Below the pieces are notes generated by a model. That model ran no database searches and was not told where the DNA came from. It saw only the letters and a list, made by a program, of their open reading frames with translations. This document shows positions 1 through 64,000 of a stretch of DNA of 64,000 bases, piece by piece (position 1 is the stretch's first letter; the number at the start of each line of letters is the position of its first letter). The DNA is from Nitrospirota bacterium (lineage in GTDB: Bacteria > Nitrospirota > Thermodesulfovibrionia > Thermodesulfovibrionales > UBA6898): positions 1 to 64,000 of the forward strand of contig JAJXTV010000012.1 in assembly GCA_021783515.1 (NCBI GenBank). Reading direction: 5' to 3'. Made by a program: the position numbers and the translations under genes.

Positions 1-2
1 CG

Positions 3-902
<900 letters not shown>

Positions 903-972
903 TCGTGGCATAAATGTCTTCATGGCCGCGCTTAAGGGACGCGGGACCGAACGGTGCACAGAGAGGGATTGA

Positions 973-1188
973 ATGAGGCTACAATTTTTTTGCAATATCA
1001 GCATGATAACGGTCCTTTCATCAGGAGAGTTGTTACAGCATCTTCTTGGGCATAGCGATTCCAGAATGACACAAAGGTATGCACATCTTCTGCCGGGGAC
1101 GTTTAATGCGATTGATGCCATAGAAGGGAAGGGGTTTGTCACAATTCTGTCACAAGCGGGGGAAAATGAAAAGGGGCTACTAGCGTAA
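973..1188 (+). pseudogene. Tyrosine recombinase (phage-type integrase) C-terminal remnant
   Basis: The 71-residue frame contains LLQHLLGHSDSRMTQRYAHL, the typical end of the catalytic domain of tyrosine recombinases: the LGHS box followed by the nucleophilic tyrosine in the TQRYAHL context. Everything upstream (core-binding domain, first catalytic arginine) is missing, so this is a relic of a protein normally 300-400 residues long. The first 20 or so residues look unrelated to the family. It points towards the 3' end of tRNA-Glu and stops 14 bp short of it, where integrases of tRNA-targeted elements usually lie. Confidence 0.75.
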
Positions 1189-1202
1189 CCCCTCGTATTG
1201 GT

Positions 1203-1280
1203 TGGCGTCCCCAGCGGGATTCGAACCCGCGTTACCGCCTTGAAAGGGCGATGTCCTAGGCCGGGCTAGACGATGGGGAC
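1203..1280 (-). tRNA. tRNA-Glu (anticodon TTC)
   Basis: Read on the minus strand, the 7-bp acceptor stem begins GTCCCC and closes with GGGGAC. The anticodon loop is CTTTCAA (anticodon TTC) and the T-loop is TTCGAAT. A discriminator G and an encoded CCA follow (1203-1205). It lies 3 bp from tRNA-Lys and is transcribed after it. Its 3' end faces the integrase relic, so it is the likely attachment site of the element that brought in katG. Confidence 0.95.
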
Positions 1281-1283
1281 ATC

Positions 1284-1359
1284 TGGTGAGCCGCGTTGGA
1301 TTCGAACCAACGACCCACGCCTTAAAAGGGCGTTGCTCTACCAACTGAGCTAGCGGCCC
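1284..1359 (-). tRNA. tRNA-Lys (anticodon TTT)
   Basis: On the minus strand the acceptor stem GGGCCGC pairs with GCGGCTC, allowing one G-U pair. The D-arm is GCTCAGTTGGTAGAGC, the anticodon loop is CTTTTAA (anticodon TTT) and the T-loop is TTCGAAT. CCA is encoded at 1284-1286. It is the first gene of a two-tRNA unit downstream of the aconitase gene. Confidence 0.96.
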
Positions 1360-1376
1360 CGAAATCACAGACTTTT

Positions 1377-1406
1377 AAAATACACTGCAGCGCGTTTTCT
1401 TGTCAA
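1377..1406 (-). promoter_or_regulatory. Probable sigma-70 promoter of the tRNA-Lys/tRNA-Glu unit
   Basis: On the minus strand a perfect -35 TTGACA (1406-1401), an 18-bp spacer and a -10 TATTTT (1382-1377) lie just upstream of tRNA-Lys. The predicted start is about 10-12 nt before the mature tRNA. Confidence 0.6.
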
Positions 1407-1448
1407 ATTTTTGGGACGCGCCCCGTTGCTCCAATCAGGAATGTGACG

Positions 1449-3395
1449 TTATGATCCCGCCTTCTCCCTCGTGTAGGGCAGAAGCCCGCCCTTTCTGAGA
1501 AGCTCCTTCTCCCTGCCGTTGAGGGTCGACTTCACGGCGAAGGTGATTCCTTTGGTCAGATCCTCGACGACGTAGGTTTGGTCGCCGTCGAGCGAGGAGA
1601 AGACGCTTTTGATTGCGATTCTGTCGCCCTTCTCCGCCTTATCGTAATCCTCCGGTTTTTCGAAGACGAGCGGCAGGATGCCGAAGTTGATCAGGTTCGA
1701 GCGGTGTATCCTGGCGAAGGATTTGGCGATCACCGCCTGCACTCCGAGGAACATCGGCGCGATCGCGGCATGCTCCCGGGAAGAGCCCTGACCGTAGTTC
1801 TCTCCTCCTATCACGATCCCGCCGCCCTGCTTCTTCGCCTCCTGCGCCCTCTTGCTGAAGGTGGCGTCGATATTTTCGAAGACGAACTCCGAGATTGCCG
1901 GGATATTAGACCGAAACGGAAGCACCTTCGAGCCTGCAGGCATGATGTCGTCGGTAGTGATATTGTCGCCGAGAGTCAGAAGCACCTCCGCCTCGATCGT
2001 GTCCTTCAGCGGCTCCTTGACCGAGACCTCCTTGATGTTCGGCCCCTTGACGACCTTGATTGCCGAAGTATCTTTTTTCGGAGGGATGAGGAAGTTGCGA
2101 TTGATCGTGTATTTCGAAGGCTCCTTGAAGGCCCTGATTTCGATGCCGGCCTCCCGCGGGTCGATCATCTCCCCCTTCATCGCCAGGACAGCGCAGGTGA
2201 CGGGGCTTGCGAGATAGACCTGCGCGTCTTTGGTGCCGCTTCGGCCCTTGAAGTTTCTGTTGTAGGAGCGGACCGACACCTGCCCGCTGCCGGGTGCGCC
2301 TCCCATGCCGATGCAGGGTCCGCAGGAGGATTCGAGCATCCGCGCACCTGCCGCGATCATGTCGGAGGTAAGCCCCTCTTTCGCGATCATCTCGTATACC
2401 TGCTTCGATCCGGGATTGATCAGGAGGTTCAGGTTTTCGGAGACGGTCCTCCCCTTCAGCAGCATCGCTACCGTCTTCATCGCCTGGTAGGAGGAGTTCG
2501 TGCAGCTGCCGATGCAGACCTGATCGACCTTCGTCCCCGCGAGGCTCTTTACCGTCACGACGTTGTCGGGGCTGTGCGGCTGGGCGATCATCGGCTCGAC
2601 GCCGCCGAGGTCGATATCGATCCGGTCTTCGTACTTCGCGTTCCTGTCGGCCGCGAGCTCCATCCAGTCGTTTGCCCGGCCTACCGCAGTGAGATAGAAT
2701 TTCGTCCGCTTGTCGCTTGGGAATATCGAGGTCGTTGCGCCTAGTTCCGCGCCCATGTTCGTGATCGTCGCCCGCTCGGTCACGTTGAGGTCCCTGACTC
2801 CGGGGCCGCCGTATTCCATGATCCTGCCGACGCCGCCCTTGACGGTGAGTCTTCTGAGGACCTCCAGGATGACGTCCATCGCCGTCACCCACGGCCTGTT
2901 CAGTTTTCCCGTGAGATGTATCTTGACGACCTTCGGCATCGCAAGCTCGAACGGAGAGCCGCCCATGACGGTGGCGGCATCGAGTCCCCCGACGCCGATC
3001 GCGATCATCCCCATCCCGCCGCCGGTGGGGGTATGGCTGTCTGTGCCCAGAGCGATCTTGCCGGGGGCCGCGAACTGTTCGAGATGCACCTGGTGGCAGA
3101 TGCCGTTTCCCGGCTTCGAGAAATAGGCGCCGTATTTCGCCGCGACGGTCTGGAGGAAGATATGGTCGTCGGGGTTCATGAAATTCTGCTGGAGCATGTT
3201 ATGGTCGACGTAGGAGACCGCAAGCGGCACCTTCACGCGGTCCAGCCCCATCGCCTCGAACTGAAGCCACGTCATCGTACCGGTGGCGTCCTGGGTGTAG
3301 ACCTGGTCGACCTTCAGGCCGACAGGAGAGCCTGCAGTGAGCTCGCCGTATGCGCGATGCGCCTCGAATATCTTTTCGACTATGTTTTTTCCCAC
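1449..3395 (-). CDS. acn: Aconitate hydratase, Aquifex-type short form
   Basis: This 648-residue protein isomerises citrate to isocitrate through cis-aconitate in the cytoplasmic TCA cycle. The three [4Fe-4S] ligands are visible as Cys298 (CIGSCTNS) and Cys358/Cys361 (SSCGPC), with spacing like mitochondrial aconitase. Substrate-loop motifs LGTDSHTPTGG and the C-terminal swivelling domain (GENYGQGSSREHAA) are intact. The length and domain order match the family first defined in Aquifex. The GTG start at 3395 has a GAGGT ribosome site. A second, methylisocitrate-related role is possible because prpB and prpD are nearby, but nothing in the sequence proves it. Confidence 0.95.
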   Translation of the reverse strand: MGKNIVEKIFEAHRAYGELTAGSPVGLKVDQVYTQDATGTMTWLQFEAMGLDRVKVPLAVSYVDHNMLQQNFMNPDDHIFLQTVAAKYGAYFSKPGNGICHQVHLEQFAAPGKIALGTDSHTPTGGGMGMIAIGVGGLDAATVMGGSPFELAMPKVVKIHLTGKLNRPWVTAMDVILEVLRRLTVKGGVGRIMEYGGPGVRDLNVTERATITNMGAELGATTSIFPSDKRTKFYLTAVGRANDWMELAADRNAKYEDRIDIDLGGVEPMIAQPHSPDNVVTVKSLAGTKVDQVCIGSCTNSSYQAMKTVAMLLKGRTVSENLNLLINPGSKQVYEMIAKEGLTSDMIAAGARMLESSCGPCIGMGGAPGSGQVSVRSYNRNFKGRSGTKDAQVYLASPVTCAVLAMKGEMIDPREAGIEIRAFKEPSKYTINRNFLIPPKKDTSAIKVVKGPNIKEVSVKEPLKDTIEAEVLLTLGDNITTDDIMPAGSKVLPFRSNIPAISEFVFENIDATFSKRAQEAKKQGGGIVIGGENYGQGSSREHAAIAPMFLGVQAVIAKSFARIHRSNLINFGILPLVFEKPEDYDKAEKGDRIAIKSVFSSLDGDQTYVVEDLTKGITFAVKSTLNGREKELLRKGGLLPYTREKAGS

Positions 3396-3429
3396 GGAAT
3401 ACCTCGCAGAGTGAATTTCGCAATAGGGT

Positions 3430-3459
3430 ATTTTACCTGTGAGGATGAAGGCGAATCAA
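3430..3459 (-). promoter_or_regulatory. Probable promoter of acn
   Basis: On the minus strand TTGATT (3459-3454), an 18-bp gap and TAAAAT (3435-3430) give a good sigma-70 match. The leader would be about 28 nt before the GTG start of acn. Confidence 0.5.
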
Positions 3460-3774
3460 CCCAAGGCTATATCCATCCACAGAATGGCTCATCTCCTCAA
3501 ATACGGGCCTCTCCCCGTAAGCCGGGGCTCAAACAGTCCAAAATTTTTTGCACAGCCGTGAAGAATTTTCGGCGGGGCACATTCTTTGGGTTACCTTGCT
3601 TGGGCGTCAAGGAGATGGCAGCGAGCCAAGCGAGCGGATTACAAATATCATATTCCTAACATCGAAGACCACCGGTCTTTCAAGGTAACCGGGGTCAGGG
3701 GCGAAGCCCAGGAATAGTGACGAGTCCCATTGAGGGAGAGAAATCCAGCTCTGGGCCTTAAAAAGGGGCTCTTT
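3460..3774. other. Gene-free spacer with several inverted repeats, possibly a structured RNA or repeat element
   Basis: No protein gene is recognisable between acn and lysA. The stretch holds a perfect 10-bp inverted repeat (GGTTACCTTG at 3589-3598, complement at 3681-3690), a short hairpin AAGACC/GGTCTT (3665-3679) and a GGGGCGAAGCCC stem-loop near 3698-3709. There is also an AATTTT-rich inverted pair around 3541-3570. It could be a 5' leader of lysA, a small RNA or an intergenic repeat. I compared it by eye with lysine-riboswitch features and saw no match. Confidence 0.35.
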
Positions 3775-3804
3775 TTGACTTTCCTCCCGTTACTATGGTA
3801 AAAA
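3775..3804 (+). promoter_or_regulatory. Candidate promoter of the lysA-dapF-dapA operon
   Basis: TTGACT (3775-3780), an 18-bp gap and TAAAAA (3799-3804) precede lysA. A second AT-rich hexamer TATAGT at 3806 lacks a matching -35. Confidence 0.4.
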
Positions 3805-3844
3805 ATATAGTAAAATCAAGCAAAAATGGCTTTTGGAGAGCGAT

Positions 3845-5101
3845 ATGCATTTTTTCGGCTATAAGGGATCAGAGCTGTACGCGGAGGACGTGCCGGTCAG
3901 GCAACTGGCCGAGAAATACGGCACGCCTCTCTACGTATACAGCTACCGCACCATAGAGAGACATTTCAGGGCCTACGACGAGGCATACAAGGCCTTTCCC
4001 CATATCATCTGCTACGCGCTTAAGGCGAACACCAACGGCGCAATATTGAAGGTCCTCGCGAAAAACGGCGGCGGGGCGGACATCGTTTCGGGCGGTGAGC
4101 TCTATCGCGCGCTCCGTGCCGGCATCCCCTCAGAGAAGATCGTATACGCGGGAGTCGGCAAGACCGAAGAGGAGATCCGCTTTGCGCTTACCGCCAGGGT
4201 GCTGATGTTTAACGTCGAGTCCGAAGACGAGTTGAGGGAGATCGACAGGGTGGCCGGCACAATGAGAAGGAAGGCTCCGATCGCGCTCCGGATCAACCCC
4301 GACATCAACCCGCAGACGCACCCGTACATATCGACCGGGCTGAAGGAAAACAAGTTCGGCATTCCGATCGAAGACGCGCTCGAAAACTACCGGCTCGCCT
4401 CGCGGCTGAGGCATGTCAGGATCGTCGGGGTCCATAAGCATATCGGCTCCCAGATAACGAAGCTTTCACCCTTTGTGGACGCGATGAAGAGGGTCCTCTC
4501 CCTTGTCGACGAGTTGAAGAGACGCAAGTTCGACATCCGGTATCTCGATATAGGGGGAGGCCTCGGCATCCCCTATCTCGACGAAAATCCTCCTGTCCCC
4601 GAAGACCTTGCGAAGGGGCTCCTGCCGCTTGTCAACGGCAGGAAGCTTACTCTCGTCATGGAGCCCGGAAGGTCGATCGTCGGCAACGCCGGGATCCTCG
4701 TGACGAAGACGCTCTATCTCAAGAAGGGCGGCGGCAAGGACTATGTGATCGTCGACGCGGGGATGAACGACCTGATGAGACCGTCTCTCTACGGCGCCTA
4801 TCATCATATCGTTCCGGTCGTCAAGACCGGCCGGGCGAAGATCACCGCCGACATCGTCGGCCCGATCTGCGAATCGGGAGACTTCCTGGCGAAGAAGAGG
4901 CAGATCGGACGGGTGAAAAGGGGCGAGTACCTCGCGGTGATGTCGGCCGGCGCATACGGCATGTCGATGAGCTCGAACTATAACAGCAGGCCTTCCCCCG
5001 CAGAGGTGCTTGTCAAGGGAAAGACCCACAGCCTGATACGGGAGCGCGGCACTTACGAGGGGCTCGTGAGGGATGAGAAGGTCCCCGGGTATCTCAGGTG
5101 A
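3845..5101 (+). CDS. lysA: Diaminopimelate decarboxylase
   Basis: LysA makes L-lysine from meso-diaminopimelate using pyridoxal phosphate. Residues 50-65 carry YALKANTN, with the PLP lysine at about position 60. GGGLGIPY binds the cofactor phosphate, the CESGDF motif supplies the active-site cysteine, and a typical C-terminal barrel follows. I chose ATG 3845 (418 residues) because GGAGAG lies 5 bp upstream; a TTG at 3833 would add four residues without a ribosome site. Its stop overlaps the dapF start (GTGA), so translation is probably coupled. Confidence 0.97.
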   Translation: MHFFGYKGSELYAEDVPVRQLAEKYGTPLYVYSYRTIERHFRAYDEAYKAFPHIICYALKANTNGAILKVLAKNGGGADIVSGGELYRALRAGIPSEKIVYAGVGKTEEEIRFALTARVLMFNVESEDELREIDRVAGTMRRKAPIALRINPDINPQTHPYISTGLKENKFGIPIEDALENYRLASRLRHVRIVGVHKHIGSQITKLSPFVDAMKRVLSLVDELKRRKFDIRYLDIGGGLGIPYLDENPPVPEDLAKGLLPLVNGRKLTLVMEPGRSIVGNAGILVTKTLYLKKGGGKDYVIVDAGMNDLMRPSLYGAYHHIVPVVKTGRAKITADIVGPICESGDFLAKKRQIGRVKRGEYLAVMSAGAYGMSMSSNYNSRPSPAEVLVKGKTHSLIRERGTYEGLVRDEKVPGYLR

Positions 5102-5928
5102 AGCTCGAATTCACGAAGATGCACGGCCTCGGCAACGACTTCGTCCTGATCGACTGCAGGGAGAAGCCCTTCGGCGACCGTCTTCCGGCGATGGCCGACC
5201 TGAGCAGGCGGCTCTGCCACAGGCGCTTCGGCGTCGGGGCCGACCAGGTGCTCCTTCTGTACCCGTCGGACGTCGCGGACTGCCGGATGAAGATCTTCAA
5301 CGCCGACGGCAGCGAGGTCGAGATGTGCGGAAACGGCATCCGCTGTCTGGCCAGATACATATGGGACAGGAAGATCTCCGAAGGAGACGCCCTTTCTGTC
5401 GAGACGGCGGCAGGGATCATGCGGCCCGAGAGACGCGGCGAACTGGTGCGCGTCGACATGGGAGAGCCGGTGCTCGAGGGAAGGCGCATCCCGGTGAAGA
5501 TCGACGGCGAGGTGAAAGATTATCCTCTGAAGATCGATGACAGGGAGTTCAGGATCACCTGTGTCTCGATGGGGAATCCCCATGCCGTGATCTTCGTGAA
5601 CGACGTAGGCTCCTTCGAGGTCGGCAGGTACGGGCCGCTCATCGAAAGGCACGAACTTTTCCCCAACAGGGTGAACGTCGAGTTCATTCAGGTGCTGGGC
5701 CCCGACAGCCTGAAGATGCGCGTCTGGGAGAGGGGTTCGGGAGAGACGATGGCCTGCGGCACCGGGGCGTCGGCCGCTGCGGTCGCGGCTCATCTGAACA
5801 GATATATCGGAAAAAAGTCGACGGTCGCGCTCCTCGGGGGAGACCTCGAGATCGAGTGGGCCGGCGATAATCACGTTTATATGACGGGTCCGGCCGAGGA
5901 AGTCTTCGAAGGCAGGATGGAGATTTAA
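5098..5928 (+). CDS. dapF: Diaminopimelate epimerase
   Basis: DapF interconverts LL- and meso-diaminopimelate without a cofactor, using two cysteines as acid and base. Both are present: Cys77 in EMCGNGIR and Cys220 in ACGTGASA. The 276 residues are the usual family length. The GTG start overlaps the lysA stop by four bases. dapA follows 25 bp later, so the three genes form one operon for lysine and peptidoglycan precursors. Confidence 0.97.
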   Translation: MKLEFTKMHGLGNDFVLIDCREKPFGDRLPAMADLSRRLCHRRFGVGADQVLLLYPSDVADCRMKIFNADGSEVEMCGNGIRCLARYIWDRKISEGDALSVETAAGIMRPERRGELVRVDMGEPVLEGRRIPVKIDGEVKDYPLKIDDREFRITCVSMGNPHAVIFVNDVGSFEVGRYGPLIERHELFPNRVNVEFIQVLGPDSLKMRVWERGSGETMACGTGASAAAVAAHLNRYIGKKSTVALLGGDLEIEWAGDNHVYMTGPAEEVFEGRMEI

Positions 5929-5953
5929 TAATCAGCTTTTTACAGGAGGACGT

Positions 5954-6829
5954 ATGTTTAAAGGCTCAATTGTCGCGATAGTCACGCCGTTCAAGAAGGG
6001 AAGGGTCGATGAGAAGGCGCTCGGAGACCTTATCGAATGGCATATCAAGGAAGGGACAAACGCGATCGTCCCGTGCGGCACGACCGGCGAGTCGGCCACG
6101 CTCGATTACAAGGAGCATGACAGGGTGATCGAGTTCACGATAAAGAAGGTGAAGGGGAGGGTCCCCGTCATAGCAGGGACGGGAGCGAACTCCACAGACG
6201 AGACGATCATGATAACCAAGCATGCGAAGAAGGCCGGCGCCGACGGCGTCCTGCTCGTTGCGCCCTATTACAACAAGCCGACCCAGGAGGGGCTCTACCG
6301 CCACTATAAGGCGGTCGCCGAGGCGGTGAAGATCCCGATCGTCCTCTATAACGTTCCGGGAAGGACGGCGGTAAACATGCTGCCGGCCACGGTGGCGAGA
6401 CTCGCCGAGATCAAAAATATCGTGGCGCTGAAAGAGGCGACCGGCGATATGAAGCAGGCGAGCGAGGTGATACGGCTCTGCGGGGACCGGATCTCGGTGC
6501 TGTCCGGCGACGACTTCACGACGCTTCCGCTCATGGCGCTCGGCGGCAAGGGCACGATCTCGGTGACCGCAAACGTCATGCCGAGGCAGGTCTCTCAGAT
6601 GTGCGCGTTATGGGAGCAGGGCAAATTCGACGAGGCGAGGAAGATCCATTACATGCTCGAGCCTCTGAACGCCTCGATGTTCATCGAGACGAACCCGATC
6701 CCGGTGAAGACCGCGCTGGCGATGATGGGCAAGATACAGGAAGAGTTCCGTCTCCCGCTTTGCGAGATGTCAGGGCCGAATAAGGAGAAGCTGAAGAATG
6801 TGCTGAAAGGTTACAAGCTGGTGAGATAA
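5954..6829 (+). CDS. dapA: 4-hydroxy-tetrahydrodipicolinate synthase
   Basis: DapA condenses pyruvate with aspartate semialdehyde, the first committed step of the diaminopimelate route. Its Schiff-base lysine is Lys160 (NIVALKEATGD) and the proton-relay tyrosine is Tyr132 (LYNVPGRT). The substrate loop CGTTGESATL is present. The 291 residues fit the family. AGGAGG lies 6 bp before the ATG. dapB does not follow, because the next gene is on the other strand. Confidence 0.97.
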   Translation: MFKGSIVAIVTPFKKGRVDEKALGDLIEWHIKEGTNAIVPCGTTGESATLDYKEHDRVIEFTIKKVKGRVPVIAGTGANSTDETIMITKHAKKAGADGVLLVAPYYNKPTQEGLYRHYKAVAEAVKIPIVLYNVPGRTAVNMLPATVARLAEIKNIVALKEATGDMKQASEVIRLCGDRISVLSGDDFTTLPLMALGGKGTISVTANVMPRQVSQMCALWEQGKFDEARKIHYMLEPLNASMFIETNPIPVKTALAMMGKIQEEFRLPLCEMSGPNKEKLKNVLKGYKLVR

Positions 6830-6857
6830 AGGTCTCGATTGAGAATCGGACGATCAT

Positions 6858-6888
6858 CCCTCCTTGGAAACAAGGGGGGATTTTTTTT
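6858..6888 (+). terminator. Rho-independent terminator after dapA
   Basis: A 9-bp stem, CCCTCCTTG paired with CAAGGGGGG and allowing one G-U pair, closes a GAAA tetraloop and is followed by eight T. The T-tract overlaps the stop codon of bioD on the opposite strand. Confidence 0.9.
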
Positions 6889-7591
6889 ACAGATACTTCT
6901 TCACCTTCTCCATATCGAGGTTCTTCATCGCCGCCCGGGCGATCTCGTCCTCGTCGAGGTTTTTGAGATAGGGGAAGGTACCCAGGATCGGGACCGGGCA
7001 TATCTGGGCCAGGAGCTTCGAATTCGTCTTTTCGGCGAGGCTGCCTTCCGCAGGCTGGCTGTAATTGATGACGACGCCGGCGACTTCGATCCCCGCATCG
7101 AGCGCGCATTTGACGGTGAGCATCGTATGGTTGACGGTGCCGAGGCTGGGTCTTGTCACTACCACGAGGGGAAGGCCGAATTCCCTGACGATATCGATCA
7201 CGTAATAATCTTCCCTGATCGGCACCATAAGCCCGCCGATCCCCTCGACCACCATCGCCCCGTACTTCTTCGTCAGCGACGAAAACGATCGTCTGATTCC
7301 CTCGATGTCGATCTCGACCATGTCCCGCTCCGAGGCGGACAGGGGGGCAAGGGGGCTTTCGAGACAGCACGGCGTAATATTGGTGATCGGCTCGTCGATA
7401 TGGGCGGTCTGCTTCAGAAACATGCCGTCGAACGGGATGAGTGTCCCTCCCTCGCGGCCGCAGCCGCTTTCGATCGGCTTCATCACGCCGGTCTTAAAGC
7501 CGAGAAACATGAGGTTCTTTATCATCCCGCCGGCTACGATCGTCTTGCCGACGCCCGTATCGGTCCCTGTTATGAAGAAACCCTTCGCCAT
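6887..7591 (-). CDS. bioD: Dethiobiotin synthetase
   Basis: BioD is an ATP-dependent carboxylase that closes the ureido ring of biotin from 7,8-diaminopelargonate and CO2. The P-loop GTDTGVGKT lies at residues 7-15, KPIESGCG follows as in the family, and VVEGIGGLMVPI is the second signature. I start at ATG 7591 (234 residues), because the P-loop is normally within ten residues of the N-terminus and an AGAAGGG site precedes it. It lies 25 bp after a FabG-like gene on the same strand. No other bio gene is visible here. Confidence 0.94.
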   Translation of the reverse strand: MAKGFFITGTDTGVGKTIVAGGMIKNLMFLGFKTGVMKPIESGCGREGGTLIPFDGMFLKQTAHIDEPITNITPCCLESPLAPLSASERDMVEIDIEGIRRSFSSLTKKYGAMVVEGIGGLMVPIREDYYVIDIVREFGLPLVVVTRPSLGTVNHTMLTVKCALDAGIEVAGVVINYSQPAEGSLAEKTNSKLLAQICPVPILGTFPYLKNLDEDEIARAAMKNLDMEKVKKYL

Positions 7592-7616
7592 TTGTCCCTT
7601 CTTTCTTTTGCTCCTG

Positions 7617-8324
7617 TCACGGCCGGCTGTCGATGCTGAACACCTGTCCGGTGACTCCTTCCGTGCCGACGAGGAAGGCGATAAAACCCGCAACCTCTTT
7701 CGGGTCGGAAAGCCTGTTCAGCAGGCTCGCCTTCTTCGCCGCGTCGGCGGCCCTTTCGGCCGACTTTCCCATCTCGGTCATCAGATATCCCGGCAGCACC
7801 GCGTTGACCCGGATATTGTCGGCCGCGAGCTCCACGGCGGCAGTGCGGGTCACTCCGAGCAACCCCGCCTTCGCTGCGCTGTAGGCGGCCTGTCCCGCTT
7901 TTCCGGCATGGCCCGCACGGGACGAGATCGTGACGATATGTCCACCTCCAGATTGTACCATAAGCGGCGACAACAGGCGTATGACATTAAAACTCCCCGT
8001 AAGGTTTGTTTCGATGACATCGTCCCAGTCTTTTTCCGACTGTCTGACGAGCAGATCGTCCCTTGCGATGCCTGCATTGCTTACGATCACGTCGAGTCTC
8101 CCGCATCGTTTCTCGATGAGACGGCGCATATCCAGGACCTGGGCCGGATCGCCGACGTCCGCCCTGACTGCAAAGGAACCGGTGCCGATCATCGAAACCG
8201 TTTCCTGCGCCTCCGCCTCCGCGGTCAGATAGTTTGCGGCCACGACGTATCCCGCGCGGGCGAGCGCACGTGCGATCTCCCTGCCGAGTCCTCGCGAGGC
8301 TCCCGTGACGAGCGCTACCCGCAT
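7617..8324 (-). CDS. Short-chain dehydrogenase, 3-oxoacyl-ACP reductase (FabG) type
   Basis: This 235-residue Rossmann enzyme has the TGASRGLG nucleotide-binding loop at residues 7-14 and the NAG motif. The Ser...YxxxK catalytic set appears as ISSRAG followed by AAYSAAKAG. The family reduces 3-ketoacyl-ACP with NADPH. The 25-bp distance to bioD suggests co-transcription and perhaps a part in making the pimeloyl moiety of biotin, which is inference only. ATG 8324 fits the family N-terminus (MRVALVTGASRG); a longer frame to 8459 has no homologous sequence. Confidence 0.85.
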   Translation of the reverse strand: MRVALVTGASRGLGREIARALARAGYVVAANYLTAEAEAQETVSMIGTGSFAVRADVGDPAQVLDMRRLIEKRCGRLDVIVSNAGIARDDLLVRQSEKDWDDVIETNLTGSFNVIRLLSPLMVQSGGGHIVTISSRAGHAGKAGQAAYSAAKAGLLGVTRTAAVELAADNIRVNAVLPGYLMTEMGKSAERAADAAKKASLLNRLSDPKEVAGFIAFLVGTEGVTGQVFSIDSRP

Positions 8325-8504
8325 GAAACCCGCTTCCGTCCGGGGATTCCTCTCTGAACTTCCAAAAAAATCTGCATGTGATATCCCGAATGCTAAAAGG
8401 ATACCATAACCAGGCGCCGGCGTGGCATACGGCCGGGTCAGGCACGCGTGCCTGACCAAGAAAGAGTGGCCGATGAAGGAGAAGAATGTTTTCGGACAAA
8501 AAAA
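8325..8504. other. Upstream region of the fabG-bioD unit
   Basis: There is no protein gene in this stretch. It lies between the terminator of the hexahaem cytochrome transcript and the FabG-like gene and contains a perfect palindrome, listed separately. I could not choose a convincing -35/-10 pair on the minus strand. Confidence 0.5.
8436..8457. repeat. Perfect 22-bp palindrome upstream of fabG-bioD
   Basis: The half-site GGTCAGGCACG is followed directly by its reverse complement. It sits 112 bp before the start of the FabG-like gene. It does not match the BirA operator (TTGTAAACC half-sites). It may be an operator for an unknown repressor or a cruciform/hairpin element. Confidence 0.45.
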
Positions 8505-8532
8505 CAGGTAGCCAGGGGGGACTGGCTACCTG
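8498..8532 (-). terminator. Rho-independent terminator of the hexahaem cytochrome gene
   Basis: On the minus strand a perfect 11-bp stem (CAGGTAGCCAG and its complement) closes a six-base loop and is followed by seven T. It is 124 bp beyond the stop of the cytochrome gene at 8656. Confidence 0.85.
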
Positions 8533-8655
8533 AAGGAGGGATTCGAAAAAGGGTTTTGTTCACCCTTGTTTATAGCATATAACCCAAAAGTGAAGAAATT
8601 ATGAAAATGTCCCCGGCCGGCAGTCTTCTTTCTCCGTTTACAATTCTTTACAAAA

Positions 8656-9246
8656 TTACTTCCTATGGCAGGTGAGACAGAGCCTGCTGCCGCTGTTCGA
8701 CTTTACCAAACGTGTGCCGGTGCCGTAAGGGTTGTGGCAGGAAATGCAGGTCACTTTGCCGTCGACAAGCACGATCCTGCTGTCGGTAACACTCTTCAGC
8801 TGCCTGCTCGGGATGTAGAGCACATTGACCATATGGGTATCGACCTCGGCTCTGCCGATGGTTCCGTCGTGGCATCCGAGACACGCGGTGAGGGAAAGGC
8901 GCAGGATATCGGGAGAGTCGCCCATATGGACGGTACCGAGAACACAGGCCATTCCCCGCGTGCAATCGTGGCAGGAACTGCAGAGTTCGGGAGAAGGTCT
9001 CCTGAGACTGCAGGTCCCGGTGATGCAGTCATGGCAGGTGATGCAGCCGACCTTACCGGATGAATCCAGAGGAAGGTCCTTCGGTGAGATAGACGGCTTT
9101 GCCAGCCGGTGTGTCGGAGCGGCCATCGGATGGCAGGAGACGCACCGCGTCGTCAACGAGTAGGGCGAATGGTCGAGTGCCTGCGAGATGCCGGCGAGAC
9201 ACATGATAAGCGGCAGGGAGCAGCAATAAATCCTGAACGTCTTCAT
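8656..9246 (-). CDS. Exported hexahaem c-type cytochrome
   Basis: The protein has 196 residues. An N-terminal signal peptide (hydrophobic residues 8-24, cut near SQA-LDH) leads into six CXXCH haem-attachment motifs: CVSCH, CITCH, CSSCH, CLGCH, CISCH and CLTCH. Several further His residues could act as distal ligands. Two motifs are followed by an extra cysteine (CITCHDC, CSSCHDC). It is predicted to be a periplasmic electron carrier. No enzymatic motif is visible. It is divergent from the aldehyde dehydrogenase cluster. Confidence 0.88.
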   Translation of the reverse strand: MKTFRIYCCSLPLIMCLAGISQALDHSPYSLTTRCVSCHPMAAPTHRLAKPSISPKDLPLDSSGKVGCITCHDCITGTCSLRRPSPELCSSCHDCTRGMACVLGTVHMGDSPDILRLSLTACLGCHDGTIGRAEVDTHMVNVLYIPSRQLKSVTDSRIVLVDGKVTCISCHNPYGTGTRLVKSNSGSRLCLTCHRK

Positions 9247-9328
9247 AACGACCCCCTTTGTTGCTTATTACTTAACACGGAACCCGGCGCCTGTCAATGT
9301 CCATATCCCTGCGGGCTGCCCCGTCTCC

Positions 9329-9357
9329 TTGACAACTCCCCGGGGTTGCGGGAAGAT
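9329..9357 (+). promoter_or_regulatory. Candidate promoter of the aldehyde dehydrogenase cluster
   Basis: A perfect -35 TTGACA (9329-9334) is followed after 17 bp by GAAGAT (9352-9357), a weak -10 with three of six bases matching. It lies 63 bp before the start codon. The -35 supports it better than the -10 does. Confidence 0.3.
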
Positions 9358-9420
9358 TTTATCAGGGCGGTAAAAAAAAGAAAAACCGTTGTGTGATCCT
9401 GACCTGCGCGGGAGGCGAGA

Positions 9421-10911
9421 GTGAAGAGGAGCGTAAGAAATTTCATCGGGGGATCGTGGGTCGATTCCGCTACGGGCGGGACATTCGAGAGCGTGAATCC
9501 CGCCGACACCGCCGAGACGGTTGCGACGGTCGCCAAATCTTCCTGTGCCGATGTCGACAATGCGGTAAATGCGGCGAGAGAGGCCTTCCGGCGGTGGCGT
9601 CTTACCCCGGCCCCGAAGCGGGGAGAGATACTCTTCAGCGCCGGGGAGATCCTTGCGGGCCGCAAACACGAACTTGGCGAGCTTCTCACGAGGGAGATGG
9701 GCAAGGTGCTCCCCGAGGCGCTGGGCGACGTCCAGGAAGCGATCGACATGTCTTACTACATGGCGGGAGAGGGCAGAAGGCTGGCCGGGGAGACGATCCC
9801 CTCCGAGCTGCCGGACAAGGACTGCAAGTCCGTCCGGGTGCCGGTCGGCGTCTGTGCGATCATCACACCGTGGAACTTTCCGGTAGCCATCCCTGCCTGG
9901 AAGCTGATGCCTGCCCTTGTATCGGGCAATACGGTTGTATTTAAGCCCAGCAGCTATACGCCTGCCTGCGCCGCCATGCTGGTCGGGATACTCGGGGAGG
10001 CCGGTCTTCCGGCCGGGGTGGTGAACTTCGTCAACGGAAGCGGAGAAGAGACCGGGGATTACCTTGCCTCACACGACGGCATCGACGCGATCTCTTTCAC
10101 CGGCTCGACGGCGGTCGGACTCGGCATCGCAAAGACGGCCGCGGAGAAGGGGAAAAAGGTCTCCTGCGAGATGGGGGGCAAGAACGCGATTATCATTATG
10201 GACGATGCCGACCTTGCGCTTGCGCTCGAGGGCGCAATCTGGGGCGGCTTCGGCACCTCGGGGCAGCGCTGCACCTCGTCGAGCCGTCTTGTCGTGCACC
10301 GCGCGGTCTACGACCGGTTTCTCGATATGTTCTCCGCGGCGGCAAAAAAGATGAGGCTCGGAAACGGGCTGGACGGGAAGACCGACGTCGGACCGGTCAT
10401 CAACGCGCACCAGATGGAAAGGATACTGAAGTATATCGGTGTCGGGACGGAGGAGGGGGCGAAGCTCGTCACCGGAGGGAAGGCCTGCAGGGAGGGCGTC
10501 TGCGGGAGGGGCTATTTCATCGAGCCGACGATTTTTTCGGAAGTGACGCCTGAGATGAGGATCGCCCGGGAGGAGATCTTCGGTCCGGTCGTCTCGGTGA
10601 TCAGGGCCGAGGACCTGGACGACGCGATCCGGATCGTCAACGGCACCCCGTACGGCCTCGTTTCGTCGATCTATACGGGAGACGTGAACAAATCGGCGAT
10701 CGCCGAGAGGGAGCTCGATACCGGGATCGTCTATATCAATTCCTCCACGATCGGCGCCGAGGTCCAGCTGCCTTTCGGCGGCACGAAGAGAAGCGGGTTC
10801 GGCCATGAGGAGGCGGGCGGCAGGGGCGGCGGCCTCGACATGTTCACCAAGTGGAAGGTCGTCTACCGTGACTTCAGCGGCAGGCTCCAGAAGGCACAGA
10901 TAGACAGGTAG
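9421..10911 (+). CDS. NAD(P)-dependent aldehyde dehydrogenase
   Basis: This 496-residue enzyme oxidises an aldehyde to the acid. The catalytic cysteine is Cys284 (GQRCTSS) and the general base is Glu250 (CEMGGKN). FTGSTAVG binds the cofactor, PWNFP is the N-terminal signature and EEIFGPV completes the family set. The GTSGQRCT and FGGTKRSGFGHEE contexts are closest to 2,5-dioxovalerate or semialdehyde dehydrogenases. An aminotransferase gene follows 12 bp later, so the substrate is probably the semialdehyde that enzyme makes. GTG start with a GGGAGG ribosome site. Confidence 0.92.
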   Translation: MKRSVRNFIGGSWVDSATGGTFESVNPADTAETVATVAKSSCADVDNAVNAAREAFRRWRLTPAPKRGEILFSAGEILAGRKHELGELLTREMGKVLPEALGDVQEAIDMSYYMAGEGRRLAGETIPSELPDKDCKSVRVPVGVCAIITPWNFPVAIPAWKLMPALVSGNTVVFKPSSYTPACAAMLVGILGEAGLPAGVVNFVNGSGEETGDYLASHDGIDAISFTGSTAVGLGIAKTAAEKGKKVSCEMGGKNAIIIMDDADLALALEGAIWGGFGTSGQRCTSSSRLVVHRAVYDRFLDMFSAAAKKMRLGNGLDGKTDVGPVINAHQMERILKYIGVGTEEGAKLVTGGKACREGVCGRGYFIEPTIFSEVTPEMRIAREEIFGPVVSVIRAEDLDDAIRIVNGTPYGLVSSIYTGDVNKSAIAERELDTGIVYINSSTIGAEVQLPFGGTKRSGFGHEEAGGRGGGLDMFTKWKVVYRDFSGRLQKAQIDR

Positions 10912-10923
10912 AGGGAGGCGGCA

Positions 10924-12213
10924 ATGGAAGACCACGTTGCGAGGGCCAGGGGGGCGCTCACGAACGCCCTCGTGATCCATACGGACATTCTTGCGAAGAA
11001 GGCCGAGCGCATTTATATCGAGGACGCTGACGGCAGGAGGTATATGGATTTTACCTCGGGGCTCGCCACGACGAATATTGGGCATAACCATCCTGCGGTG
11101 GCAGAGGCGATCAAAAGGCAGGCCGAGGACCTCATCCATTCCGGCTGTATCTTCTATTATGAGCCTCTCCTTCAGCTTGCCGAAACGATGCGGGAAGTGA
11201 CGCCGCCGGGACTGGATATGTTTTTCTTCGCCAATTCCGGGGCCGAGGCGGTCGAGGGTGCGCTGAAGCTCGCGAGGTTCAGCACCGGCCGACAGGGCAT
11301 CGTCGCCTTTACGGGCGGGTTTCACGGACGCACCTTTGGTTCGATGAGTCTCACGACGTCGAGCATACGATACCGCCGGAGCTATCAGCCCTTTGTCCCA
11401 TCGGTCTATCATTCCCCCTATCCGTATTGCTACCGGTGCTTTTTCGGCCAGAGGCCGGCGACCTGCGGCATGGACTGCTGCACGCACATCGAGCGCCTCT
11501 TCAAACATATGATCCCTCCGGATGAGGTAGCCTGTATGATCGTCGAGCCGGTGCTCGGAGAGGGCGGATATGTTGTCCCGCCTAAGGAGTTCCTCCCGCG
11601 GCTCAGGGACCTTTGCGACAAGTGGAATATCCTCCTGATCTTCGATGAGGTGCAGGCCGGCATGGGGAGGACCGGGAAGTGGTTCGCGGCGGAGCATTTC
11701 GGCGTCGTCCCCGATATCATGACGATCGCCAAAGGGATCGCCTCGGGCATGCCGCTGAGCGCGATCGCGTCGCGAAAGGAGATCATGGAGAAATGGCCGA
11801 AGGGGGCCCACGGCACGACCTTCGGAGGAAACCCGGTCTCCTGCGCCGCTGCGGTCGCGACGATCGATGTCATGCGGAAGGAGGGGCTTCTCGACAACGC
11901 GCTCCGTGTCGGCCGTCATGCGATGGACCGGCTCCGCGAAATTCAGGCGCGCTTCTCTGCGATCGGCGACGTTCGCGGGCTCGGACTGATGATCGGCATC
12001 GAGTTTGTGAAAGAAGGGGACCGCCCGGACACCGAAGGGCTCGGGAAGGTGATGGATTTCTGCCTCGAAAAGGGCCTGATTCTGCTTGACTGCGGGGTGG
12101 ACAAGAATATCATCAGGCTGGCGCCGCCGCTCTGCGTCAAGAGGGAAGAGCTGGATAAGGGGCTCGATATACTCGAGTCGGCGCTGGCGGCCGTATACGG
12201 GTCCGGGAAATGA
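10924..12213 (+). CDS. Class III (omega) aminotransferase, GABA-transaminase like
   Basis: A PLP enzyme of 429 residues, typical for 4-aminobutyrate, beta-alanine or ornithine-type aminotransferases. NSGAEAVEGALKLAR binds the cofactor, GGFHGRTFG is the family loop, Asp241 (IFDEVQAGMGRTG) contacts the ring nitrogen and Lys270 (MTIAKGIASG) forms the Schiff base. An unusual cysteine-rich insert, CYRCFFGQRPATCGMDCC, lies at residues 169-186. It probably removes an omega-amino group to give the semialdehyde used by the upstream dehydrogenase. The stop overlaps the next start by four bases. Confidence 0.9.
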   Translation: MEDHVARARGALTNALVIHTDILAKKAERIYIEDADGRRYMDFTSGLATTNIGHNHPAVAEAIKRQAEDLIHSGCIFYYEPLLQLAETMREVTPPGLDMFFFANSGAEAVEGALKLARFSTGRQGIVAFTGGFHGRTFGSMSLTTSSIRYRRSYQPFVPSVYHSPYPYCYRCFFGQRPATCGMDCCTHIERLFKHMIPPDEVACMIVEPVLGEGGYVVPPKEFLPRLRDLCDKWNILLIFDEVQAGMGRTGKWFAAEHFGVVPDIMTIAKGIASGMPLSAIASRKEIMEKWPKGAHGTTFGGNPVSCAAAVATIDVMRKEGLLDNALRVGRHAMDRLREIQARFSAIGDVRGLGLMIGIEFVKEGDRPDTEGLGKVMDFCLEKGLILLDCGVDKNIIRLAPPLCVKREELDKGLDILESALAAVYGSGK

Positions 12214-13547
12214 AGCGTCAGAAGATCATCATTATGGGCGCCGCCGGCCGCGATTTCCATAATTTCAACATGGTCTTCAAGAACAACCCCTACTACGACG
12301 TGGCCGCCTTTACCGCGGCCCAGATTCCCTATATCGAGAGAAGGACCTACCCCCCGGAGCTTGCAGGGTATCTTTACCCTTCCGGCATCCCGATATTCCC
12401 CGAGGAAGAGCTCGAGACATTGATAGGGGTCCACGGAGTCCAACAGGTGGTGTTCGCCTATAGCGACGTCTCTCACGAATACGTGATGCACAAGGCCTCC
12501 CTTTGTCTTTCTCTGGGGACGGACTTTCTCCTTCTCGGGCCGGAACAAACGATGCTTGTACCGAGCCGGCCGGCGATATCGGTCTGCTCGGTCAGGACCG
12601 GCTGCGGAAAGAGCGGGGTGACACGATATGTACTGCGGCTTCTGAGGGAGCGGGGGCTCGAGCCGGCTGCCATCCGGCATCCGATGCCGTACTGCGATCT
12701 CCTTGAGGGACGCGCGCAGCGGTTTCGAACGATGGAGGACCTGGACGCCTGGAACTGCACCATTGAGGAACGGGAGGAGTTTGAGCCGCTCATCAGGATG
12801 GGCGTCGCCGCTTATGCCGGTGTGGATTACGAAATGGTGCTGAAGGAGGCCGAGAAGGAGGCGAACGTCATCGTATGGGACGGCGGGAACAACGATATGC
12901 CGTTCATCAGGCCGGGTCTCGAGATTGTAGTGCTCGACCCTCACCGGCCAGGCCACGAACTGCTCTACCATCCCGGAGAGACGAACCTGAGGAGGGCCGA
13001 CATCGCGGTGATCAACAAGGTGGATACCGCGGAGAAAGATAATATCCGGACGGTGGAGGACCACGTCAGGATGGTCAATCCCTCGGCAATTATCGCGCAT
13101 ACGGCCTCGCGGATCATCGTCGACAACCCGGGAAAAATAGAGGGCAGGAGCGTCCTGGTGGTGGAAGACGGACCGACCCTGACGCACGGCGGCATGTCGT
13201 ATGGGGCGGGTCTGCTCGCGTCGAAGAAGTATGGCGCAAGCGGGATCGTCGATCCCCGTCCCTATGCGGAGGGTTCGATAAAGGAGATGTTCAGGAAATA
13301 TCCGCAGATAAGCAATGTGCTGCCGGCGATGGGATACGCCCCGGAGCAGATGCGAGAGCTCAGGGAGACGATCGAGCGTGTGCCGGCCGATCTCGTCGTC
13401 GTGGCGACTCCCATAGACCTGAGGGGGCTGCTTGGTCTCAGCAAGGACTCGGTGCATGTCGGCTACGAGATAGAAGAGAGTGAGGGAATGGAGCTCAAGG
13501 GGAGCGTCGAGGGGTTTGCGGACAGCCAGTTCCACGCGTATACGTGA
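12210..13547 (+). CDS. COG2403-type predicted GTPase (cyclic 2,3-diphosphoglycerate synthetase-like)
   Basis: This 445-residue protein opens with a Rossmann-like segment (IIIMGAAGRDFHNFN) and has a P-loop-like VRTGCGKSGVTRYV near residues 129-142. VIVWDGGNNDMPF and INKVDTAE (a GTPase-like NKxD) follow. These are hallmarks of the COG2403 family, annotated as predicted GTPase or as cyclic 2,3-diphosphoglycerate synthetase-like. Its true reaction in bacteria is not known to me. Four-base overlaps with both neighbours put it firmly in the operon, beside a carbamate kinase, which hints at acyl-phosphate or phosphoanhydride chemistry (inference). Confidence 0.75.
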   Translation: MKRQKIIIMGAAGRDFHNFNMVFKNNPYYDVAAFTAAQIPYIERRTYPPELAGYLYPSGIPIFPEEELETLIGVHGVQQVVFAYSDVSHEYVMHKASLCLSLGTDFLLLGPEQTMLVPSRPAISVCSVRTGCGKSGVTRYVLRLLRERGLEPAAIRHPMPYCDLLEGRAQRFRTMEDLDAWNCTIEEREEFEPLIRMGVAAYAGVDYEMVLKEAEKEANVIVWDGGNNDMPFIRPGLEIVVLDPHRPGHELLYHPGETNLRRADIAVINKVDTAEKDNIRTVEDHVRMVNPSAIIAHTASRIIVDNPGKIEGRSVLVVEDGPTLTHGGMSYGAGLLASKKYGASGIVDPRPYAEGSIKEMFRKYPQISNVLPAMGYAPEQMRELRETIERVPADLVVVATPIDLRGLLGLSKDSVHVGYEIEESEGMELKGSVEGFADSQFHAYT

Positions 13548-14515
13548 TCGCCGGCATGAAGACCCCTTCTGACGGCAGGCTCTGTGTCGTCTCGCTCGGC
13601 GGCAATGCGCTTGTCAGACGCGGCGAGGCAGGCACGATCGAAGAGCAGTTCGACCACGTGAGGTCCTGCACCGCAGGGATTTCCGGTCTGATAGGCGAAG
13701 GCTGGCGGGTCGTCATTACGCATGGAAACGGCCCGATTGTCGGAAATATCGTTATTCGAAATGAAGCCGCAAAGAACACCGTCCCCCCGATGCCTCTCTT
13801 TATCTGTGATGCCGACTCGGAGGGAGGTATCGGGTATATGATCCAGCAGACGCTCTACAACACCCTCAGAAGCATCCAGCGGGCAGGGGATGTGGTGACG
13901 CTGGTTACCCAGGTGATAGTCGACGGTTCGGATCCCGCCTTCGGTGCGCCGACGAAGCCGATCGGCCCTTTTTATACCGCCGAAGAGGCCGCCTCGCTCG
14001 AAAAGGCGAGGGGGTGGACGCTGAGGGAGGACAGCCGCCGGGGATACCGGAGGGTCGTCCCTTCTCCCCGTCCTCTCCGGATCGTGGAGATCGACGTCGT
14101 GAGGAGGCTGGCCGCCCAGGGGGTGATCGTTATTGCTGCGGGCGGCGGCGGGGTGCCTGTCGTCGAATTGCCCTCGGGAGATCTCAGGGGCGTGGATGCG
14201 GTCGTCGACAAGGACCTTGCGACAAGCCTCCTCGCGTCGAAGCTCGGGGCGGAGCGGTTCATCAACCTTACGCAGATCGACCGTGTCTATCTCGACTACG
14301 GTAAGGACCGGCAGAGGGGACTCGCAGACGTGAAGGTTTCGGAGATTGTGGAGTATGAGCGGCAGGGACATTTCCCTGCCGGCAGCATGGGGCCGAAGAT
14401 CCGGGCGGCGGTCGAATTTCTCCAGTCCGGAGGCAAAGAGGTGATCATCACGAGTCCGGAGCTGATCGAAGAGGCGATAAAAGGGAAGGCCGGGACGCGG
14501 ATACGTCGGGGTTGA
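13544..14515 (+). CDS. arcC: Carbamate kinase
   Basis: ArcC converts carbamoyl phosphate and ADP to carbamate and ATP. The amino-acid-kinase fold is shown by VSLGGNALVRRG at the N-terminus, THGNGPIVGNI, the AAGGGGVPV motif and VDKDLATSLLA. PAGSMGPKIRAA closes the active site. The 323 residues are normal for the family. The GTG start overlaps the previous stop; an ATG four codons later is an alternative. No arginine deiminase or ornithine carbamoyltransferase is near, so the carbamoyl phosphate must come from another pathway. A 199-bp gap follows. Confidence 0.9.
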   Translation: MIAGMKTPSDGRLCVVSLGGNALVRRGEAGTIEEQFDHVRSCTAGISGLIGEGWRVVITHGNGPIVGNIVIRNEAAKNTVPPMPLFICDADSEGGIGYMIQQTLYNTLRSIQRAGDVVTLVTQVIVDGSDPAFGAPTKPIGPFYTAEEAASLEKARGWTLREDSRRGYRRVVPSPRPLRIVEIDVVRRLAAQGVIVIAAGGGGVPVVELPSGDLRGVDAVVDKDLATSLLASKLGAERFINLTQIDRVYLDYGKDRQRGLADVKVSEIVEYERQGHFPAGSMGPKIRAAVEFLQSGGKEVIITSPELIEEAIKGKAGTRIRRG

Positions 14516-14714
14516 CGGAGCGCAGGAATTGCGGATAATTACAATATGAATGTGCATATCGGAGGCTTCCGATGCGCCAGGGAAGCGCTGCGAGAGGCCT
14601 TTAGGGCCGATCATCCGCTTTGGTGAGCCGGTGGTGCAAAGGGAGAGTTGTTATTATGAGCGGTGCGTATATCCGATGATGGTGCAATGAGCGAATACGA
14701 AGGGAGAGACGACG

Positions 14715-15563
14715 ATGGCTGAAAAGAAACCGGAAAAGACGGAAGAGGGGAGGGCCTTCCCGTTCATACGGCTCAACGAGCGGGAGTCCAAGCCCAGGAA
14801 GAGGGGCATCACCGAGATGCGGGGGCCCTACTATACACCGATGGGGAAGCGCCATCTTGAGGATATCCTTGAGACGATGGGAGCCTATGTCGATATCCTG
14901 AAGTTTGCCGGAGGCTCGTTCAGCCTGATGCCGCGCAAGGCGGTGAAGGGGCTGATAGACCTCTGCCACCGGTATGACGTGAAGGTCGATACCGGCGGTT
15001 TTATCGAGCATGTCCTTACACAGGGCAAAGAGACGGTCGACAGGTACATCGAGGAATGCAAACGTCTGGGGTTTGACATCATCGAGATATCGTCCGGATT
15101 TCTGAGTGTGCCCCCGGACGATCTCCTCCGGCTGACCGAGAAGGTGAGGAAGGCGGGGATGAAGGCGAAGGCCGAGGTCGGGATACAGTTCGGCGCGGGC
15201 GGAGCCAGCAGTGTCGAGGAGCTCGAGGCGGAAGGAGTAGGGGACGTCGACTGGGCGGTGATGAGGGCGAAGAGGCATCTCGATGCAGGCGCATATATGA
15301 TTATGATAGAGTCCGAGGGCATTACCGAGCAGGTCAAGACCTGGAGGACGGACGTGATCGCGAAGTTCATCCGCGAGATCGGCACCGAAAAGACTATGTT
15401 CGAGGCGGCCGACCCCGGGGTCTTCAGCTGGTATATCAAGAACTACGGCCCGGAGATGAACCTCTTCGTCGACCACAGCCAGATCGTGCTTCTGGAGTCT
15501 TTGCGGTCGGGGCTCTGGGGAACGATGGACGTCTGGGGACGCATCGTGACGTATAAGGGATAA
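14715..15563 (+). CDS. Phosphosulfolactate synthase (ComA) family protein
   Basis: A 282-residue TIM-barrel protein of the ComA/HSA32 family. Typical stretches are [35 protein letters not shown] and the late [18 protein letters not shown]. In methanogens ComA adds sulfite to phosphoenolpyruvate as the first step to coenzyme M, while plant HSA32 has a heat-tolerance role. Here it lies 4 bp before prpB, so a role in phosphoenolpyruvate or C3-acid metabolism is suggested by context only. GGGAGAG precedes the ATG. The 199-bp gap upstream could hold a second promoter. Confidence 0.8.
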
Positions 15564-15567
15564 GAAG

Positions 15568-16464
15568 ATGGCCGGAAACGAGAAGATCTCAGCCGGCGGC
15601 CTGCTCCGGGCCGCGCTGGAGGAGGAGAGACCGCTCCAGATCGCCGGGACGATCAATGCCTTTGCCGCTATCATGGCGGAGCGGGTGGGGTTCCGCGCGA
15701 TCTATCTTTCGGGCGCGGGGGTGGCGAACGCCTCGTACGGGCTGCCCGATCTGGGCGTGACGACCCTTCCTGACGTGCTTGCGGATGTCAGGAGGATCAC
15801 CGGTGCTGCATCGCTGCCACTGTTGGTGGATGTGGACACCGGGTGGGGGCATGCCTTCATGATCGCACGGACCGTGCGCGAGATGATCAGGGCGGGAGCC
15901 GCCGGCATCCATATCGAAGATCAGGTTGCGGCAAAGCGCTGCGGCCAGCGACCGGGCAAGAAGCTCGTGGGCGCGCAGGAAATGGAAGACAGGATCAAGG
16001 CGGCGGTTGATGCGCGGACCGATCCGGAATTTGTGATCGTTGCGAGGACCGACGCGGTCGCCGTCGAGGGGGTGGAAGTCGCAATCACCCGTGCGGAGCG
16101 GTACCGCGCTGCGGGCGCAGACGTGATCTTTCCCGAGGCGCTGACGACGCTCGGAGATTACAAAAGATTCACCGAGGGCGGAGTACCGGTCCTGGCGAAC
16201 ATTACCGAGTTCGGGGTGACGCCGCTTTTTTCGCGGGAGGAGCTTGCGAAGGCGGGCGTGAGGGCGGTCCTCTATCCGCTTTCCGCCTTTCGCGCGATGA
16301 ACGCGGCGGCGCTCAGGGCATACCGTGCGATTCGAGAAGAGGGGACGCAGAAGAATGTGGTGGAAACGATGCAGACGAGGGAGGAGCTCTACGATTTCCT
16401 GGGCTATTACGAATACGAAGAGAAACTGGACCGGCTCTTCGGGCCCGGGAGCGACAAAGTATGA
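15568..16464 (+). CDS. prpB: 2-methylisocitrate lyase
   Basis: PrpB splits 2-methylisocitrate to succinate and pyruvate in the methylcitrate cycle. Asp88/Asp90 in [10 protein letters not shown] bind Mg2+, and the catalytic-loop cysteine is Cys125 in KRCGQRPGK, the pattern of isocitrate/methylisocitrate lyases rather than phosphonopyruvate enzymes. The 298 residues are the usual length. It is followed by prpD with a four-base overlap. No prpC (methylcitrate synthase) is visible. Confidence 0.9.
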
Positions 16465-17927
16465 CATCGTCAACGGCAGATCAAAACATACGGCCTGAGC
16501 CGGACAGGGAGATCGTCGATATTGCCGAATATGTGATGGATTACGATATCGAAAGCGATCTCGCCTTCGATACCGCCCGTTATATCCTCATGGACAGCAT
16601 AGGGTGCGCGTTCCTTGCGCTCAAATACCCGGAGTGTACAAAGCTGCTCGGACCGGTCGTGCCGGGGACCGTCGTGCCGGACGGAGTGCGGGTGCCGGGC
16701 ACATTGTTTCAGCTCGATCCGGTCAAGGCGGCCTTCGATACGGGCCTTCTTATCAGGTGGCTCGATTTCAACGACGCCTGGCTCGCCGCCGAATGGAACC
16801 ACCCCTCGGACAATCTCGGCGGAATACTGGCGGTCGCCGACTATGCAAGCAGAAGGAATCCGGCGGGAAAGTCCCTGACGGTGCGCGACATCCTTGTCTC
16901 ATCGATCAAGGCACATGAGATCCAGGGGGTGATCGCTCTCGAAAACAGCTTCAACAGGGTGGGGCTCGATCATGTGGTACTCGTGAAGGCGGCGACCGCC
17001 GCAGTCGTGACGAAGCTTCTCGGGGGCGGGAAGAAGGAGATCGTCGACGTCCTTTCTCAGGTCTGGATCGACGGCCAGAGCCTCCGCATCTACCGCCACG
17101 CCCCGAACGCCGGGCCGCGTAAGTCGTGGGCCGCGGGCGACGCGACGAGTCGCGGGGTGAGGCTGGCGATGATGACGATGCAGGGCGAGATCGGCTATCC
17201 GTCAGCCCTCACCGCGAAGACCTGGGGTTTCTATGATGCCACGTTCAGGGGGAAACATTTTACCTTCCCGAGGCCGTACGGATCCTATGTGATGGAAAAC
17301 GTCTTGTTCAAAGTCTCCTTTCCCGCCGAATTCCACGCCCAGACCGCGGTGGAATGCGCGTTACGCCTTCACGGCGCGGTGAAGGAAAGGCTGGACGAGA
17401 TCGAAAAGGTAGTCATCACTACTCAGGACTCCGCGATACGCATCATCAGCAAGACCGGCCCCCTTTATAATCCGGCCGACCGCGACCACTGCATGCAGTA
17501 CATGACCGCGATCGGCCTGATCTACGGCGAGCTCACCGCCGACCACTACAGCGACTCTGTCGCCTCGGACCCGCGAATAGACGCGCTTCGCGCAAAGATG
17601 GAGGTGGTCGAGGACGAACGTTACAGCAGGGAATACCTGGAGCCGGACAAGAGGTCGATCGCCAACGCGGTCGAGGTATTTTTCAGGGACGGGACGCATA
17701 CGGAAAAGGTCGAGGTCGAATATCCGATCGGCCACCGGAGGCGGAGGGAAGAGGCGATCCCCCTGCTGAGAGAGAAATTCAGGAGGAACGCCTCTGCCAC
17801 GCTTCCGGCCGGAAGGGTTGCAGAACTGGCCGATATCTTTATCGACAGGAAGCGCCTCGAATCGCTCCCCGTCGGAAAATTCATGGAGATACTGGCGGCT
17901 CCGCCACCGGTCTGTGAGGGGCTGTAG
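16461..17927 (+). CDS. prpD: 2-methylcitrate dehydratase
   Basis: PrpD dehydrates 2-methylcitrate to 2-methylaconitate without an iron-sulfur cluster. Family features include the N-terminal [10 protein letters not shown] helix, [19 protein letters not shown] in the active site, and [11 protein letters not shown]. The conserved C-terminal swivel domain is present, and 488 residues is normal. It is the last gene of the cluster, and only 8 bp separate it from the convergent NtrC-type gene. The nearby aconitase could supply the hydration step, but that is an inference. Confidence 0.92.
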
Positions 17928-17935
17928 CGGTCGGT

Positions 17936-19330
17936 CTATTCTCCCGCGTCTTTCTTCGCACCGCCTGGGTTCAGCTTCTCCCACCGGTACCAGAAGGTCT
18001 TGTAGCTGAGGCCGAGGAGCTTCGCCGCCTTCGCCACGACCCCGTTCGCCTTTGTCATCGCCTTGCGGAGGAGTTTTTCCTCGAGTTCGTCGAGGTTGAT
18101 CCCTTCATCGGGGATCTCGAAATCGAAGGCCTCGGCAGCCTGACCGGTCCTCAGTTCCCCTTTGATGTCCTTCGTCGCGATGACGTCGTTGTCGCACATG
18201 AGGACCGCCCTCTCGACGACCGACTCGAGCTGCCGGATATTGCCCGGCCATGCGTATTCGCTGAGCGCCTTGAGCGTCGGGGGGTCGACCCTCTTCACCC
18301 TCTTTCCGAATTCGCGATTATATTTGGCGAGAAAGAATTCGACGAGCTCCGGGACGTCGCTCTTTCGCGATCGCAGCGGCGGCATATCGATCGATACGAC
18401 CCGGAGGCGGTAGTAAAGATCTTCTCTGAACCCGCCCTTTGAAAGTTCCTTCTCGAGGTCCTTGTTCGTCGCGGCGATTATCCTTACGTCCACCTTGATC
18501 GCCTCTTTGCCCCCGAGGCGTCTGATCTCCTTGTCCTGGAGGACCCTCAGAAGCTTCGACTGCATCATTACCGGCATGTCACCAATCTCGTCAAGAAAGA
18601 GGGTCCCGCCGTTCGTCGCCTCGAAGAGGCCTATCCGGCGCGAAGTCGCTCCGGTAAAGGCGCCCGGTTCGTATCCGAAAAGCTCGCTTTCGAGAAGGTT
18701 CTCCGGGATCGACGCGCAGTTTAGCGCGGTGAAGGTCTTTGACCGCCTCGGACTGTTGTAATGGATCGCCCTGGCGACCAGTTCCTTTCCCGTTCCGCTC
18801 TCGCCGTTGATCAGCACCGTCGCGGAGCTGCCCGAGACCTTCTTCATGATCTCGACCGCCTCCTGCATCATGGCCGACTTCCCGACGATCCCTTCCATCC
18901 TGAACCGATCGTAGAGCTCCTTGTGGAGCTGACGGTTCTCCTTGAGGAGGTCGGCGTGTTCCGCCGCCCTCTTTACCGTCAGTACGAGGGAGTCTTTGTT
19001 CAGCGGCTTGGTCAGGTAGTCGAAGGCCCCCTTCTTCATCGCCTCTACGGCGGAAGATATCGTGCCGTGGGCGGTCATGATGATCATGGTTGGGGGAAAG
19101 CCGTCCTCTGCGGGAAGTTCGAGCGATGCCACCGATTCTATCAGCTCGATGCCGTCCATCCCTTCCATCTTCAGATCGGTGAGGATCACCTCCGGCTGAT
19201 ACTGTGCGACCACCTTCAGCGCCTCTTCGCCCGATGAGGCGGCGTAGGTCTCGTATCCTTCGTCATGAAGGATCGTCTTGAGGATGTCCCTCTGAAGCGG
19301 TTCGTCGTCCACGACAAGAACTACCGGCAT
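17936..19330 (-). CDS. Sigma-54-dependent response regulator, NtrC family
   Basis: The 464 residues divide into a receiver domain (phosphoacceptor Asp52 in ILTDLKM), a sigma-54 AAA+ domain and a Fis-type helix-turn-helix. The AAA+ domain has Walker A GESGTGKE, the sigma-54-contacting GAFTGA loop and Walker B LFLDEIGD. The C-terminal helix-turn-helix covers about residues 420-460. It activates transcription by remodelling RpoN-polymerase, and rpoN lies at 36-37 kb. The histidine kinase gene ends 1 bp upstream, so the two form a pair. The convergent metabolic cluster is a possible but unproven target. Confidence 0.95.
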   Translation of the reverse strand: MPVVLVVDDEPLQRDILKTILHDEGYETYAASSGEEALKVVAQYQPEVILTDLKMEGMDGIELIESVASLELPAEDGFPPTMIIMTAHGTISSAVEAMKKGAFDYLTKPLNKDSLVLTVKRAAEHADLLKENRQLHKELYDRFRMEGIVGKSAMMQEAVEIMKKVSGSSATVLINGESGTGKELVARAIHYNSPRRSKTFTALNCASIPENLLESELFGYEPGAFTGATSRRIGLFEATNGGTLFLDEIGDMPVMMQSKLLRVLQDKEIRRLGGKEAIKVDVRIIAATNKDLEKELSKGGFREDLYYRLRVVSIDMPPLRSRKSDVPELVEFFLAKYNREFGKRVKRVDPPTLKALSEYAWPGNIRQLESVVERAVLMCDNDVIATKDIKGELRTGQAAEAFDFEIPDEGINLDELEEKLLRKAMTKANGVVAKAAKLLGLSYKTFWYRWEKLNPGGAKKDAGE

Positions 19331-19331
19331 C

Positions 19332-20777
19332 TTAGCCCTCTCTTTCCAGGGGCAGTACCATCGTGATGCTGCTCCCTTTCCCCTGCGCGCTTTTGAAATC
19401 CACTTTGCCCCTGTGCTCCTCGATAATGCGCTTCGTGAGCGCCAGCCCGAGTCCGAGTCCCTGGCCCTTCGTGGTGAAGAACGGATCGAATATTCTTGCG
19501 GCCCTTTCCTCGGATATGCCGGTCCCCGTGTCTTCGACTGAAATAAGAAATTTCTTCTCGATGACCTTCGTCCTGATGGTGAGCGTGCCGCCCTCCGGCA
19601 TCGCCTGGAAGGCGTTCAGGATGACGTTGTAAAGGCAGGTCTTGATAAACTCACCGTCGAGGAAAAGCTCGGGAAGCGCCTCGTACTCTTTTCTGAGAAC
19701 GATCTGCTCCTTCTGGGCCTTCGCCATCACGAGGCCGACGACGTCCTCTAGGAGGTCCCCTATGGCGATCTTCTTCAGGTTGAGTTCGAGCGGCCGGCCG
19801 TACTGCAGGAAGCTTTCGGCGAACCCGCTTACGCGCTGGATCTCTTTCTTGATGTTCGAGATCAGGGACTCGAATGCCTCCCGGTCGCCCTCGGCCGGCT
19901 TGTACCGTTCCCGTATATGATCGATCGAAAGGCTGATGAAATTAAGCGGGTTTCTGATCTCGTGGGCGATGCTTGTCGAGAACTGGCCGATGCCGGCCAG
20001 GTGTTCGGCCTTCCTCAGCCTTTCTTCGAGCTCGCGCTCCTCGCGGAGCTTCCTCACCATGAAGTTGAAGCTCTGCGTCAGCTCGCCGATCTCGTCCTTC
20101 CTCTCGGTCTCAAGCTTCTGGTTGAGGTCGCCCCCCGCGACCATCCTCGCCGCCCTCACGACCTCTTCGATAGGTTCGGTATATCTCCTGGCCAGATAGA
20201 CTGTAAAGACAATGCCTATGCCGAAGACCGCCGCCGCGGCCAGTATCCTCTGGAGGAGCCTTTTCCTCATGTACATCGAAAAGTCCTCCGTGTTGATCGT
20301 CAGGTGGATATAGCCGTAGTGCTTCTGTCCGGCGACGACGGGGATGATGATGTTGTACGCATGTCCCTCGCCGGTCACCGGCTCGCCGAGCTGCGCCTTG
20401 AAGATGAGTTCTTTCTTCTTTGAGGTAAGCCACTTCCCGATGTTCTTGGGGTTTGTGCTCGAGATGATCTTGTCCGAGTTGCTGATGATAGAGATCTCCT
20501 TTACTCCTTTCGTGTTCAGCTTCTGGAGGTAGGTCTGGAGCCTCTTTTCGTCGGTCGCGCCGCTGCTCGTCACCTCTTCGACGCCGACCTGTATCGCTTT
20601 GGAGAGTTCGGCTGTCTGGCTCTCGAACTCGTTGTACATCGCCCGTTCCGTCTGGGAATAAAGAATAATGAAGATGGACACGAGGCTGAGACTGAGCAGC
20701 AGCATCATCACCACCAGTTTCTGGTTCAGGGACAGTCTGAGGAAGTAATCCTTGACGGTCTGCCGGTCGATACGCAT
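19332..20777 (-). CDS. Membrane sensor histidine kinase, partner of the NtrC-type regulator
   Basis: Order of domains: transmembrane helix at about residues 20-40, a periplasmic sensor of about 130 residues, and a second membrane helix (LAAAAVFGIGIVFTVYLA). A HAMP linker, a HisKA domain with the phosphorylated histidine in SIAHEIRNPLN, and an ATPase domain (NVILNAFQAM N-box, DTGTGISEE and GLGLGLALTK G-boxes) follow. The ATG at 20777 gives 481 residues. A TTG at 20816 would add 13. Neither has a clear ribosome site, so the start is uncertain. Confidence 0.92.
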   Translation of the reverse strand: MRIDRQTVKDYFLRLSLNQKLVVMMLLLSLSLVSIFIILYSQTERAMYNEFESQTAELSKAIQVGVEEVTSSGATDEKRLQTYLQKLNTKGVKEISIISNSDKIISSTNPKNIGKWLTSKKKELIFKAQLGEPVTGEGHAYNIIIPVVAGQKHYGYIHLTINTEDFSMYMRKRLLQRILAAAAVFGIGIVFTVYLARRYTEPIEEVVRAARMVAGGDLNQKLETERKDEIGELTQSFNFMVRKLREERELEERLRKAEHLAGIGQFSTSIAHEIRNPLNFISLSIDHIRERYKPAEGDREAFESLISNIKKEIQRVSGFAESFLQYGRPLELNLKKIAIGDLLEDVVGLVMAKAQKEQIVLRKEYEALPELFLDGEFIKTCLYNVILNAFQAMPEGGTLTIRTKVIEKKFLISVEDTGTGISEERAARIFDPFFTTKGQGLGLGLALTKRIIEEHRGKVDFKSAQGKGSSITMVLPLEREG

Positions 20778-20823
20778 ATACGTGTATTGTATCTGAAACA
20801 CTCGCGGTTCGGCCAACGGAAAT

Positions 20824-20848
20824 AAAAAAACCCCTGGCGAAGGGGTTT
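20824..20848 (-). terminator. Rho-independent terminator after the coiled-coil lipoprotein gene
   Basis: On the minus strand an 8-bp stem AAACCCCT/AGGGGTTT with a five-base loop is followed by TTTTTTT. It lies 26 bp beyond the stop at 20874 and also insulates the kinase gene that starts downstream. Confidence 0.88.
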
Positions 20849-20873
20849 CTTTATCTGAGTATCGGCAAGCCCC

Positions 20874-21500
20874 CTACGAATGCTTCTTCTTTCCCGTCCC
20901 CTTCATTTTCGGGGCCTTTACGGCGGGAGCAAGCTGTGCGGCCTTTTCCGCGAGGTGCGCGGACCTTTCTCTTGCCGCGCCGGCCTGGTCGATGGCGGTG
21001 GTGTAATCCTCAGTATCGATCAGGTTCTTGATCTCGCGAAGGTTCCCTTCAAGTCCTTTCGCATCCGAGTTCAGGGCATCGAGCGCCACTTTTGCTTTCC
21101 TGTTGCCTGCCGCCTTTGCCAGCGCCGCCTCGGCGTCCTTCACGCCGGCCGTCGCGGCATCGAGCGCGTCGAGAGCCTGCTTCTTCGCCTCCTGCTTCCT
21201 GGCGGCGAGGCTGGCCTTCAACGCCTCGGCGTCCGTCCTCACGGCGGCGAGCAGCCCCTTCGCCTTTTTATAATCCTTCAGAAACTTGCCGTCCTGGCTG
21301 TTTACCTCGGCCATCGCGGCTGCAAGTTCGTCGTTGACCTTCCGTGCCCCGGCCGGAGAATATTTCTCGGCGCCATCGGCTATTGCGGCATCGACCGCAG
21401 ATTTCGCCGCGTTTATCTCCTGCGCGGGCTGTTGAGCGCAGGCGGCAAGTGCGAAGACCATGAGCAAACCGACAAGTGAATTGCTGATAGCGCCTTTCAT
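20874..21500 (-). CDS. Coiled-coil lipoprotein (DUF4398-like)
   Basis: This 208-residue protein starts with a lipoprotein signal (hydrophobic stretch ending in the lipobox LAAC, Cys about 20). A long alanine/lysine/glutamate-rich, helical, coiled-coil-prone body follows, with heptad-like SAVDAAIADGAEKY and ARKQEAKK segments and a lysine-rich tail. It resembles DUF4398 envelope lipoproteins of unknown function. ATG 21500 is preceded by GGAGG; the longer frame to 21530 lacks one. It is probably anchored in the outer or inner membrane facing the periplasm. Confidence 0.75.
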   Translation of the reverse strand: MKGAISNSLVGLLMVFALAACAQQPAQEINAAKSAVDAAIADGAEKYSPAGARKVNDELAAAMAEVNSQDGKFLKDYKKAKGLLAAVRTDAEALKASLAARKQEAKKQALDALDAATAGVKDAEAALAKAAGNRKAKVALDALNSDAKGLEGNLREIKNLIDTEDYTTAIDQAGAARERSAHLAEKAAQLAPAVKAPKMKGTGKKKHS

Positions 21501-21560
21501 GGAAAGACCTCCTTTTATATATAATTGCATGGCAATTTTCTGTTCAGGGTTTATAACGAA

Positions 21561-21593
21561 AATACCCCCTCAGGCGCTGCCCGAGGAGGTATT
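21561..21593 (-). terminator. Hairpin, probable terminator of the lysine-rich exported protein gene
   Basis: AATACC and GGTATT close an imperfect 13-15-bp stem that also pairs CCTC with GAGG. On the minus strand it is followed by TTTTCGTTAT, a weak T-tract. It lies 27 bp after the stop at 21620. Confidence 0.6.
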
Positions 21594-21619
21594 CTCATGA
21601 GACAAAGAAACATTCCGAA

Positions 21620-22108
21620 TTAGTAGCCTGCCGCAGGTTTCTTTGCAGGGGCCTTCTCCTCCTTTGCAGGTGCAGGAGCCGCTTCCTTTTTCTCTTCCAT
21701 CTTCTTCTCGGCCTTCTTCGACTTCTTTGCAGCCTTCTTCGCCTCGATCTTTACGCTCTTGGCGGTATTCTGGCCGTCGGCCTCGGTGTATTTCACCATG
21801 ACCTTCTCGCCGGCTGTTACGTCGGCGATCGTCTTGCCCTTCGGCATGAACTTGGTCTTGTCGTTGACCGTTACCGTAACTTCAGTCTTTTTGCCCTTTA
21901 CCGTGATGGTATTGGCTTTCGCATCGGCTGCGGTCACCTCGCCGGTGATCTGCTTGTGCGCGACCTTCTTCTTCTTCTCAGCCTTCTTCTCGGTGGTCAT
22001 CTCCTTCTTTTCAGCAGAAGCGGCCTCTTTCTTCTCGGCTGCGAACGTTGCGGTCGTAAGCGCGAACACGAACATTACGGAAAACACTGTTGCTAATACT
22101 TTCTTCAT
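21620..22108 (-). CDS. Exported lysine-rich protein with a small beta-barrel (DUF5666-like) domain
   Basis: The 162 residues comprise a signal peptide (1-23, cut at TFA-AEK), a highly charged Lys/Glu/Ala segment and a compact central domain (residues 54-122: ITGEVTAADAKANTITVKG through VMVKYTEADG). A second Lys/Ala/Pro-rich tail follows. The central part resembles DUF5666 or OB-like periplasmic domains. The basic tails may bind nucleic acid or the cell envelope, which is speculation. AGGAGG lies 7 bp before the ATG. Confidence 0.65.
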   Translation of the reverse strand: MKKVLATVFSVMFVFALTTATFAAEKKEAASAEKKEMTTEKKAEKKKKVAHKQITGEVTAADAKANTITVKGKKTEVTVTVNDKTKFMPKGKTIADVTAGEKVMVKYTEADGQNTAKSVKIEAKKAAKKSKKAEKKMEEKKEAAPAPAKEEKAPAKKPAAGY

Positions 22109-22214
22109 TCAATTCACCTCCTTTCGTGAAAAAATAAGTTTTGCCGAATCCTAGTTGTTACAATATTTATGCCAGCCCTGGAAGGAGATAAAAGAGGCTT
22201 TTTAAGCGGGAAGA

Positions 22215-22232
22215 GTTTCTCTTTTGAGAAAC
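22215..22232. other. Short perfect hairpin between mqnA and the exported protein gene
   Basis: GTTTCTC and GAGAAAC pair around a TTTT loop (AAAA on the minus strand). It is 79 bp past the mqnA stop and could end that transcript, but no immediate T-tract follows on the minus strand. Confidence 0.35.
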
Positions 22233-22310
22233 CCCGTCCTCTTTTCGGAAGGAATTGCCGGGGCGACGAGGGGCTGTTGCGGTGCCGGCGCCCGCGGGAG
22301 CGGGGACGCC

Positions 22311-23117
22311 TCAGGAGTTGTTCGTGAGGAGACACAGCTCCCCGGCGTACCGTCTGAAGAGGTCGAGGCCCTTTCTGTGGTCGTTCCCGAAGTCGTAGGA
22401 AATCCCCCTCCAGTAGGAGACGAGTTCCTGCTGCGACAGATAGCTCCCCGGCGGAGAGGCGGCGGCGACCTTATCGAGGTTATGCAGCGCCGCTGTTTTT
22501 GCCCTGTCGAGATCGCGGGTGAAGCTTTCGACGAGCCCTTTTTCGCCGGGACAACATGCCTTCCTCACGATCCAGAGGGCGAAGACCGCAGGGAGACCGG
22601 TATGCCGGTGCCAGAGGTCGCCTATGTCGTAGATATACGGCGCGGGCCGCCGCAGAGACTCCCTGAGCGCGTCATCGCCGATGACCAGGCAGGCATCGTA
22701 CGAAGCCAGCGCCCTTTCGAGCGTGTCGGAGGTCGGCGTGAAGGCGCATTCGACGCCGAGAAATTTCTTCAGGATAATGCGCAGAAGGGCGACCGACGTC
22801 TCGGATTGGGAGGACGTTGCGACGGTGGCGCCCGCCAGCTCTTCGATCGGTCTGCTGCTGAAAAGGAAGACGCTTCCGACCGGCCCGATCGAGCTTATGG
22901 AATGGCCTTCTATCAGGTCATAGAGGTCGGCATTCCTCAGATATTCGATCGAGGAGGAAGGGCTGACGTCGATCCGCCCCTCGCGAATTTCTTTGTTCAG
23001 AAATGACGGGGCGCCTTCCACGAACTCGTAGCGCGAGCAGTCGGCCTCCTTGTCGAGCATGTAATAAATCGGGAAGAGGTTCGAATAGAAGAACCTTCCA
23101 ATTTTCAGTTTCGTCAC
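22311..23117 (-). CDS. mqnA: Chorismate dehydratase of the futalosine menaquinone pathway
   Basis: MqnA converts chorismate to 3-enolpyruvylbenzoate, the first step of the futalosine route to menaquinone. The 268 residues show the family pattern: an IGRFFYSNLFPIYY start, a segment ending in DVSPSSSIEYLRN, and the SISSIGPVGSVFLFS loop. SQSETSVALLRI and LVIGDDAL complete it. The GTG start lies 4 bp after the rtcB stop, so it is likely co-transcribed with rtcB. Menaquinone would feed electrons to the multihaem cytochromes. Confidence 0.9.
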   Translation of the reverse strand: MTKLKIGRFFYSNLFPIYYMLDKEADCSRYEFVEGAPSFLNKEIREGRIDVSPSSSIEYLRNADLYDLIEGHSISSIGPVGSVFLFSSRPIEELAGATVATSSQSETSVALLRIILKKFLGVECAFTPTSDTLERALASYDACLVIGDDALRESLRRPAPYIYDIGDLWHRHTGLPAVFALWIVRKACCPGEKGLVESFTRDLDRAKTAALHNLDKVAAASPPGSYLSQQELVSYWRGISYDFGNDHRKGLDLFRRYAGELCLLTNNS

Positions 23118-23121
23118 GGTC

Positions 23122-24567
23122 TTATCCTTTCACTACGCCGAGCGGCCTCAGCCGGGCCACCTTCCGCGAAATCCCTGCCCGGTGAACGACGTCGACCACC
23201 GCCGAAATGTCCTTGTATGCTTCGCTCATCTCTTCGGCCAGCGTTTCCCTGCCGGCCGACCTGACGATGATGCCTTTTTCTTCCAACTCCTTCCAGATCT
23301 TCCTGCCCTTCGCCTTTCTGATCGCCTGGTGTCTCGAAAGCAGCCTCCCGGCGCCGTGGCAGGTAGATCCGAAGGTCTCCTCCATCGCCTTTTCGGTGCC
23401 GAGGAGCACGAAGGACGCCCTGCCCATGTCCCCCGGGATCAGCACGGGCTGGCCGGTCTGCCGGTATGGCTGCGGCAGTTCGGGGTGGCCCGGCGGAAAA
23501 GCCCTCGTCGCCCCTTTTCTGTGGACCATAAGCCTTCTCTTTTGGCCGGCCACGATGTGCTCTTCCACCTTCGCGATGTTGTGTGCGACGTCGTAAATCA
23601 GGCTCATGCCCAGTCCCCGCGGCGACGACGACATCACCTTCATGAACGCTTCCCTTGTCCAGTGCATGATGCATTGCCTGTTCGCCCATGCGTAGTTCGC
23701 CGCCGCCCGCATCGCCGCGAGATAATCCTTTGCCTCGGGGCTCTTTACCGGCGCGCAGGCGAGTTCCCTGTCATAGAGCGCGATTCCGTACTTTGCCGCG
23801 GCCCGCTCCATCACCTCGAGAAAGTCGGTGCAGACCTGGTGCCCGAACCCTCTCGATCCGGTATGGATCATCACGGTCACCTGGTCGGCGAACAGCCCGA
23901 GACTCTGCGCCGCTGCCTCGTCGTAAATCTCGTCGACGTACTGGATCTCGAGAAAGTGGTTGCCCGAGCCGAGCGTACCCTGTTGAGCCCTACCCCGCTC
24001 GTATGCCTTTTCGCTGATAAGGGAGGGGTCGGCGCCTTCGATTCGGCCGCCCGATTCGGTCCTCTCGATGTCGGCGGGCTCGCCGAGGCCGTTTTCGACC
24101 GCCCACGCCGCGCCTTTTACCAGCAGCTTTCTCTCGTCATCGGGGCCGAGCCGCATCCTTCCCTTGGAGCCGACCCCGGAGGGGACTTCGCGATACAGGA
24201 CCTCCACGAGGTCCCTGACCCTCGGGAGCACCTCTGCCTTTCGCAGGTTGCTCCTGAGGAGCCTGACGCCTCAGTTGATGTCGTACCCGACTCCTCCAGG
24301 GGAAATGATCCCTTCATTCATATCGAAGGCGGCGACGCCCCCGATCGGGAACCCGTAGCCGGTATGGATGTCGGGCATTGCCGTCGAGTGCTTTACGATG
24401 CCGGGTAGCGTGGCGACATTGGCGACCTGGTCGATCGAGTGGGCTTCGAGGTCTTTTTCGAGCAGGCGGTCCGCATAGATAATACCCGGGACCCTCATGC
24501 CTTTCTTGAACCCTACGGGCAGTTCCAATCTCGTTTCGTCGATTCGTTTTAACGCTTCGAGTACCAT
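23122..24567 (-). CDS. rtcB: RNA-splicing ligase RtcB, probable selenoprotein (in-frame UGA at codon 99)
   Basis: RtcB joins RNA 2',3'-cyclic phosphate (or 3'-phosphate) ends to 5'-OH ends with GTP and Mn2+. A frame of 98 codons from ATG 24567 ends in GGVGYDIN, meets TGA at 24273-24271, then continues in the same frame as GVRLLRSNL to 23122. With the UGA decoded the protein is 481 residues, the normal length. The UGA replaces the invariant cysteine that bridges the two metals (Cys98 in Pyrococcus). The other ligands are intact: His204 (GSGNHFLE), His235 (HQVC), His329 (AHNIA) and guanylate-accepting His404 (CHGAGR). A SECIS-like hairpin follows the UGA. GGGAGG precedes the ATG, and a TATAAT lies at 24635-24630. 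Alternatives are a nonsense mutation or sequence error. Confidence 0.9.
24225..24254 (-). promoter_or_regulatory. Candidate bacterial SECIS element within rtcB
   Basis: In the rtcB mRNA the hairpin starts 17 nt after the UGA. GGAGC pairs with GCUCC, then a bulged A, ACC with GGU, a GA bulge, and UGC with GCA close a five-base loop, GAAAG. That is 11 base pairs, with the loop starting 29 nt after the UGA and G as its first base. Published rules for bacterial SECIS elements ask for a short loop with G among its first two bases, about 16-37 nt after the UGA, and this fits. Confidence 0.7.
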
Positions 24568-24722
24568 AATAGCCTCCCGCCTTTCACGCAGACTCTGCGA
24601 CTGCCGGAAACAGCATAAATGTAGATCCTATTATAAACCCGCCGGCTGCATAATTATCACCACAAAGGCGGGAGGGACGCCCTCCTTGCCGACACGCACT
24701 GCCAGCACACTCTGCCGGCGTC

Positions 24723-25157
24723 TCAGATGTCGAAGATCACCTCGGCCGTCCAGAAATCCTCCTTCTGCTCCACTTTCAGCCTGTGATAGGTGGCCGCCTT
24801 CAGCAATAATTTGCCCCGGTGTCTTTCGGGATCGAAATGTTCTCCCGATACGGACGCGGTCAGGAAAAAGTCTTCCCCCCCGCCCGGCGAAGGAGATACC
24901 GCGGCCGTGATATCCCGGGCGAGAAAGCCGCGGGCGTCGAAGAGGAAGATAAGCTCGTTGAGCCATGCGACGAGCAATCCCCCGAGCGAGCCGCGGCGGA
25001 GCGAGATCTCTAGGCGCTCCTCCGGCCGCACCGTCTCGGGATCGGCGATGAGGCTGCACATCCCGAGGGCCGCGTTGGCAAAAAGCTCGCCGGCCGATTT
25101 CCCGAAGGCCCTGACGCCTGCATCGCCGGAGATGTCCACAGCCTCATACCTCTTCAT
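24723..25157 (-). CDS. Archease, RtcB activator
   Basis: A 144-residue acidic protein that speeds RtcB guanylation and turnover and helps exchange metal. The family signature DISGDAGVRAFGKSAGELFANAALGM is at residues 8-33, and the protein ends with the typical EVIFDI. rtcB follows on the same strand after a 155-bp spacer, the usual pairing. There is no ribosome site before the ATG; a promoter-like pair ends 7 bp upstream, so the message may be leaderless. Confidence 0.92.
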   Translation of the reverse strand: MKRYEAVDISGDAGVRAFGKSAGELFANAALGMCSLIADPETVRPEERLEISLRRGSLGGLLVAWLNELIFLFDARGFLARDITAAVSPSPGGGEDFFLTASVSGEHFDPERHRGKLLLKAATYHRLKVEQKEDFWTAEVIFDI

Positions 25158-25164
25158 GAGTTAC

Positions 25165-25193
25165 AGCGTAACACCCGATGGGAGGGCGGTCAA
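25165..25193 (-). promoter_or_regulatory. Candidate promoter of archease (leaderless arrangement)
   Basis: On the minus strand TTGACC (25193-25188), a 17-bp gap and TACGCT (25170-25165) are present. The predicted start falls at or next to the A of the archease ATG (25157). Confidence 0.35.
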
Positions 25194-25209
25194 CTCACGA
25201 CCGGACGCC

Positions 25210-25237
25210 TTGACAATCGGCCGTCATCTGGTAGCAT
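25210..25237 (+). promoter_or_regulatory. Promoter of the helical ferritin-like gene
   Basis: A perfect TTGACA (25210-25215), a 16-bp gap and TAGCAT (25232-25237) lie 47 bp before the start codon. The pair is divergent from the archease promoter. Confidence 0.5.
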
Positions 25238-25284
25238 GGGATTATCAGGTTTCGCATATCACCATACTATAAGGAGGATATATC

Positions 25285-25758
25285 ATGGCAGAGAGAGCGC
25301 ACGGAAAGGCGGCGAAGGCCCGGGCAAGCAAGAAACCTGCTGAGTTGTCGAAGGATTTTCTGGATACGATCAAGCAGTGGCAGAAGCTCGAAGACGAGAC
25401 GATACGGTTTTCCGACGAGATGATGAAGAAGACGAAGAATAAACTGATACGGATGACGATGGAGATGATAAAGAGCGACTCGCAAAAACATAAGGCGATG
25501 CAGCAGATGCTGATCGATAGCATAACGAAGGAGCCCTTCATCCTGAGCCCCGACGACCTTAACGCGCTGGGGACCGGCCTGAACAAGCATATGACGGCGG
25601 AGGCCAAGTCCCTGGAACTCGCCGAACAGGCGCTTGAAAACAGCGAGCTCTTCGTCACCCGTTACGTGCTTTCCTATCTCATTGCGGACGAGCACAAGCA
25701 CCATAACCTTCTGTCGCGGCTTGAAGACCTGAAGAGGGCGACGGTGTTTGTTACGTAG
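25285..25758 (+). CDS. Helical hypothetical protein, ferritin-like fold suspected
   Basis: I do not recognise a named family. The 157 residues are almost entirely helical and charged, with a basic N-terminus (AHGKAAKARASKK). Two possible metal-binding clusters, SDSQKHKAMQ (about 65-74) and IADEHKHHNLL (about 133-143), are spaced as in ferritin-like four-helix bundles. There is no signal peptide, so it is cytoplasmic. AAGGAGG lies 7 bp before the ATG. It is a single-gene unit with its own promoter. Confidence 0.6.
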   Translation: MAERAHGKAAKARASKKPAELSKDFLDTIKQWQKLEDETIRFSDEMMKKTKNKLIRMTMEMIKSDSQKHKAMQQMLIDSITKEPFILSPDDLNALGTGLNKHMTAEAKSLELAEQALENSELFVTRYVLSYLIADEHKHHNLLSRLEDLKRATVFVT

Positions 25759-25796
25759 CATCGGGATATTTGCAGCCGGTGTGCTGTGCGGGGCCG

Positions 25797-25820
25797 CGTG
25801 ACCGCCCTGTTCCCGTCACG
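25797..25820. other. Hairpin in the convergent gap after the helical protein gene
   Basis: CGTGAC and GTCACG pair around a 12-base loop between two converging genes. It has no T-tract, so a terminator role is uncertain. Confidence 0.3.
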
Positions 25821-25907
25821 GCCGGGCACCCGCGTCATGGGCCTATTTTTGCGGTCGATTGCCGCGCTTTCAGCAGACAAAAGAGGGGCCCCTGCAACGG
25901 CAGGCGG

Positions 25908-26546
25908 CTACGGCTGCTCCGGCCGCCTCTCTCCGGATGCCGCACCGCCCCCGGACATAAAGGAGAGCCTCCGGGCGAGCAGTTTACCCAGGATAAGGCC
26001 GACTGCCGCGCCGGCGACGACGTCAGAACTGAAGTGGGAGGTGCTTTCAATCCTGGACAACCCGATGACGGAAGCGAGGGAGTAAAAGATCCCGCTATAT
26101 CTCGGAAAATATTGCGAGATGGTGTATGCGAAACAAAATGCGACGGTAGTATGTCCGGAAGGAAAGGAATCGTAGCCACCCCTGAGCGTCGGGCCGATAA
26201 AGACGAGATCGTCCGTCAGTCTGGGTCTCGCCCTGCCGAACAGGTGCTTCAGGACCTGTGCGGCGATCCCGGATACCAGAAAACTGACGGAGAGGGCCTT
26301 GCCGGTCTCGGTGATCCTTCTGCCGTAATAGCGGCCGGCAACAAAGAAGAGGCAGGCGATGATAACGAGCGTCGTGCCGTGGGTAACAAAATAGAGAGGG
26401 ATGTCGAAATACCGGACGAACGCGGCGGACTTCCTGTCGTGGATCGTCCTGACCCAGACGGCGACCGGCTTGTCGAGATGCAGGAGCAGCGCTACGGCTA
26501 CCGTGCTCAGTGCGATAAATAACCTATTTTCTTTCAAGAAGTGCAT
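25908..26546 (-). CDS. PAP2-family membrane phosphatase
   Basis: The 212-residue integral membrane protein has about five to six hydrophobic helices and the three-part phosphatase signature: KHLFGRARP, FPSGHTT, and SRIESTSHFSSDVVAG. These give the catalytic histidines of lipid or isoprenoid-pyrophosphate phosphatases. The likely substrates are undecaprenyl pyrophosphate or phosphatidic acid derivatives. ATG 26546 overlaps the end of the glycosyltransferase gene by 23 bp, so the pair is translationally linked and probably acts in lipid A or envelope lipid modification. Confidence 0.88.
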   Translation of the reverse strand: MHFLKENRLFIALSTVAVALLLHLDKPVAVWVRTIHDRKSAAFVRYFDIPLYFVTHGTTLVIIACLFFVAGRYYGRRITETGKALSVSFLVSGIAAQVLKHLFGRARPRLTDDLVFIGPTLRGGYDSFPSGHTTVAFCFAYTISQYFPRYSGIFYSLASVIGLSRIESTSHFSSDVVAGAAVGLILGKLLARRLSFMSGGGAASGERRPEQP

Positions 26547-28056
26547 AGCGTGAATCTCGCTCCAGTACGTGATACCCGATGCCGAGAAACAGATCGATGT
26601 CCCCTGCCTTCGCAATGGCGAGCGATCCCTCTTTCTTTTCGGTCAGCGCCTCGAGCTCTTTTCTATCGTCGGCAGTAATGAGTCTGCGGTGCGAATAGAA
26701 AGCGATGCTGGGGTTGTTCATGCCATAGACGAGCAGGCCTTCGTCGGGCCGCAGCTTCTCGCCGGCAAGTGTGCTGTACCGGGCGAGCGTATCCTGAAGG
26801 TAGTTGCCTGCCAGGGGTAGCCCTTTCACCGTCAGGAGGAAGAGAAATGCCGCGGTGAGCACGGCGACGGGCCCGACGAAGCTCCGGCGGCCGAGCGCAG
26901 AGAAGACAGAGACCCCCGAGACAGACAGAAGGACCGCAGAAAGCCAGAACAGCCATCCCGTGTCGTGCGGAATGATCGCGGCGATGCGGCCCCTCGCGAC
27001 GAGAAACGCGACGGCCAGGCAGGCCGTGAGGACACCCATCGAAATGAGGGAGTACTTTCTCCATTTGCCCTCGGCTTCGGCCATTCCTGTGCCGATGAGC
27101 ACTGCGGCGGCCGGGATAGCCGGCAGGATATAGTTGGGCAGTTTCGTTGTGGAGATCGAGAAGAACGAGAATATGAGGCCCAGCCAGACCAGGGAAAACA
27201 TCGCCATCCCCTTTTTTTCCCGCAGGGCGCTCCTGATCCCTGCCGGGAGAAACGCGATCCAGGGGAAAAGGCCGACGATCATCGCCGGGATATAGTAGTA
27301 GAACGGCCCCGTGTGTCCCGATATGACGTCCGTAAACCTCTTGAAGTGATGCTTGATGAAGAACTGGTCGACAAACTCCCATCCGTTTACCTGCAACTCG
27401 GCAAGATACCAGGGAGCGGCAACGATGAAAAAGACCAGAAAGCCGCCGGCGAGAAAGACCCTTCGCGTTTCCCTCCGTCCTTCGCTGATCCAGAGATAGG
27501 CGAGCGCGATGCCGAAGGGGAAAACGATCCCGATCAACCCTTTCGTGAGGAAGGCGAGCGCGGAGAAAAAATAAAAGCCGTGGCCGTAGCGCTTCGCTCC
27601 CCCTTCGCAATAAAGATAAAAGGAAAAAAGGGAGAGCGAGATGAAAAGGGTCAGTGTCATATCGGTCACCGCCGCCCTGGAATAGACGACGAAATATACC
27701 GAAAGCAACGCCGACAGCGCCGCATACGAAGCGATGCGCCCACCCCTGAGACGTGTGACGAAAAGGAGGATCGAGGCGATCAGAAACACCGCCGCGAGTG
27801 CCGAAGGGAAGCGCGCGCCGAATTCGTCGACGCCAAAAGCCCCGTACGAGGCCGCCATAAGCCAGTAGAAGAGGATCGGTTTGTCGTATCGGTTTACCCC
27901 GTTATAGGTGGGCGTGATCCAGTTGTGGTCGGCCACCATCTCCCGGGTCGCCTCGGAGAATACCGCCTCGTCGACATCGAAAAGCCGCACCGCGCCCAGT
28001 CTGAAAAACGACAGCATCAGCGCGACGGCGACAATAGGAAGGAAAGATTTGGGCAT
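26524..28056 (-). CDS. ArnT-like polyprenyl-phosphate glycosyltransferase (GT83/PMT superfamily)
   Basis: A 510-residue protein with about 11-12 membrane helices. The first loop carries the catalytic acidic motif DVDEAVFSEATREM, followed by YNGVNRYDKPILFYWL, typical of ArnT and related GT-C transferases that move a sugar from an undecaprenyl carrier to lipid A or protein. The C-terminal 80 residues form a soluble periplasmic segment. The downstream phosphatase may recycle the lipid carrier. No arnABC genes are in the window, so the sugar is unknown. Confidence 0.85.
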   Translation of the reverse strand: MPKSFLPIVAVALMLSFFRLGAVRLFDVDEAVFSEATREMVADHNWITPTYNGVNRYDKPILFYWLMAASYGAFGVDEFGARFPSALAAVFLIASILLFVTRLRGGRIASYAALSALLSVYFVVYSRAAVTDMTLTLFISLSLFSFYLYCEGGAKRYGHGFYFFSALAFLTKGLIGIVFPFGIALAYLWISEGRRETRRVFLAGGFLVFFIVAAPWYLAELQVNGWEFVDQFFIKHHFKRFTDVISGHTGPFYYYIPAMIVGLFPWIAFLPAGIRSALREKKGMAMFSLVWLGLIFSFFSISTTKLPNYILPAIPAAAVLIGTGMAEAEGKWRKYSLISMGVLTACLAVAFLVARGRIAAIIPHDTGWLFWLSAVLLSVSGVSVFSALGRRSFVGPVAVLTAAFLFLLTVKGLPLAGNYLQDTLARYSTLAGEKLRPDEGLLVYGMNNPSIAFYSHRRLITADDRKELEALTEKKEGSLAIAKAGDIDLFLGIGYHVLERDSRYALLERK

Positions 28057-28292
28057 CTGCGCCTTTCAGCTAATTCCGGCGCAGGCGCACGCTTCCACGA
28101 TTCCCGCAGAATGCACTGCGTGGGCCGGAGCGGTTAAAACGCGGCCGTACTTCACGATACGTTCTCACAGTTATTTCTCCCAAGCGAATTTATCTATTAT
28201 ACGCAGTTTGGGACCAGAAGAAAACTTCTTTGCATGTCTGCGCCCCGCAGGTCTTCCTGCTTTTTTGGGCATGCCCGGCGCGCGCATTCACC
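28057..28292. other. Divergent spacer between the ArnT-like gene and the cytochrome operon
   Basis: No gene or clear repeat is seen. AT-rich stretches near 28150-28205 could carry the minus-strand promoter of the glycosyltransferase gene, but I could not fix one. Confidence 0.4.
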
Positions 28293-28321
28293 TTGACAAA
28301 ACGGGATGAAATATGTATGGT
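28293..28321 (+). promoter_or_regulatory. Promoter of the multihaem cytochrome operon
   Basis: TTGACA (28293-28298), exactly 17 bp, then TATGGT (28316-28321). The start would be near 28328, about 29 nt before the ATG at 28357, leaving room for the GGGGGGAA ribosome site. Confidence 0.6.
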
Positions 28322-28356
28322 ACAGCGAGATAAATCTTTTCTGGGGGGAAAATACC

Positions 28357-29163
28357 ATGAAGAAGGCTTTGCCGGCGTTATTCCTTTGTCTCGTACTCAT
28401 TGTCGGAGCAGGTCTTGCCGCGGGGCAGGGGGGTATCAAGAAAAAGAGGCCGTTGCCGCCCGATTACGGAAAGGTTGTCATCAGTAATTATTCGGAAAGG
28501 GCGGGGCTTTCTCCGGTTGTCTTCGATCACTGGCTTCACCGCGCTAAATTTACCTGCCGCCTGTGTCACGTCGATATCGGGTTTGCCATGAAGGCCGGGG
28601 GGACCGGCATCCGGGCGGCCGACAACATGCGCGGCTATTACTGCGGCACCTGCCATAACGGAAAGAGGGTCTTCGACGGCATCACGGTATTCCAATCATG
28701 CGCAAAGCAGTCTTCGGGCGATGCCGAAGAGACCTGCGAGAGATGCCATTCGGTCGGGAAAAGAGTGAAGAAAGAGTATGATTTTTACAAAGTTACGGCT
28801 AAGTATCCCCGGGAGCGGTTCGGCAACGGCATAGACTGGCAGAAGGCCGAGGAGGACGGTACGATCAAGCTCGTCGATTATCTCGATGGGATCTCCATCA
28901 AGAGGCCGTCCCTGGCGATTCAGAAAGACTTCGCGCTGAGCCCGAAAGTGCAGGGTATGCCGGACATTATTTTCTCGCATAAGAAGCATACTGCCTGGAA
29001 CGGCTGCGAGGTCTGTCATCCCGAAATATTCGTCGGCGTCAAAAGGGGGACCACGAAGTATTCGATGGTCGAAATATTCGAGGGAAAGTATTGCGGCGTA
29101 TGCCACAGCACCGTTGCCTTTCCGCTGCTTGACTGTCAGAGATGCCATTCAAAGCCGGTATAG
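28357..29163 (+). CDS. Exported hexahaem cytochrome with two c7-type triheme repeats
   Basis: A signal peptide spans residues 1-23. Six CXXCH sites follow: CRLCH, CGTCH, CERCH, CEVCH, CGVCH and CQRCH. Two homologous blocks (LSPVVFDHWLHRAKFTCRLCH and MPDIIFSHKKHTAWNGCEVCH) show that the protein is a duplicated c7-type triheme domain, with distal histidines before each first haem. The ATG at 28357 (268 residues) has the ribosome site; a frame start at 28306 is only an extension. It overlaps the next gene by 22 bp and is probably a periplasmic electron carrier. Confidence 0.9.
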   Translation: MKKALPALFLCLVLIVGAGLAAGQGGIKKKRPLPPDYGKVVISNYSERAGLSPVVFDHWLHRAKFTCRLCHVDIGFAMKAGGTGIRAADNMRGYYCGTCHNGKRVFDGITVFQSCAKQSSGDAEETCERCHSVGKRVKKEYDFYKVTAKYPRERFGNGIDWQKAEEDGTIKLVDYLDGISIKRPSLAIQKDFALSPKVQGMPDIIFSHKKHTAWNGCEVCHPEIFVGVKRGTTKYSMVEIFEGKYCGVCHSTVAFPLLDCQRCHSKPV

Positions 29164-29933
29164 CGCTGCGCTCCCTGCTCCTGGGGGGCCTCTTGCTGCT
29201 TATGCTTCCGTCTGCGGGAGGAGGCGAGGGCAACTGGTTCAATTTTCCTGCCGCGCCCCCGCCCGAGGAATACGGCAATATCCTCATCAACAGGACGTCG
29301 GAGCAAAACGGCATGAAGCCTGCGACCTTTTCCCACTGGATACACAGGCTTAAATTCACCTGCCGGGTATGTCACTTCGAGCTCGAATTCAATATGAAGG
29401 CGAATACCACCGAGATTACGGAAGGGGCGAACCGGGCGGGGAGGTTTTGCGGCACAGCGAGCTGCCACGACGGCAAGGCTGCCTTCGGGCACGAGGCGGG
29501 TAATTGCACCAAGTGCCATAACGGCGACAGGGGATACGGCAAGGAGAGGTTTGCAGAGCTGGCAAAATTTCCGAAGAAAAAACTCGGCAACGGGATAGAC
29601 TGGATGCGGGCGCTGAGACGGCACCTTTTCAAGCCGGTCAATTATTTGACGATCGTGCCTCCCGAAGTGAGTTATAGGAAGACGCTCAAACTGCAGGCGG
29701 AATGGGACCGGATACCTCCCGCCGTTTTTCCTCACAGCGCCCACGTCCGATGGCTGGACTGCAACAACTGCCACCCCGATATTTTTAACATCAAGAAGAA
29801 GGCGACCAAGCATTTTTCGATGGCGCTCAATCTGAAAGGCGATTTTTGCGGGGTCTGCCACTTGAGCGTCGCATTCCCCATGAACGACTGCGAAGAGTGC
29901 CATCCGGACCTTGGCGGAAGGAGCGGCTATTGA
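29142..29933 (+). CDS. Exported hexahaem cytochrome, second c7-type protein
   Basis: The 263 residues begin with a signal peptide (hydrophobic 7-23). Haem motifs are CRVCH, a variant CX4CH (CGTASCH), CTKCH, CNNCH, CGVCH and CEECH. The same two-block layout as the preceding gene (ATFSHWIHRLKFTCRVCH and AVFPHSAHVRWLDCNNCH) points to a gene duplication. The short overlap with its neighbour implies coupled expression. The CX4CH site is a known but uncommon haem-binding variant. Confidence 0.88.
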   Translation: MPFKAGIALRSLLLGGLLLLMLPSAGGGEGNWFNFPAAPPPEEYGNILINRTSEQNGMKPATFSHWIHRLKFTCRVCHFELEFNMKANTTEITEGANRAGRFCGTASCHDGKAAFGHEAGNCTKCHNGDRGYGKERFAELAKFPKKKLGNGIDWMRALRRHLFKPVNYLTIVPPEVSYRKTLKLQAEWDRIPPAVFPHSAHVRWLDCNNCHPDIFNIKKKATKHFSMALNLKGDFCGVCHLSVAFPMNDCEECHPDLGGRSGY

Positions 29934-29947
29934 AGATGAGGAGAAAG

Positions 29948-30265
29948 ATGAAACGTTTACTGGAATTCACGGTTGTCTCGGCCCTGCTGCTTGCTCCGGT
30001 GTTTTTTTCGGCGAACGGGGGTTATCCTGTCGTCCTGCAGGCTTCCGCCGAGGAGGACTGGAGAAAGGCGTTCGACGACATCTGCGCGAAAACGAACGAT
30101 GCCATGAATCTTTCGGACGAGGAACTGAAGACGCTTGTCGGGAAGGCAGAAACGCTCAAGCCTGTCATCGAGAAGCTGGAGGAGTCGGACAGGAAGGTCT
30201 TCCTGCGAAGATTGCAGAAGTGCAGAGACCTGTTCGAGTTCGTGCTTTCTACCAGGAAAAAATGA
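29948..30265 (+). CDS. Small exported helical protein of the cytochrome cluster
   Basis: I know no named family for it. The 105 residues contain a signal peptide or anchor (RLLEFTVVSALLLAPVFFS) and an acidic/basic helical body (EDWRKAFDDICAKTNDAMNLSDEELKTLVGKAE). It has two isolated cysteines and no haem motif. ATG 29948 is favoured because GAGGAG lies 4 bp upstream; ATG 29936 is an alternative. It sits 14 bp after a hexahaem gene and may be an accessory or assembly partner. Confidence 0.6.
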   Translation: MKRLLEFTVVSALLLAPVFFSANGGYPVVLQASAEEDWRKAFDDICAKTNDAMNLSDEELKTLVGKAETLKPVIEKLEESDRKVFLRRLQKCRDLFEFVLSTRKK

Positions 30266-30307
30266 AGGACATGCGCGGGACGGGCGCACTGCTCCATCCG
30301 GGCAATG

Positions 30308-30336
30308 TTGACATATCGGAATGGTTTTGATAAGGT
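30308..30336 (+). promoter_or_regulatory. Candidate promoter of the 15-haem cytochrome gene
   Basis: TTGACA (30308-30313), 17 bp, then TAAGGT (30331-30336). The start would fall about 5 nt before ATG 30348, giving an almost leaderless message if that is the true start. Confidence 0.35.
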
Positions 30337-31541
30337 ATTTTAGTCTTATGGCGACTTTTTTTTCCAAAACATCGCATGTCTTGAGCCTGTCACGGTTGAC
30401 GCTTTCTGTTTTTTTGCTGCCTTTTTTTCTTCTTTGCAGCCCCGGCAGGCCGCTGGCCGGCGAATTGCCCGTCTGCGTCACCTGTCACAAGAAGATCGCC
30501 GAGAAAAAGTACCTCCATCCTGTCATCATGAAAGGCGGGTGTATCGCCTGTCATACCCATCCCCATTCCGCGAAGCACAAGGCGGAGAAGTTTCTTTTTG
30601 CGCAAGGGGTCGAACTGTGCCTGAGCTGCCACGATAAGACAAAGTTCAACAACACGGTGAAGCATCCGCCGGTTGCCGCAGGACAGTGTACCCTCTGCCA
30701 CGAGGTGCATTCGTCCGACAATCCGAAGCTGCTGAAATCGGCGGTCCCGGATTTATGTTTTACCTGTCACGATAAGGCCGCATTTACAGACAAGACGGTC
30801 CATCCGCCGGTGGCGGCGGGGATGTGCACTGCCTGCCATAATCCGCACAGCACCTCGGCGGAGAAGCTGCTCCTGGCAAAGCTGCCGGACCTCTGTTTTA
30901 CCTGTCATGATAAAAGTATGTTTATGGGAAAGAAAGGGGTACATCCCCCTGTCGCGGGGGGGCTCTGCCTGTCCTGTCATCGGCCGCATGCGTCTCCGAA
31001 CGAGAAGCTTCTCGTGAAGACACCTCCTGAATTGTGTTTCGGGTGTCACGACAGTAAGCGGTTTGAAGGCAGGAAGGTGGAGCATGCGCCTGTTGCTGCG
31101 GGTCTTTGCCTGAGTTGTCACGCGCCGCACCAGTCTGACTCTGATAAGTTGCTGGTCCAGCCGATACCCGCCCTCTGCTTCACCTGCCACGAGAAAGATG
31201 AATTTGAGTACGAGAATATCCATCCGCCTGTTGCCGAGGGACTGTGCATGGCATGCCATCGGCCGCATTCGGGCAGCCACAAGAATCTGATCAGGGCAAG
31301 AAGCAAGAATGCCCTGTGTTTAAAATGCCATAAGAAAGTTGCACGGGAGGCGCATGCGGTTGGCGGTATCGGAAACGGCCATCCGCTGGCTACCAAGAGG
31401 GTTGTGCGGATGGGGAAAAAGAGGATAAGGCTTTCTTGTCTTTCTTGCCACTTACCCCATAGCTCCGAGTGGCCCAGGCTTTTCAGATATGAAGCCGAGC
31501 GCCCGCTTGAACTCTGCGGGCATTGCCACAAAGGGAAGTAG
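30321..31541 (+). CDS. Exported 15-haem cytochrome with paired CXXCH repeats
   Basis: Fifteen CXXCH motifs can be counted in 406 residues. Most occur as alternating LCFTCHDK...HPPVA.GLCLSCH.PH units of about 37-40 residues, the paired-CXXCH (doubled haem motif) repeat seen in extracellular electron-transfer cytochromes. A signal peptide ends near PLAGELP. The start is uncertain: ATG 30321 or ATG 30348, neither with a strong ribosome site. Such long haem wires are usually periplasmic or outer-surface conduits for electrons to minerals or partners. No partner porin is visible. Confidence 0.88.
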   Translation: MVLIRYFSLMATFFSKTSHVLSLSRLTLSVFLLPFFLLCSPGRPLAGELPVCVTCHKKIAEKKYLHPVIMKGGCIACHTHPHSAKHKAEKFLFAQGVELCLSCHDKTKFNNTVKHPPVAAGQCTLCHEVHSSDNPKLLKSAVPDLCFTCHDKAAFTDKTVHPPVAAGMCTACHNPHSTSAEKLLLAKLPDLCFTCHDKSMFMGKKGVHPPVAGGLCLSCHRPHASPNEKLLVKTPPELCFGCHDSKRFEGRKVEHAPVAAGLCLSCHAPHQSDSDKLLVQPIPALCFTCHEKDEFEYENIHPPVAEGLCMACHRPHSGSHKNLIRARSKNALCLKCHKKVAREAHAVGGIGNGHPLATKRVVRMGKKRIRLSCLSCHLPHSSEWPRLFRYEAERPLELCGHCHKGK

Positions 31542-31706
31542 CATTTCCTGCCCGGATGCTGTCCGGGTTTTCCTCTGAAGAGAACCTATCTCGCAATACC
31601 ATTTCCTTGTTCGTCATTGCCGTGCAGACCTAGTCTGTCGGCAGGCGGGAATCCACCCTTCGATAAACTCAGGGTGACATTTGTCATGGCGAGCCTGTCG
31701 AACTTG

Positions 31707-31726
31707 ATACCCGCCTCCGCGGGTAT
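31707..31726. repeat. Small intergenic hairpin
   Basis: ATACCCGC and GCGGGTAT pair around CTCC. The flanks (GTCATGGCGAG..., ...GACAGC) resemble short repeats dispersed in many genomes. Only one copy is obvious in this window. Confidence 0.45.
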
Positions 31727-31952
31727 GACAGCTTACTGACGGACATTCAATTTTGAGATGGGATCTCGTCCCCAAGGAAAGCTCTCCTCACTATCACAGC
31801 GGGAGGAGGAGGGGAACGCGAGACAGACACTTATCAGGTCTGCAGGCGCGGCCTGTGGTGTGAATGAACGACAGGTGCCGCTATGCCGATCTGTGTCCCG
31901 TCGTCCGATGCCGCAATACGTCGTCCGTCGTGCCGAAAGGAGGGCTGCGTTT

Positions 31953-31994
31953 ATGTGTGAAATCCTGGCCCTGATGCTGTCCGGGGAGAGGTGA
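31953..31994 (+). CDS. Possible 13-residue peptide with strong ribosome site (doubtful)
   Basis: The frame MCEILALMLSGER is preceded by a perfect AAAGGAGG with a 9-bp spacer. Nothing else supports expression, and there is no promoter or known family. Confidence 0.15.
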   Translation: MCEILALMLSGER

Positions 31995-32058
31995 ACACGA
32001 GATATAGACGTCGGGGCCCAAAAGGTCCGCATGACGGACGAGGAGGCACTGTGAAAGT

Positions 32059-32084
32059 GGGGGCCCGTCGTCCGACAGGCCCCC
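32059..32084. other. GC-rich hairpin downstream of two converging cytochrome genes
   Basis: GGGGGCC pairs with GGCCCCC, and an inner GTCG/CGAC stem with a two-base loop lies within. It could act as a barrier between convergent transcripts, although no T-tract follows. Confidence 0.4.
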
Positions 32085-32100
32085 GGTGAGTTGATGAAGA

Positions 32101-32964
32101 TCAGTGCTTCTTTTTCTTCTTTGTATCTTTCGGTGTTTCCTTCTTTTCTGCCGCCTTCTCAGGCCAGTGGTTCAGGTCATGCGGGCTGTTATGGCATTCC
32201 TCGCATTTCGGGAACTTGGCCATGATGCCGGCGGGATGCGGCACGCCGTGGCAGTCGGTGCACTTCGGTATCATCTTGTGCTTTGCCTGGTGGCAGAATG
32301 CGCAGGCGAAGGTCTTATGTTTCGCGTTGCTGTTCGTCAGCGTATCAAAGACCATCTTGTGGCATGCGCCGCAATCCTTCGAAGGCACGTCCGACCCGTA
32401 GGTGACTACCGTCGGCATATGAGGCTTGTGGCACTTCAGGCATTCGGTCGTCGGCATATCGGCCGCGTGGGGCTTGTGGCACTGCAGGCACTGCGGGATT
32501 TTCCCGTGCACGCTATGACAGGTCGAACAGCCGAGTGCGGAGTGCTTGCTCTTGTGCTCCCTGAGCTGCTTGATCTGGTCGGTGTGGCACGTGAGACACG
32601 GCTCCGTGACGTTCGGCCCGAACGAGATCTTCAGGGGCGTGTGAGGGTTCTTGTGGCAGCCGAGACACCCCTTCAGCTCGAAATGCGGTTTGCCTCCGTG
32701 GCACATGCTGCATTTGGGGATGTTGTCTTTCACTGACGGCGGATGGCCGACATGGCAGCCCGTACACCCGACCCCCTTGTGTTTCCCTCCGTCTGCCTGA
32801 AGATCAGCCGGCGGCTTCGCGTGGCATTTGACGCAGTCGCTGTTTGCCAGGTCCGTCGAACCGGCCGCCTGCGCCGACACGATTGCCGGGGAAAGCAGCA
32901 ATGCGGAAATTCCCAGGACGAAGAAAAACGCGATCAGAATGCTACTCTTTCTTACTCTTTTCAT
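32101..32964 (-). CDS. Exported 12-haem cytochrome
   Basis: The 287-residue protein has a signal peptide (hydrophobic 9-27, cut near VSA-QAA) and twelve CXXCH motifs from CVKCH to CEECH, about one per 20 residues. The tail is lysine-rich (DTKKKKKH). The motif order (GCTGCHVGHPP, GCLGCHKNPH, ECLKCHKPHMP) resembles Nitrospirota/Desulfo-type multihaem proteins. ATG 32964 has GGAGGAGAG directly upstream, and the longer frame to 33060 is spurious. It converges with the 15-haem gene and is predicted to be a periplasmic electron reservoir. Confidence 0.9.
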   Translation of the reverse strand: MKRVRKSSILIAFFFVLGISALLLSPAIVSAQAAGSTDLANSDCVKCHAKPPADLQADGGKHKGVGCTGCHVGHPPSVKDNIPKCSMCHGGKPHFELKGCLGCHKNPHTPLKISFGPNVTEPCLTCHTDQIKQLREHKSKHSALGCSTCHSVHGKIPQCLQCHKPHAADMPTTECLKCHKPHMPTVVTYGSDVPSKDCGACHKMVFDTLTNSNAKHKTFACAFCHQAKHKMIPKCTDCHGVPHPAGIMAKFPKCEECHNSPHDLNHWPEKAAEKKETPKDTKKKKKH

Positions 32965-33194
32965 CTCTCCTCCTTCTCTCACGATATTTTTTAAGCGCCT
33001 CTTTGCCTGAACGTCTTTATTAATCATGTTATATATCGGAAGATGGACTCGCGTCCCCAAAAAAAGTTAGGCCATTATGCCATATTTCCCTACGGCAGTC
33101 AATACGAGACATGCATCCGTCAAGACGTCGGGCTGCCGAAGGCCGCGCGGATGCGAGAGGGACGCATCGGTTTCGGCCGGCTGGCGGGAGTAGT

Positions 33195-34337
33195 TCAGGA
33201 AGGCCTTTGTCTTAGCGCGTCGGCGGCAGCGGCGATGAGGGACACCGCCTTGAGTATCTCTTCTTCCGTATTGTCTTTCCCGACGCTCAAACGGACCGAG
33301 GTGAGCGCATCTTTCTCCGAAAGACCCATCGCGAGCAGGACAGCGGACGGCGTCGTCTCACCTGCATGGCAGGCGGAGCCGGTCGACAGTGCCACGGCAT
33401 CGGAGAGGCGCTCGGCGAGGAGGCGGGAAGGGACGCCGGGCAGACAGACATTCAGGGTGTTCGGCAGCCTCTGCGACGGGTGTCCGTTCAGCCGAAGACC
33501 GGGGATCAGGGATTTCAGCTGCTCGAACAGAAGCTCACGGAGTCGCAGCGTGAGGGAAACGCGCAGCCGGATGTCCCGTTTCGCGAGCTGACAGGCTTTT
33601 CCGAACCCCGCGATCCCTGCGACGTTCTCGGTCCCGGGCCTCAGCCCTCTTTCGTGCCCGCCGCCGTAGAGGATCGGGTCGAGGGGCCGTCCGCCCCTGA
33701 CATACAAGGCGCCGACCCCTTTGGGACCGTAAAATTTGTGTCCGACGACTGTCATGAAATCGATTGCGGTATCCTCCAGCCTGAACGGCGTCTTCCCGAT
33801 CGACTGCGCCGCGTCCACGTGAAACGCGATCCCGTGGCTCTTCGCGATCGCGCCTATCTCTTCGATCGGCTGCAGCACGCCGGTTTCGTTATTGGCGTGC
33901 ATGACCGACATCAGGAAAGTGTCCTTTCTGACCGCGTCTGCAATCTCGTCAACTTTCACGACCCCGTTGGGGTCGACCCGAGCGTACGTCACTTCGAACC
34001 CCTGCGATTCCAGGTGACGGCAGGCAAGGAGCACCGAAGGATGTTCGATCCCCGAGGTGACGATATGGCCTTTGCCGTGCCGGAGGGCGCTGCCGAGCAG
34101 TGCGAGGTTGTTCGCCTCGGTGCCCCCCGAGGTGAAGTATATTTCATCCACGCCGCAGCCGAGAAGGTCCGCGACTTCTTGCCGGCCGTGTTCGATTGTT
34201 TCCCTTGCCTTGCGGCCGGTGAGGTGGCTGCTCGAGGGGTTCCCGATATCTCTTTTGAGAGAGGAAAAGACCGCGTCGTAGACTTCAGGGTCAGCCGGAG
34301 TGGTGGCGTTGTTGTCGAGATAGATCACCGGGATCAT
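33195..34337 (-). CDS. Cysteine desulfurase, NifS/IscS family
   Basis: A PLP enzyme of 380 residues that takes sulfur from cysteine for iron-sulfur clusters, thio-tRNA or, in some organisms, selenium delivery. YLDNNATT opens the protein, HANNETGVLQPI and VDAAQSIGK bind the cofactor, and VGHKFYGPKG carries the Schiff-base lysine. STGSACHAGE carries the catalytic cysteine loop. ATG 34337 lies 4 bp after the rapZ stop, so the genes are coupled; an ATG at 34367 overlapping rapZ is less likely. No iscU is adjacent. Confidence 0.92.
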   Translation of the reverse strand: MIPVIYLDNNATTPADPEVYDAVFSSLKRDIGNPSSSHLTGRKARETIEHGRQEVADLLGCGVDEIYFTSGGTEANNLALLGSALRHGKGHIVTSGIEHPSVLLACRHLESQGFEVTYARVDPNGVVKVDEIADAVRKDTFLMSVMHANNETGVLQPIEEIGAIAKSHGIAFHVDAAQSIGKTPFRLEDTAIDFMTVVGHKFYGPKGVGALYVRGGRPLDPILYGGGHERGLRPGTENVAGIAGFGKACQLAKRDIRLRVSLTLRLRELLFEQLKSLIPGLRLNGHPSQRLPNTLNVCLPGVPSRLLAERLSDAVALSTGSACHAGETTPSAVLLAMGLSEKDALTSVRLSVGKDNTEEEILKAVSLIAAAADALRQRPS

Positions 34338-34341
34338 TATA

Positions 34342-35235
34342 TCACGACATGTCCCTGTGGACGACATGCACCGTGAATTTCCCGCTGCCGATGAAGCGCG
34401 CCAGTTCCTCTGCGACTGCGGGAGAGCGGTGGTTGCCCCCCGTGCAGCCGATCCCGATCGAAAGATACGAACGCCCTTCGCGCTGATATCGCGGCAGCAG
34501 GAATGACAGCAGGTCCTTCACTTTCTTCATGAAGGCGAGGGTGTCCCGGCCTGCGAAGACGTATTTCGCCACCCGCCGATTGGTCCCGTTGAGATCCCGC
34601 AGAGAGGGGACGAAGTGGGGGTTGGGAAGGAACCTGATGTCGAAGAGCATATCGACGTTTTGCGGGGCCCCATACTTAAAGCCGAAGGAGATGATCGTGA
34701 CGCTCATCTCCGGGCCGCCGTCTCCGGAGGAACAGACCGAGGATACGAGGCCGCGCAACTGGTGCGGTGTGTACGATGACGTATCGATGATCCTGTCGGC
34801 GTTCTGTCTGAGCGGCTCGAGGCTGGCCCGCTCGCTCCGTATTGACTCTTCCAGGCTGCCGCCCAACGGATGGGGTCTTCTCGTCTCCTTGAACCGTCTG
34901 ATGAGCACTTCTGTTTCGGCCTCGAGAAAGAGTATCTCTACGCGGTATTTCTTCCGCAGGACGCCGAGCGCCCTGTCTATGCCGTCGAAAAACTCTTTCT
35001 CCCGTATGTCGACCCCTATCGCGATGTCCCGTTCAGGCGGCCGGCCGGAGACCTTCGATACGAGAGAACCGATCAGGGATACGGGGAGGTTGTCCACGCA
35101 GAAGAAGTTCAGGTCTTCGACGGCACGCAGCGCCACTGTCTTGCCTGAGCCCGAGAGCCCCGAGATCACGACCACCCTCGGTGTTATTGCTGCCGCCGGT
35201 GCGCCGGAGGCCCTGCCGGTGCGCGATTTTCCCAC
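34342..35235 (-). CDS. rapZ: RNase adapter / nucleotide-binding protein RapZ (YvcJ family)
   Basis: The 297 residues carry a P-loop (GLSGSGKT, about 25-32), VDNLPVSLI, and the C-terminal signature SFGFKYGAPQNVDMLFDIRFLPNPH...GCTGGNHRSPAVAE. In Escherichia coli RapZ senses glucosamine-6-phosphate precursors and guides RNase E, while other bacteria use the family in cell-envelope control. It lies in the usual rpoN-hpf neighbourhood, 139 bp after hpf. Confidence 0.93.
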   Translation of the reverse strand: MGKSRTGRASGAPAAAITPRVVVISGLSGSGKTVALRAVEDLNFFCVDNLPVSLIGSLVSKVSGRPPERDIAIGVDIREKEFFDGIDRALGVLRKKYRVEILFLEAETEVLIRRFKETRRPHPLGGSLEESIRSERASLEPLRQNADRIIDTSSYTPHQLRGLVSSVCSSGDGGPEMSVTIISFGFKYGAPQNVDMLFDIRFLPNPHFVPSLRDLNGTNRRVAKYVFAGRDTLAFMKKVKDLLSFLLPRYQREGRSYLSIGIGCTGGNHRSPAVAEELARFIGSGKFTVHVVHRDMS

Positions 35236-35374
35236 GAATATCTTCCCCTCCCAAAAAGCAGCTGAAAGAGACGCATGTCATGCTCTCCCCGCTGCCGCGT
35301 TTACGCCCCTCTCCGCCGGGCAGGGGCGGCGGGACAGGATGCATCTTCGCCTGCCCGCAGTGCTCCCCGGGCGG

Positions 35375-35899
35375 CTACTTCCGCAAGGGCTCGATCAGCC
35401 CGAAATTGCCGTCCCTTCTTCTGTAGATTACGTTGATGTCTTCGCTGATGTCGTTGATGAAGACGAAAAAGTCCTTATCGAGAAGCTCCATCTGCATCGA
35501 GGCCTCGTCGGGGCTCATCGGCTTCAGCTCGAACCGCTTGTTTTTGATGATCGTGCCGGTCTCAGGGGCCGGCTGCGCGACGGCCTCGGCCGTTTTGCCG
35601 CTTACCTTCCTGCGGGATACGAGCTTGTCCTTGTATTTTTTTACCTGCCTCTCTAGTTTCTCGACTACCTCGTCAATAGAGGCGTAGACTTCTCCTGTCA
35701 CCCCTTCGGCCTGTATAAGCACCCCGTTGGCCTTCAGGAGCACCTCGGCCTTGTGCCTGTATTTCTTTTCTATGCTGAGGGTCACCGTCGCCTCGGATAT
35801 ATCGGACAGATACCGCTCGAATTTCTTCACTTTTTCTTCCGCATAGGTTTTTAATGCCGGGGTGATTTCAAGATGTCTGCCGCTGATGATGATGTTCAT
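35375..35899 (-). CDS. hpf: Ribosome hibernation promoting factor, long form
   Basis: At 174 residues it has an N-terminal ribosome-binding domain (MNIIISGRHLEITPALKTYAEEKV, beta-alpha-beta) and a linker. The C-terminal dimerisation domain (KRFELKPMSPDEASMQMELLDKDFFVFIND) drives 100S formation in long-form HPF. AAGGAGGAA precedes ATG 35899, which excludes the longer frame to 35941. It follows rpoN by 38 bp, a classic pairing. Confidence 0.94.
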   Translation of the reverse strand: MNIIISGRHLEITPALKTYAEEKVKKFERYLSDISEATVTLSIEKKYRHKAEVLLKANGVLIQAEGVTGEVYASIDEVVEKLERQVKKYKDKLVSRRKVSGKTAEAVAQPAPETGTIIKNKRFELKPMSPDEASMQMELLDKDFFVFINDISEDINVIYRRRDGNFGLIEPLRK

Positions 35900-35937
35900 C
35901 GTTTCCTCCTTTTCGCGTTTGTCCGTCTTCCGGACCT

Positions 35938-37370
35938 TCATCTCTTCCGCTGGCTCTGTGAGGGGATCTTCAGTTCTTCCCGGTATTTGGCGATCGTCCT
36001 CCTTGCTATATTGATATTCTGGCTCTTGAATATGTCTACGATGGACATGTCGCTCAAAGGCTTCGAGGCGTCCTCCTCCGAGATGACCTTCCTCACCATC
36101 TCCTTGACGGTCGTCGAAGACATCTCTCCCGCATCGCTCGGGATGGCATTGCTGAAAAAGAACCTGAAACCGTAAATCCCGCGCGGGCTGGAGAGGTACT
36201 TGTTCGAGGTGACCCTGCTGATCGTGCTTTCATGGAGGTTCAGCTCCGCCGCCACGTCTTTGAGGTTCAGGGGTTTCAGGTAATTCACTCCCTTGTCGAA
36301 AAAGTCCCTCTGAAAGGTGAGGATCGACTCGGTCACGCGGTAGATCGTCTTGTTCCTCTGGTCGAGGCTCTTCATCAGCCAGATGGCGGAGCGGAGCTTG
36401 TCTTCCAGAAACTGCCTGTCCTCCTTGGGAATGGCGTTCTTCTGGCTGAGGAGCCGCTGGTAGTAACTGCTGATCCTCAGCCGGGGAAGGCCTTCGTCGT
36501 TTAGTACGATCTGGTAGCCGTTTTCGGCCTTGACGATATAGACGTCCGGAGTGATGTAATTGACAGCGGAGGAGAAAAAGTTGCCGCCCGGCTTCGGGTC
36601 GAGCCCCTCGATGATCTTGACCGCCGCCATGACCTCTTCAAGGGAGACCTCGTACATCTTGGCGAGTTGCGCGTATTTCCTCTTGCCGACAAGGTCGAGG
36701 CTGTTCAGCACGATGGTTTCGACGAGAGTGCCGGAGAGGCCGAGCGCTCTCAACTGCAGCTGGAGGCACTCACGGATGTCCCGCGCGGCGATTCCGGGCG
36801 GGTCGAAGCTCTGGATGAGCCTGAGCGCGCGTTCCACCGTCTCCGGATCCGCATTTGCCAGATCCCGTATCTCTTCATCGGTGATCTTGAGGTAGCCGTT
36901 TTCGTCGATGTTGCCGATCAGGATCTCCCCGACGCTCCTCACCTCTTCGCTTTCCCGGGAGAGGCGGAGCTGCCAGATAAGATGGTCGAAGAGGTCCGAG
37001 GACGTGCTGAGGAAGTATTCGAAGGAAGGCTGTGTGACGTTGCCCGGAGTAAAATATCCGAGGTCCCTCCCGTCGTAGCTCCTTTCGTCGAAGTAGTCGT
37101 CGTTGGCGATGCCCATCAGTCTTTCGAGCGGGATCTCCGCGTCGTCCTGCTCTTCCGAGGGCTCGTCGGACTCCCGTTCTTCCTTCGTCATTTCTTCGGA
37201 AGACGCGACGTCGGCGGATTCTTCCAGGAAAGGGTTTTCGGTCAGCTCCTGGGTAAGCGTCTGAGAGAGCTCGAGCTGAGGCATCTGCAGCAGCTTGATC
37301 GCCATCTGGAGCTGTGGCGTCAGCACCAGCTTCTGGGAAAGCTTCAGTTCGAGGCGGCTCTCGAGCGCCA

Positions 37371-37371
<1 letters not shown>
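35938..37371 (-). CDS. rpoN: RNA polymerase sigma-54 factor
   Basis: The 477 residues show the activator-interacting N-terminus (LELKLSQKLVLTPQLQMAIKLLQMPQLEL), an acidic region II, and the core-binding domain (FDPPGIAARDIRECLQLQLRAL). The DNA-binding region has the helix-turn-helix LNLHESTISRVTSNK and the RpoN box ARRTIAKYREEL. It would serve the NtrC-type activator at 17.9-19.3 kb. The start overlaps the lptB stop by one base. Confidence 0.97.
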
Positions 37372-38093
<722 letters not shown>

Positions 38094-38094
38094 C

Positions 38095-38565
38095 TTAGTT
38101 GCTCTTCTTTCCTTTCAGAAATACCCTGCTTTTTTCGACCTGGGAGCGGTCGTCCGAAATGAAATAGGTCATGACCGATCCGGTCACGACGTTTTCCCCG
38201 TCCATCGCCCGGGGATCGCCGGTGAAGACGACCTTGTCCTGGTCCGCGTAATACACGGCCTCCCGAGCGGTGATGACCCTCGTGCCCTTGACGAGCCGGA
38301 CATTGCCGGTCGCCTCGATCTTCGTCACGTCGCCGCTGCCTTCGGTATAAAACACGAGCATTGTGTCGGAATACATCGTCATCTCGGAGGTCTTTGCCGC
38401 GACCTTCCCCTCGAAAAGAGCGGTATGCGCCTTATTGTCTGCGGTGAGGGACTCCGATGTGATTGTAATCGGCCCTTTCACCTTCGCCTTCTGGTCTTCG
38501 GCGGACACCGAGGCCGCACAGGCCAGCATGAGGAGAATGCTAATTATGAAATATCGCCTTGACAT
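38095..38565 (-). CDS. lptA: LPS transport periplasmic bridge protein
   Basis: A small exported beta-jelly-roll protein (156 residues, signal peptide 1-22 ending SVSA). It carries the OstA-like repeat units (ITITSESLTADNKAHTALFEG, VFYTEGSGDVTKIEATGNVRLVKG, AREAVYYADQDKVVFTGDP). It forms the bridge that carries LPS across the periplasm. Its start overlaps lptC by 26 bp. Confidence 0.9.
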   Translation of the reverse strand: MSRRYFIISILLMLACAASVSAEDQKAKVKGPITITSESLTADNKAHTALFEGKVAAKTSEMTMYSDTMLVFYTEGSGDVTKIEATGNVRLVKGTRVITAREAVYYADQDKVVFTGDPRAMDGENVVTGSVMTYFISDDRSQVEKSRVFLKGKKSN

Positions 38566-39067
38566 CTTTCCGTATCCTCAACGTCTGTCCCGTGTTGTCG
38601 GCGTCCATCCCGGTTCCCTGCACGGTGAACTTCCTGGCCTCGATCAGTACGCTGCCGTCAGCCTTCAGGCTGCCTCCGGCGCCGTCGAATTCGACCCCTT
38701 CGGTGGCGATCGAGTAGCTGTCCCCCTTTGCCACCGCCTTTCCGTCGACGGTCAGACGTCTGGTGTTCATGTCATAGGACCCTTTGTCGGCATACACGGA
38801 AATCCCCTTGCCGGCGATCGTTACCGCCATGCCGGAGAGAAGGGCCTTGTCCCCCTTTTCATCGATGTCGGCCCTTTTGGCGGTAAGAATCCAGTCTTCG
38901 CGGCCGTTTTGCCTGTGAACGATCTTCAACCCTTCGATGAAAGATTGACCTTTCATAATGACGCCGAGTTTGCTTTCTTTATCGCCCCGAACCATAAAAA
39001 ATAACAGGGAAAATAACGTAAGAGAGAGGATTACAAGCAAAATTCTTTCCATGCAGAAGTTTATCAT
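38540..39067 (-). CDS. lptC: LPS export protein anchored in the inner membrane
   Basis: This bitopic protein of about 170 residues has one N-terminal helix (RILLVILSLTLFSLLFFMV) and a periplasmic jelly-roll (SFIEGLKIVHRQNGREDWILTAKRADI... through IYADKGSY-like repeats). It receives LPS from the LptBFG complex and passes it to LptA. ATG 39067 or ATG 39052 could be the start, as neither has a clear ribosome site. Confidence 0.88.
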   Translation of the reverse strand: MINFCMERILLVILSLTLFSLLFFMVRGDKESKLGVIMKGQSFIEGLKIVHRQNGREDWILTAKRADIDEKGDKALLSGMAVTIAGKGISVYADKGSYDMNTRRLTVDGKAVAKGDSYSIATEGVEFDGAGGSLKADGSVLIEARKFTVQGTGMDADNTGQTLRIRKDVKAIFHN

Positions 39068-39216
39068 ATGGGACCGATTAAGTAAAGGCGAAAAGGGTGT
39101 CGGACTAAATTTTTGTGGGCGGTATATTGTTGAAAAATAAAGGAAATCTCATTTTGCAGACTTTTATATCGCCTCTCGATGACTGGACAGGCATTCTGCT
39201 TGCATGACAAGGCTGT

Positions 39217-40041
39217 TCAGCGGATCCCTCTGTTGAGGGCCTCGCGCATGATCTCCACCGGAGGAAAGACCGAGGTCCAGAGTTCGAAGGCGAGTATCCC
39301 CTGCCAAAGGAGCATGCCGAGGCCGTCCATCGTGCGGCATCCCTTCGCGGCCGCAGACTCCAAAAGAGGCGTCATCTTGTAGATGAGATCGCAGACGGTC
39401 TGTCCGGAAGAGAGGGCCGACGTATCGACAGGGGAGGGGTCTCCCTTCTTCAGCCCGAGCGGCGTGGCGTTGACGATGACGTCAAATTCGCCGAGACCTT
39501 TCAATACCCCGATCGCAGCCACGTTCTTCCGGATCTGCGAAAGATCGGAGACCAGCCGGGAGAGCTTGGCCGTATCGACATCGTAGATGGCAAGGTGTTG
39601 CGCCGTTTCGCTCAGGTAATAGCCGATCGCACGCGAGGCGCCCCCCGCGCCGACGACGAGGACCTTTCTGCCCGAGACCGCGATCCCGTTTTCCCCCAGC
39701 GACCGCATGAATCCGCGGCCGTCCGTGTTATATCCGGTGAGGACGCCCTCCCGGGGAACGATGGTATTGACGGCGCCGATGAAGGAGGCCTCCTCGCTCA
39801 CCTCGTCGAGAAGAGGGATCACCTTCTCTTTGTGCGGAACAGTGACATTCACCCCCGCCAGGTTCAGCGCCCGCACCGAGTCGACGGCCTTGCCGAGCGA
39901 ATCGGGATGCACGAGAAAAGGAAGATAGCAGTAGTCCATGCCGAGATGCGAGAACGCCGCGTTGTGCATCGCGGGAGAAAGGGTATGCTCAACCGGATAT
40001 CCGAAGAGTCCGGTGATTTTTGTCTTGCCGGTGATGTTCAT
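39217..40041 (-). CDS. aroE: Shikimate dehydrogenase
   Basis: AroE reduces 3-dehydroshikimate with NADPH in aromatic amino-acid synthesis. GYPVEHTLSPAMHN binds substrate, NVTVPHKEKV carries the catalytic lysine, GYNTDGRGF holds the second acid, and VVGAGGASRAIGY is the nucleotide fold. The 274 residues fit the family. AGGAG lies 6 bp before the ATG. Chorismate made downstream of it would also feed MqnA. Confidence 0.96.
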   Translation of the reverse strand: MNITGKTKITGLFGYPVEHTLSPAMHNAAFSHLGMDYCYLPFLVHPDSLGKAVDSVRALNLAGVNVTVPHKEKVIPLLDEVSEEASFIGAVNTIVPREGVLTGYNTDGRGFMRSLGENGIAVSGRKVLVVGAGGASRAIGYYLSETAQHLAIYDVDTAKLSRLVSDLSQIRKNVAAIGVLKGLGEFDVIVNATPLGLKKGDPSPVDTSALSSGQTVCDLIYKMTPLLESAAAKGCRTMDGLGMLLWQGILAFELWTSVFPPVEIMREALNRGIR

Positions 40042-40090
40042 CGGGAGCTCCTGTGCGAGAATTTTCTTCGTATCCAGTAAAACAGACCGG

Positions 40091-40117
40091 ACGCCGTCAA
40101 GTCAATACTGACGGCGT
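40091..40117. other. Hairpin upstream of aroE
   Basis: ACGCCGTC and GACGGCGT form an 8-bp stem with an 11-base loop in the spacer between the membrane-protein gene and aroE. It may end the upstream transcript or be a regulatory site; there is no T-tract. Confidence 0.35.
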
Positions 40118-40223
40118 TCCCGCACCGGCGATTCGATAGTAAAGGCGTTCTGAACTGCCGCTGATTTCCCAAGGGAATGGGGGCCAGGCAGGTGAGGGCC
40201 TTTAACCCCACCCCCTCTGAAAT

Positions 40224-40910
40224 CTAGAATTTGGATACCCGTAAGATTTCGAGGATAGCAAAAGAGGAGGCGGCAATGGTTAACGCGCAAACTGTCCTGA
40301 AAAGCTGTATGGGAAGCCCCAGGATTGGTTCGACGACAAGCCCTCCAAAAATCGCATAACACACAAATCCCATTCCCGCAACGATAATGCCATTAGTCAG
40401 TCTGGGATGTTCTATGGCCTTCATCGATCTGGCAAGTCTGAAAAAGGCAAGACCGCTTAAGAACGCACCGGAAAAACCAAAGCCGCGTCGAGCAATAAGT
40501 CCCGCTGCTCTTATATGTGAGGTCTCGGCAACGAAGATGGAGGCGCTATAGACGACAAAAAGAAGTGCGGGCAGTAACCTGTAAATATTTTTCTTCTCGC
40601 TCGCGTACGTCAAAAGGTTGATCCCAAACTGCAAAAGAAGAACAAATGACGTGATTAAGCACGACTGGGACAATATAATCAACGCCTCGAATTCACCGGC
40701 CCCGTTTGTTTTAAGAATAAAACTCACCCAGTCTGTAAGTTCGGTGATTCCGTGGAAAAGGCCGAAGCCGACAAGCATATAGAAGGTAGTGATAAACGTA
40801 AGGCAGGATGCCCTTCTTGTCCCTTCGAAGACCACAAAAGACATCAGCAGGAAGCTCATTCCGTAAAAAAAATCGATGTAAAATAGGGGCTCTGTCAGGA
40901 CCCGGTTCAT
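40224..40910 (-). CDS. Polytopic membrane protein, sensor-type input domain without output domain
   Basis: The 228 residues form about seven membrane helices (for example YGMSFLLMSFVVFEG, LITSFVLLLQFGINLL, LLPALLFVVYSASIFV). This resembles the seven-helix N-terminal sensory modules of some histidine kinases and cyclic-di-GMP proteins, such as the FYGMSFLLM and FGLFHGITELTDW motifs. No catalytic domain follows. It overlaps a small upstream membrane gene by four bases. Function unknown. Confidence 0.65.
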   Translation of the reverse strand: MNRVLTEPLFYIDFFYGMSFLLMSFVVFEGTRRASCLTFITTFYMLVGFGLFHGITELTDWVSFILKTNGAGEFEALIILSQSCLITSFVLLLQFGINLLTYASEKKNIYRLLPALLFVVYSASIFVAETSHIRAAGLIARRGFGFSGAFLSGLAFFRLARSMKAIEHPRLTNGIIVAGMGFVCYAIFGGLVVEPILGLPIQLFRTVCALTIAASSFAILEILRVSKF

Positions 40911-41164
40911 CCGGCGCTCCTCCCGGTCAAGGGAAGAATAATGGGGAGGGGATTGAACTGAAGTCCTGTGCTACGGTCAAAAAAAGACTGTCCGGGGGTG
41001 CGAAGGGAGAGGCAGTTGTGCGTCAGGCGATTCTTGCGGTCGCCATACGAAAATGGATGCAGACGGTCGAGTACGATGAGGAAGATGACCATACACAGGA
41101 GAGGAACAAGAAAAAACCTGCCTCGGAGGGCTATCCTAATGATGTCATCCAGAGAGTCTGCCAT
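40907..41164 (-). CDS. Small single-helix membrane protein (hypothetical)
   Basis: From ATG 41164 the frame encodes 85 residues with one membrane helix (GRFFLVPLLCMVIFLIVLDRL) near the N-terminus, then a basic soluble tail. The stop overlaps the next start by four bases, which supports it being real. I recognise no family. A frame extension to 41275 looks non-coding. Confidence 0.4.
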   Translation of the reverse strand: MADSLDDIIRIALRGRFFLVPLLCMVIFLIVLDRLHPFSYGDRKNRLTHNCLSLRTPGQSFFDRSTGLQFNPLPIILPLTGRSAG

Positions 41165-41405
41165 ACGACATATTTTAGCACAGGAGTTTATACGCAATAT
41201 TGTGTTGCAGCGGCCAGATTCATTAGGAGCGCCCGGAATGAGGGGGGGAGAAGGTGTGAGCGTGAGGAAGTGCATCCCGGTTGCATCGCCCCGGGGACGT
41301 TAAGATAATCCGGAATGATCGTGAGTGCATGAGGACAGGTCCCCGTTCCGAAAATCTGCTACAATAGCCCATGCCGGAGCACTCTCCCGACGAAAGGGTT
41401 TGTCC

Positions 41406-42170
41406 GTGAGGTGTCCCCACTGCGGCTTCGAACAGCCGGACGGCGGGACCGAATGCATTAAGTGCGGCATTATCTTTGATAAATTTGCAAAACGGCAAAG
41501 GGGATACGGCGACAGGCCCGGCGGAGTGTCCCGGATCGTTCTCGCGTCGGACGAGCCCGAGGGAACGGAGGAGAAAGGCCGTTGCGAAGAGCTGTTCTTC
41601 TTCGTTGATCCCCAGGCCGGCAATTTCGCCCTGACAGGGCGCATCGTTATTCTCGCGGTACTTTTTATCTGGGGGCTGAAATTGGTCTTTCACTCCGTCG
41701 CGAGCAATTACGCCGGAGAGAGTTTCCTGCATCTCGTCAATCTTCCTTTTCATGAGGCGGGCCATATCCTGTTCCGCGCCTTCGGCCAATTCATGATGAC
41801 CCTGGGCGGGAGCCTGACCCAGCTGCTGGTGCCGCTGATATGTCTCCTGACCTTTCTTCTTAAGACGAGAGACACCTTCGGGGCCTCGGTCTCTTTATGG
41901 TGGCTCGGCGAAAACCTGCTCGATCTGGCGCCCTATATAAATGATGCGCGGGACCTCAATCTGGTTCTTTTAGGCGGCGTGACGGGAAAGGACGTCGAGG
42001 ATTTTCACGACTGGGAATATATTCTTCGCAAGACGGGGCTGCTCCCGTATGACCACCTCCTTGCAAAGGCCTCGGACGCGATCGGGGCGCTCCTGATGGC
42101 CTGCGCGGTTATTTGGGGAGGGTTTTTGCTATATAAGCAGTTCAGGAATCAGCGGGAGAGGGCGAAATGA
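41406..42170 (+). CDS. Zinc-ribbon membrane protein with an HExxH-like metallopeptidase motif
   Basis: The protein starts with a rubredoxin-like zinc ribbon (CPHCG...CIKCG, residues 3-21), followed by a linker and about four membrane helices. LPFHEAGHILFRAFG (HEAGH) within the membrane region recalls M50-type intramembrane metallopeptidases, but a second-ligand motif such as LDG is not obvious. GTG 41406 is chosen because GAAAGGG lies upstream and the zinc ribbon starts two codons later. It may be an enzymatic or degenerate homologue. Confidence 0.65.
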   Translation: MRCPHCGFEQPDGGTECIKCGIIFDKFAKRQRGYGDRPGGVSRIVLASDEPEGTEEKGRCEELFFFVDPQAGNFALTGRIVILAVLFIWGLKLVFHSVASNYAGESFLHLVNLPFHEAGHILFRAFGQFMMTLGGSLTQLLVPLICLLTFLLKTRDTFGASVSLWWLGENLLDLAPYINDARDLNLVLLGGVTGKDVEDFHDWEYILRKTGLLPYDHLLAKASDAIGALLMACAVIWGGFLLYKQFRNQRERAK

Positions 42171-42237
42171 GGGAAGGACTTCAACCTATTTCACCGAAAC
42201 CGCAGGTCCCATCCGTCCCTGCTTTTCCCGCGGGTCA

Positions 42238-43533
42238 TCACTCGGCACTCAGTCCTTCGATCGCGTCGATGACGCCCTGAGGGGTCGACTCGATGCGGAC
42301 GGCCTTCAGTCCGGTGGCTTCTTCGAGGTCCTTCAGCGAGACGTCGTCCAGGAAAAGGTCCTCGTCTTCCTTCAGCGCCACGTCGGGGACGAGGAGGGCG
42401 TTGTACGAATCGGTGTTGTCGTGGAGCGTTTTGATGATGTCCCTTCCTGTCAGCAGTCCGGCCACGGTGACCGTCGTCCCGAAGAAACGATTTTCGACCG
42501 GGACCACATCGAGCGTGATCGCCTCTTTTTCGGCCAGCCGGTCCGCGAACCTCTTGAGAAACGGATAGAACGACGTGCCGGTGAAGGTCAGCGCCTTGGC
42601 GTTCCGGGAGACGGTCTTCGGCAGCCTGATCTTCCTGGCCTGGCTGAGGAACAGCGGCACCATGCCGACGCCGTTTTCGATCTGGGGGAGCGTGTCATAG
42701 TCTTTCAGCGCAGGGAGGGGGACCTCGGCCTTTATGTACATTTCGTCCGAGCAATAGACGATGGCTTCGCCGTGCTTCTTTCTGAATCTCTTCTGAAATG
42801 GTTCGACCGCCCTGAGCGCCCGCAATGCGTCCTCCTTCGTCACAGGGCTCAACTCCTGTTTTCTGTGCATCGTCAGCCCGACCGGCACGACGGCCACAGA
42901 GGACACGTAGGGATAAAACTTGTAGAGATCCCTGACCGTCCTCTTCAGCTCCTCTCCGTCATTGTAGCCGGGGCAGAGCACGATCTGGGTATGCATCCTG
43001 ATCTTATGCGAGGCGAAGAACTTCAGCTCCTTCATGATGTCCGTCGCCTTGGGGTTGCCGATCATTCTGTTGCGGAGCGCCCTGTTCGTCGAATGGACCG
43101 AAAGGTAGAGCGGGCTGAGCCGCTGCTCGACGATGCGCTTCTTGTCCTGCGCTTCGATATTCGAGAGGGTCATGTAGTTGCCGTAGAGAAAGGAAAGCCG
43201 GTAGTCCTCGTCCTTGACATAAAGAGGCCTTCTCAGTCCCTTCGGCAGCTGTTTTACGAAGCAGAAGACGCAGTTGTTCCTGCAGGTCTTTACCTTGAAC
43301 GGCTTGATCGTAATCCCCAGGTCTTCCCCTTCTCCGGCGCTGATCTGCTGTCTGTTCCTGCTGCCCCCGCGGATGAACTCGACGGTGAGCTGGCCGGAAC
43401 TTAGGAAAAACATGAAGTCGATCGCGTCGTGAGTACGGTGGGTGTTGATCGACCGGATCCTGTCCCCCGGCCGAAGTCCCGCCCTGTCCGCCGGGCTGCC
43501 GGGGAAAATGCTCTCGATCTCTGCGCAGATCAT
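42238..43533 (-). CDS. DUF512 protein: PDZ domain plus radical-SAM-like iron-sulfur domain
   Basis: The 431 residues begin with a PDZ fold (IESIFPGSPADRAGLRPGDRIRSIN). The cysteine motif CRNNCVFCFVKQLPKGLRRPLY and SFLYGNYMTLSN follow, as in the DUF512 family, whose radical-SAM-type core uses CxxxCxxC. A C-terminal domain (VTVAGLLTGRDI) completes the family. The function is unknown; in many genomes it neighbours the GTPase gene der. ATG 43533 follows the pgsA stop by 4 bp with an AAGAG site. Confidence 0.85.
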   Translation of the reverse strand: MICAEIESIFPGSPADRAGLRPGDRIRSINTHRTHDAIDFMFFLSSGQLTVEFIRGGSRNRQQISAGEGEDLGITIKPFKVKTCRNNCVFCFVKQLPKGLRRPLYVKDEDYRLSFLYGNYMTLSNIEAQDKKRIVEQRLSPLYLSVHSTNRALRNRMIGNPKATDIMKELKFFASHKIRMHTQIVLCPGYNDGEELKRTVRDLYKFYPYVSSVAVVPVGLTMHRKQELSPVTKEDALRALRAVEPFQKRFRKKHGEAIVYCSDEMYIKAEVPLPALKDYDTLPQIENGVGMVPLFLSQARKIRLPKTVSRNAKALTFTGTSFYPFLKRFADRLAEKEAITLDVVPVENRFFGTTVTVAGLLTGRDIIKTLHDNTDSYNALLVPDVALKEDEDLFLDDVSLKDLEEATGLKAVRIESTPQGVIDAIEGLSAE

Positions 43534-43537
43534 GCTC

Positions 43538-44077
43538 TTAGGCTGCATTCGTGACCATAAACCCTTTGTAAACGTATTGAAGCCCGGAAAGCGCCGTCAC
43601 ACCGGCTGTCAGCAGGAAAACCAGATCCGGCGGCGGCGGCAGAGAGGGCAGATTGATCCTGAGCAGGATATAGGCAAGCACGACGAGCTGCATGGCGATC
43701 GCCAGCTTGCCCGTAAAAACCGGCTCGATCCTCGAGTTGTGAGTGATCAGGTAAAGCAGCAGCCATCCGACGACTACGACGAGGTCCCTGCTGATTACGG
43801 CGATCGCAAGCCATTTCGGTATCCATCCGTAGACGGCGAAGAGGACGAAAGAGGTAACCAGGAGGAACTTGTCCGCAAGCGGGTCGAGAAGCGTGCCGAG
43901 GGCGGTCTTCTGGTTCGTGAGCCGCGCGGCGAGCCCATCGAGGAGGTCGGTGAGCGCCGCTCCGGCGAACAGGCAAAGAGCGTAGTCGTATCTTCGGTAA
44001 AGCACCGCCGTGGCGAAGACCGGGATAATGACGATCCTTGCCATCGTCAGCGTATTGGGTATATTCAGTGCGCGCAA
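43538..44077 (-). CDS. pgsA: CDP-diacylglycerol-glycerol-3-phosphate 3-phosphatidyltransferase
   Basis: PgsA makes phosphatidylglycerophosphate from CDP-diacylglycerol in the inner membrane. The CDP-alcohol phosphotransferase signature DLLDGLAARLTNQKTALG...DPLADK is complete, with four or five membrane helices. I set the start at TTG 44077 (179 residues) because AGGGGGGAGG lies just upstream and the family begins at NIPNTLTMARI. The longer frame would run into the TPR gene. Confidence 0.88.
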   Translation of the reverse strand: MRALNIPNTLTMARIVIIPVFATAVLYRRYDYALCLFAGAALTDLLDGLAARLTNQKTALGTLLDPLADKFLLVTSFVLFAVYGWIPKWLAIAVISRDLVVVVGWLLLYLITHNSRIEPVFTGKLAIAMQLVVLAYILLRINLPSLPPPPDLVFLLTAGVTALSGLQYVYKGFMVTNAA

Positions 44078-44106
44078 AACCTCCCCCCTCTGAAACGCCC
44101 GGCGGA

Positions 44107-45192
44107 CTATGGTATATTGAAAGGCGGCCGGGTAAACGACAGTCTTAATCCGAGCCGGCGATAACACCCGGCCTTTATCCTTCCGTCGAGGGACGATGCC
44201 ACCATCGCGGCATGGCATTTCTCGACCCTGAAGTCATACTCCTTCGCAAGCCGCACCGCCTCGTCGACATATTTCTTCGCGCGCGCCTTCTGTCCCTCGA
44301 GCATCGCGATCTCTCCCATTCCCAGCTTGCAGTAGACGACACCGCGCGGGTCTTTTGTTTTCTTAAAGAACGTCTGCGCCGTTCTGAAGTAGCCGAGCGC
44401 TTCGGAGTGGTTGCCGAGCATCTTATGCGTCGTCCCGATGCTCCAGAGCGTATATGAGTAGCTCACCCGGTCGCCGATCGCCTTATATATACGCGAGGCC
44501 CGGCCGAAACTTGCCAGGGCCTTCTTGTATTCGCCGAGCATCCGGTGCGCGTTGCCGATGCCGCAGTAGGAGTAGGCGGTCCCGAACCTGTCCCCGATTT
44601 CGGCGAAGAGCCTGTTCGCATCGAGATAATATTTCAGGGATTCCTGAAACAGACCCGCGATGCGGTGCGTGCCGCCGAGCCCGCAGAGGCTGTATCCCTC
44701 CGCAGGCCGCTGCCGCAGCCCTTTGAAGAGTTTCAGGCAGCGCGAGTAGGCGCGAATCGCCCCGGGGATATCTCCCTTGATCCTGAGCGTCCCGGCCATC
44801 GCCCAGAGCGCAAACGCAGTCGCCTGCCGGTCGTTGGCACCCTCATAGAAGACGAGGGTCTTCCGAATAACAGTCAGCGCATTCTTCCAGTCGCCTTTTC
44901 CCCTCATGCAGAGCGCGACGTTCGTTCCCGCATCTGCAACAGCCGTCAGATCGCCTGCCTTTCCGGCGGCCGCCGCGGCCTTGGAGTATGACCTTTCGGC
45001 GAGGTCGTAGTTTCCGATCATCCTCTGGACGTCGCCTATCGACATCAGGCAGTCGCGCATGCCCTGCCCGTCGCGAAGAGAGCGGTACCCGCTCAAGGCC
45101 TTACGGAAGAGGGCAAGGGATTCGGGATAGCGGCTCTTCTGCCTGAGGTGTTCCGCCTTTTCGAAATTACGGAGTGTTTCCGAGTAATTCAT
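44107..45192 (-). CDS. Tetratricopeptide-repeat protein
   Basis: The 361 residues are made almost wholly of TPR units of about 40 residues (for example YSYCGIGNAHRMLGEYKKALASFGRASRIYKAIGDRV), eight or so in number. There is no signal peptide. Such scaffolds mediate protein-protein contacts. The partner is unknown. It overlaps rpe by 26 bp and precedes pgsA, so it belongs to a housekeeping run of genes. Confidence 0.85.
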   Translation of the reverse strand: MNYSETLRNFEKAEHLRQKSRYPESLALFRKALSGYRSLRDGQGMRDCLMSIGDVQRMIGNYDLAERSYSKAAAAAGKAGDLTAVADAGTNVALCMRGKGDWKNALTVIRKTLVFYEGANDRQATAFALWAMAGTLRIKGDIPGAIRAYSRCLKLFKGLRQRPAEGYSLCGLGGTHRIAGLFQESLKYYLDANRLFAEIGDRFGTAYSYCGIGNAHRMLGEYKKALASFGRASRIYKAIGDRVSYSYTLWSIGTTHKMLGNHSEALGYFRTAQTFFKKTKDPRGVVYCKLGMGEIAMLEGQKARAKKYVDEAVRLAKEYDFRVEKCHAAMVASSLDGRIKAGCYRRLGLRLSFTRPPFNIP

Positions 45193-45829
45193 TCATCTTC
45201 TCCATTGTCGCTGCATAATCTCCGGAATTAAAGAACGCGGACCCCATGACGAGGATCTCCGCACCGGCGTCCGCGATCTCCCGGGCATTATCCGGTTTGA
45301 CGCCTCCGTCGACCTCGATCACCGCCGGGGAGCCCGTTTCGCCGATCTTCTTCCTGAGCAGTTTCAGTTTTCCGATAGCCGAGGGAATAAACTTCTGTCC
45401 TCCGAACCCCGGATTCACCGACATGACGAGCACCATGTCCACGTCTCCCAGGATGCTGTCGAGACTCCAGACGGGGGTGCCCGGATTGATCGAGACACCC
45501 GCCTTTATCCCCTTTTCCCGTATGCTCTGGATCGAGCGGTGCAGGTGAACGGCAGCCTCGTAATGCACAGTCAGGATGTCGGCGCCGGCGCTGACGAAGT
45601 CGGCAAGATACCTGTCGGGGTTCTCTATCATCAGATGCACGTCGAGCGGAAGGCTCGTCGCCTTCCTGATCGCCTCGACGACCGGCGGCCCGATCGTGAT
45701 GTTCGGCACAAAATGCCCGTCCATTACGTCGACGTGCAGCAGATGGGCTCCGGCCTGTTCCGCGGCCCGTATCTCGTCTCCGAGACGCGCGAAGTCGGCC
45801 GAAAGTATTGACGGGGCGATCCTGATCAT
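45167..45829 (-). CDS. rpe: Ribulose-phosphate 3-epimerase
   Basis: Rpe interconverts ribulose- and xylulose-5-phosphate in the pentose-phosphate pathway. IAPSILSADFARLG opens the barrel, and LHVDVMDGHFVPN binds the metal. VDLHLMIENPDRY-like and MSVNPGFGGQKFIP motifs follow, and VDGGVKPDN supplies the second acid. The 220 residues are typical. It overlaps the PASTA gene stop by four bases. Confidence 0.96.
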   Translation of the reverse strand: MIRIAPSILSADFARLGDEIRAAEQAGAHLLHVDVMDGHFVPNITIGPPVVEAIRKATSLPLDVHLMIENPDRYLADFVSAGADILTVHYEAAVHLHRSIQSIREKGIKAGVSINPGTPVWSLDSILGDVDMVLVMSVNPGFGGQKFIPSAIGKLKLLRKKIGETGSPAVIEVDGGVKPDNAREIADAGAEILVMGSAFFNSGDYAATMEKMNELLGNTP

Positions 45830-46521
45830 TGCGCTGTTCCTCCCTGCATATCGAGATATATCGTGTCGCCTGTCCTGACAAGAGCGCCAGGTTTCGGCTT
45901 TTGTCCCGTTACGAGATCTCCCGGCCCTTTTGTTTCGACCGTCAGGCCGAGTTTCCCGGCGGTCTCTTTGACCTCGGACAGGCTCTTGTTCTGGAAATCC
46001 GGACAGTAATACGTCACCTCATACGGTCCCAGGCTGACGAGCACGGTGATCGGACCGGTCAGCCTCTCGTCGGGCTCGGGACTCTGGGCAACGACCCTGC
46101 CTTTTTCGACAGAATCGGAATGGACGCTGATCGTCCTGCCGATCTTCAGCCCCTTCTCCAGCAGCGCTGTTTCGGCGTCGGGAAGGGTATCGTTGACGAG
46201 GAGGGGGAGCGAAAATACCCGCGGCCCCTTGCTCACCACGACCCTGATTGCCCTTCTTTCCTTCACCTTGTTGCCCGCAGGCACGTCCTGCCGGAGTATC
46301 TTTCCGGACTGGACGGTCGGGTCATAATCCTCTCCCTCGATCTTCAGATACAGGCCGGCCTTGTTCAGCGCCTCGTTCGCCTCCAGAAGCGTCATGTCTG
46401 TCACCTGGGGCACCTCGACCGTCCGGCTGAAGCTCAGCACCTTGAAGGTGAGAAAGCCGAATAAAAGCCCGAGCAGAACGAACGCCGCAAAAAAAAGCGG
46501 GACCCTGATGAGACTGCTCAT
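45826..46521 (-). CDS. Membrane-anchored PASTA-domain protein
   Basis: One N-terminal helix (VPLFFAAFVLLGLLFGFL) is followed by three PASTA repeats of about 65 residues (VEVPQVTDMTLLEANEALNKAGL, FSLPLLVNDTLPDAETALLEKGL, YYCPDFQNKSLSEVKETAGKLGL). PASTA units bind peptidoglycan fragments in serine/threonine kinases and penicillin-binding proteins, but no kinase or transpeptidase domain is attached here. ATG 46521 overlaps the rsmB stop (ATGA). Confidence 0.88.
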   Translation of the reverse strand: MSSLIRVPLFFAAFVLLGLLFGFLTFKVLSFSRTVEVPQVTDMTLLEANEALNKAGLYLKIEGEDYDPTVQSGKILRQDVPAGNKVKERRAIRVVVSKGPRVFSLPLLVNDTLPDAETALLEKGLKIGRTISVHSDSVEKGRVVAQSPEPDERLTGPITVLVSLGPYEVTYYCPDFQNKSLSEVKETAGKLGLTVETKGPGDLVTGQKPKPGALVRTGDTIYLDMQGGTAQ

Positions 46522-47831
46522 TTTCCCTTGCAAACCGCCACCCCGAAGAAACCGTCCATAGTATGTCTGTGCGGATATGTCCTCACGAAGCCTTGGGCTG
46601 AGAACTGCCTGACGAAAACCGCCTCTGCATCTATAATACGGAATTCGGCTGCGGTCTTCAAGAATTCATGTGCGACTTCCTCCCCCTCCTCCGGCTCGAG
46701 CGAGCAGACCGAATAGACCAGCCGTCCTCCTTCCTTAAGGAGAGAGGCCGCCGCCCGGAGGAGCCCCATTTGGTTCGCCTTGTAATCGGCAAGGTCCCGC
46801 GCTTTGCGTCGGTACTTCACGTCGGGGTTTCTGCGGATGACCCCCGTTGCGGAGCAGGGAGCATCAAGCAGTATGCGGTCGAACGGGCCGGCGCCCCGCA
46901 TCTGTGCAACATCCCCCTGGACGATCGTAACTGATGTGACGCCCAGGTCCCTGAGGTTGGCGCGGAGCATGTCTATTCTTTCGCCGTCTTTCTCGACCGC
47001 GACGATCAGTCCCGAATCGCGCATGAGTTGGGCGATATGGGTGGTCTTTCCGCCCGGCGCGGCGCAGCCGTCGAGAACAGTTTCTCCCGGACGGGGATCG
47101 AGCAGATAGGAGATCAGCTGCGAGGCCTCATCCTGGACCGCGAAGAGGCCGTCCGCAAAGGACAGTTCCTCATGGCTGCGGACCTCTTTCAGCACGATGC
47201 CGTCGGGTGAAAATTCCGTGGGGACGCATGCGGCGCCGTGCGAGACGAGGAGGGAGATCAGGTCCTCACGCGTCGTCCTGAGCGTGTTCACCCTGATCGT
47301 CAGCGGGGGGACCCTGTTGTTGGCCTCCGCGAGCCGCCTCGCTTCCTCTTCGCCGAAACGCCCCAGCCATCGCTTGACGAGCCATTTCGGATGGGAGGTA
47401 TTTATCGCGATGCGGTCGGCAGGGTCATCGAATGGAAACGGATGACTTACCCTGTCCTTATTTCTCAGCACGCTTCTGAGGACCGCGTTGACGAGAGAGG
47501 CCTTCCCCGGAGAAGACGAGGATTTCTCCATCTCGACCGCTTCGTTTACCGCAGCCCAGTCCGGCACGCGCATGAAATAGATCTGATAAACGGCGGCGCG
47601 GAGATTATTCTGCGTGAAGGCCCCCGGCTTGGAGGGGTTCTTCATGTATCGACCGAGGACCCAATCGAGAGTGTCGCGGTATCTCGTCACACCGTAGACG
47701 ATCTCCGTCAGGAACGCCCGGTCGCGCTTGTCGAGACCGCCGGCGAGCGCGGCGAGCGCGGCCTTCGGTCTCGCCGAACGGGAAAAGATATCGGTCAGGG
47801 CCTGTATCGCCAGCGAGCGGGTAGGGAACAT
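46518..47831 (-). CDS. rsmB: 16S rRNA (cytosine-967-C5)-methyltransferase
   Basis: RsmB methylates C967 of 16S rRNA. An N-terminal NusB-like RNA-binding domain (residues 1-140) precedes the Rossmann methyltransferase with GCAAPGGKTTHIAQL (SAM binding). LDAPCSATGVIRRNPDVKYRR and YSVCSLEPEEGE hold the two catalytic cysteines. The 437 residues are the usual length. Confidence 0.96.
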   Translation of the reverse strand: MFPTRSLAIQALTDIFSRSARPKAALAALAGGLDKRDRAFLTEIVYGVTRYRDTLDWVLGRYMKNPSKPGAFTQNNLRAAVYQIYFMRVPDWAAVNEAVEMEKSSSSPGKASLVNAVLRSVLRNKDRVSHPFPFDDPADRIAINTSHPKWLVKRWLGRFGEEEARRLAEANNRVPPLTIRVNTLRTTREDLISLLVSHGAACVPTEFSPDGIVLKEVRSHEELSFADGLFAVQDEASQLISYLLDPRPGETVLDGCAAPGGKTTHIAQLMRDSGLIVAVEKDGERIDMLRANLRDLGVTSVTIVQGDVAQMRGAGPFDRILLDAPCSATGVIRRNPDVKYRRKARDLADYKANQMGLLRAAASLLKEGGRLVYSVCSLEPEEGEEVAHEFLKTAAEFRIIDAEAVFVRQFSAQGFVRTYPHRHTMDGFFGVAVCKGK

Positions 47832-47842
47832 CGGGCCGGCCG

Positions 47843-48970
47843 TCAGGGCTTTCTCTTGGTGACGGCTGTTATCTTCAGTCTTCCGTCTTCCCTCGCGAAA
47901 TCGGCGTCAAGCCGCTGGGCGACTATCCTGATACTGCCGCCCCTGAGTGGTCTGAACTGCATGTACCAGGTGATCGTGGCCCGCGCCTTCACATCCCCGG
48001 GCTCGAAGGAGTCGATCCGGTATTCGAGCGAGCGGAAATCGACCTTCTTCCAGAGGGCCTCGATGTCGTCCTCCCTGCCTTTTGCGGCGAGGTAGCCGGC
48101 GGAATACCGCGATTTCCAGAGCGTAAGGTCCTTCGCGAGGTTCGCCTGTCTTATGTCGTCCAGGAGGGCGCTGACTTCTTTCCTGCTTATCCGCGTGTCT
48201 TTCTGCGCATCCGACTGCTTCACCGTCCGGCCCGCCGGCGACACGGCCCCCGACGTGTTGTGAAAGTACACATATAAGGAAAGGGCGAAAATGACCGCTG
48301 CTGCCGCGGCTGCGGGGAAGAGGACCTCCGGCCTCGTGATGTCCCGTATCCTGAGAGCGGAAACAGGGCGCTTCTCCCCGAGCACAGAGAGGAGCAGTCT
48401 CTTCGTCGCAAGTTCGGAAGACACCATCCTGTAGTAGCGACCCTTTTCGGTAAAGCGGGCCCCGATCCCGGGCCTTTCCATCGTTGCGATCTCGGCGGAA
48501 AGTTTCAGGACGTCGCCGTCCAGCTTCTGCTGAAGATTTTCGAGGGTCATTTCGAGCCTCGTAATCTTCTGCATGATCTCTCCGACTTCGGACTCGACCT
48601 TGCCGGCGGAGGCGGCGATCCTGACATGGTCGGGGCCGCCTTCCCTTTCCCTCAACGACGAGAGGGCGGCTTCTTTTTTTGAGAGCCGCCTCCTTAACTG
48701 GCGGATTTCGAGGAGCAGCGCGTAGACGAATTTGTTCTCGATATCCGCACGGAGCGCCTCTATCCTGACGTCCTCGATCTTCTCATCGTTGACGGGGGCT
48801 GCTTCGGCCCGCTTTTGTTCCTCTGCCGCAGCAGGCTCCTCTCCGGGCGGCTCCATCTCGAGGGGTTCGAGCATCGCCGAGCATGCCTCGCAATAGGTCT
48901 CTTCGAAAGGGAAGCGTTTCAGGCACTTCGGGCACTGCATGACGATATCCGGGATTTTGTCCATCGTCAC
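47843..48970 (-). CDS. Zinc-ribbon, coiled-coil membrane protein with periplasmic NTF2-like domain
   Basis: A zinc ribbon (CPKC...CEAC, about residues 13-30) is followed by an acidic linker, a coiled coil (EIRQLRRRLSKKEAALSSL), one membrane helix (LFPAAAAAAVIFALSLYVYF) and a C-terminal domain. The last, about residues 265-375, has the shape of SnoaL/NTF2-like modules (SALLDDIRQANLAKDLTLWKSRYSAGYLAAKG). Function unknown. GTG 48970 overlaps the upstream stop (GTGA). It is co-transcribed with the lipoprotein gene before it. Confidence 0.7.
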   Translation of the reverse strand: MTMDKIPDIVMQCPKCLKRFPFEETYCEACSAMLEPLEMEPPGEEPAAAEEQKRAEAAPVNDEKIEDVRIEALRADIENKFVYALLLEIRQLRRRLSKKEAALSSLREREGGPDHVRIAASAGKVESEVGEIMQKITRLEMTLENLQQKLDGDVLKLSAEIATMERPGIGARFTEKGRYYRMVSSELATKRLLLSVLGEKRPVSALRIRDITRPEVLFPAAAAAAVIFALSLYVYFHNTSGAVSPAGRTVKQSDAQKDTRISRKEVSALLDDIRQANLAKDLTLWKSRYSAGYLAAKGREDDIEALWKKVDFRSLEYRIDSFEPGDVKARATITWYMQFRPLRGGSIRIVAQRLDADFAREDGRLKITAVTKRKP

Positions 48971-49752
48971 ATCGGGCTGATTTCTTCCGGCACGACTGCC
49001 GGGGCGGGCATCCTCTCTCGCCTCTTGTCCTGCTTTTGTCTCTTTTCTTCTTTGACCGGGCTTTCTTTTTTCTGCGGCTCGCCGGCCTCCTGTTTCGCAT
49101 TTTCGGACGGCGTTTCTGCAATGTGAGCCGCCGGCGCCGGCGGTGCGGGTCTCTGGCGCGCTGCGACGCGACTGGTCAATGGAGCCAGCATCCCGGCAAT
49201 CAGCCGCCTTTGGGCGTCCGGGTCCGACCTGCTGTCCCTGAAAGAGAATTCGGCCGCCTGCCAGAAGAGCAGGCGGGAATCCTTCGACGAAACGAGCTGC
49301 AGGACCAGTTCGTACCGGTCGCCCTTCGGCAGAACGAGGCCGTTGACCACGGCGTCCGCCTGGACCGATCTGCCGATCCTGGCGAGCGTCTCCGGCCTCA
49401 GATCCGGGGCGAGTTCCGTTAGGTCCTTCTTCGAGGCTCGTACCGAGGTGTCTACCCGGCCCGCAGGGACGACGGCAACCTTCGTCGATCTGAGAGCCTC
49501 CTGGACCAGCTCCCTCCAGTGATAGTCGTCCCGGTAAAATGGGGCGACCGCGATCGAATGCACTTCTTCGAGGCGCGTTCCGTCGGCTATCGGGAGGCTG
49601 TTCTTCTGCCCGCCGGCGATGAACCGGGACGTTGCGCAGGACTGAAGGAGAAGGCCCAGGAGAAGCACGGTCAGGACGGGGGAGCGCCTGAGAAGAAACG
49701 AGGAGCCGGCCGTGAAATTATCGGAGAAGAAACGCATATAAAATAATGCCAT
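48967..49752 (-). CDS. Envelope lipoprotein, CsgG/GNA1162-like
   Basis: The signal ends with the lipobox LLLQSC (Cys about 39). The domain that follows (VHSIAVAPFYRDDYHWRELVQEALRSTKVAVVPAGRVDTSVRASKKDLTELAPDLRPETLARIGRSVQADAVVNG) has the alpha-beta shape of lipoproteins in the CsgG/GNA1162 group. The tail is Pro/Glu/Lys-rich. The start is either ATG 49752 or ATG 49737. It is probably at the outer membrane and may work with the downstream zinc-ribbon protein. Confidence 0.7.
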   Translation of the reverse strand: MALFYMRFFSDNFTAGSSFLLRRSPVLTVLLLGLLLQSCATSRFIAGGQKNSLPIADGTRLEEVHSIAVAPFYRDDYHWRELVQEALRSTKVAVVPAGRVDTSVRASKKDLTELAPDLRPETLARIGRSVQADAVVNGLVLPKGDRYELVLQLVSSKDSRLLFWQAAEFSFRDSRSDPDAQRRLIAGMLAPLTSRVAARQRPAPPAPAAHIAETPSENAKQEAGEPQKKESPVKEEKRQKQDKRRERMPAPAVVPEEISPM

Positions 49753-49835
49753 TTGGGGAAGAAAAATGCAACGGCCGGTGCTCGTCGGGAGGAGGTATCC
49801 GCGCCTTTACGTTCCCGGGCGCGCGACCGCGAACG

Positions 49836-49865
49836 TCGACCGGAAGAGAGTAAATGTTTTATAAT
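49836..49865 (+). promoter_or_regulatory. Candidate promoter of def (leaderless arrangement)
   Basis: TCGACC (49836-49841), 18 bp, then a perfect TATAAT (49860-49865). Only five bases separate the -10 from the ATG at 49871, and no ribosome site is present, so the message is probably leaderless. Confidence 0.5.
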
Positions 49866-49870
49866 TAAGC

Positions 49871-50380
49871 ATGTCTGTTCTGGAGATAAGGAAATATCCC
49901 GCAAAGGTCCTGAAGCAGAAGGCGGCGCCGGTTACCGCGATCGACGCGGAGCTGCAGCGGCTGATCGACGATATGACAGAGACGATGTATGCCGCGCCTG
50001 GCGTCGGCTTGGCCGCCCCCCAAGTCGGAGTTTCGAAGAGGCTGGCCGTGATCGACATCAGCACCAAGGGGGCGAAGATGCCGCTCCTCGTGTTGATCAA
50101 CCCCGTCTTCCTGCAGAGAGAGGGAGCGATCGAATTCGAAGAAGGCTGTCTGAGCCTGCCCGAATATACCGCCAAGGTCGAAAGGGCCGAGAAGGTCGCG
50201 GTCCGCTTTTATGACCGGTCTGGCAAGGAGATCGAGCTGGAGGCAGACGGGCTTCTGGCGGTGGCGCTTCAGCATGAGATAGACCATCTGGACGGGTATC
50301 TCATTATAGACAGAATCAGCCCCATTAAAAGAGAATTCTTCAAAAAGAAATTCGCCAAGGCCCGGAAGACAGGAAAGTAA
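49871..50380 (+). CDS. def: Peptide deformylase
   Basis: Def removes the formyl group from new proteins. The three metal-site motifs are GVGLAAPQVG, EGCLSLP and QHEIDHLDG, all intact within 169 residues. It sits upstream of fmt, which adds the formyl group to initiator tRNA; the pair is conserved in many bacteria. Confidence 0.97.
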   Translation: MSVLEIRKYPAKVLKQKAAPVTAIDAELQRLIDDMTETMYAAPGVGLAAPQVGVSKRLAVIDISTKGAKMPLLVLINPVFLQREGAIEFEEGCLSLPEYTAKVERAEKVAVRFYDRSGKEIELEADGLLAVALQHEIDHLDGYLIIDRISPIKREFFKKKFAKARKTGK

Positions 50381-50385
50381 GTCCC

Positions 50386-51315
50386 TTGCGGATCGTCTTC
50401 TTCGGAACCCCTGATTTCGCAGTCCCTTCTCTCGACGTTCTGATCGGCTTCGGCGCGGACGTGGCGGCGGTTGTGACCCAGCCGGACCGGGTGAAGGGCA
50501 GGGGGCATAAGCTGTCTCAGCCCCCGGTAAAGGAACTGGCCCTGTCGAAGGGGATCCCGGTGCTGCAGCCGGCGGGCATCAGGACGGATGCATTTCTGTC
50601 GGAACTGGTGGCATTGAGGCCCGCGGCGGTAGTCGTCGTGGCATACGGAAAGATCCTCCCTCCTCCGATCCTCATGCTTCCACCCCTGGGGTGCATCAAC
50701 GTGCATGCTTCGCTTCTGCCGAAATACCGCGGCGCCGCGCCGATCCAGTGGGCGATCATCAGCGGCGAGAGAAAGACCGGCGTGACGACGATGCTGATGG
50801 ACGAGGGGCTCGACACCGGCGACATCCTCCTTCAGGAGGAGACGGAGATCACGGACGATGACGACGCTGAAACGCTGTGGCTGAGGCTGGCCGAGATGGG
50901 GGCCGCCCTGTTGCCAAAGACGCTTAAAGGTCTGTCGGAGGGCTCGGTAAAGCCGGTCCCTCAGTCTGGCGAGGCGACCTTCGCGCCGCCGCTCAGGAAG
51001 GAAGACGGCGTGATCAGCTGGGAGCTTCCGGCAAGAAAGATATTCGACCTGATCAGGGGCGTCCAGCCGTGGCCGGGGGCATACTGCTTCCTGGGCGGGG
51101 AGAAGATAGGCGTTCTGAAGGCGTCGGTGGTGGACGAAAGACGGCGCGGCGTTCCGGGAAGGATCGAACGGATTGCCGAAGCCGGCGTCCAAGTCTCCTG
51201 CGGCCTGGGCGTGATCTCGCTTGTGGAAGTGAAGCCGGAGGGCAAGAAAGCAATGCCGGCAGAGGCCCTTATGCACGGCCGGAGACTGAAGGAAGGGGCA
51301 CGCTTCGATGTATAG
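50386..51315 (+). CDS. fmt: Methionyl-tRNA formyltransferase
   Basis: Fmt formylates Met-tRNA for initiation. FFGTPDFAVPSLDVL begins the formyltransferase domain, and NVHASLLPKYRGAAPIQWAI with GVTTMLMDEGLDTGDIL carries the catalytic Asn/His/Asp set. The C-terminal domain (KIFDLIRGVQPWPGAYCF) binds tRNA. It has a TTG start and 309 residues. It overlaps the next start by eight bases. Confidence 0.96.
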   Translation: MRIVFFGTPDFAVPSLDVLIGFGADVAAVVTQPDRVKGRGHKLSQPPVKELALSKGIPVLQPAGIRTDAFLSELVALRPAAVVVVAYGKILPPPILMLPPLGCINVHASLLPKYRGAAPIQWAIISGERKTGVTTMLMDEGLDTGDILLQEETEITDDDDAETLWLRLAEMGAALLPKTLKGLSEGSVKPVPQSGEATFAPPLRKEDGVISWELPARKIFDLIRGVQPWPGAYCFLGGEKIGVLKASVVDERRRGVPGRIERIAEAGVQVSCGLGVISLVEVKPEGKKAMPAEALMHGRRLKEGARFDV

Positions 51316-51832
51316 GATGCTCAGGGGGGTCGTGCTGAAGGTCCTCTATCCCCTCCTCATGCTGGTCGCGGCTTTCTTCAAAGGGAAAAGGGAGCCGCTT
51401 CAGCGGTTCGTCATTAACCTCAACAACAGGCTTGTGCGGAAGGAGCACCCCAGGACGAAGAAGATCCTCCTCCTGCTGCCCCATTGTCTTCAGACCGACA
51501 AGTGCACGATTCGTCTCACTCACAATATCTACAACTGCGAACGCTGCGGGAGATGCCGGATCAGGGACCTGATCGGGATCGCCGAGGAAAACGGCCTGAC
51601 CCTCTTCGTTGCAACCGGCGGCACGATCGCGCGGAAGATCGTGATGGAGGCGAGGCCCGAGGCGATCGTGGCGGTCGCCTGCGAGCGCGACCTTTCGAGC
51701 GGTCTTGTGGACACCTTTCCGATACCTATCCTGGGCGTCTCGAACGTCCGGCCCTTCGGCCCCTGTTTCAATACCTCCGTCGATCTCGATAAAGTGAGAG
51801 AGGCGATAGGCTTCTTCGGCGGCGGCGCCTAG
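51308..51832 (+). CDS. DUF116 family cysteine-rich protein
   Basis: The 174 residues begin with a hydrophobic stretch (VLKVLYPLLMLVAAFF), then carry LPHCLQTDKC, YNCERCGRC, VAVACERDLSSG and FGPCFNT. This many cysteines in the DUF116 pattern suggests an iron-sulfur or zinc site, but the function is not known. It commonly follows def-fmt. The 3' end is partly duplicated near 57.5 kb beyond an inserted island. Confidence 0.85.
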   Translation: MYRMLRGVVLKVLYPLLMLVAAFFKGKREPLQRFVINLNNRLVRKEHPRTKKILLLLPHCLQTDKCTIRLTHNIYNCERCGRCRIRDLIGIAEENGLTLFVATGGTIARKIVMEARPEAIVAVACERDLSSGLVDTFPIPILGVSNVRPFGPCFNTSVDLDKVREAIGFFGGGA

Positions 51833-51912
51833 CCCCTCCCGGACTGTCTTTCGGTGTTTTTCAATATGGGCTTCGGAGAGAGTGGCGGTGAATTTTGACT
51901 GATACTCCGCAG
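51534..51912 (+). repeat. Left copy of the direct repeat flanking the accessory island
   Basis: This stretch (the last 300 bp of the DUF116 gene plus 80 bp of spacer) recurs in shortened form at 57464-57610. The shared pieces are 51534-51570 (two mismatches) and 51801-51912 (a few mismatches and a 2-bp gap); the 230 bp between them are missing from the right copy. Confidence 0.9.
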
Positions 51913-51958
51913 AAGAGCTCTTACTACGAAGCTGAACATTTCTGGTTGAAGTGGTTAT

Positions 51959-51983
51959 AAATGAGGGATGAAGGTTTGACCCC
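51959..51983 (+). repeat. REP-like 25-bp repeat, third copy
   Basis: It matches the right terminal repeat of the transposase relic (56108-56132) at 23 of 25 positions and lies in the same orientation, ending in AAGGTTTGACCCC. It stands just inside the left end of the island. Confidence 0.75.
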
Positions 51984-52049
51984 GCTCAGCCCCTCAGCCC
52001 GCAGAGGTTTGGCGGTGTCGGTTTTCTCTGAAATGCCGCAACCATGGGG

Positions 52050-52079
52050 TTGACAGCAAGTCCGCTCGAAATTTAAGAT
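52050..52079 (+). promoter_or_regulatory. Candidate promoter of the island's first gene
   Basis: A perfect TTGACA (52050-52055), 18 bp, then TAAGAT (52074-52079). The start would be about 3 nt before ATG 52089, and no ribosome site is seen, so this also looks leaderless. Confidence 0.45.
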
Positions 52080-52088
52080 TACTGCGGT

Positions 52089-53180
52089 ATGAAAATCGGG
52101 GATTGGCTAAAAAAGTATAAGCGAGATGTCATTCTATCTGCCGCTTCTTCTATTTTTGTTGCAGCCATCATGGCTGCAGTCAACATCATAGGCGTGCGCA
52201 TGGCGAATAAGACCCAGCTCGAAGCCGTAGAAAAGGCCAACAGGAACCAGTTGGAGGTCGTTGACAGAACGAATAGCAATCAACTAGAAATCGCCAGGGA
52301 AGCCAATAAAACCCAACTCGAAACAAACCAAAAAGCGATTGAAGCTCAGTTAAAAGGTGTGCGCCTGACCAATGATAATACCATCAAGGCCATGGAATTA
52401 AGCCATGAGAAAACTCTTAAGTCCATTCAAGTTGAAAATGCTCTAAAGGAAGAACTGTCTCGAAAAGAAGAACAACGAAAGAATGATGACGAAATAATGA
52501 CATCGGCTCGGGTTCTTGCAGTTGACATTAATATACGCCTCAATGAACTGGAAGATGCTCAAAGGGCGATAGAAGACATACTTCAAAATAATAGCTCAAT
52601 GATTGTCACACTTGGTGCGGGCCAGTATATATCCCGTACATACAATATTCGCAACATCGACACCGATTTCTATATGAAAAGGATAGCTTACCTTCCAGAC
52701 GACTGTGCCGATTTTGTAGCGAGGTTTTATAGAATGATGCAGATAGTTAAGGAATCTTATAGTCTATCTGATAATCCGAAAAGAGATTGGGAAGATATTT
52801 CATATTTTTACGAGGCATTAGGTAAGGAGAACAATGTTAAAGATAGTGAGGTCGTTCGTCTGGCCTGGGAAAACTATAACCTAATATCCTTTGTTAAACT
52901 TTCCGATATGTCCATGTCCTCTGCGTCTACAATTGAACTTGGTTATGGGGCATTAGGAAGGTTATTAAGAATACTGAAGCAAGATAGATTCGCAAAAGAA
53001 TCTGATAATAGAGCGCAAATGATGAGCAAGAAGGTCCAGGAGCTGGCGAGGCGGCACAAGAGCTACCAAGAAAAGTATCGCAATGTCTCTAGAAATATGG
53101 AAAGTCTTTGGTCTGGAGTAGAAGAGAAATATTTCGCGCCGCCAGGCCAGAAGACAGAAAAAGTAACGCCGACCAAATAG
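52089..53180 (+). CDS. Membrane-anchored coiled-coil protein (hypothetical)
   Basis: I do not recognise the family. The 363 residues have one N-terminal helix (VILSAASSIFVAAIMAAVNIIGV), then degenerate repeats of about 8-11 residues centred on NQLE/TQLE (residues 42-90). A charged coiled coil and a helical C-terminal half follow. Base composition is more AT-rich than in the flanks, so it is likely foreign. The 3' 73 bp overlap the next frame. Confidence 0.6.
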   Translation: MKIGDWLKKYKRDVILSAASSIFVAAIMAAVNIIGVRMANKTQLEAVEKANRNQLEVVDRTNSNQLEIAREANKTQLETNQKAIEAQLKGVRLTNDNTIKAMELSHEKTLKSIQVENALKEELSRKEEQRKNDDEIMTSARVLAVDINIRLNELEDAQRAIEDILQNNSSMIVTLGAGQYISRTYNIRNIDTDFYMKRIAYLPDDCADFVARFYRMMQIVKESYSLSDNPKRDWEDISYFYEALGKENNVKDSEVVRLAWENYNLISFVKLSDMSMSSASTIELGYGALGRLLRILKQDRFAKESDNRAQMMSKKVQELARRHKSYQEKYRNVSRNMESLWSGVEEKYFAPPGQKTEKVTPTK

Positions 53181-54949
53181 CACCCGTATTATATGCTCCA
53201 GGAAGAAAGCCGCTTGCCATAACAGAGTACAACGAGTCTTCCCTTATCTGCGGCTCAGGAATATGCAAGCTGTCAACGGCTGATGTAACCTTAAATGGGG
53301 GGCAGCAGGCTGTATTCTATTCCGATGGTCCTCGAATCGCAGGTGCTGAGCAGAAAGAGAATTATACGGTTTACGGGGTGGATGTACAATTAGCGATTGC
53401 TCCTAAATACATAATCATCGATGGGCAGAATTTCACGAGGATGGATACGACGTTCCAGTATAACATTCTGCCCCCTGAGTATAATGCGGATATCGCAGAT
53501 GTCGACTTTTTCAAGGATACAGTGTGGACAGGGTATGTGGCAGGGGACAACACAAGCGGGGACGGTTCGGCAACCATCGTCTCAGGCTCTCAGGTGGATG
53601 TTAATTCAAACTATACGGCGCAGGTTGTGCTCAATAAGGGAAGCGAGATGGAGGTCAGAGGCAACGAGGTTCAGTTGCCCATCGGTCAGTTCAAAATCGT
53701 GGCAGATGACGATGGGACAACGCCAATGGAAGGCGCGGTGACGGATGGGGCGGCAAGGGTTCGCCTTCAGCTCGCAGTCAACAAGAATAATCAGGCCTCA
53801 TTTCCTAATCTTGTCTGGCGGATTGTAGACCCTGAGATGACCGATTCCCAGGTCGGCGCCGGCACCCTAATCGACGGGAGCGGGAATGCAACGGCTGCGC
53901 TTCCGGTTGATTTCAACTCGGAGGGGATTTCAGAGGCGGTTTACCAGGCGCCCGATACTTTTGTGCGCTGGGGGACGTCTCACGAGACAGCCGATAAAGA
54001 TATCCCTATCCGCTATATCCAGCCCACGCTTGATATAGCATATTATCTCCTTACAGGTATAGGAGTCTTACCGCCGATAAAGCTCAAAAGGCCACCGGTA
54101 GTGCTGGTGCATGGACTGTGGGGATGCGGCATTAGAAAAGGCTGCGGTGTTAATAATGAAGTCAAATTTAGCTGGAAAGAGTTTGAAGATAACTTTAACA
54201 AGAATAGTCTTTATGACATTATACCAGTGGACTATTCCAATACAAATGCTGATAGCTTTTCTATAAATTCTGACTTCGTTCAATCAAGGGGCATTGACAA
54301 AGCAATCGGAAATGGTAAACAACAAGGTTGTGCTGCTCAAAAAGTCGACCTAATCGGCAATAGCATGGGCGGATTACTTCCGAGACAGTATTGCATGACT
54401 AATCCTGATTATTGCAAAGATCACATTAGAAAATTCATAACAACCGACACGCCACACCTTGGTAGTGAATTGGCTAATCTTATTCAGATAACCAATCTCA
54501 CTCCCACGTCAGGATGTTATAATTTCTTGCTAAGAGTAGACGAACAGGGCAAGTCAATATGGTCTGATCCTCAGCATACGATCTTAAGAGGTGCCTTGAT
54601 CGATTTGTCGAAGGGGAGCCCAGCTCTTTCGAATTTGGCAAATTTTTCTTTTAAAGCAATTGTGGGGTCGGCATTAAGTAATGTCCTAGCATATGACATC
54701 AGCTTAAAAAATATGTGGATAGGTCTCGTTTATTATTGCGGTTATCAGCCAGATATGTCTTATGAATTGCCAGCTCCACCATACGTTGCTACACCGATGT
54801 TTTCGGAGGATAACGACAGAATAGTTAGCATAAGCAGTCAACAAGGCTCATCTGTGGAACATTATAGAATTTTTGGCGTAGATCATCTGACAGTTCTTGG
54901 TAATCCCCAGACAGCAACTAAGATAAGTGAATGGTTGGACAAACCATAA
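53108..54949 (+). CDS. Alpha/beta-hydrolase (lipase/esterase type), probably lacking its true N-terminus
   Basis: A long beta-rich part (residues about 25-310) precedes the hydrolase domain. VVLVHGLWG gives the oxyanion hole and IGNSMGGLLPR the nucleophile elbow GxSxG. SEDNDRIVS (acid) and FGVDHLTV (histidine) complete a triad typical of triacylglycerol lipases or esterases. There is no signal peptide or ribosome site. The first 24 or so codons are merely the other frame of the preceding gene, so the gene was probably cut at its 5' end when the island was built. It may be inactive for lack of export. Confidence 0.65.
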   Translation: MVWSRREIFRAARPEDRKSNADQIAPVLYAPGRKPLAITEYNESSLICGSGICKLSTADVTLNGGQQAVFYSDGPRIAGAEQKENYTVYGVDVQLAIAPKYIIIDGQNFTRMDTTFQYNILPPEYNADIADVDFFKDTVWTGYVAGDNTSGDGSATIVSGSQVDVNSNYTAQVVLNKGSEMEVRGNEVQLPIGQFKIVADDDGTTPMEGAVTDGAARVRLQLAVNKNNQASFPNLVWRIVDPEMTDSQVGAGTLIDGSGNATAALPVDFNSEGISEAVYQAPDTFVRWGTSHETADKDIPIRYIQPTLDIAYYLLTGIGVLPPIKLKRPPVVLVHGLWGCGIRKGCGVNNEVKFSWKEFEDNFNKNSLYDIIPVDYSNTNADSFSINSDFVQSRGIDKAIGNGKQQGCAAQKVDLIGNSMGGLLPRQYCMTNPDYCKDHIRKFITTDTPHLGSELANLIQITNLTPTSGCYNFLLRVDEQGKSIWSDPQHTILRGALIDLSKGSPALSNLANFSFKAIVGSALSNVLAYDISLKNMWIGLVYYCGYQPDMSYELPAPPYVATPMFSEDNDRIVSISSQQGSSVEHYRIFGVDHLTVLGNPQTATKISEWLDKP

Positions 54950-54961
54950 GCGGGAGGAATT

Positions 54962-55636
54962 ATGCAAAATAAAACTTTTTATATTGTCTTAGCTGCATTA
55001 ATTATTTTTTTTGCGAACGCGTGTAATTCATCACCTGTTTCAGGGTTCACTATAATTGAGCCTATATCCGGGCAAACCTACCACCCAGGTGATAGGGTCA
55101 CTCTAAAAGCAGCTACTGGGCCAAATGAGCAACCGGTAGCGGTTTATCTGTATGCGACACATATGCAATATTCTGATTTATATAGTACGCCCCCTTATGA
55201 ACTAACTTTTACTATTCCGGCCGACTTTACGGGACAAGATACTCTAGTCGCTTCAGAAAAATTCTCCGACGGCAAAATAATTGAAACACGCGTTGAAATT
55301 AACGTCATTCTTCCCTCAAACGTTACCCTTCAAGGCATCAGCGTTGATCCGACTTTTATCCTTCTTCAAAAAATGCCTGCTGGGAGTGATGCAAACAAGG
55401 TTAGAGCGTTTGAAACAGCAAATATAGGAGTGGGAGGAATGTACTCTGACGGCATTGAGAGAGGATTAACATCACCAGCTAAAGGCACAACGTACATAAG
55501 CAGCAATGAAAAAGTCGCTACCGTTGACGCCGAGGGCAACGTTACAGCTCAAGGTCTTGGTGATGCCACAATTACTGTGCGAAACGGCAAATATAGCGCG
55601 ACCGTAAAGGTTGTTGTTAAGGCATACAAACAGTGA
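54962..55636 (+). CDS. Lipoprotein with bacterial Ig-like (BIG_2) domain
   Basis: The 224 residues start with a lipoprotein signal (YIVLAALIIFFANACNSS, Cys21). An Ig-like region (GFTIIEPISGQTYHPGDRVTLKA) and a BIG_2 domain (YISSNEKVATVDAEGNVTAQGLGDATITV) follow. GGGAGG precedes the ATG. The 12-bp distance from the lipase-like gene suggests they moved together and may work together at the cell surface. Confidence 0.8.
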   Translation: MQNKTFYIVLAALIIFFANACNSSPVSGFTIIEPISGQTYHPGDRVTLKAATGPNEQPVAVYLYATHMQYSDLYSTPPYELTFTIPADFTGQDTLVASEKFSDGKIIETRVEINVILPSNVTLQGISVDPTFILLQKMPAGSDANKVRAFETANIGVGGMYSDGIERGLTSPAKGTTYISSNEKVATVDAEGNVTAQGLGDATITVRNGKYSATVKVVVKAYKQ

Positions 55637-55712
55637 GAATGGTCTTCAATAACAAATACGAACTGAAAGCACCTCTTACGGCCCGAGAACTAGAAGGGTC
55701 CAGGGAGACAAT

Positions 55713-55737
55713 GGGGTCAAACCTTCATTCTTCATTT
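55713..55737 (-). repeat. Left terminal inverted repeat of a REP-type transposase relic
   Basis: The 25 bp from GGGGTCAAACC to CTTCATTT are the exact reverse complement of 56108-56132. The two copies bracket the truncated transposase. Confidence 0.9.
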
Positions 55738-55778
55738 ATAGTATTGATGGGTACATGGATTGAGGTGCAGACGCGTAG

Positions 55779-56120
55779 ATGGCGAGACAACTGAGGGTAG
55801 AATTTGAGGGTGCGTTTTACCATATCACCTCGCGAGGCAACCGGAGGGAGAAGATATATTTTGAAGACGGAGACAGGGAGAGGTTCTTGGAGATACTGAA
55901 GAGGACAAAGGAGCGATATGGCTATCTGCTTCACGCCTATGTCCTTATGGATAATCATTACCATCTTTTGGTGGAGACGCCCAAGGCAAATATTTCGCAG
56001 ACGATGCAGAACATAAATACGAGTCAAACAACAAGAGAGATGGAAGGTCGAATAGATAGTGAGAAAAGGCTGAGAAGAGAATTGGGAAAGCTTAAGGGAA
56101 AGATCCTAAATGAAGAATGA
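55779..56120 (+). pseudogene. REP-associated tyrosine transposase (TnpA-REP, Y1/IS200-like), internally deleted
   Basis: The first 85 codons are normal: MARQLRVEFEGAFYHITSRGN through LMDNHYHLLVETPKAN, including the HUH pair (HYH). Then NINTSQTTREMEGRID joins directly to a stretch like the family's C-terminal end. The catalytic tyrosine segment (normally NxNTSYTxxFN) and the middle of the protein are missing: 113 residues against about 200-320. It therefore cannot cut DNA by itself. The 25-bp inverted repeats around it would make a short, possibly mobilisable element. Confidence 0.82.
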
Positions 56121-56132
56121 AGGTTTGACCCC
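56108..56132 (+). repeat. Right terminal inverted repeat of the REP-type relic
   Basis: A perfect inverted copy of 55713-55737. It overlaps the last codons of the relic frame. Confidence 0.9.
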
Positions 56133-56277
56133 AAATGTCACCCCAAATGTCCGATACCTTGGAGAGCGTGACGGGCGGAAAAAGAGATGATGAGGAAATC
56201 TGGTTGTCGGTCAGCGTGGATAAGTAGCAGGAAAATCCAACGTATCATGTCCGAATTTCATGGTATAATAACCTTCG

Positions 56278-57438
56278 GTGATTAAACGTGACAGCCTTAT
56301 AGGAGAGGTGAGGTCCGCCATCAGGCGGAGCCGCGCTGTAGCGCTCATAGGCCCGCGGCAGTGCGGCAAGACCACACTGGCCAGGCAGCTTGTGTCGGTT
56401 GATTCGCCAAACTACCTTGATCTTGAAGACCCCTCCAGTCTTGCCCGGCTTGATCAGCCCATGACCGCTTTGCGCGGCCTGAAGGGGCTGGTAGTCATTG
56501 ACGAGGTGCAGAGGAGACCGGACTTGTTTCCGGTGCTTCGAGTGTTGACGGACAGGAAACCACTGCCTGCCAGATTCCTGCTCCTCGGCAGCGCCTCCCC
56601 AGAGCTTCTTCGGCAGTCGTCGGAGTCTCTGGCCGGACGAATCGAGACACTTACCATGGGCGGATTCAGCCTCGCCGAGATAGGGAAGGCGGCGCACGCG
56701 CGCCATTGGCGGCGGGGCGGGTTTCCGCCCTCTTATCTCGCGCGGAGCGAGGCCGACAGCCTTGTATGGAGAAGGAATTTTATTCAGACCTTCCTGGAAC
56801 GTGATCTGCCCCAGTGGGGCATCGGCGCGCCGTCCACCGCTTTGCTGCGGTTCTGGACCATGCTCGCGCACTTCCATGGCCAGATATGGAACGCGGCTGA
56901 GCCGGCTCGCTCCCTCGGCGTGAGCGAGCCTACGGTGCGGCGGTATCTCGACATTCTCTCAGGCGTATTCATGGCGCGCCAGTTGCTGCCGTGGCATGCC
57001 AATCTGAAAAAGAGACAGGTCAAAGCACCGAAGATATATTTCCGGGACAGCGGCCTGCTTCACTTCCTGCTGGGCATTCGTTCGGAAAAGGACCTGCTCG
57101 GGCATCCGAAAAGCGGTTCATCCTGGGAGGGATATGTCGTCGAAGAGACGATCAAGGCGGTGGAACCGGATGAGGTCTATTACTGGGCTACTCACGGAGG
57201 GGCCGAGATCGACCTGATCCTTCTTAAGCGGGGCCGCATGCTGGGCGTGGAGTGCAAACGCGCGGATGCTCCGCGCATGACGCCCTCGATGCGGACAGCC
57301 CTGAATGAGTTAAAACTCGAACAGATCGCGGTCGTGTATCCGGGCACGATGAGGTATTCGCTGGATGAAAGGGTTGCCGTGGTGCCTCTCGAAGCCGTGG
57401 CGGATGGAATGAAGGGGTTGTTCCCAAAGCGGGTGTGA
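56278..57438 (+). CDS. AAA+ ATPase with DUF4143 domain
   Basis: The 386 residues comprise an AAA_14 domain with Walker A GPRQCGKTT (24-32) and Walker B VVIDEVQ, plus LLLGSASPELL as sensor. A winged helix (SLGVSEPTVRRYLDIL) and the C-terminal DUF4143 domain with a nuclease-like EIDLILLKRGRMLGVECKRAD follow. These proteins are common in prokaryotes and of unclear role, often suspected to be part of mobile or defence modules. Higher GC than the genes to its left suggests a different origin. GTG start. It is the last gene before the right-hand direct repeat. Confidence 0.88.
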   Translation: MIKRDSLIGEVRSAIRRSRAVALIGPRQCGKTTLARQLVSVDSPNYLDLEDPSSLARLDQPMTALRGLKGLVVIDEVQRRPDLFPVLRVLTDRKPLPARFLLLGSASPELLRQSSESLAGRIETLTMGGFSLAEIGKAAHARHWRRGGFPPSYLARSEADSLVWRRNFIQTFLERDLPQWGIGAPSTALLRFWTMLAHFHGQIWNAAEPARSLGVSEPTVRRYLDILSGVFMARQLLPWHANLKKRQVKAPKIYFRDSGLLHFLLGIRSEKDLLGHPKSGSSWEGYVVEETIKAVEPDEVYYWATHGGAEIDLILLKRGRMLGVECKRADAPRMTPSMRTALNELKLEQIAVVYPGTMRYSLDERVAVVPLEAVADGMKGLFPKRV

Positions 57439-57463
57439 AGACTAATCGGCATAGACGTACGCG

Positions 57464-57610
57464 ACTGCGAACGCTGCGGGAGATGCCGGATCAAAGACCT
57501 AGGCGATACGCTTCTTCGGCGGCGGCGCCTAGCCCCTCCCGGACTGTCTTTCGGTGCTTTTCAATTTGGGCTTCGGAGAGTGGCGGTGAATTTTGACTGA
57601 TAACCCGCAG
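57464..57610 (+). repeat. Right, shortened copy of the direct repeat flanking the island
   Basis: It repeats two separate parts of the DUF116 gene end, 57464-57500 (like 51534-51570) and 57501-57610 (like 51801-51912), joined with a 230-bp internal deletion. It includes the gene's former stop region GGCGGCGGCGCCTAG. Confidence 0.9.
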
Positions 57611-58206
57611 GGATGCAAGGTCGAAACTCTTGAGGGTTTACGTTACTAACATACCGTTACGTCGGCGACCAGCGGCTGCGGAAGCAAATAGTCCTTGCCT
57701 TTAATTCACCCGAATTCGAGGGGATTAAAAATGAGGCTGGACATAACCGCTTCACGCTGCTGATCCCGCAAAGGCAGAATGTTCAGGGTCGATGAGCTGC
57801 CGCCTCTGCAATGTCACAGTCCGCCCGTTCAGTCAAGATGATTACGGCTACCTATCGGAAATATCCCCCTCGCGAAAAAAGATTCCTGCTTTCGCCATGC
57901 CGGCTTATTGCCAAAAACACTCTCTACTACGGTCCCTGGACCAAAAAGATGCTCGCCTCAGCTTATCTCCCAGCTATGAAGATGTCTGTGCAGCCTTCAC
58001 CCACATCAACAGACCCTAAATACTACCCTCATCCTCAGATAGCAATACCCTAACAGTAGAATTGAATTGCCATAAACGTGTGCAGCGGCATAGTCCTTCC
58101 CACGTCATTCAGCAACTTCGCAGCTGAATGTCGCTTATTCGTACTTTTCAACAGCATAATCCCCCCGCAGGAAATCGGCGGCTTCCTCACATAACAGTTT
58201 CCGGAG
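57611..58206. other. Degenerate gene-free stretch right of the island
   Basis: No intact gene is recognisable. Part of it reads like a decayed coding region (see next entry). Several small frames are present but overlap and lack ribosome sites. It may hold scraps of an older insertion. Confidence 0.5.
57652..57795 (+). pseudogene. Possible helicase C-terminal fragment
   Basis: The frame reads YRYVGDQRLRKQIVLAFNSPEF and goes on to a stop. The R..I.LAFNSP word resembles the helicase-C region of DNA-repair and defence helicases, followed by a break in similarity. There is no start codon and the piece is only 47 codons, so this is a weak assignment. Confidence 0.25.
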
Positions 58207-59793
58207 TTAATGCGGTCTGACAGGGGCGCGGGACTTCACCCTCTTCAGGAGAAAAGCGAAGACGACGCAGCTGGCCGAGGCGATGGCAAGCAGGCGGAAA
58301 CTCTGCACGTATGCGATAAGCTGGGACTGCCTCACGAGCGCATTATAGATGGCGCCGGCCGCGTGGCGTGCGGAATCGGCCGATCCCATCACCTTCCCAA
58401 AATAGTTCTGGAAATGCCGGAGCTGATTCTGGAAACCCGGGTCCCATGGGGTCAGGTGTGAAACAAGGACGGACTGGTTCGCCTGGGACTGTCTCGTCAG
58501 ATAGGTGGTGAGAAGGGAAACGCCGACGCTCCCGCCGATGTTTCGCATTAAGTTGAAAACGCCGCTGGCGTTTCCGATCTCCTTTTGGGAGAGGGTGCCC
58601 ATCGAGACGGTTGCGAGCGGAACGAAGAGCATCGCAAGTCCGACCCCTGTCATGACCGACGGCCAGGCGATGTCCCACATCGTCGTCTCGAGGGTCAGAT
58701 CGCTTATGAGCCAGAGCGATACGGCGACCAGGAAGAAGCCGAATCCTATAAGCTTTCTGAAATCCACACGCGATGTGAGATACCCGACGAGCGGCATCGT
58801 CAGGAGCGCTCCCACCCCCCGCGGGCTTACCGCCAGGCCGCTTTGGATGGCCGGGTATCCCATGAGCGTCTGGAGATAGAGGGGGATCAGCGTGATCGCG
58901 CTATAGAGGGCGAGTCCGACCAGGGTAAAGAGGACGGTGCCGACGGCGAAATTCCTGTCGGAAAAGACTCGGAGCCGCACGATCGGCTCCTTGGCCCTCA
59001 GCTCCCAGAGGATGAAGGCGACCATCGAAATCGCGCTCAGGAAGGCGAACCACCGTATCCAGGAGGCGGCGAACCAGTCGTCCTGCTGTCCCTTGTCGAG
59101 CATGATCTGGAGAGTGCCGAGCGCCACCGCCATCAGCCCGAACCCGATCGAATCGATCTTCCCCGGTTTCGCGTCCCGAATGTATGGGGGGTCTTCGACG
59201 AACGCCTGGGTCATCAGGATCGCGAGCACCCCCACCGGCACATTTATGTAGAAGGCCCAGCGCCAGGAATAGTTGTCCGTCAGCCAGCCCCCGACCGTCG
59301 GGCCCGCTATCGGCGCCACCACCACTCCCACGGCGAATGCCGCCATCGCCATGCCGCGCTTCTCGGGCGGAAAGCTTTCAAGGAGTATCGCCTGGGATAT
59401 CGGCTGGAGCGCCCCTCCTCCTGCGCCCTGAAAGACGCGGGCGATCACGAGCATCTGGAGGCTGAGGGCCACGCCGCTCACGATCGAAGAGATCGTGAAG
59501 ATGACGATGCAGGCGATCAGGAAGCGCTTCCTGCCGAAGTAGGAGGCGAACCAGCCGCTGGCTGGAAGCACGATGGCATTGGAGACGAGGTAACTGGTAA
59601 GGACCCACGTCGCCTCGTCATTGCTTGCGGAAAGGCTGCCGGCGATATGGGGGACGGCGACGGTCACGATCGTGGTGTCGAGCACCTCCATGAAGGTCGA
59701 GAGCATCACGGCAGCGGTGATGAGCCATGGATTTGCGCCTGGACGCCATTGGCCATCCGGACTGCCGGGGGGGACGTTTCGCGATTCGGTCAT
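58207..59793 (-). CDS. Drug efflux transporter, DHA2 family (EmrB/QacA type)
   Basis: A 528-residue, 14-helix major-facilitator antiporter. LDTTIVTVAVPHIAGSL (helix 1 acidic motif), WVLTSYLVSNAIVLPASGWFASYFGRKR (motif A), and GAGGGALQPISQAIL with GPTVGGWLTDNYSWRWAFYINVPVG (motif C) are all intact. It probably exports lipophilic drugs with protons. No MFP (EmrA-like) partner is adjacent. It diverges from the nitroreductase gene. Confidence 0.94.
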   Translation of the reverse strand: MTESRNVPPGSPDGQWRPGANPWLITAAVMLSTFMEVLDTTIVTVAVPHIAGSLSASNDEATWVLTSYLVSNAIVLPASGWFASYFGRKRFLIACIVIFTISSIVSGVALSLQMLVIARVFQGAGGGALQPISQAILLESFPPEKRGMAMAAFAVGVVVAPIAGPTVGGWLTDNYSWRWAFYINVPVGVLAILMTQAFVEDPPYIRDAKPGKIDSIGFGLMAVALGTLQIMLDKGQQDDWFAASWIRWFAFLSAISMVAFILWELRAKEPIVRLRVFSDRNFAVGTVLFTLVGLALYSAITLIPLYLQTLMGYPAIQSGLAVSPRGVGALLTMPLVGYLTSRVDFRKLIGFGFFLVAVSLWLISDLTLETTMWDIAWPSVMTGVGLAMLFVPLATVSMGTLSQKEIGNASGVFNLMRNIGGSVGVSLLTTYLTRQSQANQSVLVSHLTPWDPGFQNQLRHFQNYFGKVMGSADSARHAAGAIYNALVRQSQLIAYVQSFRLLAIASASCVVFAFLLKRVKSRAPVRPH

Positions 59794-59944
59794 CGTAGGG
59801 TCTCTGTCATTGCCTGGGCCGCCCGAAAAGGTCTGCTCTCACGCTAGCACAGAAAGGGGGGCGTGTCAACGGAGGGAAGGGTTGCAGGAGCGTTCGGTTT
59901 GTATTACCCTTTTTCTAGCGATCAACAACTTCAAGGAGGCAGCA

Positions 59945-60514
59945 ATGAACCCGGTACTGGAGGCTATACAAAAGAGAAGGTCGGTACGGTCGTACGAGGA
60001 CAAGCCGGTCCCGAAGGAGATTTTGAATTCGATCATCGAGGCCGCCAACCAGGCCCCCTCGGCGATGAACAGCCAGCCCTGGCGGTTCGTCGTGGTGGAA
60101 GACCCGGCCGTGAAGAAGAAACTCCTCGGCGCGGCGATGCCGCATGCAAAGAAGATCCTGGAATCGGTGAAGGATTCCGACCCGGAGCGCTATGCGCAGA
60201 TCATGAAGCGGTACAATGAGCTGCCGGACCCCATCTATTATTCGGCGCCGTCGGTGCTTTTTGTAATTGGCTCCGGCCGGTATGCGGACCATTCCTGCCC
60301 GCTCGCCTGCGGGAATGCGATGCTTGCGGCGTATTCGCTCGGCATAGGGAGCTGCTGGGTGGGTTTCGGCTCGATGGTGACGGACGAGCCGGAGGTCATC
60401 AGGGCGCTCGGCCTCGGGAAGGACGAAAAAATCTATGGGCCGATCATTCTCGGGTATCCGAAGGTCTTCCCCGACCCGCCGCCGAAAAAGGCCCCGTCCG
60501 TGAAATGGATTTGA
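59945..60514 (+). CDS. Nitroreductase-family flavoprotein
   Basis: The 189 residues begin with the FMN-binding RRSVRSYEDKPVP motif, followed by AANQAPSAMNSQPWRFVVVED. The C-terminal GIGSCWVGFG and GKDEKIYGPIILGYP complete the fold. These enzymes reduce nitroaromatics, quinones or flavins with NAD(P)H; the physiological substrate is unknown. AAGGAGG lies 5 bp before ATG 59945. Confidence 0.92.
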   Translation: MNPVLEAIQKRRSVRSYEDKPVPKEILNSIIEAANQAPSAMNSQPWRFVVVEDPAVKKKLLGAAMPHAKKILESVKDSDPERYAQIMKRYNELPDPIYYSAPSVLFVIGSGRYADHSCPLACGNAMLAAYSLGIGSCWVGFGSMVTDEPEVIRALGLGKDEKIYGPIILGYPKVFPDPPPKKAPSVKWI

Positions 60515-60537
60515 CGCGCCTCTATGCGGCCCGCTCA

Positions 60538-60569
60538 TTGACAAAGAAAAAAGGTGCGTGGTATATAAT
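60538..60569 (+). promoter_or_regulatory. Promoter and leader hairpin of the cold-shock gene
   Basis: TTGACA (60538-60543) precedes TATATAAT (60562-60569), with spacing of 18 or 20 depending on register. The leader that follows contains GTAACC (60571-60576) pairing with GGTTAC (60587-60592), a small stem that may matter for cold regulation. Confidence 0.6.
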
Positions 60570-60628
60570 GGTAACCTGTGTGAACGGGTTACAGCAGCCC
60601 CGCAAGGGAAAAAGGAGGATGACGCGGC

Positions 60629-60832
60629 ATGTCGGTAGAAGGAACGATCAAATGGTTTAACGAGAAGAAGGGGTTCGGGTTTATCCAGCAGGACAATGGT
60701 CCTGATATCTTCGTCCATTATTCATCGATTGCGGGCGACGGGTTCAAGACCCTTGCGGAGGGAGAGAGGGTGAAGTTCGATATCGAGGAGGGAGCGAAGG
60801 GGCCCAAGGCGATAAACGTCGAAAAGATATAA
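60629..60832 (+). CDS. Cold-shock protein (CspA family)
   Basis: The 67 residues form one OB-fold with RNP1 KGFGFI and RNP2 DIFVHYS, binding single-stranded RNA. GGAGG lies 11 bp before the ATG. It is a single-gene unit with its own promoter and terminator. Confidence 0.97.
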
Positions 60833-60851
60833 ACCGAAACTTGATATTTTG

Positions 60852-60888
60852 AAAGGCCTATCTCGCAAGGGATAGGCCTTTATATTTA
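60852..60888 (+). terminator. Rho-independent terminator of the cold-shock gene
   Basis: A perfect 11-bp stem, AAAGGCCTATC with its complement GATAGGCCTTT, closes an 8-base loop and is followed by ATATTT. Confidence 0.88.
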
Positions 60889-61214
60889 CTCTTTGTTATC
60901 GCTGCAAATCGGTGGGGCGAGCCTCCCGAAAACCTTTCTGATGAGATAAGATGTGATGGGGCATGGCGTCGGGAAAAGTGGACATCACGAAAGATTGCTT
61001 TCCGGTAAGAACCTTTTTGACGCGGCTTCCGATGCGCTAATGAATCGCTATGAAAGCTTTTCGGGCCGCTCACCCCGCCTCAGCGGTGATTATTTTCAGC
61101 TGGAGAGGTTATCCTTATCGAAATGGGAAGTATAATTACCGAATGTCTTATAGCAGCTTTTCAGGCCGTGGGCATGCACCTGCAGACTTCCGACATTCAG
61201 GAAATGAGGGAATT
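60889..61214. other. Spacer before lipA with a candidate -10
   Basis: No gene is seen. A TATAAT at 61131-61136 lies 78 bp before lipA, but the -35 region is poor. Two partly similar segments, CAGCTTTTCAGGCCG at 61149 and AAGCTTTTCGGGCCG at 61054, form a weak direct repeat. Confidence 0.4.
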
Positions 61215-62069
61215 ATGAAGAGACTCCCTGACTGGATACGGACGCGCTGCCGGGCGGACCGGCATGAGACGAAGCTCATTCTGAGAAAGCACGGGCTCTC
61301 GACCGTCTGCGAGGAGGCGAGGTGCCCCAACAGGAGCGAGTGCTTTTCGAAGCCGACCGCCACGTTCATGATACTCGGGCATGAATGTACGAGAAACTGC
61401 GGCTTCTGCGCGGTAAACTCGGCCCCGCCCGGACCTCCCGACCCCGAAGAGCCGGAGCGGATCGCGGCGGCCGCGTCCGAACTGGGGCTGAAATACGTAG
61501 TGATCACCTCGGTGACGAGGGACGACCTTCCCGACGGCGGGGCAGGGCATTTCGCAAAAACGATCGAGGCGGTCCGCCGCAGCCTTCCCTCCAGCCGGAT
61601 CGAGGTGCTTACGCCGGATTTCCTCGGCGACCGGGAAAGCCTAAAAACGGTGCTCGCGGCGGGGCCGGACGTCTTCAACCACAACGTCGAGACGATCGAG
61701 CGGCTCTATCGTGTTGTCCGTCCGCAGGCGGTCTTCCGCAGGTCTCTCTCCGTGCTGACCCAGGCGAGGCTGATCGCCCCAGCCATCTTCGTGAAATCCG
61801 GCTTCATGCTGGGGCTGGGAGAGACGAGGGAAGAGGTGACGGAACTGCTGCATCTTCTGGCCGAAACCGGCTGCGAAATCGTGACGATCGGACAGTATCT
61901 CAGGCCCACAGGAAAAAATATTCCTGTGGTAGAATACGTAAGGCCGGAGGTCTTCGAGGAGATACGATCTGCGGCCCTTGGGATGGGTTTTCGTTACGTT
62001 GCGTCGGCTCCGCTTGTCAGGAGCTCGATGAACGCCGAAGAGATGTTCAGGCCGGCCTCCGGCAGATAG
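61215..62069 (+). CDS. lipA: Lipoyl synthase
   Basis: LipA is a radical-SAM enzyme that inserts two sulfur atoms into octanoyl groups on lipoyl domains. The auxiliary cluster cysteines are Cys32, Cys37 and Cys43 ([12 protein letters not shown]), and the radical-SAM cluster is Cys58/Cys62/Cys65 (CTRNCGFC). The C-terminal RSSxxAEE-type motif ([10 protein letters not shown]) is present. ATG 61215 with GAGGGAA gives 284 residues. A longer frame to 61050 has no homologous sequence. Confidence 0.96.
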
Positions 62070-62097
62070 CGCGGCCGTACGAGAAGGAGACAGAGGA

Positions 62098-63273
62098 ATG
62101 TTTGAGTTCAACAGGATCAAGAGGCTGCCGCCGTACGTGTTTGCGATCGTGAACAACCTCAAGATGGAGGCGAGGCGGAAGGGAGAGGACATCATCGACC
62201 TCGGGATGGGAAACCCCGACGGCGCTACGCCGAAGCATATCGTCGAGAAGCTTGTCGAGGCGGCCAAAAAGCCGAAGAACCACCGGTACTCGGCCTCGAA
62301 GGGTATTACTCAGCTGAGGATGGCGGTCTGCGAATGGTACGAGCGGAGATATGATGTCGATCTCGACCCCGAATCCGAGGCGGTCGTGACTATCGGGTCG
62401 AAGGAGGGTCTCTCCCATCTCGTCCTGGCGACGGTCGGCCCCGGCGACGTAGTGCTGACTCCGACTCCCGCCTACCCGATCCATCCCTACAGCGTAATCA
62501 TCGCGGGGGGCGAGGTAAGGACCGTGCCTATCGGCCCTGGCATAGACTATTTCGACGAGTTGGAAAAGGCGTACAAGACGACGTGGCCCCGGCCCAAGAT
62601 GCTGATCATCAACTTCCCGCACAACCCCACTACGCAGGTGGTGGAGGGGCTCGACTTCTTCAGAAGGATCGTGGATTTCGCGAAGGAGAACAAAGTGATC
62701 GTCCTGCACGACCTGGCCTATGCGGACCTCGTCTACGACGGTTATAAGGCCCCGAGCTTTTTGCAGGTCCAGGGCGCGAAGGACGTGGGTGTCGAATTCT
62801 ACTCGCTCACCAAAAGCTACTCGATGGCGGGCTGGAGGGTCGGCTTCTGCTGCGGCAACAAGGAGGTCGTCGGGGCGCTGATCAAGATCAAGAGCTATCT
62901 TGACTACGGCATGTTTCAGCCCATACAGATCGCCAGCATCGTCGCGCTCCGCGGTCCGCAGGACTGCGTGGAGGACATCCGGGGCGTCTACGAACGAAGG
63001 AGAAACGTGCTCGTGAAGGGACTCAAACAGGCCGGTTGGCCGATCGAGCCGCCGAAGGCGACGATGTTCGCCTGGGCCGAGATCCCGGACCCGTTCAAGA
63101 AGATGGGGTCGCTCGAATTCTGCAAGCTCCTGATCAAGAAAGGCGGAGTGGCGGTCTCTCCCGGCATAGGGTTCGGGGAGGGGGGCGACAACTTCGTGAG
63201 ATTTGCACTCGTCGAAAACGAGCACCGCATACGACAGGCCACGGCCGGAATAAAGAGGGTACTGAACAGATGA
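62098..63273 (+). CDS. alaC: Alanine/valine-type aminotransferase (AlaC, class I/II)
   Basis: A PLP aminotransferase of 391 residues. [18 protein letters not shown] and [11 protein letters not shown] are the cofactor loops, and [15 protein letters not shown] holds the Schiff-base lysine. The pattern [16 protein letters not shown] matches AlaC, which makes alanine from pyruvate; related enzymes act on LL-diaminopimelate. Its stop overlaps the homoserine dehydrogenase start (ATGA), fitting amino-acid synthesis. Confidence 0.93.
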
Positions 63274-64000
63274 TACACGTCGGGATATTGGGATTCGGAA
63301 CGGTAGGAACAGGTACGGCGAGGATACTCCTCGAAAACAGGGCGGTCCTTAAAGAACGGACCGGCCTGGATATCAACCTCAAAAAGATCGCCGATATCGA
63401 TATCAAAAGGGACAGGGGGCTCAAACTGCCGAAGGGCGTTCTCACGTCGAAGGCGGATGAGCTGCTGAACGACCCGGAGATCGATATCGTCGTCGAGCTG
63501 ATCGGAGGCACGACGATCGCGAAGGAGATGGTCCTCAGGGCGATCGACAAGGGGAAGCACGTCGTGACCGCGAACAAGGCGCTCCTTGCGACTCACGGCG
63601 CCGAGATATTCAGGGCCGCGGCCAAAAAGAAGGTCGAGATCGGGTTCGAGGCGTCCGTCGCGGGCGGCATCCCGATCATCAAGGTGGTGAGGGAGGGCCT
63701 CGTCGCCAACAGGATCAGGGCGGTCTACGGCATCATCAACGGCACGACGAATTATATTCTGACGAAGATGACCGAGGAGAAGGCCGAGTTCGGTGACGTG
63801 CTGAAGGAGGCCCAGAAACTCGGGTATGCCGAGGCCGACCCGACGTACGACATCGAGGGGATCGACTCGGCCCACAAGCTGGCGATCCTCGCCTCGCTTT
63901 CCTACGGCGCGCAGTACAGCATCAAAGACGTGCACTGCGAGGGCATCTCGTGGATCACGCCGATGGACATCGAGTTCGCCCGGGAGCTCGGCTACAAAGT
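63270..64000 (+). CDS. hom: Homoserine dehydrogenase, N-terminal part (runs off the window)
   Basis: The first 243 codons encode [13 protein letters not shown] (NAD(P) fold), [36 protein letters not shown] and [12 protein letters not shown]. These are the hallmark region of the enzyme that reduces aspartate semialdehyde to homoserine on the way to threonine and methionine. The 3' end, including any ACT domain, lies outside. It overlaps alaC by four bases. Confidence 0.96.

Follow-up and report, generated by a model that had tools for sequence, protein, structure and literature searches.

A set of four successive genes (A, B, S and C) in the 64-kb window, by which we mean the whole stretch of DNA that was analysed, may encode an exported electron relay unit that would work with an OmcE/Uet-type conduit encoded elsewhere. 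In this reading, which is held with moderate confidence, the distal ligand of one haem in the first domain is His in B and Cys in A, and a fourth cytochrome gene, D, stands separate. Judged by sequence, A and B are related to the wire cytochrome GSU1996, which has four domains where they have two (six haems), and a relay role of A-B-S-C in extracellular electron transfer is plausible, although unproven.

Motif counts of six in A, six in B, 15 in C and 12 in D gave a total of 39, in agreement with the 39 haem sites that the initial annotation had reported in four cytochromes. The single CX4CH among them is CGTASCH in B, all five other motifs of B being CXXCH. Besides A to D, only one stop-free stretch of the window (8659–9264, minus strand) carried at least two CXXCH motifs, and 100 mononucleotide shuffles of the window yielded no stop-free stretch with more than one. 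A, B, S and C are consecutive genes of one strand, the 3' end of A overlapping the start of B by 22 bp (counting the stop codon of A), and D lies on the other strand, converging with C across a gap of approximately 560 bp. The initial annotation had mentioned neither S nor this convergence. The region as first delimited (28293–32964) begins with the first base of the −35 hexamer of a sigma-70-like site and ends at the likely ATG of D. Consensus matching alone gave four sigma-70-like sites in this region, compared with a shuffle mean of 2.6, and 10 terminator-like sites, compared with a shuffle mean of 6.2. Inspection by eye revealed a signal-like start in each of A, B, C and D, and a clear lipobox or anchor in none. 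A-B-S-C is presumed to form an operon, and a periplasmic location is likewise presumed. Coordinates are collected in Table 1.

Table 1. Positions in the window of the genes, candidate regulatory sites and putative haem-ligand residues
Feature	Position	Strand	Remarks
Sigma-70-like promoter, TTGACA-17-TATGGT	28293..28321	+	Ahead of A; consensus match only
A, hexahaem cytochrome	28357..29160	+	c7-type domain (TIGR04257) present twice; signal peptide judged by eye
A Ala87	28615..28617	+	Occupies the domain 1 site of the GSU1996 axial Met, lost here
A Cys115 (132 from the 28306 start)	28699..28701	+	Proposed thiolate ligand; loop between haem motifs 2 and 3, domain 1
A Met237	29065..29067	+	Conserved axial-type Met, domain 2
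B, hexahaem cytochrome	29142..29930	+	Two c7-type domains; one CX4CH motif
B Glu94	29421..29423	+	Occupies the domain 1 site of the axial Met, lost here
B His117	29490..29492	+	Loop His, proposed Met replacement in domain 1
B Met227	29820..29822	+	Conserved axial-type Met, domain 2
S, small protein	29945..30262	+	Signal-like start; two invariant Cys; start uncertain by a few codons
C, 15-haem cytochrome	30321..31538	+	Doubled-CXXCH type
Terminator-like hairpin and T tail	31550..31568	+	Directly 3' of C; consensus match only
D, 12-haem cytochrome	32104..32964	-	Convergent with C; probably a separate unit

The four cytochromes had been proposed to make up a dedicated long-range electron-transfer chain. 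A long-range role is plausible in view of the wire-type c7 domains, but the notion of one chain comprising all four was dropped, since D is encoded on the complementary strand and follows a distribution of its own across genomes. D was present in 16 of 41 genomes, several of which lacked the A/B family (for example, G002, G004, G011 and G020), and it had no PDB match at E 0.001. C was assigned to the doubled-CXXCH family by TIGR01905 (266.1 bits) and PF09699 (291.6 bits), both over cut-off and each matching in seven stretches, which fits the earlier description of a paired-repeat 15-haem protein. Its score with the DmsE/MtrA-type model TIGR03508 (158.9 bits) was under the cut-off of 192.2. Within the 41 genomes searched, a C-family match lay no more than 5 kb from an OmcE-like match in at least 20 of the 29 genomes with one (hand count).

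It is highly improbable that the four genes are together by chance, as mere cytochromes of a cytochrome-rich genome. PF14537 matched 16 times in this genome at E 0.001, D is separate, C and D occurred side by side in G002 and G004 (the latter only 66 % complete), where the A/B family was missing, and A-B-S had no neighbouring C in some genomes, such as G009. Against this, A-B-S was conserved as a set, five genomes had a C-type gene next to A/B, arranged in two ways (A-B-S-C here, and C preceding A in G006, G014, G013 and G029), and A to C run on the same strand with promoter-like and terminator-like sites.

A and B matched TIGR04257 (nanowire_3heme) with 106.8 and 104.8 bits, respectively, against a cut-off of 40, in two stretches each, and were 38 % identical to each other over 235 aligned positions, as befits the 'duplicated hexahaem' proteins of the initial annotation. 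The best solved relative of both was 3ov0 (GSU1996), the dodecahaem periplasmic 'nanowire' cytochrome of Geobacter sulfurreducens, which likewise consists of tandem c7-type three-haem domains. Whereas GSU1996 has four such domains, each with an axial Met, A and B have two domains with six motifs each, appear to keep the Met in domain 2 only, and possess a linker, GNxIDW, that is conserved among their relatives, as well as the partner S.

A published account of GSU1996 (PMC10138318) describes one His-Met haem per domain, with Met209 (domain C) and Met287 (domain D) as axial ligands. Along the 3ov0 chain these are the Met residues of 'FTM' and 'ATM', and they fall in the same column as Met237 of A and Met227 of B. 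One haem in domain 2 of A and B is therefore probably His/Met-ligated, the GSU1996-type axial Met being kept there. In domain 1 of B, the loop His probably gives a bis-His haem. In domain 1 of A, the loop Cys, which is the lone Cys of this protein outside the haem motifs, is predicted to give a His/Cys thiolate haem.

Ligand positions were compared in 135 non-identical two-domain relatives (72 A-types and 63 B-types), taken from a convenience set of loci of which several were the same gene in two records. Proteins below 140 bits, those identical from domain 1 to the end, and those without two complete three-motif domains (owing to contig-end cuts or odd motifs) were excluded. The domain 2 Met was kept in 132 of the 135, with Cys in its stead in two proteins (L059 and L144). 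In domain 1, a loop Cys was found in 54 of the 72 A-types, and a loop His (F-x-H), at a fixed place, in 48 of the 63 B-types. Twelve proteins had Met exactly at the domain 1 site, all of them without the loop Cys and without the F-x-H loop His, although one Met-bearing B-type (L067) had a His at another loop position, immediately ahead of the third haem motif. The loop Cys preceded the next haem Cys at a spacing of 8 to 18. Exactly one extra Cys was present in 51 of the 54 loop-Cys proteins, compared with none in the 27 proteins with Met, a shifted Met or no candidate ligand. Six proteins had Cys at the domain 1 Met site (one) or within two residues of it (five); five of these six, and the three 'shifted Met' proteins, owe their class to a one-residue offset (two in one protein) that was set post hoc.

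In 12 of the 72 A-types, Met, the loop Cys and the F-x-H loop His were all absent, indicating that the domain 1 haem may manage without a candidate ligand of these classes. An extra His somewhere in domain 1, which might serve instead, occurred in four of these 12 and in 14 of the 54 loop-Cys A-types. Ligand states were strongly clustered on the tree, with 12 changes in total, two of them for the Cys-loop and three for the His-loop; this was a quick tree in which 33 of 132 inner branches were well supported and which carried a warning of joined long branches. An independent-pairs test had no power, as it comprised five pairs on supported branches, two in the expected direction and three without difference (p 0.5). 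AlphaFold2 models of A and B, built from 30 and 35 sequences, were poor (mean pLDDT 46.2 and 52.6, respectively).

Neither Pfam nor NCBIfam gave a match for S at E 0.001. Its best PDB hit (thyroid autoantigen, E 0.013, among eight sequences with E up to 1) was taken as chance. Among 230 genomes, S and an A-type gene occurred together in 45, A alone in nine, S alone in three and neither in 173, a link that includes common descent and for which the Fisher test ignored relatedness. S was found beside A even where B was inverted or absent (G179, G220, G222, G215 and G223). S would be a dedicated partner, apparently more closely linked to A than to B.

This partnership bears on the possibility, real but not favoured, that the loop Cys of A is no haem ligand and serves instead in a disulfide or in docking, for example with the two-Cys protein S, leaving the domain 1 haem five-coordinate or otherwise ligated. 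Both Cys of S were invariant across 18 aligned sequences, S co-occurs with A, and any replacement ligand, by the classes used, is missing from the 12 A-types mentioned above. In 38 A-types (39 rows less L029, a fragment showing only domain 2), the loop Cys and S were both present in 29, the Cys without S in five, S (a weak match, L069) without the Cys in one, and neither in three. The five that kept the Cys without S in the sequence examined (L019, L027, L044, L054 and L060, the L027 locus ending inside B) argue for a ligand, as does the occurrence of the loop Cys where the axial Met has become Ala (53 of 54, with Glu in the other one). So do the members with Cys in place of Met at or near its site, and the parallel swap to His in B.

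The Cys/His pair proposed for A is also that of c haems in the TsdA and SoxA families, neither of which A or B matched at E 0.001 (Pfam and NCBIfam). DsrJ presumably belongs with these Cys/His-ligated cytochromes. Two papers on thiosulfate dehydrogenases describe Cys/His-ligated haems as the active sites (PMC9562282, PMC4423706), and another reports sulfate-reduction genes in Thermodesulfovibrionia MAGs from one lake (PMC12740246). A-B-S could be a periplasmic redox enzyme or sulfur-handling unit, with thiosulfate or another small molecule as the substrate of its Cys-ligated haem and with wiring secondary. This is very unlikely given the lack of a family match, given that the neighbours of A-B-S are cytochromes, with no recognised sulfur genes, and given that the His-bearing B-types are equally conserved. 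Less probable than the relay itself is a reading as a family of wire cytochromes whose members differ in the distal ligand of one haem per protein, some using Met as GSU1996 does, B using His and A using Cys. A would then provide a thiolate, low-potential haem in mid-path that S would make or guard, as a built-in redox gate or a sulfur-reactive site within a chain for extracellular electron transfer in uncultured Nitrospirota. In the parts of the literature consulted, no account of the A-B-S set or of a Cys-ligated c7 haem was recognised, which is no proof of absence.

Partners had been expected elsewhere, and a search of the genome did find candidate porin-cytochrome, OmcE/Uet-like and cytochrome b561 sets outside the window. 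The candidates resembling MtrCAB or Geobacter porin-cytochrome complexes, none of which lies in the window, were a trio of a porin with eight-haem and 12-haem cytochromes (L083) and a DmsE-family cytochrome with a barrel candidate (L090). MtrB/PioB (PF11854) gave no match at E 0.001 in the genome search; when ORFs were scanned alone, a 658-aa ORF of L090 (19.1 bits) and a 406-aa ORF of L083 (18.6 bits) both scored under the cut-off of 23. Three sets combined cytochrome b561 with multihaem proteins (L086, L087 and L094).

The OmcE/Uet-like cluster (L182/L183) lies at 134–152 kb of another contig (C24) of the same genome and comprises tetrahaem OmcE-like and NHL proteins, a PPIase and a large barrel candidate, along with a paralogue of C that has 13 haems (47 % identity over 323 aligned positions) and is encoded near the OmcE-like gene. 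A 234-aa protein of this cluster resembled the OmcE filament protein, a Geobacter tetrahaem nanowire (7tfs), over nearly its whole length (E 1.4e-39). A 690-aa ORF, considered as a possible equivalent of the beta-barrel porin UetC, had no porin family match, and matched ORFs of like clusters at 34 % over 155 (L059) and 126 (L041) aligned positions. The Uet (undecahaem electron transfer) complex is described in PMC10734462 as UetJ, UetA, UetB, UetC, UetDEG and UetHI of Gallionellaceae, and is credited there to work on Tenderiales. The C24 cluster unites a tetrahaem cytochrome, PPIase, NHL proteins and a doubled-CXXCH cytochrome, as Uet does, and A and B would stand for the trihaem c7 proteins UetDEG, a likeness drawn by description only. 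It differs in that the 11–12 haems of Uet compare with 13 and 15 here, A and B have six haems, and A-B-S-C is on a different contig.

A-B was found in many gene contexts, and 33 of the 42 named loci lacked both a Uet-like component and a C relative in the sequence examined, many flanks being short. Together with a weak QrcA match of B (23.3 bits against a cut-off of 180), this would suit A and B as general periplasmic carriers that supply soluble reductases or oxidases of the periplasm and have no link to the cell exterior. We regard this as unlikely, as A/B-family genes lay within Uet-like clusters or next to them in L041 (which had only the B-type) and L059 (A-B-S) and had C-type neighbours in several genomes. 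A distant relative was so placed in L081, and L063 and L065 had partial sets.

In the proposed relay, electrons would pass, in one direction or the other, between inner-membrane quinone-linked cytochrome b/multihaem sets and an outer-membrane conduit of the OmcE/Uet type encoded elsewhere in the same genome, by way of A, B and the 15-haem C. Domain 1 has given up its Met, and the ligand change would shift the haem potential, downward in A, providing a step or gate along the wire; both the path and the effect on potential are inferred.

The potential of a haem within a molecular wire is set in part by its distal ligand. Were the same haem of one family to bear Met, His or Cys in different natural proteins, the ligand effect could be measured directly, and comparison would reveal whether such wires carry built-in steps or gates. 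For this uncultured Nitrospirota group, the analysis provides concrete candidates for a relay (A-B-S-C) and a conduit (the C24 cluster), together with a conserved small protein, S.

Motif counts confirmed the 39 haem motifs that the initial annotation had placed in four adjacent cytochrome genes (A-D, listed below with other features). Only one further stop-free stretch in the whole window held two or more CXXCH motifs, and in 100 shuffles of the window no stop-free stretch held more than one. A, B, the small protein S and C follow in that order on one strand. D is convergent and has a distribution of its own (16 of 41 genomes); in G002 and in G004 (66 % complete), two genomes of the same genus, C and D stood together and no A/B-family gene was found.

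Features of the window and of candidate partner loci (C13 and C24, other contigs of the same genome; L numbers, individual loci). Beyond the window, genes were called crudely as longest ORFs.
Feature	Position	Strand	Description
Sigma-70-like site	28293-28321		Consensus match only
A	28357-29160	+	6 CXXCH
B	29142-29930	+	5 CXXCH, one CX4CH
S	about 29945-30262		Small ORF between B and C, signal-like start
C	30321-31538	+	15 CXXCH
Terminator-like hairpin	31550-31568		Consensus match only
D	32104-32964	-	12 CXXCH
Six-CXXCH ORF	8659-9264	-	Doubled-CXXCH matches over cut-off; distant from A-D
Set (i)	C24:6.3-10.6 kb		406-aa protein over Porin_4 cut-off, 8-haem and 12-haem proteins
776-aa ORF	C24:3347-5674 (L083:3347-5674)		Nine CXXCH; adjoins the set (i) trio
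Set (ii)	C13		DmsE-family cytochrome over cut-off, adjoining 658-aa barrel candidate
Set (iii)	C24:134-161 kb		OmcE-like protein, two more four-motif proteins, NHL proteins, PPIase, 690-aa barrel candidate, 7-haem protein, 13-haem C paralogue, 2063-aa protein (next row)
2063-aa ORF	C24:154524-160712 (L183:10525-16713)		35 CXXCH, 12 TIGR01904 (CxxxxCH/CxxCH domain) stretches; adjoins the Uet-like cluster
Set (iv)	L086, L087, L094		Cytochrome b561 accompanied by multihaem proteins (three sets)

A and B (38 % identity to each other) each contain two TIGR04257 three-haem domains scoring over cut-off, and the best solved relative of both was GSU1996 (3ov0). C was identified as a doubled-CXXCH protein by Pfam and NCBIfam models, scoring under the DmsE-family cut-off, D matched general cytochrome models only, and for S neither Pfam nor NCBIfam gave a match at E 0.001.

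GSU1996 is described as having one His-Met haem in each domain, the axial residues named for domains C and D being Met209 and Met287 (PMC10138318). Counted along the 3ov0 chain, these are the Met residues of 'FTM' and 'ATM', and their column aligns with Met237 of A and Met227 of B in domain 2. The 135 two-domain relatives compared, all non-identical, comprised 72 A-types and 63 B-types, and this place in domain 2 was occupied by Met in 132 of them, Cys in two and Lys in one; the sister A-type proteins L059 and L144 have Cys here and also a Cys in the domain 1 loop between haem motifs 2 and 3. In domain 1, Met was exactly in place in only 12 proteins (two A-type, 10 B-type). A loop Cys was present in 54 of the 72 A-types, with Ala (53) or Glu (one) at the Met place, and an F-x-H loop His in 48 of the 63 B-types, all 48 with Glu there. 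None of the 12 proteins with the domain 1 Met in place had the loop Cys or F-x-H His; one of them, L067, has a His at another point of the loop. Among the 21 remaining proteins, Cys lay exactly at the Met place in one, and when an offset was allowed post hoc (one residue, or two for a single protein), five more had Cys and three had Met. The 12 proteins lacking any candidate domain 1 ligand were all A-types; an extra His occurred somewhere in domain 1 in four of them and in 14 of the 54 loop-Cys A-types. Beyond the haem motifs, 51 of the 54 loop-Cys proteins had exactly one Cys and three had two; none of the 27 proteins that have Met in place, have it shifted or lack a candidate carried an extra Cys, and six of the 48 loop-His B-types had one elsewhere. 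The locus L136 (G163 C69) is a tandem of four A/B-type genes, with Cys near the Met place in two B-types and exactly there in one A-type. A quick tree for which the trait was masked required 12 changes of ligand state, and an independent-pairs test yielded five pairs only (p 0.5). The domain 1 ligand pattern in these alignments is clear but rests on few independent events.

The A/B family was found in 54 of 230 genomes of the window's class (E 1e-30). Judged by title, most of the 42 named records with B relatives were MAGs of Nitrospirae, Nitrospirota or Thermodesulfovibrio type; the closest relative, at 74 % identity, came from a record titled only Nitrospirae bacterium. At L046, L054, L058 and L060 the contig with the A/B-family genes had been assigned to a Hydrogenophilales or Comamonadaceae bin, reflecting either transfer or misbinning. 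Of the 42 named loci, 28 had an S match behind B (one weak, 18 bits) and some of the other 14 ended too early to show S; S directly followed A where B was inverted or absent (G179, G220, G222, G215 and G223). By two match lists (thresholds 1e-30 and 1e-6), 45 of the 230 genomes had an A-type gene with S, nine A without S and three S without A. Two Cys were invariant in 18 aligned S sequences. At L047:732-1085, S is in two same-frame pieces separated by a stop codon and may be broken or misassembled.

Candidate partners were surveyed in the 3.16 Mb genome (48 contigs) in stretches round cytochrome matches and in one cluster in full. The 658-aa barrel candidate of set (ii) scored under the MtrB and GSU2204 cut-offs, and the three b561-multihaem sets are candidates for quinol oxidation. 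In set (iii), the OmcE-like protein matched 7tfs (E 1.4e-39), which is OmcE (PMC12954529). Judged from the published component list, this cluster resembles the Uet complex in make-up: undecahaem UetJ, tetrahaem UetA, trihaem UetDEG, PPIase UetB, NHL UetHI and porin UetC (PMC10734462).

C shares 47 % identity with its 13-haem paralogue in this cluster. Counted by hand among the matches listed, a C-family match lay within 5 kb of an OmcE-like match in at least 20 of the 29 genomes having the latter (G000, G001, G002, G003, G006, G009, G010, G011, G013, G014, G015, G018, G020, G021, G023, G024, G031, G034, G036 and G037). A C-type gene adjoins A/B in G000, G006, G014, G013 and G029, following S here and lying upstream of A in the other four. 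When the 42 named A/B-family loci were compared with queries from the C24 cluster, nearly all queries were matched at L041 (B-type only) and L059 (A-B-S). The distant relative L081 (Halomonas) matched the tetrahaem, NHL and PPIase queries, L065 the NHL, tetrahaem and C-type queries, L063 NHL only, L080 PPIase only, and L049, L061 and L062 C-type only; at 33 of the 42 no query was matched within the locus DNA compared.

The best reading is that A, B and C with S would form an exported relay serving an OmcE/Uet-type conduit, in which the domain 1 haem of A and of B would be retuned. The putative extracellular-transfer role of the relay has contextual support only, and a His/Cys haem in A is a sharp prediction from sequence. 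Thiosulfate dehydrogenases are described as having Cys/His haems for active sites, and the potentials of these haems lie below that of the thiosulfate/tetrathionate couple by several hundred mV (PMC9562282), so the haem of A could either provide a redox step in the wire or act as a reactive site.
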